The notes beneath the pieces are model-generated. The model saw only the letters and a program-made list of their open reading frames with translations, was not told the DNA's origin and searched no databases. Of a stretch of DNA of 64,000 nucleotides, positions 1 through 64,000 are shown one piece after another. The translations under genes and the position numbers were made by a program. Every line of letters begins with the position of its first letter. The stretch's first letter is position 1. The DNA is from Zygnema cylindricum (Eukaryota > Streptophyta > Zygnematophyceae > Zygnematales > Zygnemataceae), in assembly GCA_037447655.1 (NCBI GenBank), contig JBBHKE010001950.1, positions 1-64,000 of the forward strand. Reading direction: 5' to 3'.

Positions 1-2139
1 GACAATCCTTTTTATCGGTATTAGCTATTTTACTTTAAATATTAGGAGATTGCTCTCTTTAGCCAGTAGGTACACCGTGTATCTCTATTAGTGTTAACAC
101 TAGTAGCGATACACGGTGTACTATTCCGCAGGAGTGATCTAAGCCCTGTTGGAGTTTATTTAGGTATATTTCATTTGGGGTATTATCGCTAGTATGTTGT
201 TGCTTTCTGATTGTTGCTTCCTTGAATGTCTTTGATTGGCAAATCATTTGTCTACTACATCTTCTGTCTCCCTTTTAGTCTTTCGCACGTTTCTCGATTT
301 CCCCTGCCTGATTTTCAGTTTTGTCAATTTCGCCTTTGTCATCCTCTTTCTTAGCTCCCATGTACTCGGAAGTTACCATCACAATTTCAGATTAAAACCA
401 CTCACGCTAACTATCTTATTTAGCCGGCAATTCTTGTCGTGTCAGTAATATGGTTATCTAATAAAGCATTTACATTGTATCAGAGTCCCGACACTACAGT
501 GCCGAGTCCTAATTTTGGTGTGCAAAAGTTTGACCAACAATCACAAATTAAAGTCACTGTTAGGTTCAATGTTGACAATCGGTCGCCCGGGGATATGGCA
601 ATGTTTTGATTCACGTGGTACGATTCAATTTTGCATTGGAGTATCTTTGTTTCGTTTTATGTGCGCTGGCAGCTCTGGACCTGCCGGTACATAGAACATT
701 TATGTATCATGGCAGAGTGTGTTTTTTCTCTTTGGTATTGTCTTGTACGGTTACTATGTTATTTAGAGCGCTGTATGTGTCTTGCTCGCTGTAGTGCGTG
801 CCATTCTGTTTCAGCAGCATATCTTGTTAGGCTCACATCCGCTTGAGGACTTCCGCGCCCTTGTATCTCATGTTAGATTTTAGTTTAAGTGGTCGTTAGT
901 TGTCAGTTGTGAAAGAGTATTTTAGGAGGCGGCAGGATAAGAGTTCGATGTTGAGAAAAAAGGTATTTCAGTAGGAAAAAAATTGAAATGCAGGAGTTAA
1001 GGATGAAGTGAGCTAGTAGAGTGAGAGAGAGCTTTGTATGGAGACAACCTTTCGACTCAGTATTACTATCTTTAGCCGATGTCATTATTGTGAGATGTGA
1101 GTGCTTGGGATTTGAAAGAATGATTATCATGTAGGCTTCTGCTGTGAGGCTGATTCTCATTGGGAGCATTTCTTTGAACACTTTTGCCATCTTTAACAGA
1201 CTGCATCTAACTCTCAAGTCATGTGTCGTGATTATTTTCAAGAGCTGTGACCGTTACAATACTGCTAGAGCTCATGGCTCTCGAACTCAAGAGAAATAGA
1301 CACTGTTTACTACACCGCACACTACCCCCGGCATTACCAGAGATATCAGTCTAACACCATATATTATTTTCCTGACACGCACATGACACTATGTAGCCTA
1401 CAGAACATAGACTAATGTAATTAATTGGGATGTAGTGTTACGATGTGTTCTTTGTTGAGACAACGTAAAATTACCACAGACTATGATGACTTGTTATTTG
1501 CCTATAGTTTGAAAGAAATATGATCAAGCCTGCTTTGCTACTAAGGCAGCATCATTGGCAGAAAGTAAAGTAACTACCAAGTGTGACAAACACCGAGGGA
1601 ACAACGGACTTCCCTTCGTATTTTCCGGTGATATTTTCCATAGAATGTGAATTTTTGGCAATCAGAACCTCGAACAGCATGCTCTCTTTTCGAATTCGAA
1701 AGTCCCAACCAAACGGAAATGTTAAACATGTCTCCAACACAGTTTGCAGTTGATTTCCAATACAATTGTAAAACAGAAAAAGTTCAGCAGCAATGGAGGC
1801 GTCCAAGACAACAAACCACTTACAACAGCCATTTTTGGAAAATCTACTTTCACCAGGTTCGAGTAAAGCTCAAGAGGTAATTCTCGAAAATCATGTAGAC
1901 ATCAATCAGACATCCATTCGCTAAGGTGTAAAAACACCATAGTACATCCTTTACAAGCATTCCTTTTGTGATCCAAACATTCTCTTATAAAAGATTATGA
2001 AAGGACAGATAAATCCACGGCCATCACATTGTACAATGCCGCACATGATATTTTTCGCTGCTTGGTAATGCCACATGATTTTTTTTCTGCTGCCCGACAT
2101 TTTACATATTGTCCAGCAACTCCACCTCTAAAATTGCAC
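1..2139. other. Spacer left of RPL30, no recognisable gene
   Basis: I recognise no gene here. Open frames are short and have no domain or splice structure I can support. The longest is about 84 codons on the minus strand at 1552-1806 and has no recognisable family. The stretch is AT-rich with scattered GC-richer patches. The only structured element is the 50-bp palindrome at 71-120, listed separately. The last part, left of 2140, should hold the 3' untranslated region of RPL30. Confidence 0.6.
71..120. mobile_element. Minimal palindromic MITE (TIR-only copy)
   Basis: A 50-bp near-perfect inverted repeat. It begins TACACCGTGTAT and ends ATACACGGTGTA, with 23 of 25 positions pairing across a GTGTTAACAC centre. 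The ends are those of the MITE family found many times in this window (TA, then CACCG, then a version of ATCGCTATTAGTGTTAAC). Other members have 100-500 bp between the ends, so this copy consists of the two termini only. TA at each edge would fit a TA target duplication. Confidence 0.75.
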
Positions 2140-4373
2140 TCACTCTGTGGGCATCGACCTGATGATATCCGAATCACCTGTAAAATCAGCCAAAAAATAA
2201 AGGTTGTCTAAGGACCAATCCTCCATTCAAGGTTTACATAGTGGCTAATCTGGGTGAAGAGTTCAGCAAACGCATTCTTCTACAGCGATACCGCCAAATG
2301 TGAAATTCTACAAACCAATAATGCAATGCAAAAGTCAGCATTTACATAGGAATATGTATGCATACATCTGTATACATATGCATGTGGATAGGTATGAATG
2401 TTAGGCAGGTATGCATGTGTACATGTATGTATGTAGGCAGGTAGCTACAGAGTGGTATATGTATATATGTCAGTGAATTATATATATACAATGCAAGGGA
2501 GATATATAAATATATATATGGACTTTCATGCATGAGTCATCAAGGTACAAAACTTACCAGGGTCTGTGATGCTGATGGCAGAAACCCGGAAGTACTTCCC
2601 ACAGGCTGTGCCCAAATCAACGTTGTCTGCAAGCAAAAGAAAGAGAAGAATAAAAGAACGGTTAACAAAGATCCTCTACCGTGAATCATATACTTCCTAC
2701 AACATTAACGAAAAATGTTTCAAACAGAGGTAAAAGTCCAGGGTGCATCAAAAAACATCAAAACAAGACAGAAGATCGCTATATGCATTTACAAGCAGAT
2801 ACTAAGTACATACAAAACCAAGCAAGGATTTCTTGTCAGTTTAAAACTTGAACAAGCAATTAAAGTTTAAAAAAATGAATTTCATAACCCCTCCATTCAC
2901 GTATCTAACATATGTACCATAGTTCAAAAGTAGGTGAAAGTAGGCCCATACAATATGCCTACTGTATGCAAAACATACAATATGACCTTAAGACCCATAT
3001 TGTATTCGGACCTATTCGGACCAATTAAAACATTCAGACCAAAAAAAAATATTTACACCGTCAGATTCGGACGATCGGATGGTCGCTGATCAAAGTAGCG
3101 ATCTAAGACGATCACATGAAAAGCCCATAACACAACTTACGATAAAGGCGCCGACCAAAGGCCTACCATAAAAACGCTTACTTTTGAACTATGATATATA
3201 CATATATATATACATATTTTTGAAGTTTAGAACTTTAAAAACTGGGAGAAACACTTACTGCCAGTGTAGTGGTGAACACCAGTCTTGGAAAGCATGGCGT
3301 AGTACTCAATTTCAGATTTTCGGAGAGGGGGGCAGTTATTGCAGATAATCACAAGCTTTGCTGGGAGAAAATAGAATATATAAAAAAAGAACTTCAGCAA
3401 AAGAGAAGGGAAGTGGAGACTTAACTTTTCAAAAATATAACAACTAAAACCAATTCCAAGGCCAAATAAAAGATTTTGGTACAGACAAAAAGGAAAGAGA
3501 AAAGAAATGCATGAGTGAACTCAGTGGTGAATACAGCGGTGGCTCATTTCAATATCCTATACAACACTTTGTACAAGCCCAATCCTGTCAGCTATCCCCT
3601 ATTGTACATAAATTATCCGAAAAACCCTGCCCAATTGCAAAAACAAAAATGTTTGGAAAGTCACTGCTGCTTGCCTTAATTGCTTTACCTTAATATTTGA
3701 AGCTTTAAATGTTACAAATGTTACAAATGTTAAAAGTGGAAAAAAAAAAAATTAAGAGAAGAGATGCTCGGGACATAATACACTAGGGTAGTAAAAAACA
3801 CTTTTCTTATATTTATAACATACAATACACATATAAGTAACAGAACAAGAAACGCAGCAGAGGATAATGAAAACAAAAGAGTGACATCAACAGGGTAACA
3901 GTAACATAAGAGTGACATCAGCAGAGGAAGATGACAACATAATAGTGACAACGGCAGAGGATAATAACATACATTTTCCACCTCGGAGGGACTTCAAGAC
4001 AGTCTTGTAGCCAAGGGTGAACTTCCCACTCTTCATCACCAGGGTGAGTCTGTTGTTGATGCTCTCTTGGGCCTTCTTCTGCAAAACCCTCGAAAAAAGG
4101 ACAGGAAAAACAGGCGTCAACAAATTAACCTGGAACTGGGAAGGGGGCTGAGTGGCACTTGTTGAAAAGAGAGGAAAACGGCACACAGACAGAGAGAGAG
4201 AGAGAGATGGAGAGAGGGGGGGGGAAGAGAGAGGGAGAAAGAGAAAGATAGAGAGGGAGAAAGAAAAAATTCCACAATTTCAAGTTAACGACAATATAAC
4301 TGATTATATCTTAACAATTTGTGAATACCCAAAATAAAAGTTAAGAAACTTACCGGCTTCCTGGCGTCACCAT
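2140..4373 (-). CDS. RPL30: 60S ribosomal protein L30 (eL30)
   Basis: Component of the cytosolic large ribosomal subunit, eL30 (L7Ae-like RNA-binding fold). Coding exons on the minus strand: 4354-4373, 3973-4088, 3259-3360, 2558-2626 and 2140-2177, total 345 nt, 114 aa, the usual length. All junctions are GT-AG and in frame. Diagnostic segments: [20 protein letters not shown] in exon 2, [18 protein letters not shown] in exon 3, [15 protein letters not shown] across exons 3-4, and the terminal [14 protein letters not shown]. The start ATG (4371-4373) follows an acceptor-like TTTCAG at 4406-4408, so an intron in the 5' UTR is likely. Exon 2 is joined at a TCGAG acceptor because the nearer CAG would break the frame. 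Intron 1 holds a GA/CT-rich tract (4185-4270), and intron 3 holds a hAT-type MITE (2918-3193). Product assignment is very secure. Confidence 0.97.
2340..2530. repeat. Alternating purine-pyrimidine tract in RPL30 intron 4
   Basis: Low-complexity stretch of TATG, CATA and GTATA words (for example TATGTATGCATACATCTG), almost wholly alternating purine and pyrimidine. It lies in the last RPL30 intron, just downstream of the exon 4 donor. Such sequence can form Z-DNA. No coding content. Confidence 0.6.
2918..3193. mobile_element. hAT-type MITE, copy 1 (in RPL30 intron 3)
   Basis: 276-bp element with terminal inverted repeats: CATAGTTCAAAAGTAGG at the left, ending in CTTTTGAACTATG. Flanking 8-mers ATATGTAC and ATATATAC match at 7 of 8 positions, as expected for an aged 8-bp hAT target duplication. 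The interior carries GCCCATACAATATGCCTA and a CGTCAGATTCGGACGATC block shared with the copies at 14167 and 31033. No coding capacity. Confidence 0.85.
4185..4270. repeat. GA-rich (CT on the sense strand) tract in RPL30 intron 1
   Basis: Nearly pure purine run on the plus strand built of GAGAGA and GGGAGA units. On the minus (sense) strand of RPL30 it is a CT tract about 100 nt upstream of the exon 2 acceptor. Confidence 0.7.
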
Positions 4374-4405
4374 GGTGACAGACCTTCAATACCTCACGGA
4401 CCTTC

Positions 4406-7017
4406 CTGAAATTCCATATAAAAAAGGTGAACAAATTTTAGCAGCATAAAATCCAGCTTAGTGTAAATCATGGAGTCAAAGAGGTTTACCCTGTCAGCTT
4501 ACTTTTCAAGACTTGACGTACATAACCAATCATAAAAAATAAATAAATGCCATAGTTCTCACTAAAAACGTTGTGGTTCAGTGAAAAAAACTTAAGTAAA
4601 GACCTTGAAAAATATTTAGAAAGTAAAAATCTCAAGAAAGTCAAATCCTTAAAAATGAAAATCTTGAAAATATAAAAATCTTGAGACAACAAAAACTTTA
4701 CGAAAGTAAGAACCTTCAAAAAGGCAGCAAAGGTAAAGGTAGAAGTAAAGTAAGGGAAAAGGAATTGAGGGTTGAGATGGCGGAAATCAAAACCAAAAGT
4801 GGAACATTAGGGTACAAAGAGTATGCTATTGCAGCTTAAACGATTATGTGACTTAGAATATAATGTTAGCCTAATGTTGCGTATAATTATGTGACCCGGA
4901 ATATAATGTAACTTAGAGGAATTTGTGGCTAAGAAAACCGTGGCGCTTAAAATAGTTTGTAGCTCAGAAGGACTGGCCATACTTAGACATAAATTAATAT
5001 AACACCTGTGTAACGAAAATATCCTTGGCCAAAAAGAATCACAGGCCATAATACTAACGTCTAACAATCCTTTTACGTCTTTTTAAATACTGCGAGTCCT
5101 TTTGAATCCTTTGACATCCTTCTAAATGCTTTTGAATCCCTTCCATTCAAACTGAGGTTACAAAAAAGAAACCAAAAGCGTTTCATACTCTATGGAAATC
5201 TCAGTTCGAGGGAAAACTTATGCATACCAAATGTTAAAACATGTCAATAGAAAATCCGGCCATGGCGAGAACAAAATTTTCAAAGAAAAATGAAACCAAA
5301 CTGGCAAAAAAAGAAGTAAAGGAATTCACATGTCTAACACAATACAGTTAGTTAAACCATTATTCTAACCAAAGAAGCAACGTCAGTATGCATTAAAATC
5401 CTTCAAATAAAAAGAGTGACTAAAAGTGTAAGGGAGAGTGAAAAGAAAAGTGTAAGGTCAATGGTAGGGAAAAGATTTCAGGAAAGAGAGGAAGATGGGA
5501 GGAGAGCTCACCGTGAGAGATTAGGGCGAGAAAGGGAGAAATTTAGGGCAAACAGGGCTCATATGGGGAAGCCTGCTGGGAGGCAGATAAATCGGACGGC
5601 CGGCAGAAAGGCATCTTAGGATCGGACGACTTGCAGATTAATATACGGACAAATGTACGGATGCCAAAAGACATCAGGGTTCAGAATTTGAACCCCGAGG
5701 TTCTAAGATTGCCGTACAGCTCATTAGTTCAAAAGTTCAAACCTGTAGAAACGCTATATGTAGTTTGGCTTACCTGCATCCGTATTACATATTATAATGT
5801 GCGTACAAAACGAGGTGGCTGCATAGAGCGTTTCCACTTTCCAGTCGTTTTCGCACTTTTAGGGTCGCACATCTGGACTGTGGTAAACTGTACTGTACTG
5901 TACTGTACCTTACCGCTCGGCGCTCGTGTTTCTCAATTTATTACGGAGCCGTTACGTGCACACCCCAAATGGATACAACAGAAGCGTACAACCTTGTCAT
6001 TGCTCCCGTTTAACTGGAACTTTCATAATTCTATGTAGCACTAGTCCCGCTTCGGCTCGGTTTCGGTTCAGTTTTGCGCACCAAACCTAACAGTTTAGAG
6101 TGTTTAAGACCGCGTTTGTGTTTTCCGAACGCCACGCTTTCGTCTGTGTTTAAATCTGTCACAATCTTTAATCGTTTTTCTTTATTTTTTGACGACTAAT
6201 GCAAACTTAAGTGTAACATGCATGTCGCTCACGCCACACTTTTAATAGAAAGTTTTCAGCCTGTCTTAATATTTCGTACCACTTTTAAAATTAAAACGGG
6301 AATGCAACAAATACACATTCCGTTGTCATTGTATTTTTTTTCGACGCCATTAACTGATTAACATCGCAAATTTGTATTGACTATTATTTTTTCCTCCTAA
6401 GACCTCAAAGCGCATAGTAAGCCGTTTGAGTACATGGGAACAAAGGAAGAGCAGTTCAAAAGAATCAACAAACGGAAAGCTAGGAGAACCAAAATTAATG
6501 TAAAAAAATAAAATCTCGTGAAAGGAACGAACACATATAAAAGGGCAATCTCACAAAGCACACGAAAAAAGATCAACAATCAAAAAACCAACAACAAAGT
6601 AACACCCTTGTAAAAACATTGGGAAGCAAAATTATCGCTTGGCCGGTGATCGACCGAACAATGATACTTTTTTCACTTAGTCCATTAGTGTATTAGATTT
6701 GCGTCGATGTTTAATTTGTATAAACAACTGGGAACTCTATGTATCGCTACATATTGCAATCGTATGCACCGAGTGTACTATACCAAGGCCAATACAGTAT
6801 GAGTTCCATACAGTGCACCGATGCATAGCATTTCCAATTGTTATTTCCGGTATAGTTCACGTACAATACGAATGTATTATAACAATGTATATCGTTTGCA
6901 CTTGTGTTCACACAAAAGGTGACTTATCGATGGTGTTTTATACATTAACTAGATATTGCTTTGCTACAAGTCGACTTAGTCTGATCGGTTGTGAAATATC
7001 ATCCGCTATTTTAGAGG
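4406..7017. other. Spacer right of RPL30
   Basis: The RPL30 promoter and an unplaced 5' non-coding exon should lie in the left part. There is a degenerate A-rich repeat of AAATCTTGAAAATAT-like words at 4610-4720 and a partial direct repeat around TTATGTGAC..AATATAATGT at 4845-4915. The ORF at 5631-6038 (135 codons) has no recognisable family and I do not call it a gene. The rest is unremarkable AT-rich sequence. Confidence 0.5.
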
Positions 7018-7239
7018 TACACCTCTAATCGTTATTAGTGTTAAAAGTTTTTTTCGCCACATAAAGCCTCTTTTCTTCGTGCACACTTGTTGTATTGTCA
7101 ATTCTTATGGTTGCTATTGGAAAGCAAGATTCTCTCTTTCCTGTTTGGTGGTCTCTTATTGACATTCCGGTAGGTGTGCATGGAGAAAAGAGGTTTCAAG
7201 TGGCGAAAAAAACTAACACTAATAACGATGAGCAGTGTA
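7018..7239. mobile_element. TA-flanked MITE (CACCG family)
   Basis: 222-bp element from TACACCTCTAATCGTTATTAG to the end GATGAGCAGTGTA. The interior has a second layer of inverted repeat: CACATAAAGCCTCTTTTCTTCGTG near the left is answered by a TGGAGAAAAGAGGTTTCAAGTGG-like block near the right. This same arrangement is seen in the copies at 27543, 46113 and 54906. Non-coding. Confidence 0.75.
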
Positions 7240-7649
7240 GTAGCTCGTGATCTTCCTTATTGCCATGCGATTAACTCGGGAGTTGACTAACCACGTCCAC
7301 ATTTTATGTGCTTACAAAAAATAAAAAAAGAGATGGCTATGGAATAGATAACCATAAAGCGCATTTCCCTACGCTTCCCTGGTACAATGATTTGTTTTCT
7401 TTTCCTTGTCTTGTCTTTTCATTTTTATGTTTGCTTTGCCCTTTTTCTAAAAGGGAAAAGCATTGTAGTCGCCTTTGTTTCTAGTGACAACAAAAATTGA
7501 CCGTCGATTCTTTTTGTGTAAGATCTTGACCGTTGAGTGTTTTGAGTTAGGATTGGCGTCTCTAGTGACAAAGGAAAGAGAATCCTGGTACAATCCTATT
7601 TGTTGTATTTCACGTGGTTGTAGTGGTATGATAAAAGTCCAGACAAAAT

Positions 7650-8035
7650 CGACGTCACGCCAAAATGTCGTTTTATCAATACCGGTTGAGTATCGTATGT
7701 TAAATTTTTCGCGTGCAATTCCGTACATCACGCCGAGGTGTCGTTTTGTCAATATCCGTACACGCCAAAATGTCATGTTATCAATACCGGTTAAGTAACG
7801 TACAGTATCTTACTTTAAATTTTTGCGCGTGCGATCCCGTCACATCACACCACGTTGTCGTATACTCAATATCCGTACACTATGTTATTTCAGTGTTGGC
7901 GTGACGTACAATGTGTCGTGATATCAATACCGGTACAGTAACGTACAGTATCGCACTTTTAATTTTGGCGCATGCGATCTCGTCACATCACGCCACGTTG
8001 TCATGTTCTCAATATCCGTACACTACACATCGAAT
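7650..8035. repeat. Three-copy minisatellite, ~115-130 bp unit
   Basis: Three successive units share TATCAATACCGGT, GTAACGTACAGTATC, a GCGCGTGCGATC-like block, ACATCACGCCACGTTGTC and CTCAATATCCGTACAC. Approximate unit starts are 7656, 7771 and 7905. The units are diverged and have no coding constraint I can see. Confidence 0.75.
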
Positions 8036-9229
8036 CGTAATTAGCGTAAATAACGCTTATTCGGTCGCCCTAAATTTCGACTCTATCACGTTTAATAGAG
8101 TAAATGATTCGAATTTTTTCATTATACTATTTACGGTAAAGTTTAATTAACGTAAAAATTCCTAATATAGGTTCGTTTTAAATAGTGTGGAGTACGGACA
8201 ACGTCTGACTGTGCAAAATTGTACTTTTATAAGTAAAAAGGTACAAATAATAGTTTAATAGAATCGCGCTCGCATGTGAAATTGCACTAAACAAAAAAAA
8301 ATCGCATCGAAAAAAACCCGTTCGCATAGCTCTGTCCGTCGACAACATTCTCGCCCGTGTGAACATTTACATGAATTTACATATGACATTTTTATAGTTA
8401 AACGACAACAGTATGAGTTGAGACAAATAGTATATATCTATGAGACAAATAGTACTAACGTCATAATGACGTCAAAATATACGGGCTGACGGTTTTCGTA
8501 TGTCTAAATAATTTAGTGTTCATAATTACAACACGGATAATTATTGCCGACATAAGCTAATATAGAGTACTTAAATAAAGTAGAATAAATTTCTTATGTG
8601 AAAAGGTTATATCACAATAATTCGCGTTTATAACTCTAATTGTTTTTTTTTTGTTTTTTTGCTCAAATTTTTTCTTTACTATAATTACGATTCGCGGTGT
8701 ACCGTAATTTCAATGTTGGCGTCACGTACGATTTTCGTACATGGTACGCACTCTACTATCGCATTGTACATGGTAAAGACCATGACGATGCCAAGTGGAT
8801 GGTTTAATTCACGTTTCGTTCATGTAGGGGGTTTGATAAAGCGTAAAAGTTTCACATTGATTTGAACGTTCGATCTCAATCTAATGAACGATATGAATGA
8901 ATGGACTGAATACATCATGTAGTATTAAATATTTTAATGTTAAATCTAGAATACACATTAAACCATTAGCATTATTAAACCATTATTCGTTAAAACAGAA
9001 TACAAATGGTTTTTGTTTATTTTATATTAACGTGTAGCATGTCTATTTTTCATATTTTTTTTATCAATACATAATATCACAAAAAAAGAAAACAAAAAAA
9101 AGACAAACAAAATAAATAACCACAATACAACCTTGATCACATAACAAAAATGCAAGAAACAAATGTAAACATAACAAAGAAAAAAAGAAGAAGAAAAAAA
9201 AACATCAAACTTAACTAGGATTATACCAA
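8036..9229. other. AT-rich spacer, no gene recognised
   Basis: No supported gene. It includes a CGTCATAATGACGTCA near-palindrome at about 8459-8474 and long A- and T-rich stretches (9050-9220). I see no RNA gene or transposon end. Confidence 0.5.
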
Positions 9230-9900
9230 CTTAGGAACAACATCATTATCAGCTCGATGGCTGACTAACACTACAAAAACGTATTTTCTTTTATATTTTT
9301 TGATAGTTAGCTTATGTTGATTACTTTAAGTATTTTTTTTTTTTCGATGAAGCACCTTAGTCGAAGACCCAAATTGTTGCATAAACATCATTATCAGCTC
9401 ATAGGCTGACTAACATTACAATCACTTATTATTTATTAATTTTCGTTGTTTATTATAGTAGATTGATTACTTTGAGTACTTTGTTTTTTTTTCTTTTTTA
9501 TGATCAACCAACTTAGTCCTAAGACTTAGAAGGTTGCATAAACATCACTATCAGCTCGGAGGCTGACCAACATTAAAAACACTTGTTTTCAATCATAATA
9601 CTTGTTTATTAGAATACATTGTTACTTTGAATATATAAATATTTTTTTTTCCGATCAACCAACTTAGTCTAAAGACCAAGAAAGTTGTTGAACATCATTA
9701 TCAGCTCAAAGGCTGACGAACATTACAAACATTGGATTTTTTTTTTTTTTTAAATACAACACAAATACTTTGACAACTTTGATTCGGTGGTACTTGATTA
9801 CTTTGTTTTTTCTTATATAACCAACATTACAGACATAGGTTTTTTTTTTTTTATATACAATACAAATACTTTGAATACTTTGTTTTGGTGATACTTTGAT
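9230..9900. repeat. ~150-bp tandem repeat, four diverged units
   Basis: Each unit has a core AACATCATTATCAGCTC followed by a variant of GGCTGACTAACATTAC. The cores start near 9237, 9386, 9540 and 9690. Between them lie T-runs and blocks such as TTGATTACTTTGAGTACTTTG and CCAACTTAGTC.AAGAC. The array runs straight into the (ATC)n microsatellite to its right. Confidence 0.75.
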
Positions 9901-9901
9901 T

Positions 9902-9988
9902 ACATCATCATCATCATCATCATCATTACATCATTATCATCATCATCGTTAACATCATCATCATCATCGTTAACATCATCACCATCAC

Positions 9989-10020
<32 letters not shown>

Positions 10021-10470
10021 CATCATTATCACACATCATTATCATCATCGTTAACATCATCATCACCATCATTAACATCATCACCATCACCATCATCATC
10101 ATCATCATCATCATCACATCATTATCGTCATCATTATCATCATCATTATCATCATCATTACATCATCATGATCATCATCATCATCATGGTTAACATCATC
10201 ACCATCATCATCATTACATCATCATTATCATCATCATCATCATCATCATTACATCATCATCATCATTATCATTACATCAACATCATCATCATCATCTTCA
10301 TCATCATCATCTTCATGACCATCATCATCATCATGATCATCATTATCATCGTCATCATCATCGTCATCATCATCGTCATCATCATCGTCATGATCATTAT
10401 CAACATCATCATCATAATTGCATCATCATCATCATCATCATTACATCATCATCATCATCATTATCAACTA
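9902..10470. repeat. (ATC)n microsatellite
   Basis: About 570 bp of ATC/CAT trinucleotides with interruptions such as ACATCATTATC, GTTAAC and TCGTCATC. Open reading frames on both strands (poly-Met and poly-Ile/Ser) are artefacts of the repeat. Confidence 0.95.
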
Positions 10471-10489
10471 CTGCTGTAGTTGTACTGTA

Positions 10490-10970
10490 TACTAATAATA
10501 ATTATAATAAACATAATGTAATGGTTAGATATAATTGTTATAATATATATATAATATGATAGTTAGTTTCAATTGTTTTAATTACTATAATGTAAAAGTT
10601 TATTATACTTGTAATAATTAACATAATATAACGGTTAGATACAACTGTTATAATATGTATAATATAATAGTTAATTTTAACTGTTAAGATAAATATAATG
10701 TAAACTGTTATAAAAAATATAATGTAATAGTTAGTTAACACTAATAATTAACACATTATAACAGTTAGATATAAATGTTAAAATATATATAATAAAATAG
10801 TTAGTTCTCACTATAAAAATTAACACATTATGATAGTTAGACTATATATAATGTATAACTGGTTAAAACTCTAATAATATAACAGTTAGATTAAACCTGC
10901 TATAATATGTGTAGTATAGCAGTTAGATATAATATTATATAATTGTCAACCAATGTCAACCGATGTTTTA
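10490..10970. repeat. AT-rich degenerate tandem repeat
   Basis: Degenerate units of about 45-60 bp built from TAATAGTTAG, TTATAACAGTTAGATATAA and AACACATTATA, repeated roughly eight times. Composition is almost entirely A/T. No coding content. Confidence 0.65.
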
Positions 10971-13900
10971 TATAAAATATATTTATAATAACATTTGTTT
11001 TTTCTTAACAAGATAATTTTGAGAGCACAAGAAGACTCAGCCGATGGTAGAGCGCTAAGCTCCACGTTCCGTCAACATTCCTTACAAGAGTTTATTTAAT
11101 TCGAGATTTTTATATAAATGTTATAAAAAGAACAAAACTGAAAGTAAACAAATAAAACGTGCGGATAATCGGACTGAAAACTGAAACTGTAGATTGATGT
11201 ACCACAAACATATCCAAAATAAACGGATCCCAACAAAAAAATAACACATCAGAACATACATTGCATCGAAACGAATTGAATATGAAACATTTTGGCAGAG
11301 ATGGCTGCGCAACAAACCACACTATTTAGATTCGAAGAGGTGAAAGGAAACCATTGTTGGCTTCGTGTTGATAGAAAGAGGGAGAAACTAAGCGTATAAA
11401 AACTATTGCGGTATACTACATATCGTTTTATATAAATAAAAAAAACCGTAGAGTATGAATACATATTATACATTGTGTGGATGAAAACACGAATCCGACA
11501 AATATTTAGGCACCAATAACATAAATTGAATAAAAAAAGCGATAAAAGAAATGAAAATTGAATAAAATAACAACAATAAAAAGAAAGAGAAAAAAAAACA
11601 CAAATGCAGAACAGTAAACCAAAAAAAAAAAAAAAATTATCAACAAAAGAAAAAACATGAAGAAAACCATGTTAAAAAAGGGGAACAAGGAAAACCTTTT
11701 CTCCGAAGGTTGGCAGGCTTTCCGACGAGCTTTAAGCAACAATTTACATCACCCGCACGCAAGCGAGTTTTGTAGGCGGACAAAGGATTCGATCGGAGCT
11801 CAAGAATCAATCACATATCGTAATCAACAGGCTTGTCACCAGGCTCGATCTTATCGGAGAGAGAGGGAGAGGGAGAGGGGCGAGGAGAAGAAGGAGAGGG
11901 AGAGAGAGAGAGAGAGGGAGGAAAAGTAATGGGAGGCGGGCGACAAACAACCGAAATGTTGAAAAGACAGTCAGATTATTTATTTCTGCGCCAATGGACG
12001 TGACACGGGTCAGGTTTTCTACCGCGTAAGACGCGGTAGCGCGGTTAGAATCGAGGGACATAATATAAACAACGAGAAGAGCAAAAAGACAAAAGCATGT
12101 GGGTATTTTTTTTGAAAAAGTTTCTCAATTTTTCACTAGCAGTTTTTGTGGATTCCTCCTTATCTATTCATTTTGTTTTTCTTTCCTAATACTACCGTAC
12201 AGTACTATACGGTAGAGTACACGTACAGCAAGTCGAGCGGTCGCAAAATAACAGACGCACCTTGGAGCGGCTGTCGCAATCATTCATCTCGGGCACTGAA
12301 AAAAATGTTAGATTCATTGTTGAATCGCGCTAATTGACGCTTTAATGAGCCGACCAAAGGGCAAAGCACCGGGTCGCCCGCGGCTATTATTTACAAAACA
12401 TGTTTACAAGAAATTCGCTAAGATTCTCCAGACTTTTTGGCGAAAACTCCCACCGTCCGATTTTGAATTCTCGACGCAAACGCCCCTTCCATCCAGTACC
12501 CGGCGAGTCTCCTCCGACTGTCCTCAAGAGGACACTTTGCGCTTACTAGATGCGTGTATTGGTCCACTTGTATAATTAGAGTCGTCCACGACGGACGTGA
12601 AGTTATAAACTTACATGTGGCAAATGGCGTGTACCTTTTGACGTCGAAGCCACCATGTTCGACGACAAAATTTTGTAGAACATCCTGTCACGCCTCCTCT
12701 ATAAATGTGCACAATCAAGTACAGACAAAAGCTTGTTTGTAGGACATCGTGTCACGCCTCCTTTATAAATGTGCAAAATTAAGTACAGGTAAGGTTCGTT
12801 AGTTTTCGTTTTCTCGCCCGTGGTGTGAAAGGTGTGAAACCCTCTTTCACACCTCTATATGCCCCGTGCCTTTCTCACTTTGCAAAATACCGCCCGGGTA
12901 CCTCGGATTTTTAGGGTCATATGGTTATTGGTTGTGTTTTTTTTTTAATAAAAAAAACATGAATGAGAAAAAAACCCTAAACATATTTATACTTGCGACA
13001 CGCCGCGCGGCGCGAGGCGTTGTAAAGCGAAGTTGGAGTGAAAAGAGTGAAAGGCGACGTGGACCCTTTCACACGCGACCTCCACGCCTAAAAACGCTCG
13101 ATTCAGTACAATACATGCCATCTCCTCGGTTTTCGTGTCCGTTGGTACAACGACAAATACAAGAACGTTCAGGTTGTACATTAGCGTCACGCTACTAGAT
13201 ATTTTAATCAGCGTCTGCCTGTACAGATACGCAGTCGAGATTTTGTACTTTTCGAAACTTTCAATATTCTTGGCCGGCTCAACAGGATCCTACGTGGTAC
13301 CAATCGAAATCCAACACTTAAGCAATTTTTGCTTTACTGCCACAACCTGATGGAAAAGTGTTACAAATTTTACTGCCGGTAAACATGACCGTACAATTAT
13401 TGGGAATGCCTGATGGAAGGTTACCCTCAGGGTGAACTTCCATTAGAGGAAAAGTGGGGTTGTTTACTGGATGTCGTACGATTTCGTACAGATTCCTACC
13501 ATTTTTTTTTTGTCAAACGAAACATGACGAAACATGTCTACTGGATGGCTCCAATATTATAGGCGTAAGTATCGACCGTTGGATTTTTCACTTTTAGATT
13601 CGCGAAGCAATCGCGCACATCGTTCAGTGTGAAGAGACTCTCCTCGGCGAGGAGAGTTTCTTCAGACTTGTCGCGTACCATTGGTACACGTGAAAAGTAA
13701 AAAAAAATCCATCGCGAGCATGCAATGAGAATCGAACACGTCGTACACGCCATGTGCCTTCCGCCACGGTGTATGAAGGTCGAACGAAATATTTTCCCAC
13801 GCTCCTTCTGACATCCGCTGACCTTAAAATTTTGCGGCGCCTATTTGACATTCCGATTCAAAATTTTGATTTTCAATTTCAAAATTAAAATCTGGTCGCA

Positions 13901-14166
13901 AAATTTTCGTAGGAATCATTAACTACCTCCGCCTGTACAAATATTATGTACAGATTTTCAGCTTGAAAAATATTTATAGATTTTAAGAATCTGAAAATTA
14001 GCTATTTCTAGATTTTAAGAATCTGAAAATTAGCCTATGTGGCGCCAATCATAATTGAGAAACGATGTCTACTGGCACGACATAATGGAAGGCGTGCCAG
14101 TAAACACTAGAAATAGACATATCTGCATGTTTACTGGGACCGCCTAATGGAGAACAGGCTTCATTC
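10971..14166. other. Spacer with minor repeats, no gene recognised
   Basis: No frame shows a recognisable domain. Noted structures: a GA-rich run at 11860-11930; a direct repeat at 12679-12725 and 12743-12790 sharing TGTCACGCCTCCT and TATAAATGTGCA; a short duplication at 13980-14035 built on GATTTTAAGAATCTGAAAAT. ORFs at 12345-12575 and 13538-13851 are short and unsupported. Confidence 0.5.
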
Positions 14167-14623
14167 CATAGTTCAAAAGTTGGTGACCGTACGCCCATAC
14201 AATATGCCTATTGTATGCAAAACATACAATATGGCCTTAAGACCCATATTGTATTGGCCGCAAAATGAAATAAAATAGTAACAGGGTTGAGTTGCACATG
14301 GATCGATAGAGAATTAAACGTCATGTCTAAATTTGAAAAAAAAATCGGACAAAAAAATATTTTTCTGTTAGTTTTGAGCGACTTTTAATTTAAACCGTCA
14401 GATTCGGATGATCTGACGGTCGTTGATGAAAGTAACAATCTAAGAAGATCACATGAAAAGCCCATAACACAACTTATGATAGGACTATCGTCAGATTCGG
14501 ATGATCGGACGGTCGCTGATGTAAGTAGCGATTTAAGAAGATCACATGGAAAGCTCGTAACACAACTTACGCTAGAGGCGGCATACAAAAGGCCTACCAA
14601 AAAACGCCTACTTTTGAACTATG
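14167..14623. mobile_element. hAT-type MITE, copy 2
   Basis: 457-bp element with ends CATAGTTCAAAAGT and CTTTTGAACTATG. Flanking 8-mers CTTCATTC and ATTCATTC match at 7 of 8. Longer than copy 1: the CGTCAGATTCGGATGATC module is present twice here (about 14397 and 14489). Non-coding. Confidence 0.85.
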
Positions 14624-16532
14624 ATTCATTCTGAGAAAATGAAAGGGTGTACAATAAAAGGTTGAGGTGGCTTCTAGAGATTCGATTTCAAAAACATCAC
14701 AAAATGCTTCGCTGCCCGTACACACGAGCGAAAGTTAATGTCCAGGTGTACACACGTGAGAACAATATGACTGTGCATTTTCTCCTGTACGAATTGACTC
14801 GTCATGAGAGTCTACGGCCCTGCCACACGCGTGAAAGCTAGGTGGAAAGGCATTGCTATTCCACACGTGTTCAAGATACAAACGAATCTCAATGGTGCAA
14901 TTTCAATGGATCCGATGTTTCCGGGAAAAGTAAAATGTCTTTCAACGTTTCTCAACGTTCCTGGAGGAGTGGGGGCAAAATTTTGACAAAATCAATAGTA
15001 TTTTCCGGCTCACTGTCGTTTCGCTGTCGCCGTACGATATAGGTTTCTTCACTCGTGCGAAGCTCTCGCACGCGTGAACGACGCTTTTAATGCTCATGCG
15101 ACCGCCCTAAAAGTTAAAACATTTTTTAATATTATATGCAATCTAGGTATACGAATTAATACAAAATCATTAAAATGAAAAAGCTCATGAGATATTTTTT
15201 TCGTTTTATTCTTCATCCGTAGTTACGACATTCCCGAAATTAATAGTGTTAAATTTTCTAAATACAAGAGTGTATGTCTGATACTGCACGCTTGAATGCG
15301 GCAATCTTGGACCGTTGGTTTGATTTAATAAACTTTGTTTATTTGTTTGTTCTTTTAACCATCCACCTAAAACAAAAAAGTGACGTTAAATATTTTTGTT
15401 TGGGAGCAAAGGTGCTCGCTGGTCCGTTAACGTTTTGCGCTAAGGACTCTCATTACTCATTACAATAAAACATTTCCCCAAAAAGCCTATGTCACGCTAA
15501 ATGTACACTTGTGACATATCGCGACAGGCACCTGGCGGCGACGTGATTCTCTGTAGGATATTCTCGTATCACTTGCTTCTGGCAAAGGCCATACCGGTCC
15601 AATAGGTATGACACTTGGAGCGTACAGACGCCAAGGATGCAGCAAATCCACTTTACAATGTTATTTAGAATCAAATTAATAATGAACGAAAATGATTTTC
15701 TAAATGTACTAGTTCTCATTATTCTATGATTTCTAGCAGAGTGGAAGAGAATCTTTGCAGTGCCACCCGTGAGACCAAAGCGGCTCCGGGCGGCTCGTGC
15801 GGCGCCCTACTTTTCCATTACTCCTGGACGCCGGAACGCTTTTCGGGATATTTTAGCCAGCCTTACAGAATCTCTTGTCACATGTAACACAGTAAAGTAG
15901 TTGAGTCAAGACCCAAATAATATTATTACAATTTAGAAACCGTATATTCATACTTCCTTAACAGCCGTAATTTAGTCTTTAAATGTACTGATACTAAATA
16001 ATATAAAAACTGGACTGTGTCTTGTTTTACATGTCATCTACGGAACTAAATCTCACGCTACGCCAAATTACGAGTATCGTGTTTGACTCCAGCTAAAGAA
16101 GTACAGTCAAACTGGGTTCAGAGTGTTGTAACTACATAGCTAAAACCACAGAACATCATTAGGCGTCGTTTTTGGACGTCCCCACAACAGCTTATGTGTC
16201 CGCACATAGAACATCGTGCCTAAAAGGAGCTTCTGGAAGCTGTCCTGATTTTCCTACTTCGATTGCTTTGTTGATTGCTTTGTCAGAGTGCTGAAAAAGT
16301 GGAATCTTTTCAAACTTTTTATTTTTCACAGCCCTTTGGTAATACTTGGAAACTTGCAAGTAGGCTGGCATTAAGCACATGAAACAGAAGAAAATAGCCA
16401 AATAAAAACATTCACAATCAATTTTTATTTTTTCCGATTTTCAAACACGTCGTCAAATGATTTCCTCTGTCTGTAAATTTGTTTCAAAACACTAATATCT
16501 ACTAGGCTAGAATAAACTTAGGCATAAAAACC
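14624..16532. other. Spacer upstream of the tail-anchored protein gene
   Basis: No gene recognised. Mixed composition with several GTAC-rich words. The right-hand part must contain the promoter of the gene at 16610, but I see no clear TATA box I would place. Confidence 0.5.
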
Positions 16533-16580
16533 TCTCCCTCTCCCTCTCCCTTTCCCTGTCCTTCCCTCTCTCGCTCCTCG
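16533..16580. repeat. CT-rich tract just upstream of a start codon
   Basis: (CTCCCT)n-like run ending about 30 nt before the ATG at 16610. It is followed by TTCGGCCAG, so it could be a pyrimidine-rich leader or the polypyrimidine tract of a 5' UTR intron. Confidence 0.6.
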
Positions 16581-16609
16581 TTCGGCCAGCCTCTGTATCT
16601 CCTGCCGTT

Positions 16610-19378
16610 ATGTGCTCTTTTCCTTCACCTGCTATAGATCATTTGGTCGATTACCAGAAACGTTCTTCAGAAAATCGAATACCTTCATCTAAAAAAGGCT
16701 CTATTTTAGATTCTCCAACTATGCCGAGAACCTCGCGGCCTCCAATGCGAACAGCAAATAGCAACGAGATAGATCAACGGGCCAAATATTCTGGATTTCA
16801 AAATAGGAACAAGAATGTAAACTCTCCTCTTGTGAAGGAAAACTTTTCAAATGAAGATATGGAGGTTAGTCGTGCTGCAAATGGCCGTTATCAATTTTCA
16901 GGAACCAGTAATTATAATAATCATCAATCAGCCGAACGAATGAATGGAGGTTTTATGAATTCAACCAATCCTTCCTCGGGCTTTTCTATGAACGAAGATT
17001 TTGGACAATCTCCTCCTCCATCATCCTCTAACGGGCAAACTGCATATGACGAGTTTTTCGATGCCGCTGAAGATGATTTAAGTGGTGAGAGTTATATATT
17101 TGCAAAAAAAAGGTTTTGCTCGTGAAAAGAAGTGTGTTAATGTGTCCGGAAGTGAAATCTTTTGTCTCTCCCTGTTTCTCTCTCTTCTTCTTCTACTATG
17201 TGTTTGTAGCTGTGACGATACAATGTGAAATATGTTTTTTTCTTCTAATTATTTCTGTTTCGCAGTTTGAAATTCTTACCTTTTTTCTCTTTGTAGTCAG
17301 CACTTTGAGTGGATGACCTTATTTCCATATCTTCCATACATCCGGTGTTTCATATTGTTTGCTGATTGTATTCACTGAAGAGCAATTCTTCCAAGTCTGC
17401 CTGAAATCTGATACCTTTTTCTACCACCAGCTCTCTGCTTATCAGTATGCACTCACTCCGGATTGGATCTTTAATCCAAAATGGTTTTAATAGGTTGTAG
17501 TTGAGTATACCGTGTACTGCGTCCTATTTTCATTGAAAGATCATTCCATCGCAACCGTTGGAAGATTAATAATCACTCAGGAGTGCATGGAGAAAGAAGA
17601 GTACAAAGGTTGAAAACAACCAGTAATGCTAATAGCAACACAGTGTAATGCAGTAGGCAGCCATTTTGTCGGCATTCGGTTTTAATGAGTGTATGAAGTT
17701 TTAATGAATGAAACAGTTCATGACGTTAATAAGCTAATCTGAACAGAGAGCAAGCATGAAAGCCTCTGTATCTATGTTTCTCGCTTTCGTATATGGGATT
17801 AAACAGTTTTTTTCAGTCAACTCGTGATGTTCTTGTTTCAAGGTTCTGAAACTAATCAGGTACAATTGTTCAGAAACAGCAAATGATGCATGACTATATA
17901 TGTCTCGCTTGGTTTTTAAGAATCGTTTTCTTCTGCTATCATCAGTACAGACTTATGATGTGCATCGGTTTGGATTCACAACAGCGGTGAATTGTACCGC
18001 TGCAAACAATTCTGCAAAGCCGTAAACTCACAGTATATCTGATTGTTTCGCTTATGTCCATCGAATGCACAGAATGTGCAATTCATACTTCGGTGTTGTA
18101 ATTGGCTCGTTTACAGAATGCGTGAGCGACGACGAATCAGCCAAATCACAAGTATTTGGAAGGAGCCCTTCATCTCGTGGCAGTTTTCGTGACGTCGCAT
18201 CTCGTTTACATGATGAAATTGTTCGGAGAGTGGCTGCTGAAGAAGCTTTAACAACAGAGAAGCAGAAGAGAATAGAGCTACTTGGCTTCTTAAATTCTAT
18301 AGGAGCATCGATTCCTGCTGCCTTCATTGCATCTGAGCAGAATGGTGTGCATGAGGGGGAAAGAAAGGGGAGTAGAGGGAGTGTTACAGGTGTAGATGCT
18401 GCAGCTGGAACAAGTGGATCGGTAGAGGAAGGGACAGAGCAAAAAGAGAAAGTTGAGGTACAAGAGGGAACAGTTAGTAATGAAGGTGAAGAAGCTCAGG
18501 AAGTGATAGTGGCGAGGCTGGTATCTACTGCCATAGCGAAAGGTGTTGCGGCAGCAGCAGCTAAAGAGGAGCTCGAGAGGGTTTTAGCTCGAAAAGAGAA
18601 AGAGATGTCGAGATTAAGGGATAAAATGCAGTTCTGGGAGCGTATGAATGAAGAGCTTTCAAATCAGACACAGGAGAATGTTGGTGAGTTTTTGTCACCT
18701 TATCTGTTATGTATTAGCTCATTGGGTTTAGTTTGTACAATTTACGCACTTTGTCAGGATGGAATATCCATGTCGAGATCCATGTCTATACTAAAGGTCT
18801 CTGAAGAGCCATAATGTTGGGTAGGATAGTTGACTTGCTTGGGAATTTTGGCAAAGGAGGGAGCTGCCTTTCATGGATTCTGCATAGTGCAGGAATGCTG
18901 AAGGACCTGTTTGTCAGACCCATTGACCCATTGATTTGGTTTGAACTGAAAGGGATCTGGACTTGCCATGAAAGAATGCACTTGATTATTGACTTTTTTT
19001 CTGAGAAATTGTTATTCTCAAATGCTGTACATATGCAGGTCCCGCGAATCATTACTGGCATTGTCATTATTCTAGTTTCTAACTAAGAGATTTTTGTTTT
19101 TTCACATGTTTTGTACAGAGTTGCAAAGAATGAGACGGAGACGGAGGCAACGAATTCAAAAAGTTATTTTGGCTGGTCTTGGCGTTGTTTTAGGAGTTGC
19201 TTGTTCAGCAGCCATGGCTTATGCCTTCTCCACTCTTGAAAGTGGAACTTCGAGTGGGAGTGGGAGTGGGAGTGGGAGTGTGACGGCATTGGAAGGAGGA
19301 GAAGTAGAGGTTCAAAGTGAAGGTGTGACGGTAGTGGTTTCTCCTTCGGACAACACCGTAATCGATCAGCATGAATAG
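16610..19378 (+). CDS. Plant-type coiled-coil, tail-anchored membrane protein, unnamed
   Basis: Three exons: 16610-17084, 18117-18683 and 19119-19378 (1302 nt, 433 aa). Donors are GTGAGA and GTGAGT, acceptors TTTACAG and TGTACAG. Phases agree at both junctions. The N-terminal third is disordered and Ser/Asn/Pro-rich, ending in the acidic FFDAAEDDLSECVSDDESAK. The middle has RLHDEIVRRVAAEEALTTEK and, after an acidic linker, an Ala/Glu/Lys helix ending RLRDKMQFWERMNEELSN, probably coiled coil. The C-terminus has a basic cluster (RMRRRRRQRIQK), one hydrophobic span of about 20 residues, and a short tail with Ser-Gly repeats, so it looks like a tail-anchored protein with its bulk in the cytosol. 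It resembles uncharacterised land-plant proteins with the same QFWERMN-then-basic-TM order (recollection, not searched). Start choice is moderate: a further upstream exon is possible. Function unknown. Confidence 0.82.
17506..17647. mobile_element. Short TA-flanked MITE (CACCG family) in intron
   Basis: Diverged 142-bp member in intron 1 of the tail-anchored protein gene. Left end TATACCGTGTACTGCG, right end GCTAATAGCAACACAGTGTA. It retains the GTGCATGGAGAAAGAAGA block typical of the family's right half. Confidence 0.6.
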
Positions 19379-21301
19379 GCCAGAGAGTCGGGTGCAAAGT
19401 TTGAGAGGAACTCTCTGGTGGGAAGTTTTGGCATGAACTTTTTTTGGAACTGAAAAATGGAGCTTTGTTTGCATCAAGAAAAAGGACAGTGGGTAAGAAA
19501 GTTGGGTAAAAAAGATGGGGATATCTTGATGGTGAGGGAAAGTGCATAGCTCTAGGTAACGATGTAGATTATCGCTTGTGTATGAAGAAAGCCACAGCTT
19601 CAAATTTAGCTATATTTGGCGTTGTAAACTGTTTGAATTGAGCTGTTGTGGCTCCATAACGTGGTTGGTTTCTTTGGTCTATTTCGCGGATTCAGGGTGA
19701 AGAGGAAAAGGAAAATATATTTAAATTGAAGATGATCTTAGCTCGGTAAGGTGGCAATTTTATGGAATCTGAGCATTCAACATCTTTTAGGTTCTATTCG
19801 GTAAAATTGGTAGTCTGGCAATTCCTGAAAACTAGTGATTTTTGTTTACTATCCCTAATTGGGTGAAGCCTTGTCTGTGGCACTTAAAACTGTTTTGTTA
19901 AGTAGTTCCTTAGACACGCCAATCATTTGTTATGTCTATCGTTTATATTAAGAAGACAGACCTTGCAGAGACTTTGGAACTTCAATATAGTTTCACGAAT
20001 TCAGCCCTGTTGTGTCCTTTTTTGGCAATAAAGTAGCCATCTGGTTGTAGGAATGGTCCACTTTGTTTGATGAAACATGTATTAGTGTGGTTGTAATCAT
20101 TACATTGATATTAAAAGGTGAGAAGTTGTTCACTATTTAGGTGATGAAGTTATGTATTGTAAAAGGTAGAAGTATTGAAATCTGCTCTGGTGGTACTCTC
20201 ATTGGCTTTTGCATTGTGATAGGATACGTCTTTCACGACTGGGACAGATGGATGTTCAGACAGTATACAGATATCTATGCACAGTTTAACAATTTTGTGA
20301 TGTTCAAACAATGTACAACTCTCCATGCTCAGTTTAACAATTCCAACAGATTTTGTTGGAAAGTCAAAGGCTCTGAAGATATGTGAAAGTGGCTAACGGT
20401 AATCTGAGTGTGTCTGTGTCACTTATAAAGCTCCTCAGCCAACTTCTGTCTGAAGATCTGTGCACTGCATCTATGTCAAGTAGACAAATCTTTGTCCCAA
20501 TGAGACTTAAGACTTTGGTTGAAATGCGGGTGACAATACCACTTGTAGGATTATCAATATCTACATGTTAATTTGTATACAAATTTGCAATTTTTTCAAT
20601 CAATTCCCCTCAACATCTATCAAACCGCAGCCACTCATGGAAAAATTTGCTTTCCACTGTTTCCATGATGAGATAAAATTTGAGTTAAGTGATGAGATAA
20701 AATCTGAAATTAACTCAATCACAGTCCCTGAAAACAAAACTGAAGCACCAAAAAAACACAATAAAAATTATTGAATTTTCAATGACCAACTCTCCCCGAT
20801 TAAATATTGGGATTCTGCTCAGACTAACATGGAAAGTTGAGCTAAAAAAGTGATAGTGTCGATAACCTGTCAGTTGTTAAAGACACCACCTAAATATGAT
20901 AAAATCGACCAAAAAAATAATGATAAAATCGACAAAAAAATAATGCTAAAACCCTACACCGTATGTAACAAAAAATCTCATCAATAATAAAAACTCGAAG
21001 ACGGAAAAAGAATCCTTTCTACTGAACTCAAAAAAAGTCAAAATTGTGGGGCTAATCCTTTTCTGAGCACCAGCATCCTATGTGAAGGGAAGAAAACTAC
21101 TTTTGATCAAAAAAAAATTCTTTCTTTTTCTGCTACCTTTACTTTTTTTTTTATTATCTCGAGGTTGTGCTCAAAACTTTTCTGACTCCCAAAACCAAAA
21201 CAATTACGTTTGTAAACTAATAACAATCTTATCTGGTTACAAAAAAGGACATTGTCGTAAAAGCATTTACTGTTGAAATAAAACCATAAATAAAATACAT
21301 T
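19379..21301. other. Convergent intergenic region
   Basis: Shared 3' space of the plus-strand tail-anchored protein gene and the minus-strand FKBP gene. An AATAAA at 20028-20033 could be a poly(A) signal of the plus-strand gene, though rather distal. No coding region recognised. Confidence 0.5.
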
Positions 21302-22656
21302 TTAACCCTTCTTCACCTCCAAAAGCTCGATATTAAGTTCGAAGGTTGCCCCGGGCTACAAGAAAAAGAACAAAAACAACAAAAAAACAAAACACAATTG
21401 TACCCATTTAATTAGTGAAGTTATTGAAAGCGATAAATCTGACGGAAAAATGGCATCTTTATAAAGTTTCTGAGTAGAGAGTATCAAATCAACTTGAACA
21501 TAAAAACAGTCCTTTAACCGAATAAAGTATCAATTTCTGGAAAAAAAACAGTCTTTCCAATTCCAAACCCAGCAAGTCCAGATTAAAAAAACATGCAAAA
21601 AAATGTGACTAGTGTCACAAATAAGAGTGTATATGACCATGCTCGCCTCGACAATCCAATCCACAATAAGAACAATATATAAGAAAAATATGAAAAGAAG
21701 ATTAAATATTTTGCTACCGAAATCCATACTGATTGTTAACTTGCATTCAATATATATAGAATCTTAATTCATTCTAAAGAGACATCACAGGTAAAAATGG
21801 GAAAGAAAAAAAAACATACAGGAATTTCCGCAAAGCCTCTATCTCCATATCCCTCCTCCGGAGTCACCACCACAGTTCGCTGTACATCCCCAAATTTCCT
21901 CTCAATTAATATTAAAAACATACGAGGAATTAAAATGTTCAACAAGTATTAAACACATTCAAGGAGGTTAATAATACGTATCTGTTTTCCATTGGACCAC
22001 CGTACTAAAGTTGCGAAGTCAGACAAATAATGTATTAACCAGTCATATAATAAACTTGAAAAAACAATAGAACTGGATCAAAAGGAGCTCAGATATGATA
22101 TTAGTGTTAACCATTAAGCATTATTCGGGCAGTTAAAAAAGTTTGACTTCATGTTCATGAGTCGGATTTTCTTTTCGAGGCAAGCAATCGAAAGGTAACG
22201 GTCTTAACTTTCATTTGCTCCATAGAAAAAAAGAAAAAAAACCAACCAACGGTTCAAAATAAAGTAAAAAGATGTTTTAGTGCCCGAAAAATATTTACGA
22301 CTAATAGCGATGGACACTGTACCCATATAGAATTTCACATTTAAACTTTATTTTTTTTGCTTTCCTAACAAAAGAAGACACAAGTCCAAACCACCACCGA
22401 ACCAAGAAATTGCAAGGCAAATGAAAAGAAAAAAAAATGCCCATTTTTACGCGGAAACAAATCACTATTAAATTATAAACTTATAATGACGAGGACAAGT
22501 TTGACTACCACCATCTAGATTTGACACACATTTCTAAAAAACACAAATCAAGTCCCAAAAAATCACCACAAGTTCAAGTAACAAGAGATTGACGTAAGCG
22601 ATTATACTTTGAGATAAACAACACCCATGGTGCCCGATCAGTTAAAAAAAAATACA

Positions 22657-22691
<35 letters not shown>

Positions 22692-25600
22692 CGCAAAACT
22701 TCAAAAACCAGTAAAGATGCTAAAATCGTTAATGAACCATGATGGAATATAATCCCAACACTATTTGGGAAACCTAAGTCAAGATAAGCCGGGGACCTCG
22801 ACTCCTATAATGTGAATATGAATGTTATGGATTTCAACAGCAATCCAAATGTACGAAAACAAGTGGAAACGCTAAAATTGGTGACCCCATACTATACACG
22901 TATTTTATGGCTTTCTCGAGCACAATACATGTATAGTATGCGTATATGGACTATAGCATATGTATACAGACTATAGTATATGCATATAAACTGTAGTATA
23001 TGTGTATAGATTATATAATATGTATATATTATACAGTACATATCGCATATAGTATATTTGGGGAAACCACATTAGTAGTAACCCCGGATACTGAAATCAT
23101 GAATGGTGGAATGGAATCAGAGAGGGAATGGAGGGGGGAGAGAGGGAGAGAGGGAGAGAGGGAGGACGGGAGAGTGAAGAGCGGGGAGAGGGAAGAGAGA
23201 GGGAGAGCGGGAGAGGGGTAGGGAGAGGAAAAAAAAAGCAAAAAAAAGCTTAGCATTAACAACGCTATTTTGTGTCACGAGGGCAAAAGAAACGGAGACC
23301 AAAAAACTGGGACCGTAAAAAACCGGGACCATATATAACCGGGCCGTATCGAACAGGGACGGTATAACTGAAACTAATAGCGACCCACAGTTCAGTAATA
23401 GTTCCTTACCTTTCCCCCTACATGCATGCCCTCTGTTATAGTATAAAGAGCCCTTGGAGGCTTGGGAGCTGCCTGGGCAGAGAACAGTCCGTTGGCAGTA
23501 TCTGTCACATCACGCTTCCTTTCTGACCCTGGTTTCGAACCCACAACAAAGTCGTATGCCTGAAAATCCAAAGCCAAACCAGATAAGGAAGAGACATAAG
23601 ACCATTTTTTCGTCTTAAGACTTTTTATATTTGATGATTGAAAGTGACAATAAGGTAAGCTGAAATGAACAAGGTAACCAGATAAGAAAGGGTCATAAGA
23701 CTGTTTTTTCGTGGTAAGTTTTTTATATTCGATGATTACAAATGAAGACAAGGTAACCAGAAAGGAATAAGGTGACCAGATAAGAAAGGGACATAATATT
23801 ACTTTTTCCTGGTAATTCTTTTATATTCGATGATTACAAATAAAGGTAAGGTAACCAGAATTGAATAAGGTGACCAGATAAGAAAGGGACATAATATTAT
23901 CATTTTTTGGCAACCCTTCTATGATCAATAACCAAAATGGAGGAACCGACCTACAGTACGTAAAGTGAATCGGTTGCAGTTGCTTTACTTCTGAGTGAGT
24001 TTTGGAAAAAGAAAAGAAAAGAAAAAGTTGACTTTGTCAGTTTTGAAAGGTGCTACACCGCCCGTCTCTATTAGAGTTGGTAAATTATGAGCGTTAACAC
24101 TTTATTAAAATTATTGCTTACACTAAATCATGTTTTGACACATGGCTCATTATGGGCCACTTAACTAAATAGTGTCATCAACACTGATTTATGATTTTGA
24201 GTCAAACAAAGAAACACTCAAATGAGAGTGATTAACTCCAATAGTGAAGGGCAGTGTAGAAAAGCTTTACTGAGTGTTGACATCCTATGGTTAATTCATC
24301 TCCTTATTACTACCTTTTGATATACAAGTCGGTAAAACACATAGACTAAACATTTTAAAGGGATACTATTGGCTATATTGAGCCGGACAGCCTACAGTAT
24401 ATTCTATACAGATACAGAAAAAGACGAACAAAAGAGAGAGTCATATCAGATTACCTGAGCAATGACCCGATTCCCTCCAAGTAGTTTTGACTCTCTACTG
24501 GAAACCACTGTCAAAGATTTGTAAACACAATCGAAATGAACCTGCAATAAAAATGGAAAAAGAAAGAAATAAACAGAAAAACAATAAGCCACTCTTCCCT
24601 CCCTTCCAAGAAAAGAGTTAAAAGTTACCTGGACAACCCTACACCATGAGTCACTATTAGTGTTTATAACAATAATTCAATGTCATTTCTTTTTTGCCCG
24701 CTAACCACAAAATAGCGTTAATAATACTAATTCTTTTCTTAACGATAATTCTTTAGACAGTTCAAAACCAACCACGTCATACGAAACTAAATTAGAATTA
24801 AAAATGATAAAATAAACCCCACGATAACAATCTCTTTTCTCTAATAGATTCAATCGAGCTTCATATACCCCAAAACATGCCTAGGTAGATATTTACATAC
24901 ATTCCTTTTCCCGAAAAATTACTGTACCATCATAAACTGGAAAACAAAAATCAGTGTGAACTGAAGTACACTGTGAATCGCTTTTTAGCGGTGATCAACA
25001 ATCAGCATAAGGATTGTATTAGTGTTGATAAACAATTAGTATGAGAATTGTTTTACTATTAATAAAAAAATAGTATGAGGATTGTTTTAGTGTTAATAAA
25101 CAATTAGTATGAGGATTGTTTTAGTGTTAATAAACAATTTGTATGAGGATTGTTTTAGTGTCAATAATTGTATTTCTAGTCCAGATTCTGTGGACAATTC
25201 TGAACGGCAAAAAGAACTAGGGCTAAGACGAAACCAATTAGTATCAACAACTTTCTATTGTGTTTAGAAGCCAAAAACAGCTTAATAACATTGACAAGTA
25301 AAACCTCAAGACATCATTTCTACAAAAAAAATCACTAAGTGAAATAATAACATAATAAGTGAAACTTTGAGATTTTGAATTGGAAATGTAGAGAAAACCA
25401 AACTTTTAAACCTGATATCCTTGTCATGATGGGAAAATGATACCGTTGACTAATGAGCTTGTATTCAAAAATACATTAGAAAAACAAAATGCTTTACTCT
25501 GAAATGTTCTGATGGGAAAGAAAAAAAAAAGTAACAAACTTTTTGCACTCCAAGTATATTCAGAATATAGAAATTATTGTTGTGTGAAAACATAAACATA

Positions 25601-27469
25601 AACGCAAACATAAACGCAAACATAAATATAAACGTAAACACAGACATAAATATGAACATAAAAATAAACATAAACATTAAGGAGGCAGCAAGGAATACAT
25701 ACAGAAACTAGACTTCCTTTTTCTGCCACTTCTCCTTTTCCATCCAAATAATCGTAGTATTTCAGACCATCTTCTGCAAAGCCAAAGGGGAAACATGAGT
25801 TAACATATAAATAAACAACAGCCATAACAAAAATACATTTTTTGTTTAGGCATTCAGAAGTCCTTTTTCTCATCACAAATTTTTCCGATATTTAATCTCG
25901 ATATCAGGATCAAAAGGTGAGACCAGTACCTTTTGATTGCTCCCATAAAAAATTAAAACACGGTTGAAAATGAAGTAAAAGACGTTGAAGTGCATCAAAA
26001 ATTTCTAACACTAATAGCGATGATAAACACAAGGTGATTAACAAACAACCATAACAAAACAATGGTGTTTATACCAGTGTTGCTAAGACTGTTTACGAAA
26101 TAATGTTTATATAATACTGTGGTTTCTAAAGCAAGTCTAATTATGTTGGAAAATTTTAAATGCAATTGTGCAACTACAACTTTCCGAAATCAAGTAGGTC
26201 CCATGCTAACTTGTATTGGACTACACATATCACCCTCGGTCATAACAAAAAACTACAGTGTGTATTGTTATTAGCACCATTTTTTTTTCTCTATTTTAAC
26301 CAGCTATTTTCTGTGCATATGTCTCCGATTTATGTGTCCAGTTTCAGTTTTGAAACCGCCAAACAAAAGGTAATATCCTTAACTTTTCATGGAAGCCGTC
26401 AAATTAATAATCCAACAAGTGTGCATGGAGAAATAATGATTAACGTGGCAAGAAAAACGTTGACGATAATAGTGATACGCGGTGTATTAAAACAGACACA
26501 TATCATGAGTTTACATTACAGTGTGGATGAAAGTTGACATAAAAGATGACTGGCTCATCTGTGCATTAATAAATTAGAAGCTGCTTCTAAACGGTAAAGA
26601 CAAACATTTAACAATTTAAATAGTTATCCAAATTAAAATCCTAATACTGTTGTCCTGACTGGTATCTTAAACTGATATTTTAGCTAATTTGAAAAATTAA
26701 AGAGTACATAAACCGACAAAATAATGCTCCATCATTACAAAAAAACAGAAAATAGAATAAACAAAAACTATGTGAATCGTTCCCATGCCACGGACAAGAA
26801 AATATAAAAATGTATATCATATAAGTGTAAAAATGTACCATTTAAAAATGAAAACTAAATGTGAGGCAAGACATTCAGAAGCGTCCAAAATAAATGCTTT
26901 TCTTCACAGGTTTCAAAAAAGGATTCAAAAAATTATTTTATCTTTTTTTTGATTTCACACAAATAAAATGAATGAAATGTTTACCAATGTTGTTATTTTT
27001 GATACAATATAGACAAATAATTTGGCATTGCAAATGATATCTCCACACTTATTGTGAGGGAGAGAGAGAGGGAGAGGGAGAGGGGAAAACTACCTCCTGT
27101 TTTGTAATCCTCTTCAGGAATATTCTTTTGTTTCCTCTTCTCCCTCGCCGAAGCTTCCTCTCCTATGGCTGAAAAAGAAATGGCAGTCAAAAGAGAAAGA
27201 AAAGCTCTTCTGTCAACTCCTTTCGAATCCGATTCAAATTTTAAATTTGTTTCGGATTTTGAAACTAATTCTGTCGTCGAATGACAATCATATTGACATT
27301 TTGGTGAAGTTATTTCCCCTTTACAACAAATACTGACGCTAACGCACTTTGTCTTCCCTAGAAAAAGACTAGTTTGCCTGCTATAATCAATACCGTACAG
27401 TTTGTCAGTTCCGTACAGTTTACTGAGACGTGTATTTGCTGGAAGCAGGTTGACTGCAGTGGAAGCCAT
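21302..27469 (-). CDS. FKBP18: FKBP18-like peptidyl-prolyl isomerase, thylakoid lumen
   Basis: FKBP-type immunophilin predicted to act in the chloroplast thylakoid lumen, possibly in assembly or folding of photosynthetic proteins (family knowledge). Minus-strand exons: 27094-27469, 25703-25773, 24455-24541, 23410-23559, 21820-21879 and 21302-21355 (798 nt, 265 aa). All junctions are GT-AG. The first in-frame ATG is at 27469. The leader is Ser/Thr-rich, then comes a twin-arginine signal (RRAFLSLLTAISF) with cleavage plausible after EEASA. The FKBP domain includes DGLKYYDYLDGKGEVAEKGS, SSRESKLLGGNRVIAQAYDF, ANGLFSAQAAPKPPRALYTI, EGMHVGGKRTVVVTPEEGYG and PGATFELNIELLEV. The SRESKLL and NGLFSAQAAPKPP inserts match the plant FKBP18 group as I remember it. 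Isomerase activity is uncertain because lumenal FKBPs often lack active-site residues. Introns 1-4 are long and each contains MITE sequence. Confidence 0.93.
22096..22322. mobile_element. TA-flanked MITE (CACCG family), FKBP intron 4
   Basis: Diverged member. The left end is eroded (GATATTAGTGTTAACCATT); the right end CTAATAGCGATGGACACTGTA is clear. The interior has GCAATCGAAAGGTAACGGTC, matching the family's GATTGAAAGGTAAGATTC core. Confidence 0.6.
22655..23060. repeat. (TA)n and TATG-type low-complexity DNA
   Basis: A (TA)n run at about 22659-22688, then from 22890 a stretch of TATAGTATATG-like words with imperfect periodicity. Both lie in FKBP intron 4. No coding content. Confidence 0.6.
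23105..23235. repeat. GA-rich tract in FKBP intron 4
   Basis: Purine run of GGGAGAGA units on the plus strand, that is a CT tract on the sense strand of the FKBP gene. Confidence 0.7.
23570..23930. repeat. ~110-bp tandem repeat in FKBP intron 3
   Basis: Three to four units sharing ACCAGATAAGAAAGGGACAT, TTTTTATATTCGATGATTAC and AAGGTAACCAG. Unit starts are near 23578, 23679, 23775 and 23872. Located immediately upstream of exon 4 in transcript terms. Confidence 0.75.
24054..24258. mobile_element. TA-flanked MITE (CACCG family), FKBP intron 3
   Basis: 205-bp element from TACACCGCCCGTCTCTATTA to AGTGAAGGGCAGTGTA. The interior contains GGGCCACTTAACTAAATAGTG, similar to a block in the copy at 34591 (AATTAAGTGGCCCACAATG) in opposite orientation. 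Confidence 0.75.
24640..24700. mobile_element. Partial MITE, single left end, FKBP intron 2
   Basis: TACACCATGAGTCACTATTA followed by GTGTTTATAAC matches the family's left end, but no matching right end is obvious. Another lone left end, TACACTGTGAATCGCT, lies at 24967-24982. Confidence 0.5.
24990..25170. repeat. ~45-bp tandem repeat in FKBP intron 2
   Basis: Four units of AACAATTAGTATGAGGATTG plus TTTTAGTGTTAATAA. The last three are nearly identical, indicating recent expansion. Directly right of the lone MITE end at 24967. Confidence 0.8.
26254..26486. mobile_element. TA-flanked MITE (CACCG family), FKBP intron 1
   Basis: 233 bp from TACAGTGTGTATTGTTATTA to ATAATAGTGATACGCGGTGTA. It has GTGTGCATGGAGAAATAATG and a CCGCCAAACAAAAGG-like core typical of the family. 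A lone right end, ACACTAATAGCGATGATAAAC, occurs at about 26009-26029 in the same intron. Confidence 0.7.
27056..27087. repeat. GA-rich tract at the FKBP exon 1 donor
   Basis: GAGGGAGAGAGAG-type purine run on the plus strand, CT on the sense strand, beginning a few bases inside intron 1. Confidence 0.7.
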
Positions 27470-27542
27470 AGAAGGAGGAAGCAAAAACTCCGAGCAAGAA
27501 ACTTATTGATGTCACATTTGCAGGAGAAGCTCTACAGTACAG

Positions 27543-27763
27543 TGCACCCCGAATCGCTATTAGTGTTAATACTTCTTTTGCCACTAAAGACATCATTTTC
27601 CCGTACACACATGTCGGATTGGGGATCTGACGGTTGCGATTGAAAGGTAAGATTCGCAGCTTCCAATTGACGGTATCGAATTGAAAATCGGACAATTGTG
27701 TACGGAGATTATATGTTTTAAATGGCGGAAAAAAATTTAACGCTAATAGCGATACACGGTGTA
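27543..27763. mobile_element. TA-flanked MITE (CACCG family) upstream of FKBP18
   Basis: 221-bp member, left end TGCACCCCGAATCGCTATTAG, right end GCTAATAGCGATACACGGTGTA trimmed at the TA. The interior has TCTGACGGTTGCGATTGAAAG and a TTCCAATTGACGGTATCG block, very close to the copies at 46113 and 54906. It sits 74 bp upstream of the FKBP start codon, so it probably overlaps its promoter or 5' UTR. Confidence 0.8.
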
Positions 27764-28528
27764 GTATGAGAAAGAGAAAATGGAAGTTCATAAGGGACAA
27801 AATATATGTCCACGGAAACTAAATACGCCTAGGTGGAGATTACGCCACCGAGGCACATCCTTTCTGGCACCGTCGAACTAAGTCAGCAACCCGTACTAGG
27901 GTACTCTTTTAAACCTTTTACTAGATCCCGTTCAACACATAATTAGATAATTACGCTGCTGTAGTTTCATGCGACTGGGATTTTGTTCTAGAATTTTAAG
28001 GGGCGTCTCCATGAGTAAATTTTGCACTAAAATTTGGCTTCTAGGGATGAAATTAAAGGCGTTGGAGGAAAAATCTTTTGGCGAAGGAAGAATGCAAGTC
28101 GCCAGATTCAAGTGCGAAGGCATTTCGCCCCGAGGCATTTACTAGAAATCTGTCTTTTAGCCATGGATGTTTCATTCGTTAAAATTTCGAAAATTTTACG
28201 ATTATGCTTTATTTTTTGGAATTTTTTAACTTTTCGTAAATTTCGTATAGTTTCGTGTACAGACAGATTGTACTAAATGTATTTGTACGGACGTATGGAA
28301 AGTACGGGTGTAAATTGTAAAGACAGGCGGTATGTACGAATTTTATTAATAAAATATCGTTACTTCATTTCCGCGGTCTAATTTGAATTGGATTTCGACT
28401 TCTGGACCTTTCGTCCTTACCATGACCTCGGGAAGACGCGAAGCCAACATTGTGGCCGCCATTGAAGCCCCACTGAAGCCGCCATTGAAATCACATTTTA
28501 GCCTCCACGAACTTTCGTAAACGTTGCC
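27764..28528. other. Spacer left of the hAT pseudogene
   Basis: No gene recognised. GGGGCGTCTCCATG at 28000-28013, preceded by TAA, resembles the left end of the PIF/Harbinger-like element at 55109, but I found no partner end. The last 150 bp may be the 5' flank of the hAT element. Confidence 0.45.
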
Positions 28529-29840
28529 ATGCCAAGGATTCGAGGAGCAAAGTGGGAGCATGTTGTAACTCCAACGGGTGGTCTACTTGGGGATAATAAA
28601 TTGTGCATTTGTGTGTACTGCAAATTAAAGTATAATACACAAGCCACCAGGATTAGGAACCACCTTTTAGGAAACGTGAAGAATGTAGGAATCAGGCTAT
28701 GCAAATCATCTTCGGATTATGTGAAGCTAGAGTTAAGTGCAATGGAAATTGACAAGGCTTCTCACGAATCTCAAAAGCGTACAATATCTATTCCTGATCG
28801 ACTTACTGGAAGACTTGTCCCATCTAGCCATCTTGTCGAATCTAGCCAGAACAACAAGGTGAAAGGGGTGCAGACGGAAAATTTGGGATGATTTTAATAA
28901 GCGTAACCAGAAGCAGGTAGACAAAGCATGGGCCGAGGTATTATTTGCCAATGGCTTGCCATTCACTCTATTAACAGACCACTATTTCAAGGTTGCGGTA
29001 AAGTTGACTGCGGAGATAAAGGGAGTGTTATAAGCTACCCCACCTAGATGTCATGAGAACTCGTTTGTTGGGTGTGACTAAGGCGCCGATGACTAACGAT
29101 TTGCATAGTTACATGGAGACTATGAAAGTCACTGGTGCCAATGTCACATAGGATGGTTGGACAGTTGTTGACCAAACGCCTCTCCTCGACATTATAGCTG
29201 TCACCCTAAAGGGGGACATGTTTCTTATGGCGGAAAACACCCGTGGGCAATGCAAGGATGCCGAATATGTTCGTAAGGTGTTGGAGAAAAGAGTTCTTGC
29301 GGTAGGGCTGGAGCATGTGGTTCAAATTGTGACAGATTTTGCTCCTGTTAACAAAGCAACAAACTCCTTGCTCATGAGCAACTACCCTTATTTGACATGG
29401 ACGCCATGTTCTGCCCACATTTTGGACATGATGTTGGAGGATTGAGGCAAGTTGTCTTTTATCTCGACACATGTCAGAGAGGCAAAGGAGGTGTTGAGGT
29501 TTATCACAAACCACAATATGAAAGTAACCATCTTCAACAAAATCTCGACCCTCCGACTTTTGAAACCTGGAGAGACTCGGTTCGCGACAAACTTTATCAT
29601 GCTCCAAATGTTTTTAGAGGTGAAAGATTATTTAGGAGGGAGGTAACATTAGCGTGTGCTCAGATGATGCCAGCCTGGAATTGGTGGCAACGGTTTGGGG
29701 TTGTCACGCCTATCTTGCATAGGGTCGCAACTAGCGTCTTTGCCTAATGCTCAATAGCCAACTCATGTGAGAGGAATTGGTCAACGTATGACCATATTCA
29801 CTCTAAAAAATGGAACAGACTGACGGCTAAGAGGGTTAAT

Positions 29841-30062
29841 TGTTGACATACGTGAAACGTGCGCTCGATATCCGGAATTGTGGTAAAATCCACACTAAAA
29901 CCTATATAAAATTGGACCCACCAGCATAACATCTGAGCTGGTGGTACAATGGTTAGTACATTCACAGCTAAAGTGAAAGGTCCCTGGTTCAAATCTTGGC
30001 CGACTCATCAATCCATTTAATGGGATCGTCCATTCTATCCCCCGATTCTAGGAATCTTAACA
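29841..30062 (+). repeat. 5' LTR of the TRIM
   Basis: 222 bp, TG...CA ends. Contains TATATAAA at 29903-29910 and the tRNA-like unit at 29935-30007. CCACCAG (29919-29925) can pair with CTGGTGG (29938-29944), giving an alternative hairpin that would compete with the tRNA-like acceptor stem. Confidence 0.92.
29935..30007 (+). other. tRNA-like sequence in the 5' LTR
   Basis: 73 nt with standard cloverleaf spacing: acceptor 29935-29941 with 30000-30006 (6 of 7 pairs, one G-T), D stem GTAC/GTAC with an 8-nt loop, anticodon stem TTCAC/GTGAA with 7-nt loop AGCTAAA, 5-nt variable loop, T stem with loop TTCAAAT, and discriminator A. The A-box-like TGGTACAATGG and B-box-like GGTTCAAATC fit Pol III internal promoters. 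The nominal anticodon is CTA, but position 33 is G instead of the near-universal T. That argues against a normal decoding tRNA. D-arm and T-loop words resemble tRNA-Gln (recollection). Confidence 0.8.
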
Positions 30063-30127
30063 TGGTATCAAAGCCGAGGGACTAGGTTTACATGGACAAT
30101 TACGACCGGCTACCTCTCGTGGGGGGG

Positions 30128-30348
30128 TGTTGACGTACGTGAAACGTGCGCTCGATATCCAGAATTGTGGTAAATCCAAACTAAAAACTATATAAAATTG
30201 GACCCACCAGCATAACATCTGAACTGGTGGTACAGTGGTTAGTACATTCACAGCTAAAGTGAAAGGTCCCAGGTTCAAATCCTGACCGGCTCATCAATCC
30301 CTTTAATGAGATCGTCCATTCTATCCCCCGATTCTAGGAATATTAACA
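30128..30348 (+). repeat. 3' LTR of the TRIM
   Basis: 221 bp, TGTTGAC...TTAACA. Same layout as the 5' LTR, with its own TATATAAA and tRNA-like unit. The differences from the 5' LTR are mostly transitions, consistent with ageing after insertion. Confidence 0.92.
30221..30293 (+). other. tRNA-like sequence in the 3' LTR
   Basis: Second 73-nt cloverleaf. The A box TGGTACAGTGG and B box GGTTCAAATCC are each one base from the usual eukaryotic consensus (TGGCNNAGTGG, GGTTCGANTCC). The mispairs differ from those of the 5' copy: acceptor pair 3-70 here and 4-69 there, T-stem pair 49-65 here and 51-63 there. The common ancestor was therefore probably fully paired. The anticodon loop is the same (AGCTAAA). 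Confidence 0.8.
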
Positions 30349-30454
30349 TTAATGACCTGGTTCGGATCTTTAGCAATCTGAGGTTAACACATCAAACTAT
30401 AGATGTTAGCTATGAAGAGGCTATGATAGCATGGGAGGAAGAGGAAAGGGGGTT

Positions 30455-30670
30455 AGTGGGAGAGGAAGGGGGTGTAGTGGAAGAGGAGTTAGATCAAAAC
30501 ATGGATGATTTAGATTTAGAGTAGAGAGGTTAGAGGAAGGGGGTGTAGTGGAAGAGGAGTTAGATCAAAACATGGATGATTTAGATTTAGAGTATAGAGG
30601 TTAGAGGAAGGGGGTGTAGTGGAAGAGGAGTTAGATCAAAACATGGATGATTTAGATTTAGAGTAGAGAG
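30455..30670. repeat. 71-bp tandem triplication at the hAT 3' end
   Basis: Three near-identical copies of a unit containing GGAAGGGGGTGTAGTGGAAG and GATCAAAACATGGATGATTT, each ending TTTAGAGTA.AGAGGTTA. It duplicates the acidic C-terminal codons of the transposase frame (MDDLDLE). Confidence 0.9.
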
Positions 30671-31032
30671 GTTAATGGTGTAGTTCCATTCACGGTCGTT
30701 AATGACTTCACCAAAATTTTATGTGTAACTTTTGCCATTTCCTTTACAAGAATACAAAAACGGTTATTATTGCTTCAAGTAATAATTTACGTTTTTCAAT
30801 GTTAAAATCTTGTAACATGGCCATTTTTTGCTTAAATTGTCGATGTTAAAATATTATATGTTAGCATGCTGTATGGAGCCATGCTCTAATGCTGAACCAG
30901 CGACGAGGCAGCCTGATCGCTGACTGGTTGCTGACTGTTGGTTCACTGTTTCAGCGACGAGGGAGTCTGGTCGCTGGTTGCTGGTTCATTATTTCGGTCA
31001 TGAGGCACCGACGTTGCTGGTAAACTTTGGAG

Positions 31033-31579
31033 CATAGTTAAAAAGTAGGTGAAAGTAGGCCCATACAATATGCCTATTGTATGCAAAACATACAATATGC
31101 CCTTAAGACCCATATTGTATTGGTCGAAAAATGAAAAAGAATAGTTACAGGGTTGAGTTGCACATCGATCGATAGAGAATTAAACTTCATGTCTAAATTT
31201 TGAAAAAAAATCGGACAAAAAAAACAATTTCTGCGAGTTTTGAGGTAAAACTTATTTAAACCGTTAGATTCAGACGATCGGACGGTCTTTGATCAAAGTA
31301 GTGATCTAGGAAGATTACATGAAAAGCCCATAATACAACTTACGATAGGACTATCTGTCATATTAGCGTCTGCATTTTTGAACGTCCGCGTGTTTTAGTT
31401 CGCTAAAAAAATTCGTCCGTCGGCGTGCGCAGAGTTATGATCATACGTCAGATTCGTACGTCCGTACAAGAGTGTCCACATCGAACACCCATACAGTATG
31501 CCTACTCTACGCGAGTTTAGTGCCAAGTTTTGTGCGCCTACCAAAGGCCTACCATAAAAACGCCTACTTTTGAACTATG
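31033..31579. mobile_element. hAT-type MITE, copy 3, with perfect 8-bp TSD
   Basis: 547-bp element from CATAGTTAAAAAGTAGG to CTACTTTTGAACTATG, flanked by identical 8-mers CTTTGGAG (31025-31032 and 31580-31587). It shares the ACAATATGCCTATTGTATGC and CAGACGATCGGACGGTC blocks with copies 1 and 2 but carries extra sequence at 31370-31530. Non-coding. Confidence 0.92.
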
Positions 31580-31587
31580 CTTTGGAG

Positions 31588-33248
31588 CATAGAGGTATCG
31601 ATTAATGTTTCATACTTTAATCGTTTAAGATGTCGTACTGTATTTTATTCTGTTTTTTTTTTGAGTTTTTCGTTTTTATTATATAATAAGTCAAAGTCGG
31701 TCAACGCATTTAATAAAATGTGAAATTTTGAATAATGCGCATATGCGTTCTTTTTCAAAATACTTTTCCGTTCGCATAGTACGAATGAAACATCTATGCT
31801 TTTAGCGACTCTATCCGGTAAAAAGCCTGGTACGATTTCTAAAGTGTAGAACTGGGAGTTTGGGGACACCCAAAATGACTGTACGGACAATCTTTGACAA
31901 TCGACAAAAATGTGGCGCTAAATGACGATCCCACCTGGACGCCCCCTTTAGAGATCAGGTTCATTCCGACGACAGGTATTTTTTAATCCGCTTTCTACGT
32001 GAATTTACGGAACGCTAAAAGGCAAGGTTACATGAGACGCAAACTTCAATTCTGGACTCCGGGGAATTCTTGCCGCCGGAATTGCGACACCGAGGACATC
32101 AACAGTACACCGTGAATCGCTATTAGCGTAATAAAAAATATAGCGTAATGAAACAATTAGCGTACTTTACGGGAAATTGTGTTTTTTCGGGTACACCATG
32201 ATACTAATTTATCATGTACTCTAATTTGTAAACTGCTTTGTAAAAATTTTCAGCACGTAATATGTCCACACTAAAACATATAGATGTACGAAATTGTTCA
32301 AATCGTACGCCGTCGCGTTTTTTTGACATCTGCGTATGCCGAAAAATATTTACGCAATTATATATTATTATATTTTCTGTACTTTTAAATTTAAAAATTT
32401 ACGGAATAGTACAGATCTGACAGTCCGTACACCACAGTATTTAAAAGGACACTAAATTACAGTTATGAACCGCATTGAGCGGGGTACCTCAAATAACGTG
32501 CAAAAACATTTAGCGTACTTTATTCTATTTGAGAATTTGCCCCAAAAAAAGGGGTACCCCAATTAGCGTCATGTACGCTAATAGCGATTCACGGTGTACT
32601 GTACTGTAGGACTCGCTCCAGCTCCTTTGTTCTTGACTTACCATTCCTCGAGTAGGATGCAACGTCACACGCTTTACGAGGCTCCACGTGTTTAAATATA
32701 CACGTGCAGCTGACCGCTAGAAATAAAATATAGTATTGGATTTAGACACGTCATGCACCGTACCTCCGGACTAAGTACTGCTGTCTTAGATAGTGTGGAA
32801 TCTTTGGATAAAATCTTTTTGCAGATCCGATTATGAATGTTTTCGTGCGGATTATAGACCCGATCAAAATCCTGCTTCAACAAAATTGCTCAGCCGTGTT
32901 TCCAGGAACGAAATATGGCCGTCCGATGTCGGATTCAAATTAATCTTGCACTTTTCTGCCTTTACCGGCAATACTGGGCCTGTGACTTTTCTTTTTCCAT
33001 TCACGGTCGGCTCCAAGTTTGGATGTTCTTTACTTCTTTACGGCAGACTGTCTCTGTGACTTTTGCAGTTTTCAGTTTTTCGCCCTGTAGGCTTCGGCAG
33101 CCATATTGTTGTTTGGACTTTCGAACGTTAACAAAAAAAAAATGTTTTTCAGCTGCCCGATAGTGTTTGCTGAAAAGCCTTTTTGTTTGCCCTAACCTAA
33201 TTCGTGGCTGGGCTTACTTATTCCTCTCAAACAATTTGCAGTAATAAC
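31588..33248. other. Spacer upstream of the PPR gene
   Basis: Contains the MITE at 32106-32598 and no recognisable gene. The promoter of the PPR gene should lie in 32600-33240. TTTGCAG at 33235-33241 just before the ATG suggests that a 5' UTR intron ends there. Confidence 0.5.
32106..32598. mobile_element. TA-flanked MITE, AGCGTA subfamily
   Basis: 493 bp. Ends TACACCGTGAATCGCTATTA and AATAGCGATTCACGGTGTA are an almost perfect inverted repeat. Beside them are several more copies of TTAGCGTA / TACGCTAA, and AAAAAAAGGGGTACCCCAA near the right end. The same AGCGTA-rich subterminal pattern is in the copies at 46338 and 53853. Confidence 0.85.
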
Positions 33249-36200
33249 ATGAGACCTTCAATAAGCTTACCTTCTGTTACGCAAACTTCAGTTTATCCTT
33301 TCATGATACCAAATTCTAACTTCAGACATAAATTAGGGAAGTATAATTCAAATTTTTCTCTCCTATTGTACGGTCCTTGTCATAAAAATAGCCATAACTT
33401 TCCTTTTTGTGTTTTGGAAAACCGACTTCTAACGGTTTCCGAGTTACAAAATGGAACAAATGCACAGGTTAAAAGTGAAACTCATTCCTCTGGAGAGAAG
33501 AAACTTCATCAAGGATTGTTTCTTTTTGAAAGAGGACCACAAGGGAAAGTACATTTACTTAAAAAAGTCACAGAGTTACAAGCTGCAGAATTAGGCTCCA
33601 TAGAAGAAATAAACAAACCAAATAGTGTTAAGGAAATGAATTTAGAAGAGGAAAGTGAAACTGGAAGCGTCAATAATTTAACAATTGAGCAGGTTGAGGA
33701 TATTTCTGCATCAAAATTTTCTGTACCAGATAATTCTTTACCAGAAACTTTTGTAGAAACCAGTGAACAACCAAAAGTTGAAGAGAATAAGAAGACAAAG
33801 AAGAGCAGAATAGTGATTGGAAGAAAGTCTGTCTTGACAAAAGGAAATAAAAAAGATGGAGAAGAAGAACGACAAGAAGAAGAAGAAGGAGAAGAAGAAG
33901 AAGAAAGAGGAGGAAGAGGAGTAGGCGGAGGGGAACCTTCAGCAAATCACAATGATAATTCCCCTGCTTCAAAAAAAGTGGTTGGAAAACGAGTCGTGAC
34001 CAAAGTCACCAAAGTCCAAAAAGAAGTTGATGAAAAAGTGAAGCAATTCGTGAACTTACTTTGGGAGGCGGAGGATGAGACAGAATTGGACAAAGTCCTA
34101 AAAGAGGCCGAGACTCACATTGGTTCGGGAAGACGAGCTTGGCGTCAAGCAATGAGGACACTTCTCATGGCAAACAAGTGGAAGCCGAGGTCGCAAGTAG
34201 GTTTTTTTGTAAAATTCGTAGGTTTTTCATAACATTTTGGAGGTTTTTTGTAAAATATCGAGATTTTTTGTAAAATTTGGAGGTTATCCGTAAAAAATGT
34301 AGGCTTTTCGTAAAAGTTTGGACCTGGACAGTGAAATCTGGGGTTCTGGAAAGAAAGCTGCGGAAATTTGACATTTTTGGGATCATCGGAGGCCATCTTC
34401 AAAACCGGTACGAGAAGATATAGTCCAAGTGGTGTTGATTGGCCTTAATTCTTAGTTGCAATAAAAAAAAATTCCACCGTAAAACACGGAAAAGGTTTAG
34501 GTATGAAAGTAGAAACAAGTTTCCATTGGAGCTCCCATGGTGACTCGGTATATGGGAACAAGTCTTCTGTATTATCGTTGCACTGGCCGTTGCACCCCCC
34601 GTCGCTACTAGAGTTAATCGCTTTAATTTTGTGTGTGTTTTTTTGACACCACAGTCGCAAATTAGTGTTAATAACACTATTTTTGTTGAGCTTTTTTGAC
34701 ACCACAATTGTAAATTTGCGTTTATAACACTATTTAATTAAGTGGCCCACAATGAAGTGTTAACATTAATTATTCACTAACTCTAATAGTGATACACGGT
34801 GTAGTTTATCCTTACAAGTAACCAATACAAGGGTTGCAAACCATGTTTAGTAATCTTTTCACAAAGTTGTGCTTGACAATCTCTTTTACTTTGAAGTTTT
34901 AGGTTACAAAATTAGAATGTCATATGTTTTTACATGTTGTTATGTCACAAAAAACTCTAATTTTCCATGAGACGTTTTGGAATCACTAGTACCCAGGTTC
35001 TCTATACATTTTTTTTTGAAGCTGGGTATTATAAGGGCTATAACATTATTTTAATCTTTAAATAGTGTAGTTTTACCGTAGGATTATCTATAAGACTCCA
35101 CATGTATACTTGTCAGTGTCTGCATTTGACCATTGTCTTGGGTTAGAATGGGTGCAAATGCCTACAAACATGTACTATCTTCTCCAGCCTCGGTAATTTT
35201 CTAAATACGTAAATTTTCAATTGTTATGAACAATCCAGACAGCCTCGGTAATTTTGTAAAATATATAAAAAATTCCAATCCAGAAAGCCTCGGTAAATTT
35301 TTTGGATCACACAAATTTCCAACTGTTAAGAGCGATCCAAACTAATGAATTAACAGTGTTGTGTGATGTAATTACTTCATAATAGGCGGTTAAGTCCGCC
35401 GTGCTTGACTCTATTTCTTGTGTTATTATTTTTAGTGTTATTATCCTTTAGTGTTATTATTCCTAGTGTCTCAATCTTAGAGCTCTCAGGAAGATGATAA
35501 ATTGGACGGAAAAAAAGCTGTCGATGGTTTTCAACATTTTCAGAAAGATTTTTCTGGTCTCCTCTTATTCAACAAAATCATTGTGAATAAGTCAAGTCGC
35601 CTATTGCTATTTTTAGATAGTTGAAATGTAACTTCTGTTTGCTTATGTTGTATTAACTTGACTTTTCTGCAGTTAGTAAAGGAAAGTGAGTTGTACTCTT
35701 CCTAAAGATAGGAGAGGTCATATTACATAATTCTGCTGTACAAATTGAAAATGAAGTTATCTCCAGTCCCAAATTGAGGTGTCAAATGACCCTCAAATCA
35801 ACCCGCATTTCGTGCGCTAGAAGGTTCTCAGAATCTTTTATAACTCCATTGACGTTTCAAATTTTTTGAACAAAGTTTTAATTGAAAAGACTTCTGAAAA
35901 TTGAGTTTACAATGAGCTGTGTTTTAACTTGTTGAAATGAAGTTGATAACTTGTTTTTGGTTTTCTAAAATGTAAGGGACATCTGAAAGTGGCAGTCTCA
36001 CATTCAAAGTTTATGGTTTCAGGATCCGAAAAACTCTATTCTAATCTGCAAAGGTCTTAAGATTGGAGAGTTTTTGAGTAGATCAGTCTGAGTTAACAGT
36101 ACGATCAGAAAACATTTATTAAGGTTGTCTTGATAATTTCAACTCCTTTTCCAATCCCTGTGGACATTAGTAAGGCAACTTTCTTACGTAAATGATGTTT

Positions 36201-39200
36201 TTCTCTTTTACAATCAGTGACTGTAAACTTTAAAGCCTGAAGTTTACGATGCATTATCAGTTTTTTTATTGTCCACTGGTTTTTGTTACCATATTTTGAA
36301 TAGTTGGTAATTCATGTAAAATGCACAGAAAACACTCGAACCAATTTTTTCTTTGAAAAGAGAGTGACAAATAGCAAAATTATCATGTCACGCCACGGTT
36401 TTGCTTCTTACCAAAAATTTATCTAGTGCAGTCGAGCACTGACATTTTTGGTCTATATCACAAAAAAATATACTGATTATGAAGGGACATATTAAATTCC
36501 TCCCCATTAGCTAATAGTACACTTTGATCAACTCTCATTCGTCAGACTTGTTTGTTCTTTATGAGCAGTCTTGTCCATCGAAATTATCGTGTTAGATATC
36601 TCTTTATGGAAATCCCTTAGTTGTCTTTTTTGATGTTTTAAATGTTTTTTTACAAAAACAAAATCGTGTTGAATATCAATCATTGTTTAGAAGGATTGTT
36701 CATGGGAGTCTATGAAGTGGCTTGCCCAAAAAATGATCCCTTTTTTACTCTGTTTCTGTCTACTCTTTCGATCCCGCCACTTTTTATCCGCTTGCTTAAT
36801 TTTTTCCTAAGACATTTAAACTGTGCAGTAACTAATCTGAGAATCTCAATTACCTAAGAAGATGTATTTAGACTAGTGGCCATTAATCATTGTTTCAGAC
36901 TAACCACTGTCATTTTTTAGTTTGAATTAACGATTGTATATGCAATACGATCGTAATTCAATAAGAGGCGTATATTTCTCTATGTGGCTTTATTGTGAGT
37001 TCATTACTGCTTTACTCCTGATTCTGAATCTAGTTGAGGTTTGGAATCTAGTTAAGATTAGCCCCAGAAAAGTTTATAAGTGCTCAAGAACTTAGTACTT
37101 TTGTGAACTCCTGTTTACAGATCTTAAGGGCAATGTATTGCTCGTAGTAGATTATTTGGAACGCATTGGATTTGTACTCTAATGTATGAAACCTTCAAAA
37201 AGTTTTGTTGAATTTTTCAATAATATCAAGTAGAAGCATATAAAGACAACCTATATTCATGTTGTCTGTCTGTAATTAGTTTGAAATTAAATTACAATGC
37301 CCATTGTTGTTACTGTTAAACAAATTTTCGGGCACTCAAACATCATAAACTTTATCATCAACCGTTGAAATTTTCTTTTCAAAAGAGCACCTCGAGAGGT
37401 AACAGTCTCACCTTTTGATCATGATGCCACGTTTGTCAATCTGAAAACTCTATGATGAGAAAAGGTCTCTTACTGCCTGGAAAATAATTAACAGCTAATT
37501 GCGATGGGCAGTGTAGTTTTGATTTCCAGAAACTATTGATTTGGTTACTTTAGCTTTGCCTGTTTCTGGGCATTAGTGTAGTTTTTGGGCACTGCAGTTT
37601 CCATATAAGTCCCATTATGGATGTTTTATATTCTTCAATACTGACATCCGGCATTAGGAAACAGTCAGACTCACGGGAAAGGACAAAAGCAATGTCCTTT
37701 ATTAGTTTTGCGGCATTGTTTAAGTTATAAAAAATGAGTGTCAAATTATTATACTTGCGGCACCGAGTTGATGGTAGTTAAATTCCCAGACGATAGAATA
37801 GAGAAGGATTGCGAGGCACTTTTTTTTCCTCAGGAAAATTGTGAATGAAATTTTAGCTTTGTTGCATTCAACCAGTTTGGTTTGTGTAGTTTATGTCGAT
37901 TTGGGAACGTACTTTTATGTAACATTATTCTGAAACAGTTTAAACAGTATTGTTTCGTCTGTTATGTCTACTACGTCTCAGATGTCTTCTCACGTATGAG
38001 TCAAACATAAGTAGGTGAACATAAACATAAATGTTAAACATAAAGGTGGGTTTTTGTGGTGGAAATCTCTCTCTTGACAGAAGATTGGCCCAACATTTTT
38101 TTCGCATAGATTTAAGTGAAGGACTATGCCATATCCGTTCTCGGGACGGAAATGCCAATTCTTAGATGTCATTGCATTCCTTGAAAAGTATTTAGATTTT
38201 TTTCTTTTAAAAGTTGACTTTACGTTGGTTCAATGCTCTTGTCGGGAGACTTAAGATTCATTCATTTTTTCTTGAAAAAAACAGAATTATAAGCAAGCGT
38301 GTGTGTGTTTTTTTTAATATGCAGAGACTTTGTAAAATTTGTAGGGATGTCATCTGGTTAAGAAAAAATGTGAACTGCGTCTAAATGTGGTTTTTGTATT
38401 GTCCAGTTTTAGTGTATTTATGTTGACACTGTTTTTTTTTTTGTTCACTTCTTTTCTTTAATGTTTTTTAATTGTAGTTTTACTATTTTCAGGTTTCAGG
38501 GAGCTGTCAAGCACCTTGTGTGTTTACAAGGGCTGATAAGTATTATTAAGTTGCCAATCGATTGTTTTTATCTGTCATCCGATAAAAAAATGTCAGAAGT
38601 TTTTCACATTAAGATTATTCTGGTCTGAAATATGCGTATTTTTTCACCTTTTGAGATTTAATAAGAATTTGAAATTGGGCTTCAAATTCGATTTGTATAT
38701 GGACAAGGTTTGAAGAGATGAAGATTTAGTGAAAGGAGAACAGTAGACTGTTTTCTTCCAGTAACAACTTTTTACACTTTTGTTTGTCTTTCGGTCAGTC
38801 CATTGTGGGGCAAATATTTGAGTGAATTTTGTCTTTTCTTTCTCAACCGTATGATTTCTCTCAACTCAAAAAATTGGCTATATTCAAGGGATAACCTTTT
38901 TGTTCATTTTCCTAAAACTCTTTATACAAGGCTCTGGAGCCCATGATAAAAAAAAGTGAGTTTTTCTTTCCCCGTAAACGTCTTTTTCTCCCGTTTCTAT
39001 GCAGGAACCGATACCAGAAATTGACCAGGTGATTACAACAGAGACTGTCCAAAAAAGTACCACCGACGCTGCTCAGGAGATAACAACAGAACTTGAATAT
39101 TTTGAAACTGAGATATTATTGTCTGGTTCACCTGAAGATCTCGCAACGGATGCAAATAATGTAATCACACGTGCCCTCGAGGAAGCAGATTTGGAGAAGG

Positions 39201-40688
39201 CGAGAAGGAACCTGGAAGTTTCTATTCAACGTGGTATTCGCCCGAGTCAGTATGTGGTGAGCCAAACACTATCAGCATTGGGGAGAAACCACCTTATAAA
39301 GCCCGCGGAAGACCTTTTCGAATTGCTTCTCAAGTCGGGTTACAAGTCCAACAGAGTAAGTGGGTTTAAAACTCTTTTTTGGTCGCCGTTTACAAACATT
39401 TATGTATGAATGTTGATTTTCTGGATGTTGGTTCTTTAACAAGAGAAATAGAGTAAGTTGTAGGTTTATCTCTAAGACCCTTTTCTATAAACTTGCTCTC
39501 CGACTACAAGCATGAATGAAATGAATGCTGGTTTTTTAACAAAATTGAAAGAAACTAAGCAGGTTTATCCCTTTTGTCCCTTCTCAATCTGTTTTATTCT
39601 CGATTGAGTTGCAAACATGTGTATTACAAAATGTCGGTTGTTAAATAAAATCGAAGATAGTAAGTTTACCAAGCGCAAAACCACTCATAATTCTGACCTT
39701 TTGGTATCTTAACAGGTTCTATACAACTGCATGATTGCCGCTTATGGTGAAGTGGAAGACTTTGAGAACATGGAAAAAGCTCTCGAACGGATGAAAAATA
39801 TGGGTGTCTCTCCAAATATTGTTACTTACAATACACTTGTACGAAAATACTTGAAGGGAGAGAGAATGGAGCAGGCCATGACAATGTTGAATGAGATGAG
39901 GGCCAATGGGTACATTCCTAATGTGAGATCTTACAACACAGTTTTAGCGTCTCTGCGAGACAGAGGACAGGTGGAGCAAGCAGAGCTTTCTCATTCCTTT
40001 GTCCTTCCCTCCATCCCTCCCTCCTCCCTCTTCCTCTCCCCTCCTCTCTTCCCCTCCCCCTTCTCCAGTTGAGATCCTTTATGATGACAATATTTGTCTG
40101 GAAGTGAACCATTTCCATGACTGTGTTTCTTCTTCCTTTTTTCTCGGAAATGGAACCTTTTTCAATCTTTCTTTTTCTTTTCTTTTTTTTGTCTTCACAA
40201 CTCTTAGAATAACAATCCATATCCCTCATATTCTCGTTCCTCGTTTTGTTTTTGGCAACTTTTACCGTAATAATACAAGTTGTCCCTCATATTTTCAGTT
40301 CAAATATTTTGTTTAACAGGTAACATTCAACATTGTCCTAACGGGATACGCGGACGCTGGGAGAGTTATGGATGTCGAGCGTCTTTTCAATGAAATAATA
40401 GATGCCGGTTTTGAACCAAACAATATAACTATCGGGACTTGTATGGCAGCTTTCCGTAATCTCGGAAATATTGTTAAAGTAGAAGAATATTACGGGTTGC
40501 TTTCTCGGTTTCACCTTAGTCCGGATGTCATCACTCTCTCCATTCTCGCGAGTGCATACGGAAAAGTGAACAAGTTTACGGAACAAGCGAGGATTCAGCG
40601 ACAAATTGACGCTCTAAGTGGGAGATTGCCGCCGAGGAAATTGAGGTGGGTAGCCGGTGATTCACTCGAGTCTAGAAATGCGGTTTAG
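33249..40688 (+). CDS. Pentatricopeptide repeat protein, probably organelle-targeted
   Basis: PPR proteins bind organellar RNA in a sequence-specific way. Supported exons: 33249-34196, 39005-39355, 39716-39970 (or to 39985) and 40320-40688, giving roughly 640 aa. The first ATG (33249) follows an acceptor-like TTTGCAG. The N-terminus is Ser/Thr/Asn-rich with few acidic residues, a plausible plastid or mitochondrial presequence. Then come an acidic Glu/Arg/Gly low-complexity block (33858-33945) and a helical QKEVDEKVKQFVNLLWEAED region. About seven PPR motifs follow, for example VLYNCMIAAYGEVEDFENME, NIVTYNTLVRKYLKGERMEQ and VTFNIVLTGYADAGRVMDVE. The stop is at 40686. Exon 3 to exon 4 is uncertain: direct joining at 39970 keeps frame but shortens one repeat by about 19 residues, and a CT-rich block intervenes. 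Intron 1 is 4.8 kb with two MITEs. Confidence 0.85.
34197..34322. repeat. 21-22-bp minisatellite starting at the 5' splice site
   Basis: Six degenerate copies of GTAGGTTTTTTGTAAAATTT-like units. The first unit starts exactly with the GTAGGT donor of PPR intron 1, and later units carry GTAGGT, GAGGTT or GTAGGC at the same place. Confidence 0.8.
34591..34803. mobile_element. TA-flanked MITE (CACCG family), PPR intron 1
   Basis: 213 bp, left end TGCACCCCCCGTCGCTACTA, right end CTAATAGTGATACACGGTGTA. The interior has a direct repeat of TTTTTTGACACCACA followed by GTTTATAACACTATT or GTTAATAACACTATT. Confidence 0.75.
35190..35340. repeat. Three-copy minisatellite in PPR intron 1
   Basis: Three diverged ~55-bp units beginning AGCCTCGGTAATTTT with CAATCCAGA and AATTTTCAATTGTT segments between them. 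Confidence 0.65.
35341..39004. other. Remainder of PPR intron 1
   Basis: AT-rich intron sequence. A MITE right end (TAACAGCTAATTGCGATGGGCAGTGTA split by the 20-base limit: its last 16 bases are GCGATGGGCAGTGTAG at about 37501-37516) marks an eroded family member spanning about 37350-37515. I see no exon-like frame with PPR features in this interval. Confidence 0.5.
39986..40073. repeat. CT-rich block flanked by GAG in the PPR gene
   Basis: 88 bp, almost wholly pyrimidine up to TTCTCCAGTTGAG. It lies between GCAGAG (39980-39985) and a second GAG (40071-40073). The coding frame before it ends VEQAE. Directly after it the same frame resumes ILYDDNICLE, which is PPR-like, and is then followed by a possible donor GTGAAC at 40104. 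It behaves like an insertion or an unusual intron, because its edges are not GT-AG. Confidence 0.5.
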
Positions 40689-40830
40689 AAAATGACGTTT
40701 AGGGAATGAGGTTAGGGAATGAAGTTTGGGGAATGAGGTTTAGGAAACGAGGTTTTAGAATATGAGCTTTTAGAAAATGAGCTTTAGAAAATGTGGTTAA
40801 GAAATGAATGAGGTTTTTAGGCACAGGAAA
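40689..40830. repeat. GAATGAGGTTTA-type repeat after the PPR stop
   Basis: About nine degenerate 12-18-bp copies of GGAATGAGGTTTAG and TAGAAAATGAGCTT starting a few bases after the PPR stop codon, so probably in its 3' UTR. Confidence 0.7.
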
Positions 40831-42709
40831 TGGGTGTATTAAACGTTTTTGTAATCTGGAATTGATATCGATTTTAGATTTGGAAACACATGGCTTGGAG
40901 AAACACATGCTGAAAAAGATGTCGACTGTTCTATGGATATGATCCAAAATAAAATGAAAAATGTTATGACGCGAAAGAAACATGGAAACAATGTTATTAT
41001 GTTTTTTTTTTTTTTCATAATTTGAAACATAAAACCGTCTCTTAACCTTAAAACTCATCAAAGACAGATGTGGTCAGTGGCTTGCTTTCTTTGTTATTCA
41101 GAGCGTGTGATAAAATAAGCCATCTGATTTGTGATTTTCAGCAGATAAATACTTAATTCTGTTAGATATTAATAGTGTTACTGGAAGAGCTTGAGTTTGG
41201 GTGTCAGATAAATTCCATTTATTGCAATCGTGTGGCGATTAGGGGAACAGTTAAAACTGAAACGGGTGTTAGAAATACATGGATTCCGTTTGGTTGACTA
41301 ATATGCAGTAACGGTAATATTAATAACTGGGTCATTATATAAGTGTTAACAGGCATTGCTAGCCTGCAATCCCAGTTTTTCGAATCGTTTTTTTTCCTTT
41401 AACACTATTATTATTCCTATTTATGATAAGAGACTATCTACTGCTTCATTCCATTGCACTACTCCTTCATTTAGAGTTTGAAAGATCTTCAACTGTGAGC
41501 CTTAAGTTCCCAGGGTTTCAAAATTGCTCTCTTTGTATCACTTTCTTGGCCTTATACCCACAAAAGTCTGATGAGAAATAGAATAAATATTGAAAAAAAA
41601 AATCATGTATGCTCAGAGTCCTGTGAATCCTAGATCATGTAAGGTCATAACGCGGAGCAATGCATCATATCCTCCAATAATTTCAGAATACCAGCATTAC
41701 AGCCGATCAGATTTCCAGGACTCAGGAAATGCAACGATGCACCAAATTTGACCGTGTTCAACTCTCAATCCTGTCTCTGTTTCTGAGACACATGCTGACA
41801 AATATATCGGCAAAGTATTTCTCCTTCCATAAATGATAACTTCAATCACAGTCGAGATCGAGCCACAATATAGAGTTGCAACTCAAATCCTCCTGTAACT
41901 CATGCGAGTTTCCACAACGAGTCAGAGACCATACATAACTGTTTCTCAGTTTCACAAAATGATGACTAACAAAAAAATAGTGGAAAAGCTTATACCAAGG
42001 TGTTGTTAAATCATTAAGAAGGACGACAAGGCAACACATCAAACAGCATATTGCTTAGAAACACAACTTTAAGAAAATGTAACACGCTTTCACAGTTCTT
42101 TACTCTCAGTAGTTCTTCAATTGATTTTGGTTGGTTGTGACCTTGGCCAAACATGAGAGCAAAATATTGAAAAACTGAAACCAAGAAAAAAAAAAGAGAA
42201 CAAAGAAAAAATAGTGAACAGAAGCAAAAAGTGAATCAGCGGTATCTTAAGAGCATGTGCTGCTCACAAAGTTCAGTTCCATTCCGTTCCGTATACCAAC
42301 ACAGATCCGACTATAAAGACATCCTCTGAAATAACAAGTAAACAACAAAAACTTTCAACAATTCTTATGGCACAAGAATAAAAAAAGGAAAGGAAGATAC
42401 AAAGAGTTAAAACTGGCTCCGAGCGAGCAATCAAGAAAATAATGAGTCAACAACTTATTTCAACCAAATAAGTCATTTTTTTAATGTTGTTCCCCTAAAC
42501 ATTGGATTTCCAGGCTTGGCCGGAGAGAGAAAGTAGGCAAATATACCGCCTTTGATGTGAAAAAAATCCCTCCAGGAAAAAATATTACGTTAACCTATAA
42601 GTTTTCTGACCAAAATAGATTTTCAATTCCATAAAAAAAAGATTGAAACGTAAAAACAAAACAAAAAACAAAATCTTCAGAAGTAGCAACCACTTGCTTC
42701 CAAATTTAC
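40831..42709. other. Convergent spacer between PPR and transporter genes
   Basis: No gene recognised on either strand. It must contain the 3' ends of both flanking genes. Short frames at 40699-41061 and 41842-42042 have no recognisable domain. Confidence 0.5.
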
Positions 42710-42714
42710 TTACT

Positions 42715-42950
42715 TTACCCTCCTCATTCTCCTCCTCCTCATCCTCCTACTCATCCTCCTCCTACTCATCCTCCTCATCCTCATCCTCCTTCTCACTCTC
42801 CTCCTCCTCCTCCTCCTCCTCCTCCTCCTCCTCCTCCTCCTCCTCCTCCTCCTCCTCCTCCTCCTCCACCTCCTCATCCTCCTACTCCTCTCTTCCTCCA
42901 CCTTCCCCCCTCTTCCTCTCTCCCTTCCCTTCTCCAACCGCTCTCCCACC
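42715..42950. repeat. (TCC)n microsatellite at the transporter 3' end
   Basis: About 230 bp of TCC trinucleotides with CTCATCC and CTACTCC interruptions on the plus strand, beginning about 35 bp past the transporter stop codon. Encoded poly-Ser or poly-Arg frames are repeat artefacts. Confidence 0.95.
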
Positions 42951-42983
42951 CCGGAACCCTTACTGGAATCCCACCCCACAACC

Positions 42984-44483
42984 CTAATCGAATATCCTCT
43001 CCCCCGTCGCGAATACGCAAAATATAACGGCGCTGATTACGCATAGAACCGCCGGCGTGGCAAAAACTAACCTCCATCCCTCCATATCCGCACTCCCATC
43101 TGTAGCCGCCTCCAATATGAGACCTGTAGCGGCTACTCCCACCACCCCCGCTACAGTACCGGCCGTATTAGAGACTCCCATTACTATTCCCGCATACCTC
43201 GGAGCAATATCGAGATGGTTTACGGCAAACCCGGCTCGAGCCAAAGCGCAAGATCCTAACGCAACGGAGGAACATAGAACGGCTCCTGTAACAGACCTTA
43301 AAACAGGCATCATCATGAGAGCCGCGGCGGCCGATAAGAAGCCGAGAGTGTTTAAAATTTTCCGCGTCAATGTGACGGAGAAAATACGTTGAGTTATCAA
43401 ATGGTCGGCGATAATACCACCGATGTTACTGAATAAGAACATGACGAAATAGGGCAACATTTTGGAGATTCCCATGTTGTGGAGACTGGCTCGGAGTCCT
43501 TGGTCAAAATAAGTGGGAAGCCAATTCATAAGGACATAAAGAGCGTAATGAAAAGTGAAATTATTCACAACAATCGCCCAAACCGGCCAACTAATCATAA
43601 TCTTAGCCCAAGGAATAGCTTGCTCCTTCGCCATTTTTCTCCCTTTCGAACCCGAACCCGAAATCGCTAATCCTCCTCCTCCTCCTCCATCCACCAAGTC
43701 TGTCTTCTTCACTCCCAAAACCACATCTCTCCCTCCTCCACCTTCCCCATTCTCTTCCGCCAACAACGCATGACTCCCTCCTCCTCCTCCTCCCACTCCT
43801 CCTCCTCCCACTCCTCCTCCCACTCCCACTCCCCTTATCCTCTCTCTCTCCGGAGGAAAACCCGCGACTCCTCCCGGAGGATCGGTGGAGTACCTCATCC
43901 ACAAAACCGCCCAAGCCACTCCCATAGCTGCGACCAATTGGAAAACACTCTCTGGACCCCTATTTGCCACCAATGTGGGTAAAAATAACATTGCCACCGC
44001 GGCCCCAAAGTACATCCCACTCGTCGTAAGACTCACCGACCTCGACCTCTCATGAGGAGGAATCCATTGAGCCAAAACCGTATGAATCGAGGGAAAAATA
44101 AAGCCTTGAGCCACACCCACGGAGAGTCGAATAGCAATTAAAAAGTATATAGGAACATTGGGCTCCGTGGGAGTCAAGATGCAAGTAATCGACCAAAGGA
44201 CGAAAGAGAGGAGGAGAACTCTCCTCCCTCCCATTTTTTGAGCCGCCCAGCCTCCGGGAACTTGAGAGGAGGCATATCCATAGTAAAAAGCGGACAAAAC
44301 CCATCCCTTTGTGGCTTGGTCCACTCCTAATTTTTGAGCCGTAGAAGTGTAGGAGATGGAGAAGCCCACTCTCTCCACATAGCATACACACGTGCAGAGG
44401 AAGGTGAGGAGGACTGTCACATAACGCTGGGGGATGCCGGGGGGAGAAGGGCGAAGGTACTTAGAAGCTTCCGCAGACGTCAT
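42984..44483 (-). CDS. PHT4;6/ANTR5-like anion (phosphate) transporter
   Basis: Major facilitator of the SLC17/PHT4 family. Plant PHT4;6 sits in the Golgi and is thought to return phosphate released by glycosylation to the cytosol (family knowledge). A single uninterrupted frame of 499 aa starts at the ATG 44481-44483. An acceptor-like CTGTAG lies just before it, so a 5' UTR intron is possible. Near the N-terminus: CTCVCYVERVGFSISYT, KGWVLSAFYYGYASSQVPGG and the MFS loop GGRRVLLLS. The central cytosolic loop has long Gly runs. The second half has PWAKIMISWPVWAIVVNNF, NWLPTYFDQGL, FAVNHLDIAPRYAGIVMGVS and ends FATGERIFD. NHxDIAPxYAGIVMGxSNTAGT and the terminal GE.IFD are what make me favour PHT4;6. 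About twelve hydrophobic spans are visible. It is the only intact host gene here whose coding part has no intron. No transit peptide is evident, which fits a non-plastid location. Confidence 0.92.
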   Translation of the reverse strand: MTSAEASKYLRPSPPGIPQRYVTVLLTFLCTCVCYVERVGFSISYTSTAQKLGVDQATKGWVLSAFYYGYASSQVPGGWAAQKMGGRRVLLLSFVLWSITCILTPTEPNVPIYFLIAIRLSVGVAQGFIFPSIHTVLAQWIPPHERSRSVSLTTSGMYFGAAVAMLFLPTLVANRGPESVFQLVAAMGVAWAVLWMRYSTDPPGGVAGFPPERERIRGVGVGGGVGGGGVGGGGGGSHALLAEENGEGGGGRDVVLGVKKTDLVDGGGGGGLAISGSGSKGRKMAKEQAIPWAKIMISWPVWAIVVNNFTFHYALYVLMNWLPTYFDQGLRASLHNMGISKMLPYFVMFLFSNIGGIIADHLITQRIFSVTLTRKILNTLGFLSAAAALMMMPVLRSVTGAVLCSSVALGSCALARAGFAVNHLDIAPRYAGIVMGVSNTAGTVAGVVGVAATGLILEAATDGSADMEGWRLVFATPAVLCVISAVIFCVFATGERIFD

Positions 44484-44499
44484 GGTCTTCACCTACAGG

Positions 44500-44830
44500 G
44501 GAGGAGACAGGGAGAGGGAGGGAGAGGCAGAGGGGAAGGAAGATGGAGAGGCAGAGGGGAAGGAAGAGGGAGAGGCAGAGGGGAAGGAAGAGGGAGAGGG
44601 AGAGGGAGAGGGGAAGGAAGAAGGAGAGAGAGGGGAGAGGGAAGAGAGGGGAGCGAGAGGGGGAAGAGAGGGGAGCGAGAGGGGGAAGAGAGGGAGAGGT
44701 AGAGGGAGAAGGAGAGAAGAGAGGTAAGGGAGAGGAGGACGGGGAGGGGGAAGGCAGAGGAGGGAGAGGGGAGGGCGAGAGAGGAGAAGGGGGGGGGGAG
44801 GGGGAGAAGAGAGAGGAGGAGACTCAGAGA
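44500..44830. repeat. GA-rich tract upstream of the transporter
   Basis: Plus-strand purine run of GGGAGAGG and GGAAGGAA units, some 330 bp. On the transporter's sense strand it is a CT tract that leads directly into CCCCTGTAG before the start codon, so it may serve as leader or intron polypyrimidine tract. Confidence 0.9.
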
Positions 44831-44929
44831 AGGAGATGGAAAGAGAGACATTTTGGGAAAATAAGGAGATTTCAAGAAATTTTAGGGGATTTCAGATTCT
44901 ACTAAGAGTGTTGTTCGTTCGTAGCCTGT

Positions 44930-45480
44930 GCCTCCCTCTGCCTCTCCTTTCACCTCCCCACCTCCCCCCTCTCCCTCCCTCCTTCTCCCTCCCTCTCCCT
45001 CCCTCCTTCTCCCTCCCTCTCCCTCCCTCTCCAAACTTCTCCCTCCCTACCTCTCTCCCTCCCTCCCTCCCTCCCCCTCCTCCTCCCCCTCCCTCTCCCT
45101 TTCCCTCCTTCCCTCCCTGTACCTTCTTCCCACCCTCTCTCTCCCCCCCTGTCGCTCCTCTCTCTCTATCACAGAGACACACAAACACACAACCACACTT
45201 GATCTTAAGTTCAGTTTCTTTCTTTCTCTCCGTCTCTCTCTCCCCCCTTCTCTCACTCTCTCTCTCTCTCCTCGCCCCCTCGGTCTCTGTCGATGTCCTT
45301 CTCTCCCTCCATATAATCCTCCCTGTCTCTCTCTCTCCTTGTCTCTCCTCCTTTACTCTTCTCACCTTATCTTCTTCACACTCTCCCTATCCCTATCCCT
45401 ACCTCTCCTCTTCCTCCCCCTCCATCCCCCCCCTATCCCTACCTCTCCTCTTCCTCTCCCTCCACCCCCCCCTACCTCTC
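44930..45480. repeat. CT-rich tract
   Basis: About 550 bp of CTCCCT and TCTCTC units on the plus strand, broken by CACACAAACACACAACCACA at 45178-45197. The strand bias is opposite to that of the adjacent block at 44500-44830, so the two can in principle pair as a very large imperfect inverted repeat. Confidence 0.9.
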
Positions 45481-46112
45481 CCCGCCCTATAAACCTACTC
45501 AAAATATTCCCTCGCTGCCAGCTGTCCTGCTCGGATCCATTCAGCCACGTGGAGCCACCAGGGAGAGGGAGGAGGAGAGGGAGGAGGAGAGGGAGGAGAG
45601 GGAGGGAGAGAGAGGGCTCAGCGAGGCAGCCATGGGCGGCTTAACAGGACAAACGAAGGAAGGAGACTCGCTTCCGTACAATTTCCGTACGATCCACCAT
45701 GGCCGGCGAGGGATCTACCTGGAAGATTCGGCCGGACAGCCATGGCGCCACTGTACGGCGCAGGGAGGGGCGAGGAGCGGCCATGGGGGGGGATCACGAC
45801 GTCGAGGGGGGGGGGAGGGAGAGAGAGGGAGAGGGACAGGAAAAATACATGGCGGAGGAGACGTGAGACAGAAGGAAGAGGAAGACGAGAGGGAGGGGAG
45901 AGGGAGTGAGAGGGAGAGAAGAGACAGGAGAAAAGGAATGAATAAATGAATGAGATATTGATTCGGACATTGACAAACTGTACGGAAAGTACAAATGGTA
46001 CGGAAATAAAAGTACGGACAGTTTGAAATGTACGGACAGTAATTGTAATTCCAGTTTACGAACGCGTAGGACATCCGTAGTTCCGTACGGTATGAAAAGG
46101 AAAGGTTTGCGG
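45481..46112. other. GA-rich and GTAC-rich spacer
   Basis: Further GA-rich runs at 45560-45620 and 45805-45935. Between them is GC-rich sequence with three CCATGG-type motifs. From 45960 to 46090 there are about seven copies of GTACGGA or TACGGAAAGTAC-like words. No gene recognised. A transporter 5' exon or promoter may lie here. Confidence 0.5.
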
Positions 46113-46336
46113 TACACAGTGTATCGCTATTAGTGTGTATGTATTTTTTTTTCAAATAAAACATTCTATCTCCGTACACGCATGTCCGTTTTTGTATCTG
46201 ACGGTCTCGATTGAAAGCCAAGATTCTCAGCTTCCGATTGGCGGTCTCCGTGTGAGAATTGGACAGGTGTGTACGAAGAAAAGATGTTTTAAGGTGGCGA
46301 AAAACTATTAACCCTAATAGCGGTACCACGGTGGTA
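46113..46336. mobile_element. TA-flanked MITE (CACCG family)
   Basis: 224 bp, left end TACACAGTGTATCGCTATTA, right end AATAGCGGTACCACGGTGGTA. The interior core TCTGACGGTCTCGATTGAAA and CAGCTTCCGATTGGCGGTCT matches the copies at 27543 and 54906. Confidence 0.85.
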
Positions 46337-46337
46337 C

Positions 46338-46901
46338 TACACCGCCAATCGCTATTAGCGTAGAAGTTTCTTTAGCGTACATGAAAAATTACCGTGGTTT
46401 ACGCTAATTAAGAATTTGAAAATTTTGAAAAAAACATACATCCTAATTGTTTAATAATTCTAATTTGGGTCTTTGAAAAAAAAAATGTCGGTCGCAAACA
46501 TGCTTACACTACTATAGGTTTTCGTACAAAATCTGACAAATCGTACACAAATCGTACGTTCACACAGTCGAAACGTGGTTGCTGGACAAATTTGTGCGAA
46601 CGTGATATTTTACAACCCGATTAGATCCCCTTTTTAGAGCGCAGATTCTCATGCGTCCACGGCTACTAAAACTCATTAATTATACTTTTTCACTTAAAAA
46701 GGTACAATTTTGTACGGTTTGGCACTGTCCGTACACCACACTAGTTAACTGATGGCGTACTTCCATTTTGTACGGTACTAAAAAACAAACCCTAAATAGA
46801 GTAAAGATAAAAATAGAATGAACTACGCTAATGGAGAATAAATATTAAAAAAAAGCGGGACGGAATTAGCGTACACAACGCTAATAGCGATTGGCGGTGT
46901 A
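46338..46901. mobile_element. TA-flanked MITE, AGCGTA subfamily
   Basis: 564 bp, ends TACACCGCCAATCGCTATTA and TAGCGATTGGCGGTGTA, a near-perfect inverted repeat. Subterminal TTTAGCGTAC and TTACGCTAATTAAGAATTTG are shared with the copy at 53853. It abuts the MITE at 46113 with one base between their TA edges. Confidence 0.9.
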
Positions 46902-49479
46902 GCGTGTCGTGATATGAGCCTCCTGTCCGTACGAAAGTAAACGCTTTGCGGACATGATATGTACGACGTCTTCCAAAACAAACCGTACTGCCACGCAAGC
47001 GTTTGTACAGACCGAAAATAACCCCGGAGGAACTTAGAACATGCCCAAAAAAAAACCTCGGGCACCCGAAAAAAAAAACAGCAAAGGACCAAGCGGACAC
47101 CGGCTCACTCGAATCATCTCTTCCTTTCACTTTCAGCGTCCCAAAATTTTGATAAACCTAGCAAAACTTTCCCAAGCAAAGGCTCCTCTTTTATCCCTGT
47201 TTTTTCTGACAACCTCCTTCCGTTGCTAGTCGGAATTTTTGTGATTTGTGTGTGTGTTGTGTGAATAGGATAACTTTTTGTTTTCGACCTTTTACAATAA
47301 AGGCCTTTGCAGAAAAAAGTAGGTTCAATAGTGTCAAGAAAAACAGTGTGAAAATTAGTGTCGACGGGAGAGCACTTCTGAAGTTTATGTTTGTCAAATA
47401 AAATTAAATGACAAGTAATGATTAGATGGTAGAAAAAATGCGAGTTAGACTTGTCCTTATGAATAGCTTTAGTTCAAAAAATACGTATATGAGCACTGGT
47501 TTTTGTTACATAATAAACGAAAGGAATCGAACAGCGATAGATATTTTTTTTCGACGTTTTTTTTTTTTTTTTGTTTTGTCTTGTTTAGGGCTTTGGTTAG
47601 GAGATCATATTATAGTTCTAGGGTTTTNNNNNNNNNNATTATTGACGGAACAATTGTTTATCTTTTCTCTTAGAGGTTTTTCGGAATCGAAATCGCTCTT
47701 CAATCAGAGTTATCACCAGGCCGTCAACACCCTTACTACAGGTGCTCAGGATTCGGAACGTTTAGAGATTGTACTTTGGCGTAGGGATCAAAGCTTTTGG
47801 AATCAAAAACAAATTATTTAACACTGACATTCCGAAGAGGTTTGAAGAAGGCGCTATCATTTGGATTTTGGAGGAAAGATGGGACAAAAGGGTTGAAATG
47901 AAATATATGCGTGGCCTTTTCGCTGTTGTGGTTATTTATTCTCTACTTCGTACATTACTAGGTTGAAGATCATGACATGAAAATTTTTGGAGGTTTTCTA
48001 TGTGGTTGGGAAAACAGGGTAGAAAGCAGGTTTTAGGTTTACTATCGCGGAAGAAGTTTGGAGAAGCCTTACAGTCACAATTTATTAAACAAAAACTAAG
48101 GTTTTCGAAACTAGGGATGCGGTTTCATGTTAGAGATTTGCAAGGCTTAGGACTCGTGGACATCATTCCCACAACTGCCGGACCACTATTGAGACTAACT
48201 TCTCGCTAAAGCTAAGGCTTTTTGGAGATTCTCTTTTCTATTTGTTAACAAGGCAGTTATTATCTGCTTGTAGTTAATTTTTGGTGTTTTGTGGTTCGAT
48301 CTCCGCTATTTTTTGTGACAGTTGTTTTTGGTGTTGTAAATATCACTTGTATATGTATAATATCATTTTTAAGTTTTCTATATTTTGTATCCAACTTGGT
48401 ATCCTAACATGCTCACCGAAGCATGAATCAAGTCTTCATCAATTATGGTCAAATGAAGTTTTTTTGGTGATGAAACAGATTTTTAACAAGGCGATGACAA
48501 TACTTTTTTTTTTGGCAATCCATGTTACTTCAAATCACAGACTATAAGCGTTTTTTCCATGTAATTTCCGGCATTTAGTTTGAAATGAATGTGTTTGCCG
48601 TTTCCGTCATCTGGAAATGGTTCTCACTAATCTAAATATTCCCATGGACTTGCACTAGACATCGTAACATACACATCATTATTAACATCAATGACACTGG
48701 ATGGTGGTCCTAAATTTTATCCCTTGGGACCTAGTAAATGTGATACTAACTGTTTTCTTCTTGGCGCAATTTTTTTAAACAGTTGAAGAAATAGCCTAGT
48801 GGTGTTAGATTAGATTCGATAACACTAAGATAAACTCCAAGCTAATAATCTATTTGTTCTCTTAGTGACTCACGGTGAAGTTTGCGAGATATTCGTTGCT
48901 TGCGAAATGGGGAGTTATTAGTTGTATTTTGCAACTCTTCAAGATTGCTGCAATTATGTACATTTACAAATGCTAATTTCCAAAATGAATAGGACAAAAC
49001 TAAAAAAAATAGGAGGCTTTCGTAATGCCGTGTAGCATCTTGAGTTTAACCTTGGAGAGTGTGTAAAATACACACTTGCATGGAAGAGTGTCTGTAAGCA
49101 TCAAAAATTTCCCTAAGACTCGAATTTCCCAAAAACTATCGGAGCTTGACATTCACAGAAAAAGTTTGAAAACTATTTGCCAGTGAGCACACTAACGAAC
49201 CAGAAAATGGAAATCAACCAGTGGAAGTACACTGTTAACTGAAGATATTCGAGAGGTATGATTTCGTCAGGTCTTTTCGGATCCCATGTACACAGATGTT
49301 TTACTTTTTTTAATGCACTTTCTTAATAAAATCCAATTGATCGATTTAGCAACAGCTATACTTTTATGCCTTCTACTGGTACAAGTTATGCAAGGGTACG
49401 ATGTATCCTTATTTTCTAGGTATTTGGGCAAGTGAAGATAGGTTCAACAGTAAGGAAGGGAGCCAAAAATTGCATTATT
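46902..49479. other. Spacer with assembly gap, no gene recognised
   Basis: A run of ten N at 47628-47637 marks a scaffold gap. Frames at 47426-47966 and 48000-48209 show no domain I know. They could be transposon debris or exons of an unknown gene cut by the gap. At 49105-49250 the sequence resembles 51310-51430, the left part of a duplicated segment. Confidence 0.45.
47628..47637. other. Assembly gap (10 N)
   Basis: Ten N bases. A fixed ten-base gap usually marks a scaffold join of unknown true length. Confidence 0.99.
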
Positions 49480-49565
49480 GAGCGTGTTGGGCCACGACGA
49501 CGCTGCAATCGTCTTCTTTTCGAGCACTTTTTAACACTCGAGTGGCCATGCCTCTCTAAAGGAAA
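49480..49565 (-). pseudogene. Purple acid phosphatase fragment, duplicate copy
   Basis: On the minus strand this reads ATRVLKSARKEDDCSVVVAQ, clearly related to ASRVLRSARLEVDWSIVVSH of the copy at 52754-52929. The catalytic-region HHP of the other copy is lost (QHA here) and the following exons are absent. It lies in a segment that also shares flanking CATTGACAT-rich sequence with the right-hand copy. Confidence 0.7.
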
Positions 49566-49779
49566 AAACATAATTAGGACATAAAAGGAAATATTTTTAG
49601 CATGGGCTTTGCATATTGATAATAATAATAATGATAAAAATAATGAGCTTCATTAAAACAGCCCGATGGTAAAGCATCTCAAAACATGGAAACAGAAGAA
49701 AGGAAAACCAAATGCAAAACTGAAAAATGTACATGGAAAGCAAACAATTTAATTTCTGCACATTGATCCTGCCAGATGC

Positions 49780-50060
49780 TTACATTGAGAGAGTGTTGAC
49801 ATAAACGAAAAGGAAAGGACATCGACATTGAAAATTACATCAAAATCAACATTAGTATGGACATTGACATTCAAAATAAGAATGCGATTGACATTAACAT
49901 CAATAACACAACATTGATGTACAACTCAAATGATGAAACAACATAAACATTTAGAAGACTGCCAGGACTAGAGACAATTTCCACGAAGGATCCTGCGAAG
50001 TTTAAATGAACATGAACAATTTCCTAGTACCAATTTGTTGAGACTCAAGGGAACCCAAAA
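49780..50060. repeat. CATTGACAT-rich degenerate repeat, left copy
   Basis: Degenerate words ACATTGACAT, ACATCAATAA and CATCAAAATC. A matching stretch lies at 53025-53230, and both sit left-to-right after a phosphatase exon remnant, so they belong to the same duplicated segment. Confidence 0.6.
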
Positions 50061-51962
50061 ACTGCATACATCAAAATGTCAGTACATAAATGCGTCGATA
50101 TAATGTAAGTATTTAAATAATGCAACATTCCCGATGCGAGATCCATCCACTCCCAACCGCTATATGTGCTCAAAACGCACAACGATTGAAAAGAAATCTA
50201 CCCAATCAGTGCACCGCCCTCGTTACTATAGAAAACCATTTTTCGGGAAGTCAAGGTTCTTTTTCTCATCACATATGTTTCCGATTTTCAATCGTGATGT
50301 CATGATCGAAAGGTCAGACAGTTACCCTTTTATTGCTTGCCTCAAAAAAAAAAATCCAACGGTCCATCGCAGAGTTAAACGCTTTAGACTGCCCTAAAAC
50401 TGTTCAACTCTTATAACGATGGGCGGTGTAGCTACAAAGGTCCCAAATCCGTGATCGTGGAGCAGCTGTGGAAAATACCAAATCGATTAGTGCTTAGAAA
50501 GAAGCGTTGCGGAAAAAGCCAAGAGTAAGAGATGCGTGCCTTTGATGCCCCGTAACCTATTGGAGGTGGAGAAGGTTGTGTACCAGAAGACATGATAAAC
50601 AATTTTGACAATGAAGTGATTCAAAAGATGATCTCTTCAATTAGAAGAGTCGCAAAATATGCAACGTTCTCGCAGTATTATTTAATTGTAGGTTTATCGT
50701 GTGCACTAAAAGTTCTGTAGTAGCGTTGTGAATCGGGTAACTTCCTATTGCGATTACTCCGATACCGATATTATCGGTTCTCGCAGGGCCAATACATCGC
50801 TTGGGAGACCAACAATAAATTATCGCGATATATAGTTGTTGGAGGGAGGGGGCAGGGGAGGGTGGCGGTTTTGAAAAGACATTCACAACCCATTCCGTAT
50901 TGAAGTACGTTAATTCAGTTTGAAGTACAGTTAGGAAATAAGTATGGAGCTATCGCGCTTATAATCGACCTGATATTTATCAGTAATTGATTGCGATATA
51001 TCAGTAATCAATCACAGCCAGTGTAATTAAGAATGTCAAGTGAAATCTAAGATGGTCAGTGGACAGGCTTTTGAGGGAACGTTTGTCCAGTGGATAAAAA
51101 AGATAACTTAAGCTAGGCATAGTCAGAAACATCCGCATACTTTTACAGACACTTAAAATCAAAATGGCCTATAAAAACAACGCTTGAAGTCTCCTGAAAC
51201 GCCACAGACATCTCCAGTTTTACTTGAATCAAAGTGAGAACTTGGAATCTGGAAAGTGGAGGCAAAATATCCAAAATCCACACTTGCGTCTAAGGAGAAA
51301 AGACCACTGTGAGCCTGGTTCTTGATAAAAACTAGAGAGGCTTGACATTCAGGTGAAAGGTTTGAGAATTGATTGTCAGTGAGGACAAAAATGGCAATTG
51401 ACCAATGGAAGTACAAGTAGACATACACTGTTTAGCACAGCTGCAATTAGTCAAAATATCAAACAAGGCACCTTTTTGTAGCTTGCCACTCCATGATTTA
51501 GCAACAAATATCATGTTATACCTTCTGACATGTAGAGACATGCAATATCCATATTTTTTAGTTTTTTTTGGGCAATTAAATACACGCACAAGATCATCGT
51601 TAAATTGACATCACAAAACTGCACCATTTGGCAATAATTTTCCGCGTTTCCTTTAGCTCGCATTTATAAAAAGCGACATTTGATGTCCACAATAACATTT
51701 TTTCAAACATTACCACTTTTTCTGTTGACGAGCCTACAGCAAACATTTGCTATTTATTCCCAGACACGATATATCTAACTCCTATAACACCCCAAATAAA
51801 CGAAACGCAACTAACTCCCCGCAGACGCAAACGAATAAACAATTGTAAAATCAAGAGTGCTATCCCAAAAGAGGTTCAAAACTGAAAGACCTGAAACATA
51901 GTCAATATTCAGATTCCTTTATCTCCCAGCGTTGGTTTTACAAAACCGGGAACTTAATTGAG
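50061..51962. other. Spacer within the duplicated phosphatase region
   Basis: No gene recognised apart from the MITE at 50210. The part at 51310-51620 is similar to 49130-49440 (shared AGGCTTGACATTCA-, ACCA.TGGAAGTACA- and GATTTAGCAACA-like words). Confidence 0.5.
50210..50430. mobile_element. TA-flanked MITE (CACCG family)
   Basis: 221 bp, left end TGCACCGCCCTCGTTACTAT, right end TATAACGATGGGCGGTGTA. The interior has TTTCAATCGTGATGTCATGA and GATCGAAAGGTCAGA, matching the diverged member at 37350-37515. Confidence 0.75.
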
Positions 51963-52929
51963 TTACGCATTATTTTCCCAGAATTTAAAATAGTATTTGA
52001 GTGTTGGTGTTGTAGGATTCGCTGCAGCAATAGGGTCACTCATATTGATGCCATAAAAGAAAATCTCTCCCTGGAAAAGTAGAAAGCAAAGAAAAAATCA
52101 CTTATCAGAATATCAGCCACATGATATATTTCTTTCCTAATTCTACTCTTTTCTTTTCTATTGCATCACAATATATTGTGCGGCTACTCATTTCTTTTCT
52201 ATTGCATCACAATATATTGTGCGGAAACAAAAAAAACACAAAATTCGATGCTAGCAATGATGTAAAAATTACAAGATCCGCGACAGAAAAATAAGTGCCA
52301 ACACTATGAGAGAACCAATAGTTAGTGTGGATGTGTTGTTGAACTCACAGCACTCTTATAGAGCTTGACAATGGCAAATCCATTGTTAGAACTGGAATAG
52401 GGATATAATGAAGCAGCAGATGTAGAAGGAAGATCGGCTGCATCGGCAATTCCTGAAGCTCAAATCGTAAAAAAGTTTGTTTTGGGAACCTCAGGATTTT
52501 TGAAGTGGGCAGTAATGTGATCATGTCCATTGAACCAAAGTTGTGGCCTGCAGCAAGAAAAAAGAAGAAAAAAAAAAGGAGTCTATTTGGTTTTTGATAC
52601 GACATTTTGTAAATTTACATGATATGCATCAAAGTTGTAGCCAAACCAAAAGCGAAAGGAATAGAAAGAAAGTTTTGCTCTGCTAAGACGAAGCAAAAAT
52701 GTGAGTTGATTATAGTGTATCTGAAACAAATATTAAAGTAAAAATTTACTAACTTCGTCTCGGGATCATTCAGAATAGGAGCAAATCGAGTGTTGAGAGG
52801 AAGAGTAGGAGCTGCGTCGGCAGGTGAGTAAAGAGGGTGATGGGACACAACAATGCTCCAATCCACTTCCAGTCGGGCACTTCTCAACACTCGAGATGCC
52901 CATTGCTCATGTCCTAATCGGTTATTTGG
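51963..52929 (-). pseudogene. TRAP-type purple acid phosphatase, C-terminal half, broken
   Basis: Three minus-strand exons: 52754-52929, 52349-52547 and 51963-52070. They join in frame at GTTAGT, GTGAGT and TTTTCCAG-type sites, about 160 codons. Readable motifs follow the order of tartrate-resistant purple acid phosphatases (metal-dependent phosphomonoesterases, usually secreted): EVDWSIVVSHHPLYS with metal-ligand His, then FNGHDHITAHF with the GHDH ligand motif, then ASGIADAADL in place of the usual SGAG segment, then NNGFAIVKLY and GEIFFYGINMSDP. A TGA interrupts exon b just before ASGIADAADL, where the family has Gly, so GGA to TGA is the simplest reading. I cannot find the N-terminal exons with GDNFY or GDxG to the right. 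It is most likely a pseudogene or fragment. Confidence 0.8.
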
Positions 52930-53024
52930 CTGAATCATCGAAGAAAATAAGAAGAGGACAAATGGGAAAACACTTTTAATGTCGGCTCAACAACCCATAA
53001 TCAACGACCGATTTTCAAAAAAAC

Positions 53025-53230
53025 CAACATTGACATCAACACATTGATGTTAAAATCGACTTCAAACATTGGCATGGCCATCGACATTGAAATGACGATG
53101 CAGTTGACAGTAACATCAACTAAACAACGAAATAGACATCAATATGGTCCTCAACATCGTCATATAATCAATGTCAACATCAACATGAGCGCATTGATAT
53201 GCAAGTCAAAATGGTAAAACAGCATGGGAA
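53025..53230. repeat. CATTGACAT-rich degenerate repeat, right copy
   Basis: Words such as ACATTGACATCAACA, GCATGGCCATCGACATTG and AACATCAACATGAG. Counterpart of 49780-50060. Confidence 0.6.
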
Positions 53231-53852
53231 TCTATATAAATGACAAAAATCAAATTTACATTAAGAAACCTGTTAAGTTTAAATGAAAACGAACAATTTC
53301 CTACTTACGATTCCTAGACAACTTAAAAATAAAAGAAAATAACATACATCACAATATATTTGCATTAATATAAAAGCAAACAGTTAAAGAATGCCACACT
53401 GTGATGTCACATAACGTCGTTCGACCTCACATAAAAATCAACACTGTCAAATACGATACATTTTCAAGTGTGTTGAAATCCATGCATGCAACATTGACTT
53501 AAATCCTGATGACATATTCTTAACTAAGTTCCACGTCCACCGTCTGACAGAAAAGACAAATAAAGGTGAATCATTTTCTCAAGGTCTTCACAATTTAGAA
53601 AATTAGGGTTACCGGGGAAGGGCTAATTGAGTAATGTCATACAATTGTCAGAAATAGGATGAATTTCCAGTAGGGGAAAACTGAGGCTGTCTACAAAATC
53701 CGTTCTTTTCCGTACCGTGCCGCATTGTTTTTGTTTGAAAAACAGCATTAAAGAAGATCCTGCCAAGACTCTCCAAAGATCCGGGCGCGAGTAATGACCG
53801 TTCGATCATAATCTGGCCCCTCGTCCCGAAGCTACATTAACGCGCCATCCGG
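53231..53852. other. Spacer, no gene recognised
   Basis: AT-rich. I searched the minus strand for the N-terminal metal-binding motifs of the phosphatase and did not find them. Confidence 0.5.
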
Positions 53853-54074
53853 TAGACCACCAATCGCTATTAGCGTTGTGTACGCTAATCCCGTCCCGCT
53901 TTTTTTTTTTTTTATTCTCAAATAGAATTATCCACACTATTTAAAAAAAAACCCTAATTCTTAATTAGAGTAATCGATTTCTTCGAAAATTTCCAAATTC
54001 CCAATTAGCGTAAACCACGCTAATTATTCGTATACGCTAAAGAAGCTTCTACGCTAATAGCGATTGGCGGTGTA
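53853..54074. mobile_element. TA-flanked MITE, AGCGTA subfamily
   Basis: 222 bp. Left end TAGACCACCAATCGCTATTA, right end CGCTAATAGCGATTGGCGGTGTA trimmed to its last 20. It is an internally deleted relative of 46338-46901 in opposite orientation: it retains TTGTGTACGCTAATCCCGTC, ACCCTAATTCTTAATTAGAG and CGCTAAAGAAGCTTCTACGC. Confidence 0.88.
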
Positions 54075-54905
54075 GTGTAAATGGGCACCAAACCTACAGA
54101 CGTAGATAATTTATTTTAGTGCGACGATGGACTACCACTTACATTTTCACACGTGGCAATGGCTATTTGCGTTCGGCCAAATTAGCCGCGAGTCCACTTT
54201 GATCCACCAGAACATCTTTGCCGAAAGATATGTCGTCAGTTTGTCACGCTCCTCCTGCTTTCATTGCAGCTTCGTCGTTTCCCGCGCTACAGGCTGAAAA
54301 AGCAGCCGTTAAGGGTGATTGAGCCGTACAATGACATAGTACGCACAAAAAATGATATAGTACGAAAGTACATATTTTACGTATAAATTGGTCGGTTTAT
54401 AATTTTTTTGACGATTTCCATTATATTATTGTAGGCTGAAGTTCTACCCAATCAATCGGGAACACGTATATGAAAGTTTGTTTAAGAGATTACCAGATGG
54501 CATCAAGTCATAAACATTACAGCCAGTAATGTTGTCCGTACAATTACAGGAGCCTCCTGGTTGAACCCCTGATTACGGTAGCCAAATACAGAAGCTTCGC
54601 GCGATGATTACCTAATTAATCCAACGGTCACTGGTAGCTCCGGACATTTGGAGAATCTTGTTCGTATCTTCATTGGTGATTGTGGAGGCCAACTGGCGGA
54701 CAGCTGTGACTGTTACAAAAGTTGACTGTCGAATTTAAATGTCATCCGTCGCTTATCGCCGACCAACGGAGTTGAGCGACGACGACAAAGTCGCGTTCCT
54801 CAGGCTCGGGCTCATCTGTACATTTAGTAGCTGCCCAAGATCCTGGGCAAAACAAATAAAAAATCCAACCAATAGGAGCTAAGTCAGAACGAAATACCTA
54901 GGCTG
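54075..54905. other. Spacer, no gene recognised
   Basis: Mixed sequence with no supported frame, RNA gene or transposon end. Confidence 0.5.
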
Positions 54906-55108
54906 CACACCGTGAATCGCTATTAGTGTTAACATTTTTCTCGTCTCTTAAAACATCTTTTCTCAATACACACTTGTTGGATAATGGATCTGACGGTGGC
55001 GATTGAAAGGTAAGATTCTCAGCTTCAGATTGGCGGTCTCGAATTGAAGATTGGACAAGTGTGCACGGGAAAAAGATGTTTTAAGTGGCAAAAAAACTTT
55101 AACACTAA

Positions 55109-57029
55109 GGGTGCGTCTCCATGTGCCTAAGTAAGGGTTTTTTCTGTCGTTTTCCTGTAAAACTTAGGGTACTTTCGCATGTAACCGAAACTTAGTCTTG
55201 TTACTTTGTTTTTTAGCGAAGATTCTCCGTACAACTTTCAGAGCATTCGGATGTAAACCCAAATAAATTGTCACTTAAAAAAGTGACTTACATGAATTAC
55301 GAAGAATTGTGACAGATGAAGTGGTACATAAAATGAGGTGAAACTCCCACTCGCCTTCAATTTGAGGCGTTTCTCCGCACACTGTACAAATTTTGTGACT
55401 TCGTAATGTCCGTACACCATATTGTCGACGTGTCAAAACCCTAAAATACCTTTCGCTGTCGCACAAAATTTGCGGTTTCGTTTATCGTCTTCCCAATTGC
55501 CGGCAGGTGGCCAATATTTTTCATACGTCGTATGTGTGAAGACACGTGTTTTTGAGAGAGACGACACATGTAAAGAAATACGCGCACGCCAAACATTACG
55601 CACAGGCTGTAAACGTGCAGTGTGTTTTTTTTTTGGTACTCCGCGCACATAAATTGTTAAAAACTTTAGATACGTGCGACAATGTCTGCCTATTCGCTCA
55701 CCTTATTGGACTTTATTTCAAATCACCTCGCGGGGTGATTTAATGTGAAGTTCGAACATGTGTTAAAAGGACGCGAAAGTGGGTCGAAATGCGCTAAACG
55801 ACAAATTGTATCACGCTAGACGACAAACTACTGTATATAGTTTCAGGGTAACGCAACTTGTACGGTGGAAATTTCTATTTTTCGTTACGGTTGCGGATTT
55901 TATCGTTTTTTTCTAAATAATGGAGGAAAACAACAGAAAATAACAGTAACTTTAGCACATGCGAAAATACCTTTAGAGCTGCACCGCGTAAGTTTCAACA
56001 ATACAAAAAAATAGAAAAAATGAGAATTAATTTTTGCGTCATCATCGAATCTTCAAACTTCTCTTTAAAACACAGGGAAGATGTGTTTTAAAAAAAAATG
56101 TTTTCCAAAAACAAATAGGAACACGTATTCGCACATGTAAAAAAATTTACACATATTTCAAACGAATTCAAGAGACGACGAAAGGTACACTGTTCGTTAG
56201 ATTTTTTCTACTTGCGTCCATCAAAGTACACAATTTGTTTTGTTTTGTCGCGTTTCGTTCAGTACGGATTTTTCCACCGCGTAAGTTTCAACAATACAAA
56301 AAAATAGAAAAATGAGAATTATATTTTGCGTCATCATCGAATTTAAGATGTACTACATGTTGTCGTCTGATGTTTTTCGACCCACGACCACGCCAAAAAA
56401 CGTCATCTTCAAACTTCTCTTTAAAACACAAGGAAGATGTGTTTTAAAAAAATATTTTCCAAAAACAAATAGGAACACGTATTCGCACATTTAAAAAAAT
56501 TTACACATATTTCAAACGAATTCAAGCGACGACGAAAGGTACATTGTTCGTTGTTTTTTGTCTTTTTGCGTCCATCAAAGAACATAATTTGTTTTGTTTT
56601 GTCGCGTTTCATTCAGTACGGATTTTTCCATTTCAAAGATCTGAAAATTCTGATGCCATTTGATGAAATCGTGAGAAATCTCGCACAACTCGCATATCAC
56701 CAACAACTCGCACACGCGGCCTCTCTCACGCAGCCTCGCATTCTCTCATTCAAACATCAATATTCCTCATCCTTCCACCAGGCATCTTTATGATGACCGG
56801 TGGGAAGCTGGAGAAAACATTTTTTGCCTTTAAAAAATGAAAACCCACAATTATCATTGCTATACTTTTTAACCCGAACAAAGGCGGAATTCAATTAATA
56901 CAATCAACACACCCTTTTAAGTAACAATTTTTTTTGTTACACATAGGGACACCTGAAATCCGGGTCCGCCGGATCTGCGCTAAAAAACAAATTAATTCCC
57001 CTAAGTTTGAAGTACATGGAGACGTGCCC
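55109..57029. mobile_element. Non-autonomous PIF/Harbinger-like element
   Basis: 1921 bp. Ends GGGTGCGTCTCCATGT and ACATGGAGACGTGCCC form a 16-bp inverted repeat with two mismatches. TAA on both sides (55106-55108 and 57030-57032) fits the 3-bp TWA-type duplication of PIF/Harbinger. No transposase or Myb-like frame is recognisable. The interior contains a ~300-350-bp tandem duplication, so this is a non-autonomous copy. Confidence 0.85.
55987..56635. repeat. ~300-350-bp tandem duplication inside the PIF-like element
   Basis: Two units starting GTAAGTTTCAACAATAC at about 55987 and 56281. They share TCTTCAAACTTCTCTTTAAA, AATAGGAACACGTATTCGCA and GACGACGAAAGGTACA. The second unit has an extra ~60 bp (56342-56404). 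Confidence 0.85.
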
Positions 57030-57049
57030 TAATAGCGATTTCCGGTGTA

Positions 57050-58200
57050 GTTTACAGAGCTAAAAACATTTGTTGAACTGACGAAATTTTTCTTTGATGG
57101 TACGGCAGACGACATCGCTACAGTAGTATACCGTCTAGTCATACCCAAAATTGACACGTGGCGAGGCGCACGAAAATCTACCTTCTCCCTTCACTAGGCG
57201 ACAACACCTCCTCTCGTTCGCGACGCGCGTACGGATGGCTCTTTCTCCCTTCCATACAACAACACTTCCTTCCCGTCGCGATGTCCCTGCGGATCTAGCT
57301 TCACTACGCGACAGAACCTTCTCTGTCGCGATGCGCTCACGGATATAATTTATCCCTTAGACGACGCAAGAGCATCTCTTCATTGTCGCGATGTGCCTAC
57401 AGGCTCAACTTCTCCCTTCGGTAAGCGAAAGCATCTAATCTACGGTCGCGATTCTCCCTACGTATCCACAGTAATTCCTCCCTTCCTTATGCGACAACAC
57501 CTCCTAATGCGTCAAAGCAATGGAAAAATCGGTGTAATTGTACCTCCGCAGATACGACAAAGCTCGGTTACCTGCTTGGAATGGGAACAACTGTCCTTGA
57601 TCGTACTGTTGAGCAAAACAATTTCATGGCTGATTTTCTGGACACTCTTTCCCCTTTCCCCTGTCCTCTTTTCCCTTCCCTTTCCTTTCCCCTTCCCCTT
57701 TCCCTTTCCCCTTCCTCTTCATTTTTTTCCCTCTCTCCTCTTCCCGCTTTTCCCCTCCCTCATCTTAACCCACTGCACTTTTTTTTTATTTTCCTCTCCT
57801 CACCTCTCCTATCCCTCTGGGATTCCTTGCCACTCACGCTTCAGCTTTGCCACGAGGCACTTTTTTTACTGTTCACACTTGAGCACAAAATGTAAAAAGT
57901 TTCAATTTCTACTCTTAACCCGAGTTGCAGATGTGTTTCACTCGTGGCTCTTCAATTCTATTTTGTGATAAGACTCTGTAATAATATGCAATCCTCAAAT
58001 CCTTTGTTTTGCATCACAATTTATTATATACATTATTATGTATTCCTCACTATTAGAGGTAAGTATTCCTTTGTCATATAGGTATGTCTCCCTCCTCTAC
58101 CTCCTTCCTACTCCTTTTTATTCAATACTCCTCCTATTACTCCGTCTATTTCTCTGTATCTCCCTCTCCCTCTCCCTCTCCCTCTCCCCTCTCTCCCTTT
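57050..58200. other. Spacer with minisatellite and CT-rich sequence
   Basis: Contains the TCGCGA minisatellite (57165-57510), CT-rich runs at 57640-57780 and 58150-58200, and TATTAGAGGTAAGTATTCC at 58044-58062, which looks like a 5' splice site after a short ATG frame (58038-58052). No gene is established. Confidence 0.45.
57165..57510. repeat. ~62-bp minisatellite with TCGCGA core
   Basis: Five to six diverged units containing CTTCTCCCTTC, CGACAACACCTC and GTCGCGATGCGC followed by TACGGAT. The GC-rich cores stand out against the AT-rich surroundings. Confidence 0.8.
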
Positions 58201-58773
58201 TGTTAAAATTTTGTGTCCAATTCCTCCTAAGAACCAGAAGTCAAAGTCAGTCAAAGTGACTTGAGAGAAGTCAACTGAAGTCATGTTAGGTTCATGTAGG
58301 TTGAGTAGACGTCAAAATTTGTGTAGACGTCAAGCATACTTTGCGTAGACGTCAAGTTAAGCGAAACGTAATTGTTTACGTCTACTGTACGGCAAGTACA
58401 AAGTGTCGCAGATTTTGAGTAAATGTCACGTAGTGAATTACGGCCGTTGATTTTGTTTACGTAGTTCACAAGTTAGGAATTTGTTCCTTTACGTGATAAA
58501 CAAGTAGCGTAGTACCTACGTCACCTACACATATAAAATGTACTTCATGCTGTACTTCATGCTGGACATTGAAAATCAATCATCAAGTGAATGATTCTCT
58601 CCAATTTTTCCCTACTGCTATTTTTGCACTGAGTGCTTATTTTGTCGTGGAATTAATCTATCTTTTTTCTTGTTCAGTAATTAAGCTTTGCTTTCTCATA
58701 TAAAGAATTGTTTTCCTTAGCTTCCTCTCTTGTAATTGGTCGATCCTATAGCCACTTCTTCAGAATCTCAACA
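58201..58773 (+). repeat. 5' LTR of the Copia element
   Basis: 573 bp starting TGTTAAAATTTTGTG. Contains many TAGACGTCAA repeats (58305-58350). The Gag frame begins inside this LTR: the 3' LTR has ATGGCCACTTCTTC where the 5' LTR has ATAGCCACTTCTTC (58748). Confidence 0.92.
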
Positions 58774-59620
58774 TGGTATCAGAGCTTTAGGTAAAAATAC
58801 AGACATCCATAAATTTAATGGAAGAAATTATTTACTGTGGAAAGCTAAGAGTACCCGAATTCTAAAGTTTAAAAATTACTGGGGTATTGTTGCAGACACA
58901 GAACAAAAACCTACTGAAGCCCAAAAGGCAGCAAGATATGATAGAAGGGAAGAAGAGGCAGCGACATTAATTTTTCTAGCAGTGGAAGACGGTCAACTTT
59001 TACACATAGTTGAGTTGGGTAAACCTAAGGCTATGTGGGATAAACTAAGGACAGTACATAAGCGTACTAATCCGTCCAATAATATGCAATTAAAGAACAA
59101 ATTGTTGGACTTTAGTATGGAGAGTGGAGATACTATGGAAACCCATATCAATAGACTGAAAGAGCTTAAGTTACACTTAGCCGCAGTCGCCACAAAACTG
59201 AATGATGATGATTTGACTCTCACACTGTTTAGGTCATTACCATCACAATATGCTATGGTGATCACGGCTTTGAAAAGTCAACCTACTATAGACTTTGCTG
59301 CAATATGTCAGCATTTCAAGAAGTAGTTGAAATTAAAAGAAAGGAAGAAAAAGAGTCAGATGCAGCTTATTATGCCAAAGGCAAACAGTCAGTAAAACAA
59401 ACTAAGTTAGTAAGTGCTTGTGCTATATGTGGAAAAAACCAATCATCAGACTGCTAACTGTAGATTCAAAAAGAAAAGACTGAAAACTTCAAGAAAAAGA
59501 TTGTTTGTTATAGTTGTGGAAAACCAAGTCATAAGTCTTCAGTTTGTCGTAGTAAAGACAAAAACAAACAAAACAAACCATCTTTTGCCATGACCATTCA
59601 AGATGAGATTAATCTTTTTC
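58748..59620 (+). pseudogene. Copia Gag (UBN2-type) with two zinc knuckles, broken
   Basis: The frame runs from the LTR through the PBS (TSSESQHGIRALGKN) into HKFNGRNYLLWKAKSTRILK and MWDKLRTVHKR, typical Copia Gag. The start codon is ATA in this copy. A TAG at 59324 is a frameshift: the next frame continues EVVEIKRKEEKESDAAYYAK. Knuckle one is CAIC...NHQTANC with a one-base shift inside. Knuckle two is CYSCGKPSHKSSVC (CX2CX4HX4C). Confidence 0.88.
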
Positions 59621-61985
59621 TCACACGGTCTAATGCTTAGAAAATCAAATGAATTATAGATTCTGGAGCGTCTCATCATATGTGTAATGATAAGTCCATC
59701 TTTTCTTCTCTCACAAGGTTACAAGGTCCTCGACGAATCATACTTGCAGTTGATGAGATTCTAGAAACCAGTTTAATGGGCGAGGTTAAGTTATAGTTAT
59801 AATGTGATACTGGTAGCTATGAAGGGCATCAAAAAGAAATTTTATACTTACCAAGTTTAAAACATAACCTTTTTAGCGTTATGCATGCTGTGAGGAGTGG
59901 ACTAAAAGTTGAATTTGAGAAAAAGAAAAACGAACGTTTTGAAATTAAGAGTGAGTGAAAGCTAATCGCTCTTCGATATCTGGAAGGGAATATTTTTACT
60001 CTACGTTTGGATGATGAAGATGCACAGATGAATTTCATCAAAGAAGCACAAACTTTGGAGCTATGGCATCAACGATTTGGTCATCTGGGAGAGCAAAATC
60101 TTAAACGACTCATTGAAAAGAAGATGGTCAGACGAGTTGAGGATGTCAACGCTAAAGACAAGCTTAAGGTGTGTGAAGGATGCGCTCAAGGTAAGCAAAA
60201 AATGCTTTCTTTTCATAAAGATGATGAACCCAAAAATAGAAGGAAGTTGGAACTTATTCATTCTGACTTGAGCGGTCCTCACCCCTTAAGTCTTGCAGGT
60301 TCTAGATTTTTCATCACGTTTACGGATGAGTGCACTAGAAAAGTATGGGTGTATTTTATGAAATCCAAAGGAGAAGCCCTTAAGAAATTGAGAGAGTTCA
60401 AAACCATGGTAAAAAATCAGGCAAGAGAAGCAGATCCAGATTTTAAGGTCGGATAATGGGGGGGGATATACCTCCAATGCTTTTAAGGAAAACTGTAAAA
60501 CTTGGGGGATACAACAAGAATTCACAGTAGCTTATAGTCCGCAGCAAAATGGAGTATCAGAAAGACTGAACTGAACTTTGGTTGAAATTGCACGTTGTTT
60601 AGTACATAATGCAAAACTTAATCAAAACCTATGGCCTGAAGCTATCCTTACTGCAATTATTTGAAAAATCGTTCTCCTAGTACTTCTCTACAAGATATTA
60701 CACCCAAAGAAGCTTGGTCAGGCTTTAGACCAAATGTTAAACATTTTAAAGTGTTTGGAAGTAAAACCTTTGTTCACATCCTAGCACAGAATAGAAAGAA
60801 ATTTGACAAGAAGAGTTGGACTGGTGTCTTTGTACGTTATGACATAAATAGAAAAGCTTACAAAATTTATGACCCAGCTACGCAGAAAATTCATGTCAGT
60901 CGAGATGTGACTGTGGATGAAGGGAAAGAGAGTAGTTTAGATGAGACAAATAATGTTGACCCTTGGTATGAAGAACCAGGGACTGTCACTTTTCCCTATA
61001 ACAATCAAGAAGAATTGGAAAGTGGGTCTCCACAGACGCCAAGTACTCTAGGCAGAGAACACGAAGTGGAGCCTTCGTCATCCACACTAATTTCCATTCC
61101 AATTCAGACTTCCGTCATCCTTAGTGGAACATCAACCTTTCAATCTTTACCAGTGGAGAAGTTACCAAAACCACAACCTTCGCAAATTACAACCTCTCGA
61201 ATCCGATCCACCAGTCGAGATTGAAGGTAACCCCTCAAAAAGTCTCTAATCGAATACGTGCTAAACCAAAACTACTGATTGAAGAAACGAGAGATATGGG
61301 TTTAGCTTATTGCTTAATGGCGGCAGAGGGGGAACCGCAAACCTTTCATGAAGCTTTGGAGAGTTCTAATTCTCAAAAATGGAAGGAGGCAATAGAATTA
61401 GAATATGAATCACTGATCAAAAACAAAACTTGGACCTTAGTAGAACACCTAGAAGAAAAAAACATTGTGGGGTGTAAATGGGTCTTTAAGATTAAGAGGA
61501 AATCAGATGGATCAGTGGAAAGATATAAAGCGAGGTTGGTAGCTGAGGGGTATTCACATGAAAAGGGGGTTGATTGTTATGATTTGGTAATGAGAACTCT
61601 TTTAGCGCTGAGTCATTCTCGTAGCTAAATAGTGAAGTTTAATAGTCTGCGAAGTTTAATAGCCTTAGGAGCAGCGGGTATGCAGATGCATCAACTAGAT
61701 ATCATAAGTGCATTCTTTAATGGGGATTTAGTGGAAAAAGTCTACATGGAACATCTAGAAGGCATGATAGAACCTGGAAAAGAACTGATGGTTTGTAAAC
61801 TACACAAATCCATATACAGTCTAAAACAAAGCCCTAGGTGTTGGAAGATCAAACTTGAAACCAAAATGAGAGAAGAGGCCTTTGAGAGATGTCATGGAGA
61901 CGGCGACCTCGACACAAGGAGGAGCATTACCGATTGGATTTTTCATGTGTACAAGAAGACCCATCAGTTAAAGAGAAAAAATTGA
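59621..61985 (+). pseudogene. Copia Pol (protease, integrase, partial RT), broken
   Basis: Protease DSGASHHMC at about 59660. GAG-pre-integrase LWHQRFGHLGEQNLKRL with CEGC (60060-60185). Integrase core IHSDLSGPHPLSL, a frameshift before SDNGGGYTSNAF (about 60450), YSPQQNGVSERLN then a stop in place of Arg, and KNRSPSTSLQDITPKEAW. RT starts WKEAIELEYESLIKNKTWTL, then KARLVAEGYSHEKGVD, a break at 61625, then HQLDIISAFFNGDLVEKVYM and SIYSLKQSPRCWK. The YVDD box and RNase H are missing. Confidence 0.88.
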
Positions 61986-62084
61986 AAAGAAAAGTTTAAA
62001 ATTTGATTTTGAATCAGCTCACAGGAGTTGGTCCTATTTAGTGAGGAAAATTGATAGTATGCAGAAAATGAACCAGAGAGGGGG

Positions 62085-62647
62085 TGTTAAAATTTTGTGT
62101 CCATTTCGTGCTAAGGACCAGAAGTCAAAGTTAGTCAAAATGACGTGAGAGAGAAGTCAACCGAAGTCCTGTTAGGTTCATGTACGGTTGAGTAGACGTC
62201 AAAATTTGTGTAGACGTCAAGCATACTTATCGTAGACGTCAAGTTAAGCGAAACGTAATTGTTTACGTCTATTGTACGGCAAGTACAAAATGTCGCAGAT
62301 TTTGAGTAAATCTCACAAAGTGAATTGTGACCGTTGATTTTGTTTACGTAGTTCACAAGTTAGGAATTTGTTCCTTTACGTGTTAAACAAGTAGCGTAAT
62401 ACCTACGTCACCTACACATATAAAATTTACTCATGCTGGACATTGAAAATCAATCATCAAGTGAATGATTCTCTCCAATTTTTCCCTATTGCTATTTTTG
62501 CACTGAGTGCTTATTTTGTCGTGGATTTAATCAATCTTCTTTCTTGTTTAGTAATTAAGCTTTGCTTTCTCATATAGAGAATTGTTTTCCTTAGCTTCCT
62601 GTCTTGTAATTGGACGATCCTATGGCCACTTCTTCTGAATCTCAACA
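62085..62647 (+). repeat. 3' LTR of the Copia element
   Basis: 563 bp with several substitutions and short indels relative to the 5' LTR. It retains the intact ATG of the Gag start (62621-62623). Confidence 0.92.
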
Positions 62648-63330
62648 CCTCCCCCTCTCCCTCTCCCTCTCCTTTTCTCCCTCCCTCTCTCCCTCTCTCC
62701 CTCTCGCGGTTTGCGTGGTATCTATTTCTTTTCCTATTGCAAACCAGTCGTTTGGAATCACCACACGCCACGTGGCTTATTGCAAAGACGAGTATGCCAA
62801 GAATCCTGATCTCACAAGTTTCGGAGCACCGACATTAGATGATCGACTTGCCATGTTTGAAAACGATGACGAGGGAGGGAGGGAGGGAGGGAGGGAGGTA
62901 GGCAGCAGAGAGGGCCATAGCTGATTGGGGTGGTGATTGATCTGATATTACTCACATCCTCATATACTCTTCTTCCGGCATGGGGTGCCGTGGTGAGGTT
63001 TCCCTAAAAAAGACAAATTTTCACTGCATTTCATTCTTGGAGTGCTTGTTTACTTGCAGAAAGAAATGAACCCCTTGAAACAGGATATGCATGAACCCCT
63101 TGAAACAGGATATGCAGGTTATTTGCAGGCTAAAATAGTCCATCCAGAACCTTGAAATCTGACATATGCTAGTTCAATCGATGCGTTGGCTTGTAGAGCT
63201 GAAATTGTTAAGAACTCACAAAAGGATGGACTCACTTCACAAAAAATAAACCAAGATGATACACAGCTGAAGCTTACAAAGAAACAAATCTCAATCACCT
63301 CAAAACAAATCACATCGACAAAATACAAAT
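62648..63330. other. CT tract and exon-like frame right of the Copia element
   Basis: (CTCCCT)n DNA at 62648-62705, then an acceptor-like TTGCAAACCAG ending near 62748. The open frame that follows reads SFGITTRHVAYCKDEYAK, NPDLTSFGAPTLDDRLAMFE, then a Gly/Arg/Glu microsatellite (GGGA)n at 62870-62898. Composition looks protein-like but I do not recognise the family. The remainder to 63330 shows a tandem ATGAACCCCTTGAAACAGG duplication at 63067-63117. Confidence 0.4.
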
Positions 63331-63339
63331 ATATTAAGC

Positions 63340-64000
63340 CGAGGCTTTTCCAAAGAGGCAATTTCTCTTCCAGGAATTCATTCAATTTCGATTCAAGGAA
63401 AATGAATATATCGACGATGCAGTGAAAAGGTTTAATATTCTTGTGGAGCAACTAACCAATCTTGGACGAATGTTAGACGAAGACCACAAGTTGCATGTGT
63501 TCTTCAACAGTCTTCCGGAGTACCTTCGTACTCCGAGTGACATTATTCAATCAAAGAAAAGGGCTTCGTACAAATACGCGGTGAGTTACTTAATGAGGGT
63601 GGATAAGACGAGAGATGGAAAAAGTAGAGGAGTGAAGGAATCAGTTGCATTTAGTGAATCTGCCCCTCTTAATATTGCCACAGATGCGGCTTTGAATTTA
63701 CTCAATAGAAGAGGGGGTGGTAGATATTTTAGAGGTAGAGGCGGTAGTGGTAGAGGAGGTAGAGGAGGCATGCAGAATGCAGGTGGTAGTGACAGTCAGA
63801 CTGATGCTCATGTGACATGCTACAAATGTCAAAAATTGGGACATTTTGCAGCAGATTGTTCGGATCATCAAAAACTCTGCGTCAGCGATGGGGACATGTT
63901 AGTACACAATGTTTTGATAGAAGTGAATGGAACTTAGAAAGAGGGGGAAGAGGCGGTCGTGGTCGTGGTTTTGGTCGCGTAAATGGTCGAGGAGGAAGCC
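63340..64000 (+). pseudogene. Second Copia Gag, partial (runs off the window)
   Basis: Reads FQEFIQFRFKENEYIDDAVK, then RFNILVEQLTNLGRMLDEDH, FNSLPEYLRTP, an Arg/Gly-rich stretch and a zinc knuckle CYKCQKLGHFAADC (CX2CX4HX4C). This sequence is clearly different from the Gag of the element at 58201. A frameshift after the knuckle puts a second Gly/Arg-rich segment (GGRGRGFGRVNGRGG) in another frame at the window edge. No start codon or 5' LTR is identified. Confidence 0.8.

Follow-up and report, generated by a model that had tools for sequence, protein, structure and literature searches.

A Helenus-type TRIM retrotransposon family with a tRNA-like unit in its LTRs in the genome of Zygnema cylindricum

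The TRIM element and its insertion site

The window analysed here is the whole stretch of 64,000 nucleotides from contig JBBHKE010001950.1 of Zygnema cylindricum. It contains a TRIM element of 508 bp without protein-coding capacity for mobility (Table 1), and no ORF of at least 120 aa was found inside it. The preliminary description of this DNA had reported a complete LTR element with LTRs of the TG...CA type, a primer-binding site (PBS), a purine tract and a perfect TTAAT duplication, all of which were confirmed. The PBS TGGTATCAAAGC is presumably that for initiator tRNA-Met. Between the two LTRs 13 substitutions and 1 indel column were counted (5.9% difference).

The TRIM was inserted into a relic of a hAT-like transposon. 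When the two flanks were joined over one TTAAT, an open hAT-like C-terminal frame was regained, so that the boundaries of the TRIM are supported independently of its LTRs. The joined flanks matched the Pfam domain Dimer_Tnp_hAT with an E-value of 0.0067, which lies below the curated cut-off and is weak support. A short way downstream of the TRIM, a 71-bp unit is repeated in three tandem copies that are 99-100% alike.

Table 1. Positions of the TRIM element, its parts and further features in the 64,000-nt window.
Feature	Position	Strand	Basis or remark
hAT-like transposon relic, recipient of the TRIM	28529-29835 and 30354-30460		
Target-site duplication, 5' copy, TTAAT	29836-29840	.	sequence
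TRIM element, 508 bp	29841-30348		
5' LTR, 222 bp, TG...CA	29841-30062	+	LTR comparison
TATATAAAA of 5' LTR	29903-29911	+	first base 32 nt upstream of tRNA-like unit
Leader 12-mer	29914-29925	+	potential partner of unit positions 3-10 and 46-49; lead only
tRNA-like unit of 5' LTR, 73 nt	29935-30007	+	Rfam tRNA 42.6 bits; 19/21 stem pairs
A-box-like motif, 5' LTR unit	29942-29952	+	
B-box-like motif, 5' LTR unit	29987-29995	+	
Primer-binding site TGGTATCAAAGC	30063-30074	+	11/12 bases shared with TGGTATCAGAGC of the window Copia
Internal region, 65 bp	30063-30127	+	start TGGTATCAAAGC, end GTGGGGGGG
Purine tract GTGGGGGGG, one T excepted	30119-30127	+	ahead of 3' LTR
3' LTR, 221 bp, TG...CA	30128-30348	+	LTR comparison
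TATATAAAA of 3' LTR	30189-30197	+	sequence
tRNA-like unit of 3' LTR, 73 nt	30221-30293	+	Rfam tRNA 45.8 bits; 19/21 stem pairs
Target-site duplication, 3' copy, TTAAT	30349-30353	.	sequence
71-bp unit, three tandem copies	30461-30674		99-100% alike
MFS transporter, open 502 aa	42984-44492	-	PDB relatives
CT/GA-rich low-complexity stretch	44500-45600		
Copia retrotransposon, broken frames	58201-62647		LTRs 573 and 563 bp
ORF with CCHC zinc knuckle	63422-63937		probably gag fragment

The tRNA-like unit in the window

A 73-nt cloverleaf with A- and B-box-like motifs had been proposed for each LTR, and this was borne out. Both units matched the Rfam tRNA model RF00005 end to end at scores above its gathering score of 29 bits (Table 1), with whole-window E-values of 1.1e-5 for the 5' unit and 1.4e-6 for the 3' unit. 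Among the 14 matches listed in a window-wide Rfam scan (E up to 1), only the two TRIM units reach the family cut-off; a fast scan of the whole window listed the 3' unit alone. ARAGORN likewise detected the 3' unit in the element and missed the 5' unit, and it reported 1 tRNA per 4000 dinucleotide shuffles of the element. The combined A-box and B-box pattern occurs 2 times in the window, both in the TRIM, with a mean of 0.225 occurrences in shuffled sequences of 64 kb (40 shuffles).

None of the 21 stem positions is unpaired in both LTRs, which is what decay after insertion would leave of a fully paired source. The minimum-energy fold of the isolated unit was a cloverleaf for the 3' unit and not for the 5' unit. 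An Rfam search (E up to 1) of positions 29700-30500 gave no 5S match. Short matches were obtained in 8 plasmid records (best E 0.5), no phage record with the 5' unit was found, and one 26-nt pattern gave 0 matches in viral contigs. Self-priming by the unit was ruled out, since its 3' end agrees with the complement required by the element's own PBS at 2 of 12 positions and the best-matching stretch at 6 of 12.

The family in the host genome

The host assembly searched comprised 352.8 Mb in 2689 contigs. With the element as query, at least 49 matches were obtained from the best 40 of 748 candidates scored, and at least 46 of them are near full length. Apart from the window's own match, the near-full-length matches show 85-93% identity, and some of them overlap within tandem LTR-internal-LTR arrays. 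Capture of a tRNA in one single copy was ruled out by these near-full-length matches together with the search with U3 alone described below. A divergent copy used as query led mostly to known places and additionally to two new copies (L048 and L049), both of which carry the tRNA-like unit in both LTRs. Duplications of 5 bp, which had been proposed as a check on other copies, are perfect at 23 of 39 loci when the best of +/-3 offsets per end is taken; one of the 23 (L040) lacks the TG start.

For the alignment, 84 LTRs were extracted, 2 from the window and 82 from 38 loci. L047, which is identical to L046, and two short LTR hits (up to about 100 nt) were excluded, while L027 and L029 represent a single duplicated insertion that is counted twice. 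The tRNA-like unit with all four arms is present in 84/84 LTRs (with 3-10 gap positions inside it in 5 of them), and pairing is retained in 1672 of the 1758 stem cells. Copies without the unit or its pairing, which had been named as the observation that would make the unit a chance capture, were thus not encountered in this set, and the description as a miniature element whose LTRs both hold a tRNA-type unit is upheld at the level of the family. Strict matches were obtained to both boxes in 52 LTRs, to the A box only in 22, to the B box only in 8 and to neither in 2.

In the 72 distinct rows of the alignment 94.4% of the cells are paired, as compared with 27-38% when the partners were slid, and 0/500 column shuffles reached as high a value. 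For 18 hand-chosen units the value was 95.2%, again with 0/500 shuffles as high. In these 18 units the number of cells changed on both sides (1/500 as high) and the covariation score (0/500) lay above the shuffles; the 2 pairs changed on both sides (142/500 as high) and the 13 further pair types (453/500) did not. The 43 internal regions start with TGGTATCAAAGC in 16 cases and with TGGTATCGGAGC in 12, and end with CGAGGGGGGG in 28.

Near-intact copies reach Rfam scores of up to 56.6 bits. For 8 chosen loci with 19 LTRs, the fast Rfam scan listed 12 units at 53.4 to 56.6 bits and left 7 unlisted (1 of L009, 3 of L018 and 3 of L046). RNA from the first base of the unit to the end of the LTR was predicted to fold into the cloverleaf in L009, L013 and L042, and not in the 3' LTR of the window. 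ARAGORN called a tRNA in 65 of the 84 LTRs, 35 with CTT and 27 with CTA. Working tRNAs carry U at position 33. This position of the unit is G in 76/84 LTRs, and decoding is therefore unlikely.

Because the first query contained the unit, its presence in those matches results partly from selection. A query of 93 bp from U3 only was used as well, for which the best 40 of 311 candidates were scored and gave 42 places, 25 in known loci and 17 in 14 new regions. In 13 of the new regions the unit adjoins U3, and in the other (L056) its first 20 nt remain, followed by a deletion. One further LTR, in L059, retains only the 3' end of the unit. Across the U3-search regions 276 of 291 stem cells are paired in the 14 units measured. 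No LTR without any trace of the unit was found among the best-scored 40 of 311 U3 candidates, and an empty LTR ancestor was discarded as an explanation of L056 and L059, as both are deletions that retain one end. L059 also contains a repeat about 1.66 kb apart.

Subfamilies, arrays and age

Two subfamilies were distinguished. Type A comprises 30 LTRs including those of the window, mostly with T11-A24, an 8-base D-loop and CTA (29/30). Type B comprises 54 LTRs, mostly with C11-G24, a 7-base D-loop and CTT (40/54) or CTA (11/54). Their majority bases differ at 6 of 73 unit positions versus 1 of 149 positions elsewhere in the LTR (Fisher p 0.006; 0.015 without the sorting column). The 11-24 change in the D stem is compensated and may represent one evolutionary event. 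On a tree of the LTR minus the unit (149 columns; 4/75 inner branches starred) the 11-24 pair has to switch type no fewer than 9 times, which may be due to recombination or to poor resolution.

Divergence between the LTRs ranges from 0 to 19.5% in 34 two-LTR elements. The LTRs of L013 and L016 are identical, and the family has therefore been active recently, unless gene conversion made these LTRs alike. Tandem arrays with three or four TRIM LTRs were observed in L018, L019, L044 and L046, and type A and type B units are mixed inside one array in L019 and in L044. Judged by the D-loop column, the two LTRs are of different types in L022, L030 and L039, in the last through a deletion; for L022 and L030 this suggests recombination or template switching. 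L046 and L047 (C931, about 9 kb apart) are identical over 1094-bp stretches, each with a three-LTR array, and are evidently a local duplication.

Transcription of the element

The window TRIM is one decayed copy of a multi-copy Helenus-type family, and we consider it fairly probable that the RNA of this family is started by Pol III. TFIIIC would bind the A and B boxes and, aided by the TATA 32 nt upstream, would recruit the host RNA polymerase III. Transcription would begin in the 5' LTR, on or close to the first base of its unit, and this base would be the start of R; the polymerase would read through the element, TTTT-free in the window copy. A Copia-type element would then package the RNA and copy it in trans, with priming by initiator tRNA-Met. 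An RNA 3' end past the 3' LTR would be harmless, as the second R offers strong-stop DNA an internal site for annealing. The unit would serve as promoter and as marker of the start of R, not as a decoding tRNA. For an LTR element to replicate, transcription has to begin in the 5' LTR and the RNA has to include a second R further on (PMC10886601). An RNA of this kind would result if Pol III started at base 1 and met no terminator. The PBS of the TRIM and that of the window Copia have most bases in common (Table 1), and Copia elements in general make 5-bp duplications, like the TRIM family (PMC10886601).

In 72/84 family LTRs the first base of the TATA lies exactly 32 nt before the unit. Plant tRNA genes have a TATA at such an upstream spacing. 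The placement of TATATAAAA at the position used by plant tRNA genes, as put forward earlier, stands as far as the distance is concerned, but the spacing fits Pol II as well as Pol III. The second argument, the lack of TTTT, is correct for the plus strand of the window element. However, one LTR plus the internal part lacks TTTT in 62% of dinucleotide and 38% of mononucleotide shuffles, so that the missing TTTT is weak evidence for Pol III and was set aside. Among 287-nt segments of the surrounding region 14% are without TTTT, and the motif is present in 16/84 family LTRs. Pol III use is plausible from the sequence features taken together. Against it stand the boxes, both of which are strictly intact in only 52/84 LTRs, and the conservation of the unit, which is no better than that of its LTR surroundings.

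The main competitor, unlikely but to be taken seriously, is an ordinary Pol II LTR in which TATATAAAA would drive a start about 30 bp downstream that coincides with the start of the unit. The unit would then open R and act, if at all, as an RNA structure in stability, packaging, strong-stop transfer or systemic movement; tRNA-like sequences have been reported to confer systemic movement on plant mRNAs. The fixed distance of the TATA in 72/84 LTRs agrees with such a start, as does the retention of the complete fold, beyond the boxes, by type A and type B alike, whose D stems differ by a compensated pair. Moreover, the base-1 RNA of the near-intact copies L009, L013 and L042 would form the cloverleaf to the LTR end, the window 3' unit doing so only when alone. 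The A and B boxes, however, suit Pol III equally, and a free cloverleaf at an RNA 5' end would be open to cleavage by RNase Z.

Conservation and origin of the unit

Pairs of LTRs differ on average by 0.101 within the unit, by 0.137 within U3, by 0.115 within the leader and by 0.066 within the tail. The unit does not stand out by stronger conservation from the rest of the LTR taken together. In the window pair, 6 of the 13 substitutions fall inside the unit, which makes up a third of the LTR, so that no protection of the unit after insertion is apparent. Evidence of constraint is indirect and no proof: the fold is intact in both subfamilies though host tRNAs are distant. The closest host tRNA shows 72% identity to the unit among 58 ARAGORN calls at 50 loci (34 distinct sequences; one artefactual intron-spanning call at 0.836 excluded). 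These calls come from 63 Rfam matches scored among 24620 candidates, with 50 of the 63 places examined as loci, and cover Lys, Gln, Asn, Arg, Trp, Cys, Phe and CTA only, many isotypes being missing. We take the host tRNA genes compared to be of plant type. No parent tRNA was named from this sample, in which the best identity is 72% and the isotypes are incomplete.

It is quite improbable that the unit is a functionless passenger, descended from a single insertion of a SINE or a tRNA copy into the LTR of an otherwise ordinary TRIM and copied along since then. A SINE insertion is the origin of Helenus proposed by Kojima (PMC10886601), and conservation not above that of the surrounding LTR is in keeping with it. 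A passenger fits poorly with four stems kept in both subfamilies at such a distance from the host tRNAs (72% at best, isotypes incomplete) and with D-stem pairing preserved through the subfamily differences, and both LTRs without a full unit are deletions that retain one end.

The predicted pairing of the leader 12-mer GGACCCACCAGC (Table 1) with unit positions 3-10 and 46-49 was noticed after the fact. It is kept in 950 of 1004 cells versus 26-42% when slid. In the 5 copies folded, the acceptor pair probability without the leader was 0.99-1.0 in four and 0.80-0.91 in the fifth, and with the leader it was 0.0 in all. Shuffled leaders reached as low an energy in 30 to 67 cases per 1000 (3.0-6.7%), and no covariation was found between the leader 12-mer and its unit partner. 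From these folding models a conditional tRNA fold could be envisaged that is itself under selection, beyond the Pol III boxes, with a cloverleaf on the base-1 RNA that pairing of the leader with the acceptor and variable region would abolish in the 3' copy or in RNA started upstream. We regard this as very doubtful. If true, the tRNA mimic would be displayed only at a genuine 5' end, where it could serve in packaging, in movement or in contacts with tRNA-binding proteins, and the 3' LTR copy would be hidden from RNase P and RNase Z.

A chance resemblance to tRNA in one copy, for which only the failure of ARAGORN on the 5' unit could be adduced, was practically ruled out by the window E-values (1.4e-6 and 1.1e-5), by the rate of 1 ARAGORN tRNA in 4000 shuffles and by the family alignment, in which 84/84 LTRs carry the unit.

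Relation to known elements

The absence of any described tRNA-bearing TRIM family, as stated in the preliminary description, has to be withdrawn. Kojima (2024; PMC10886601) described Helenus, TRIMs with a tRNA-derived sequence in the LTRs, from fungi, animals and one plant, and proposed promotion by Pol III and the name TRIMp3. The Zygnema TRIM is a further Helenus family, of a kind known since 2024. Like Helenus, the window element is a TRIM of less than 1000 bp with two LTRs, without mobility coding sequence and with an internal region that has a PBS at one end and a purine tract at the other. A tRNA-derived sequence with A and B boxes lies in both of its LTRs and in 84/84 family LTRs. The 5-bp duplications of plant and fungal Helenus correspond to TTAAT here and are perfect at 23/39 loci, and the family is multi-copy, with at least 46 near-full-length matches from the best 40 of 748 candidates. 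Predictions of the CTA type also occur in Uromyces and Cronartium families (PMC10886601).

According to the same paper, most Helenus members have a box A with TRGCY and YGG and a box B with GGTTC. GGTTC and TGG are present in the Zygnema unit, whereas its box A reads TGGCA in type B and TGGTA in type A and does not follow TRGCY letter for letter; the paper's wording is 'most'. The only plant family in Kojima's table, Helenus-1_SMo of Selaginella moellendorffii, has LTRs of 120 bp, an internal region of 85 bp and 5-bp duplications, and is set apart from the window element (222 and 65 bp) by the dimensions of LTR and internal region (PMC10886601). As 22 Helenus families (7 bivalve and 15 fungal) are predicted to encode a tRNA, the complete fold is not unique to the Zygnema family. 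In the account given there, the predicted structures in general do not support tRNA function, many families show isotype disagreement or a non-working tRNA, and the tRNA-derived part is likewise unfit for the element's own PBS (PMC10886601).

Both LTRs of Cassandra, a TRIM of land plants, also contain a unit derived from a Pol III gene, and Cassandra likewise has a PBS of the TGGTATCAGAGC type and tandem LTR-internal-LTR arrays; in contrast, its unit is 5S and not tRNA, and it has Pol III terminators where the window copy has no TTTT (PMC7215508, PMC10853983). The tRNA-derived SINEs (SINE2) share a tRNA-derived Pol III promoter and the nature of a short non-coding retroelement. Unlike the window element with its LTRs, PBS and 5-bp duplication, SINEs lack LTRs and PBS and are moved by non-LTR retrotransposons (PMC10886601). 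The plant TRIMs of Gao et al. (2016; PMC4717578), 156 families, are alike in size class, structure and tandem arrays, and the word tRNA is absent from the main text of that article. The passages concerned in a maize survey (PMC2774510) deal with SINEs. In the open-licence PMC literature no later study of Helenus or TRIMp3 was found, apart from a mention in a 2026 meeting report (PMC12859917), and among the papers listed there no other tRNA-bearing TRIM was found by title or opening of the abstract; reports elsewhere are possible.

The present family adds a well-populated Helenus family in plants, for which Kojima's table has one species (PMC10886601). Since a single 353-Mb genome holds near-intact copies next to decayed ones, as well as two subfamilies, the idea that TRIMs can be transcribed by Pol III can be tested directly. 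For genome annotation, it should be noted that ARAGORN calls LTRs of this TRIM family as tRNA genes (65/84).

Other features in the window

The Copia retrotransposon (Table 1) has LTRs that are 90-95% alike by segment, the PBS TGGTATCAGAGC, which we take to be of plant type, and pieces of gag, pre-integrase, SH3 and RT that are spread over different ORFs; its LTRs gave no tRNA match. The ORF with a CCHC zinc knuckle, at the end of the window, probably represents part of the gag of a further Copia-like element. The open MFS transporter frame contains glycine runs, has sialin and vesicular glutamate transporters as PDB relatives and presumably resembles the plant PHT4 proteins. The CT/GA-rich low-complexity stretch contains numerous ORFs that overlap, on both strands, and Rfam miRNA matches below threshold.
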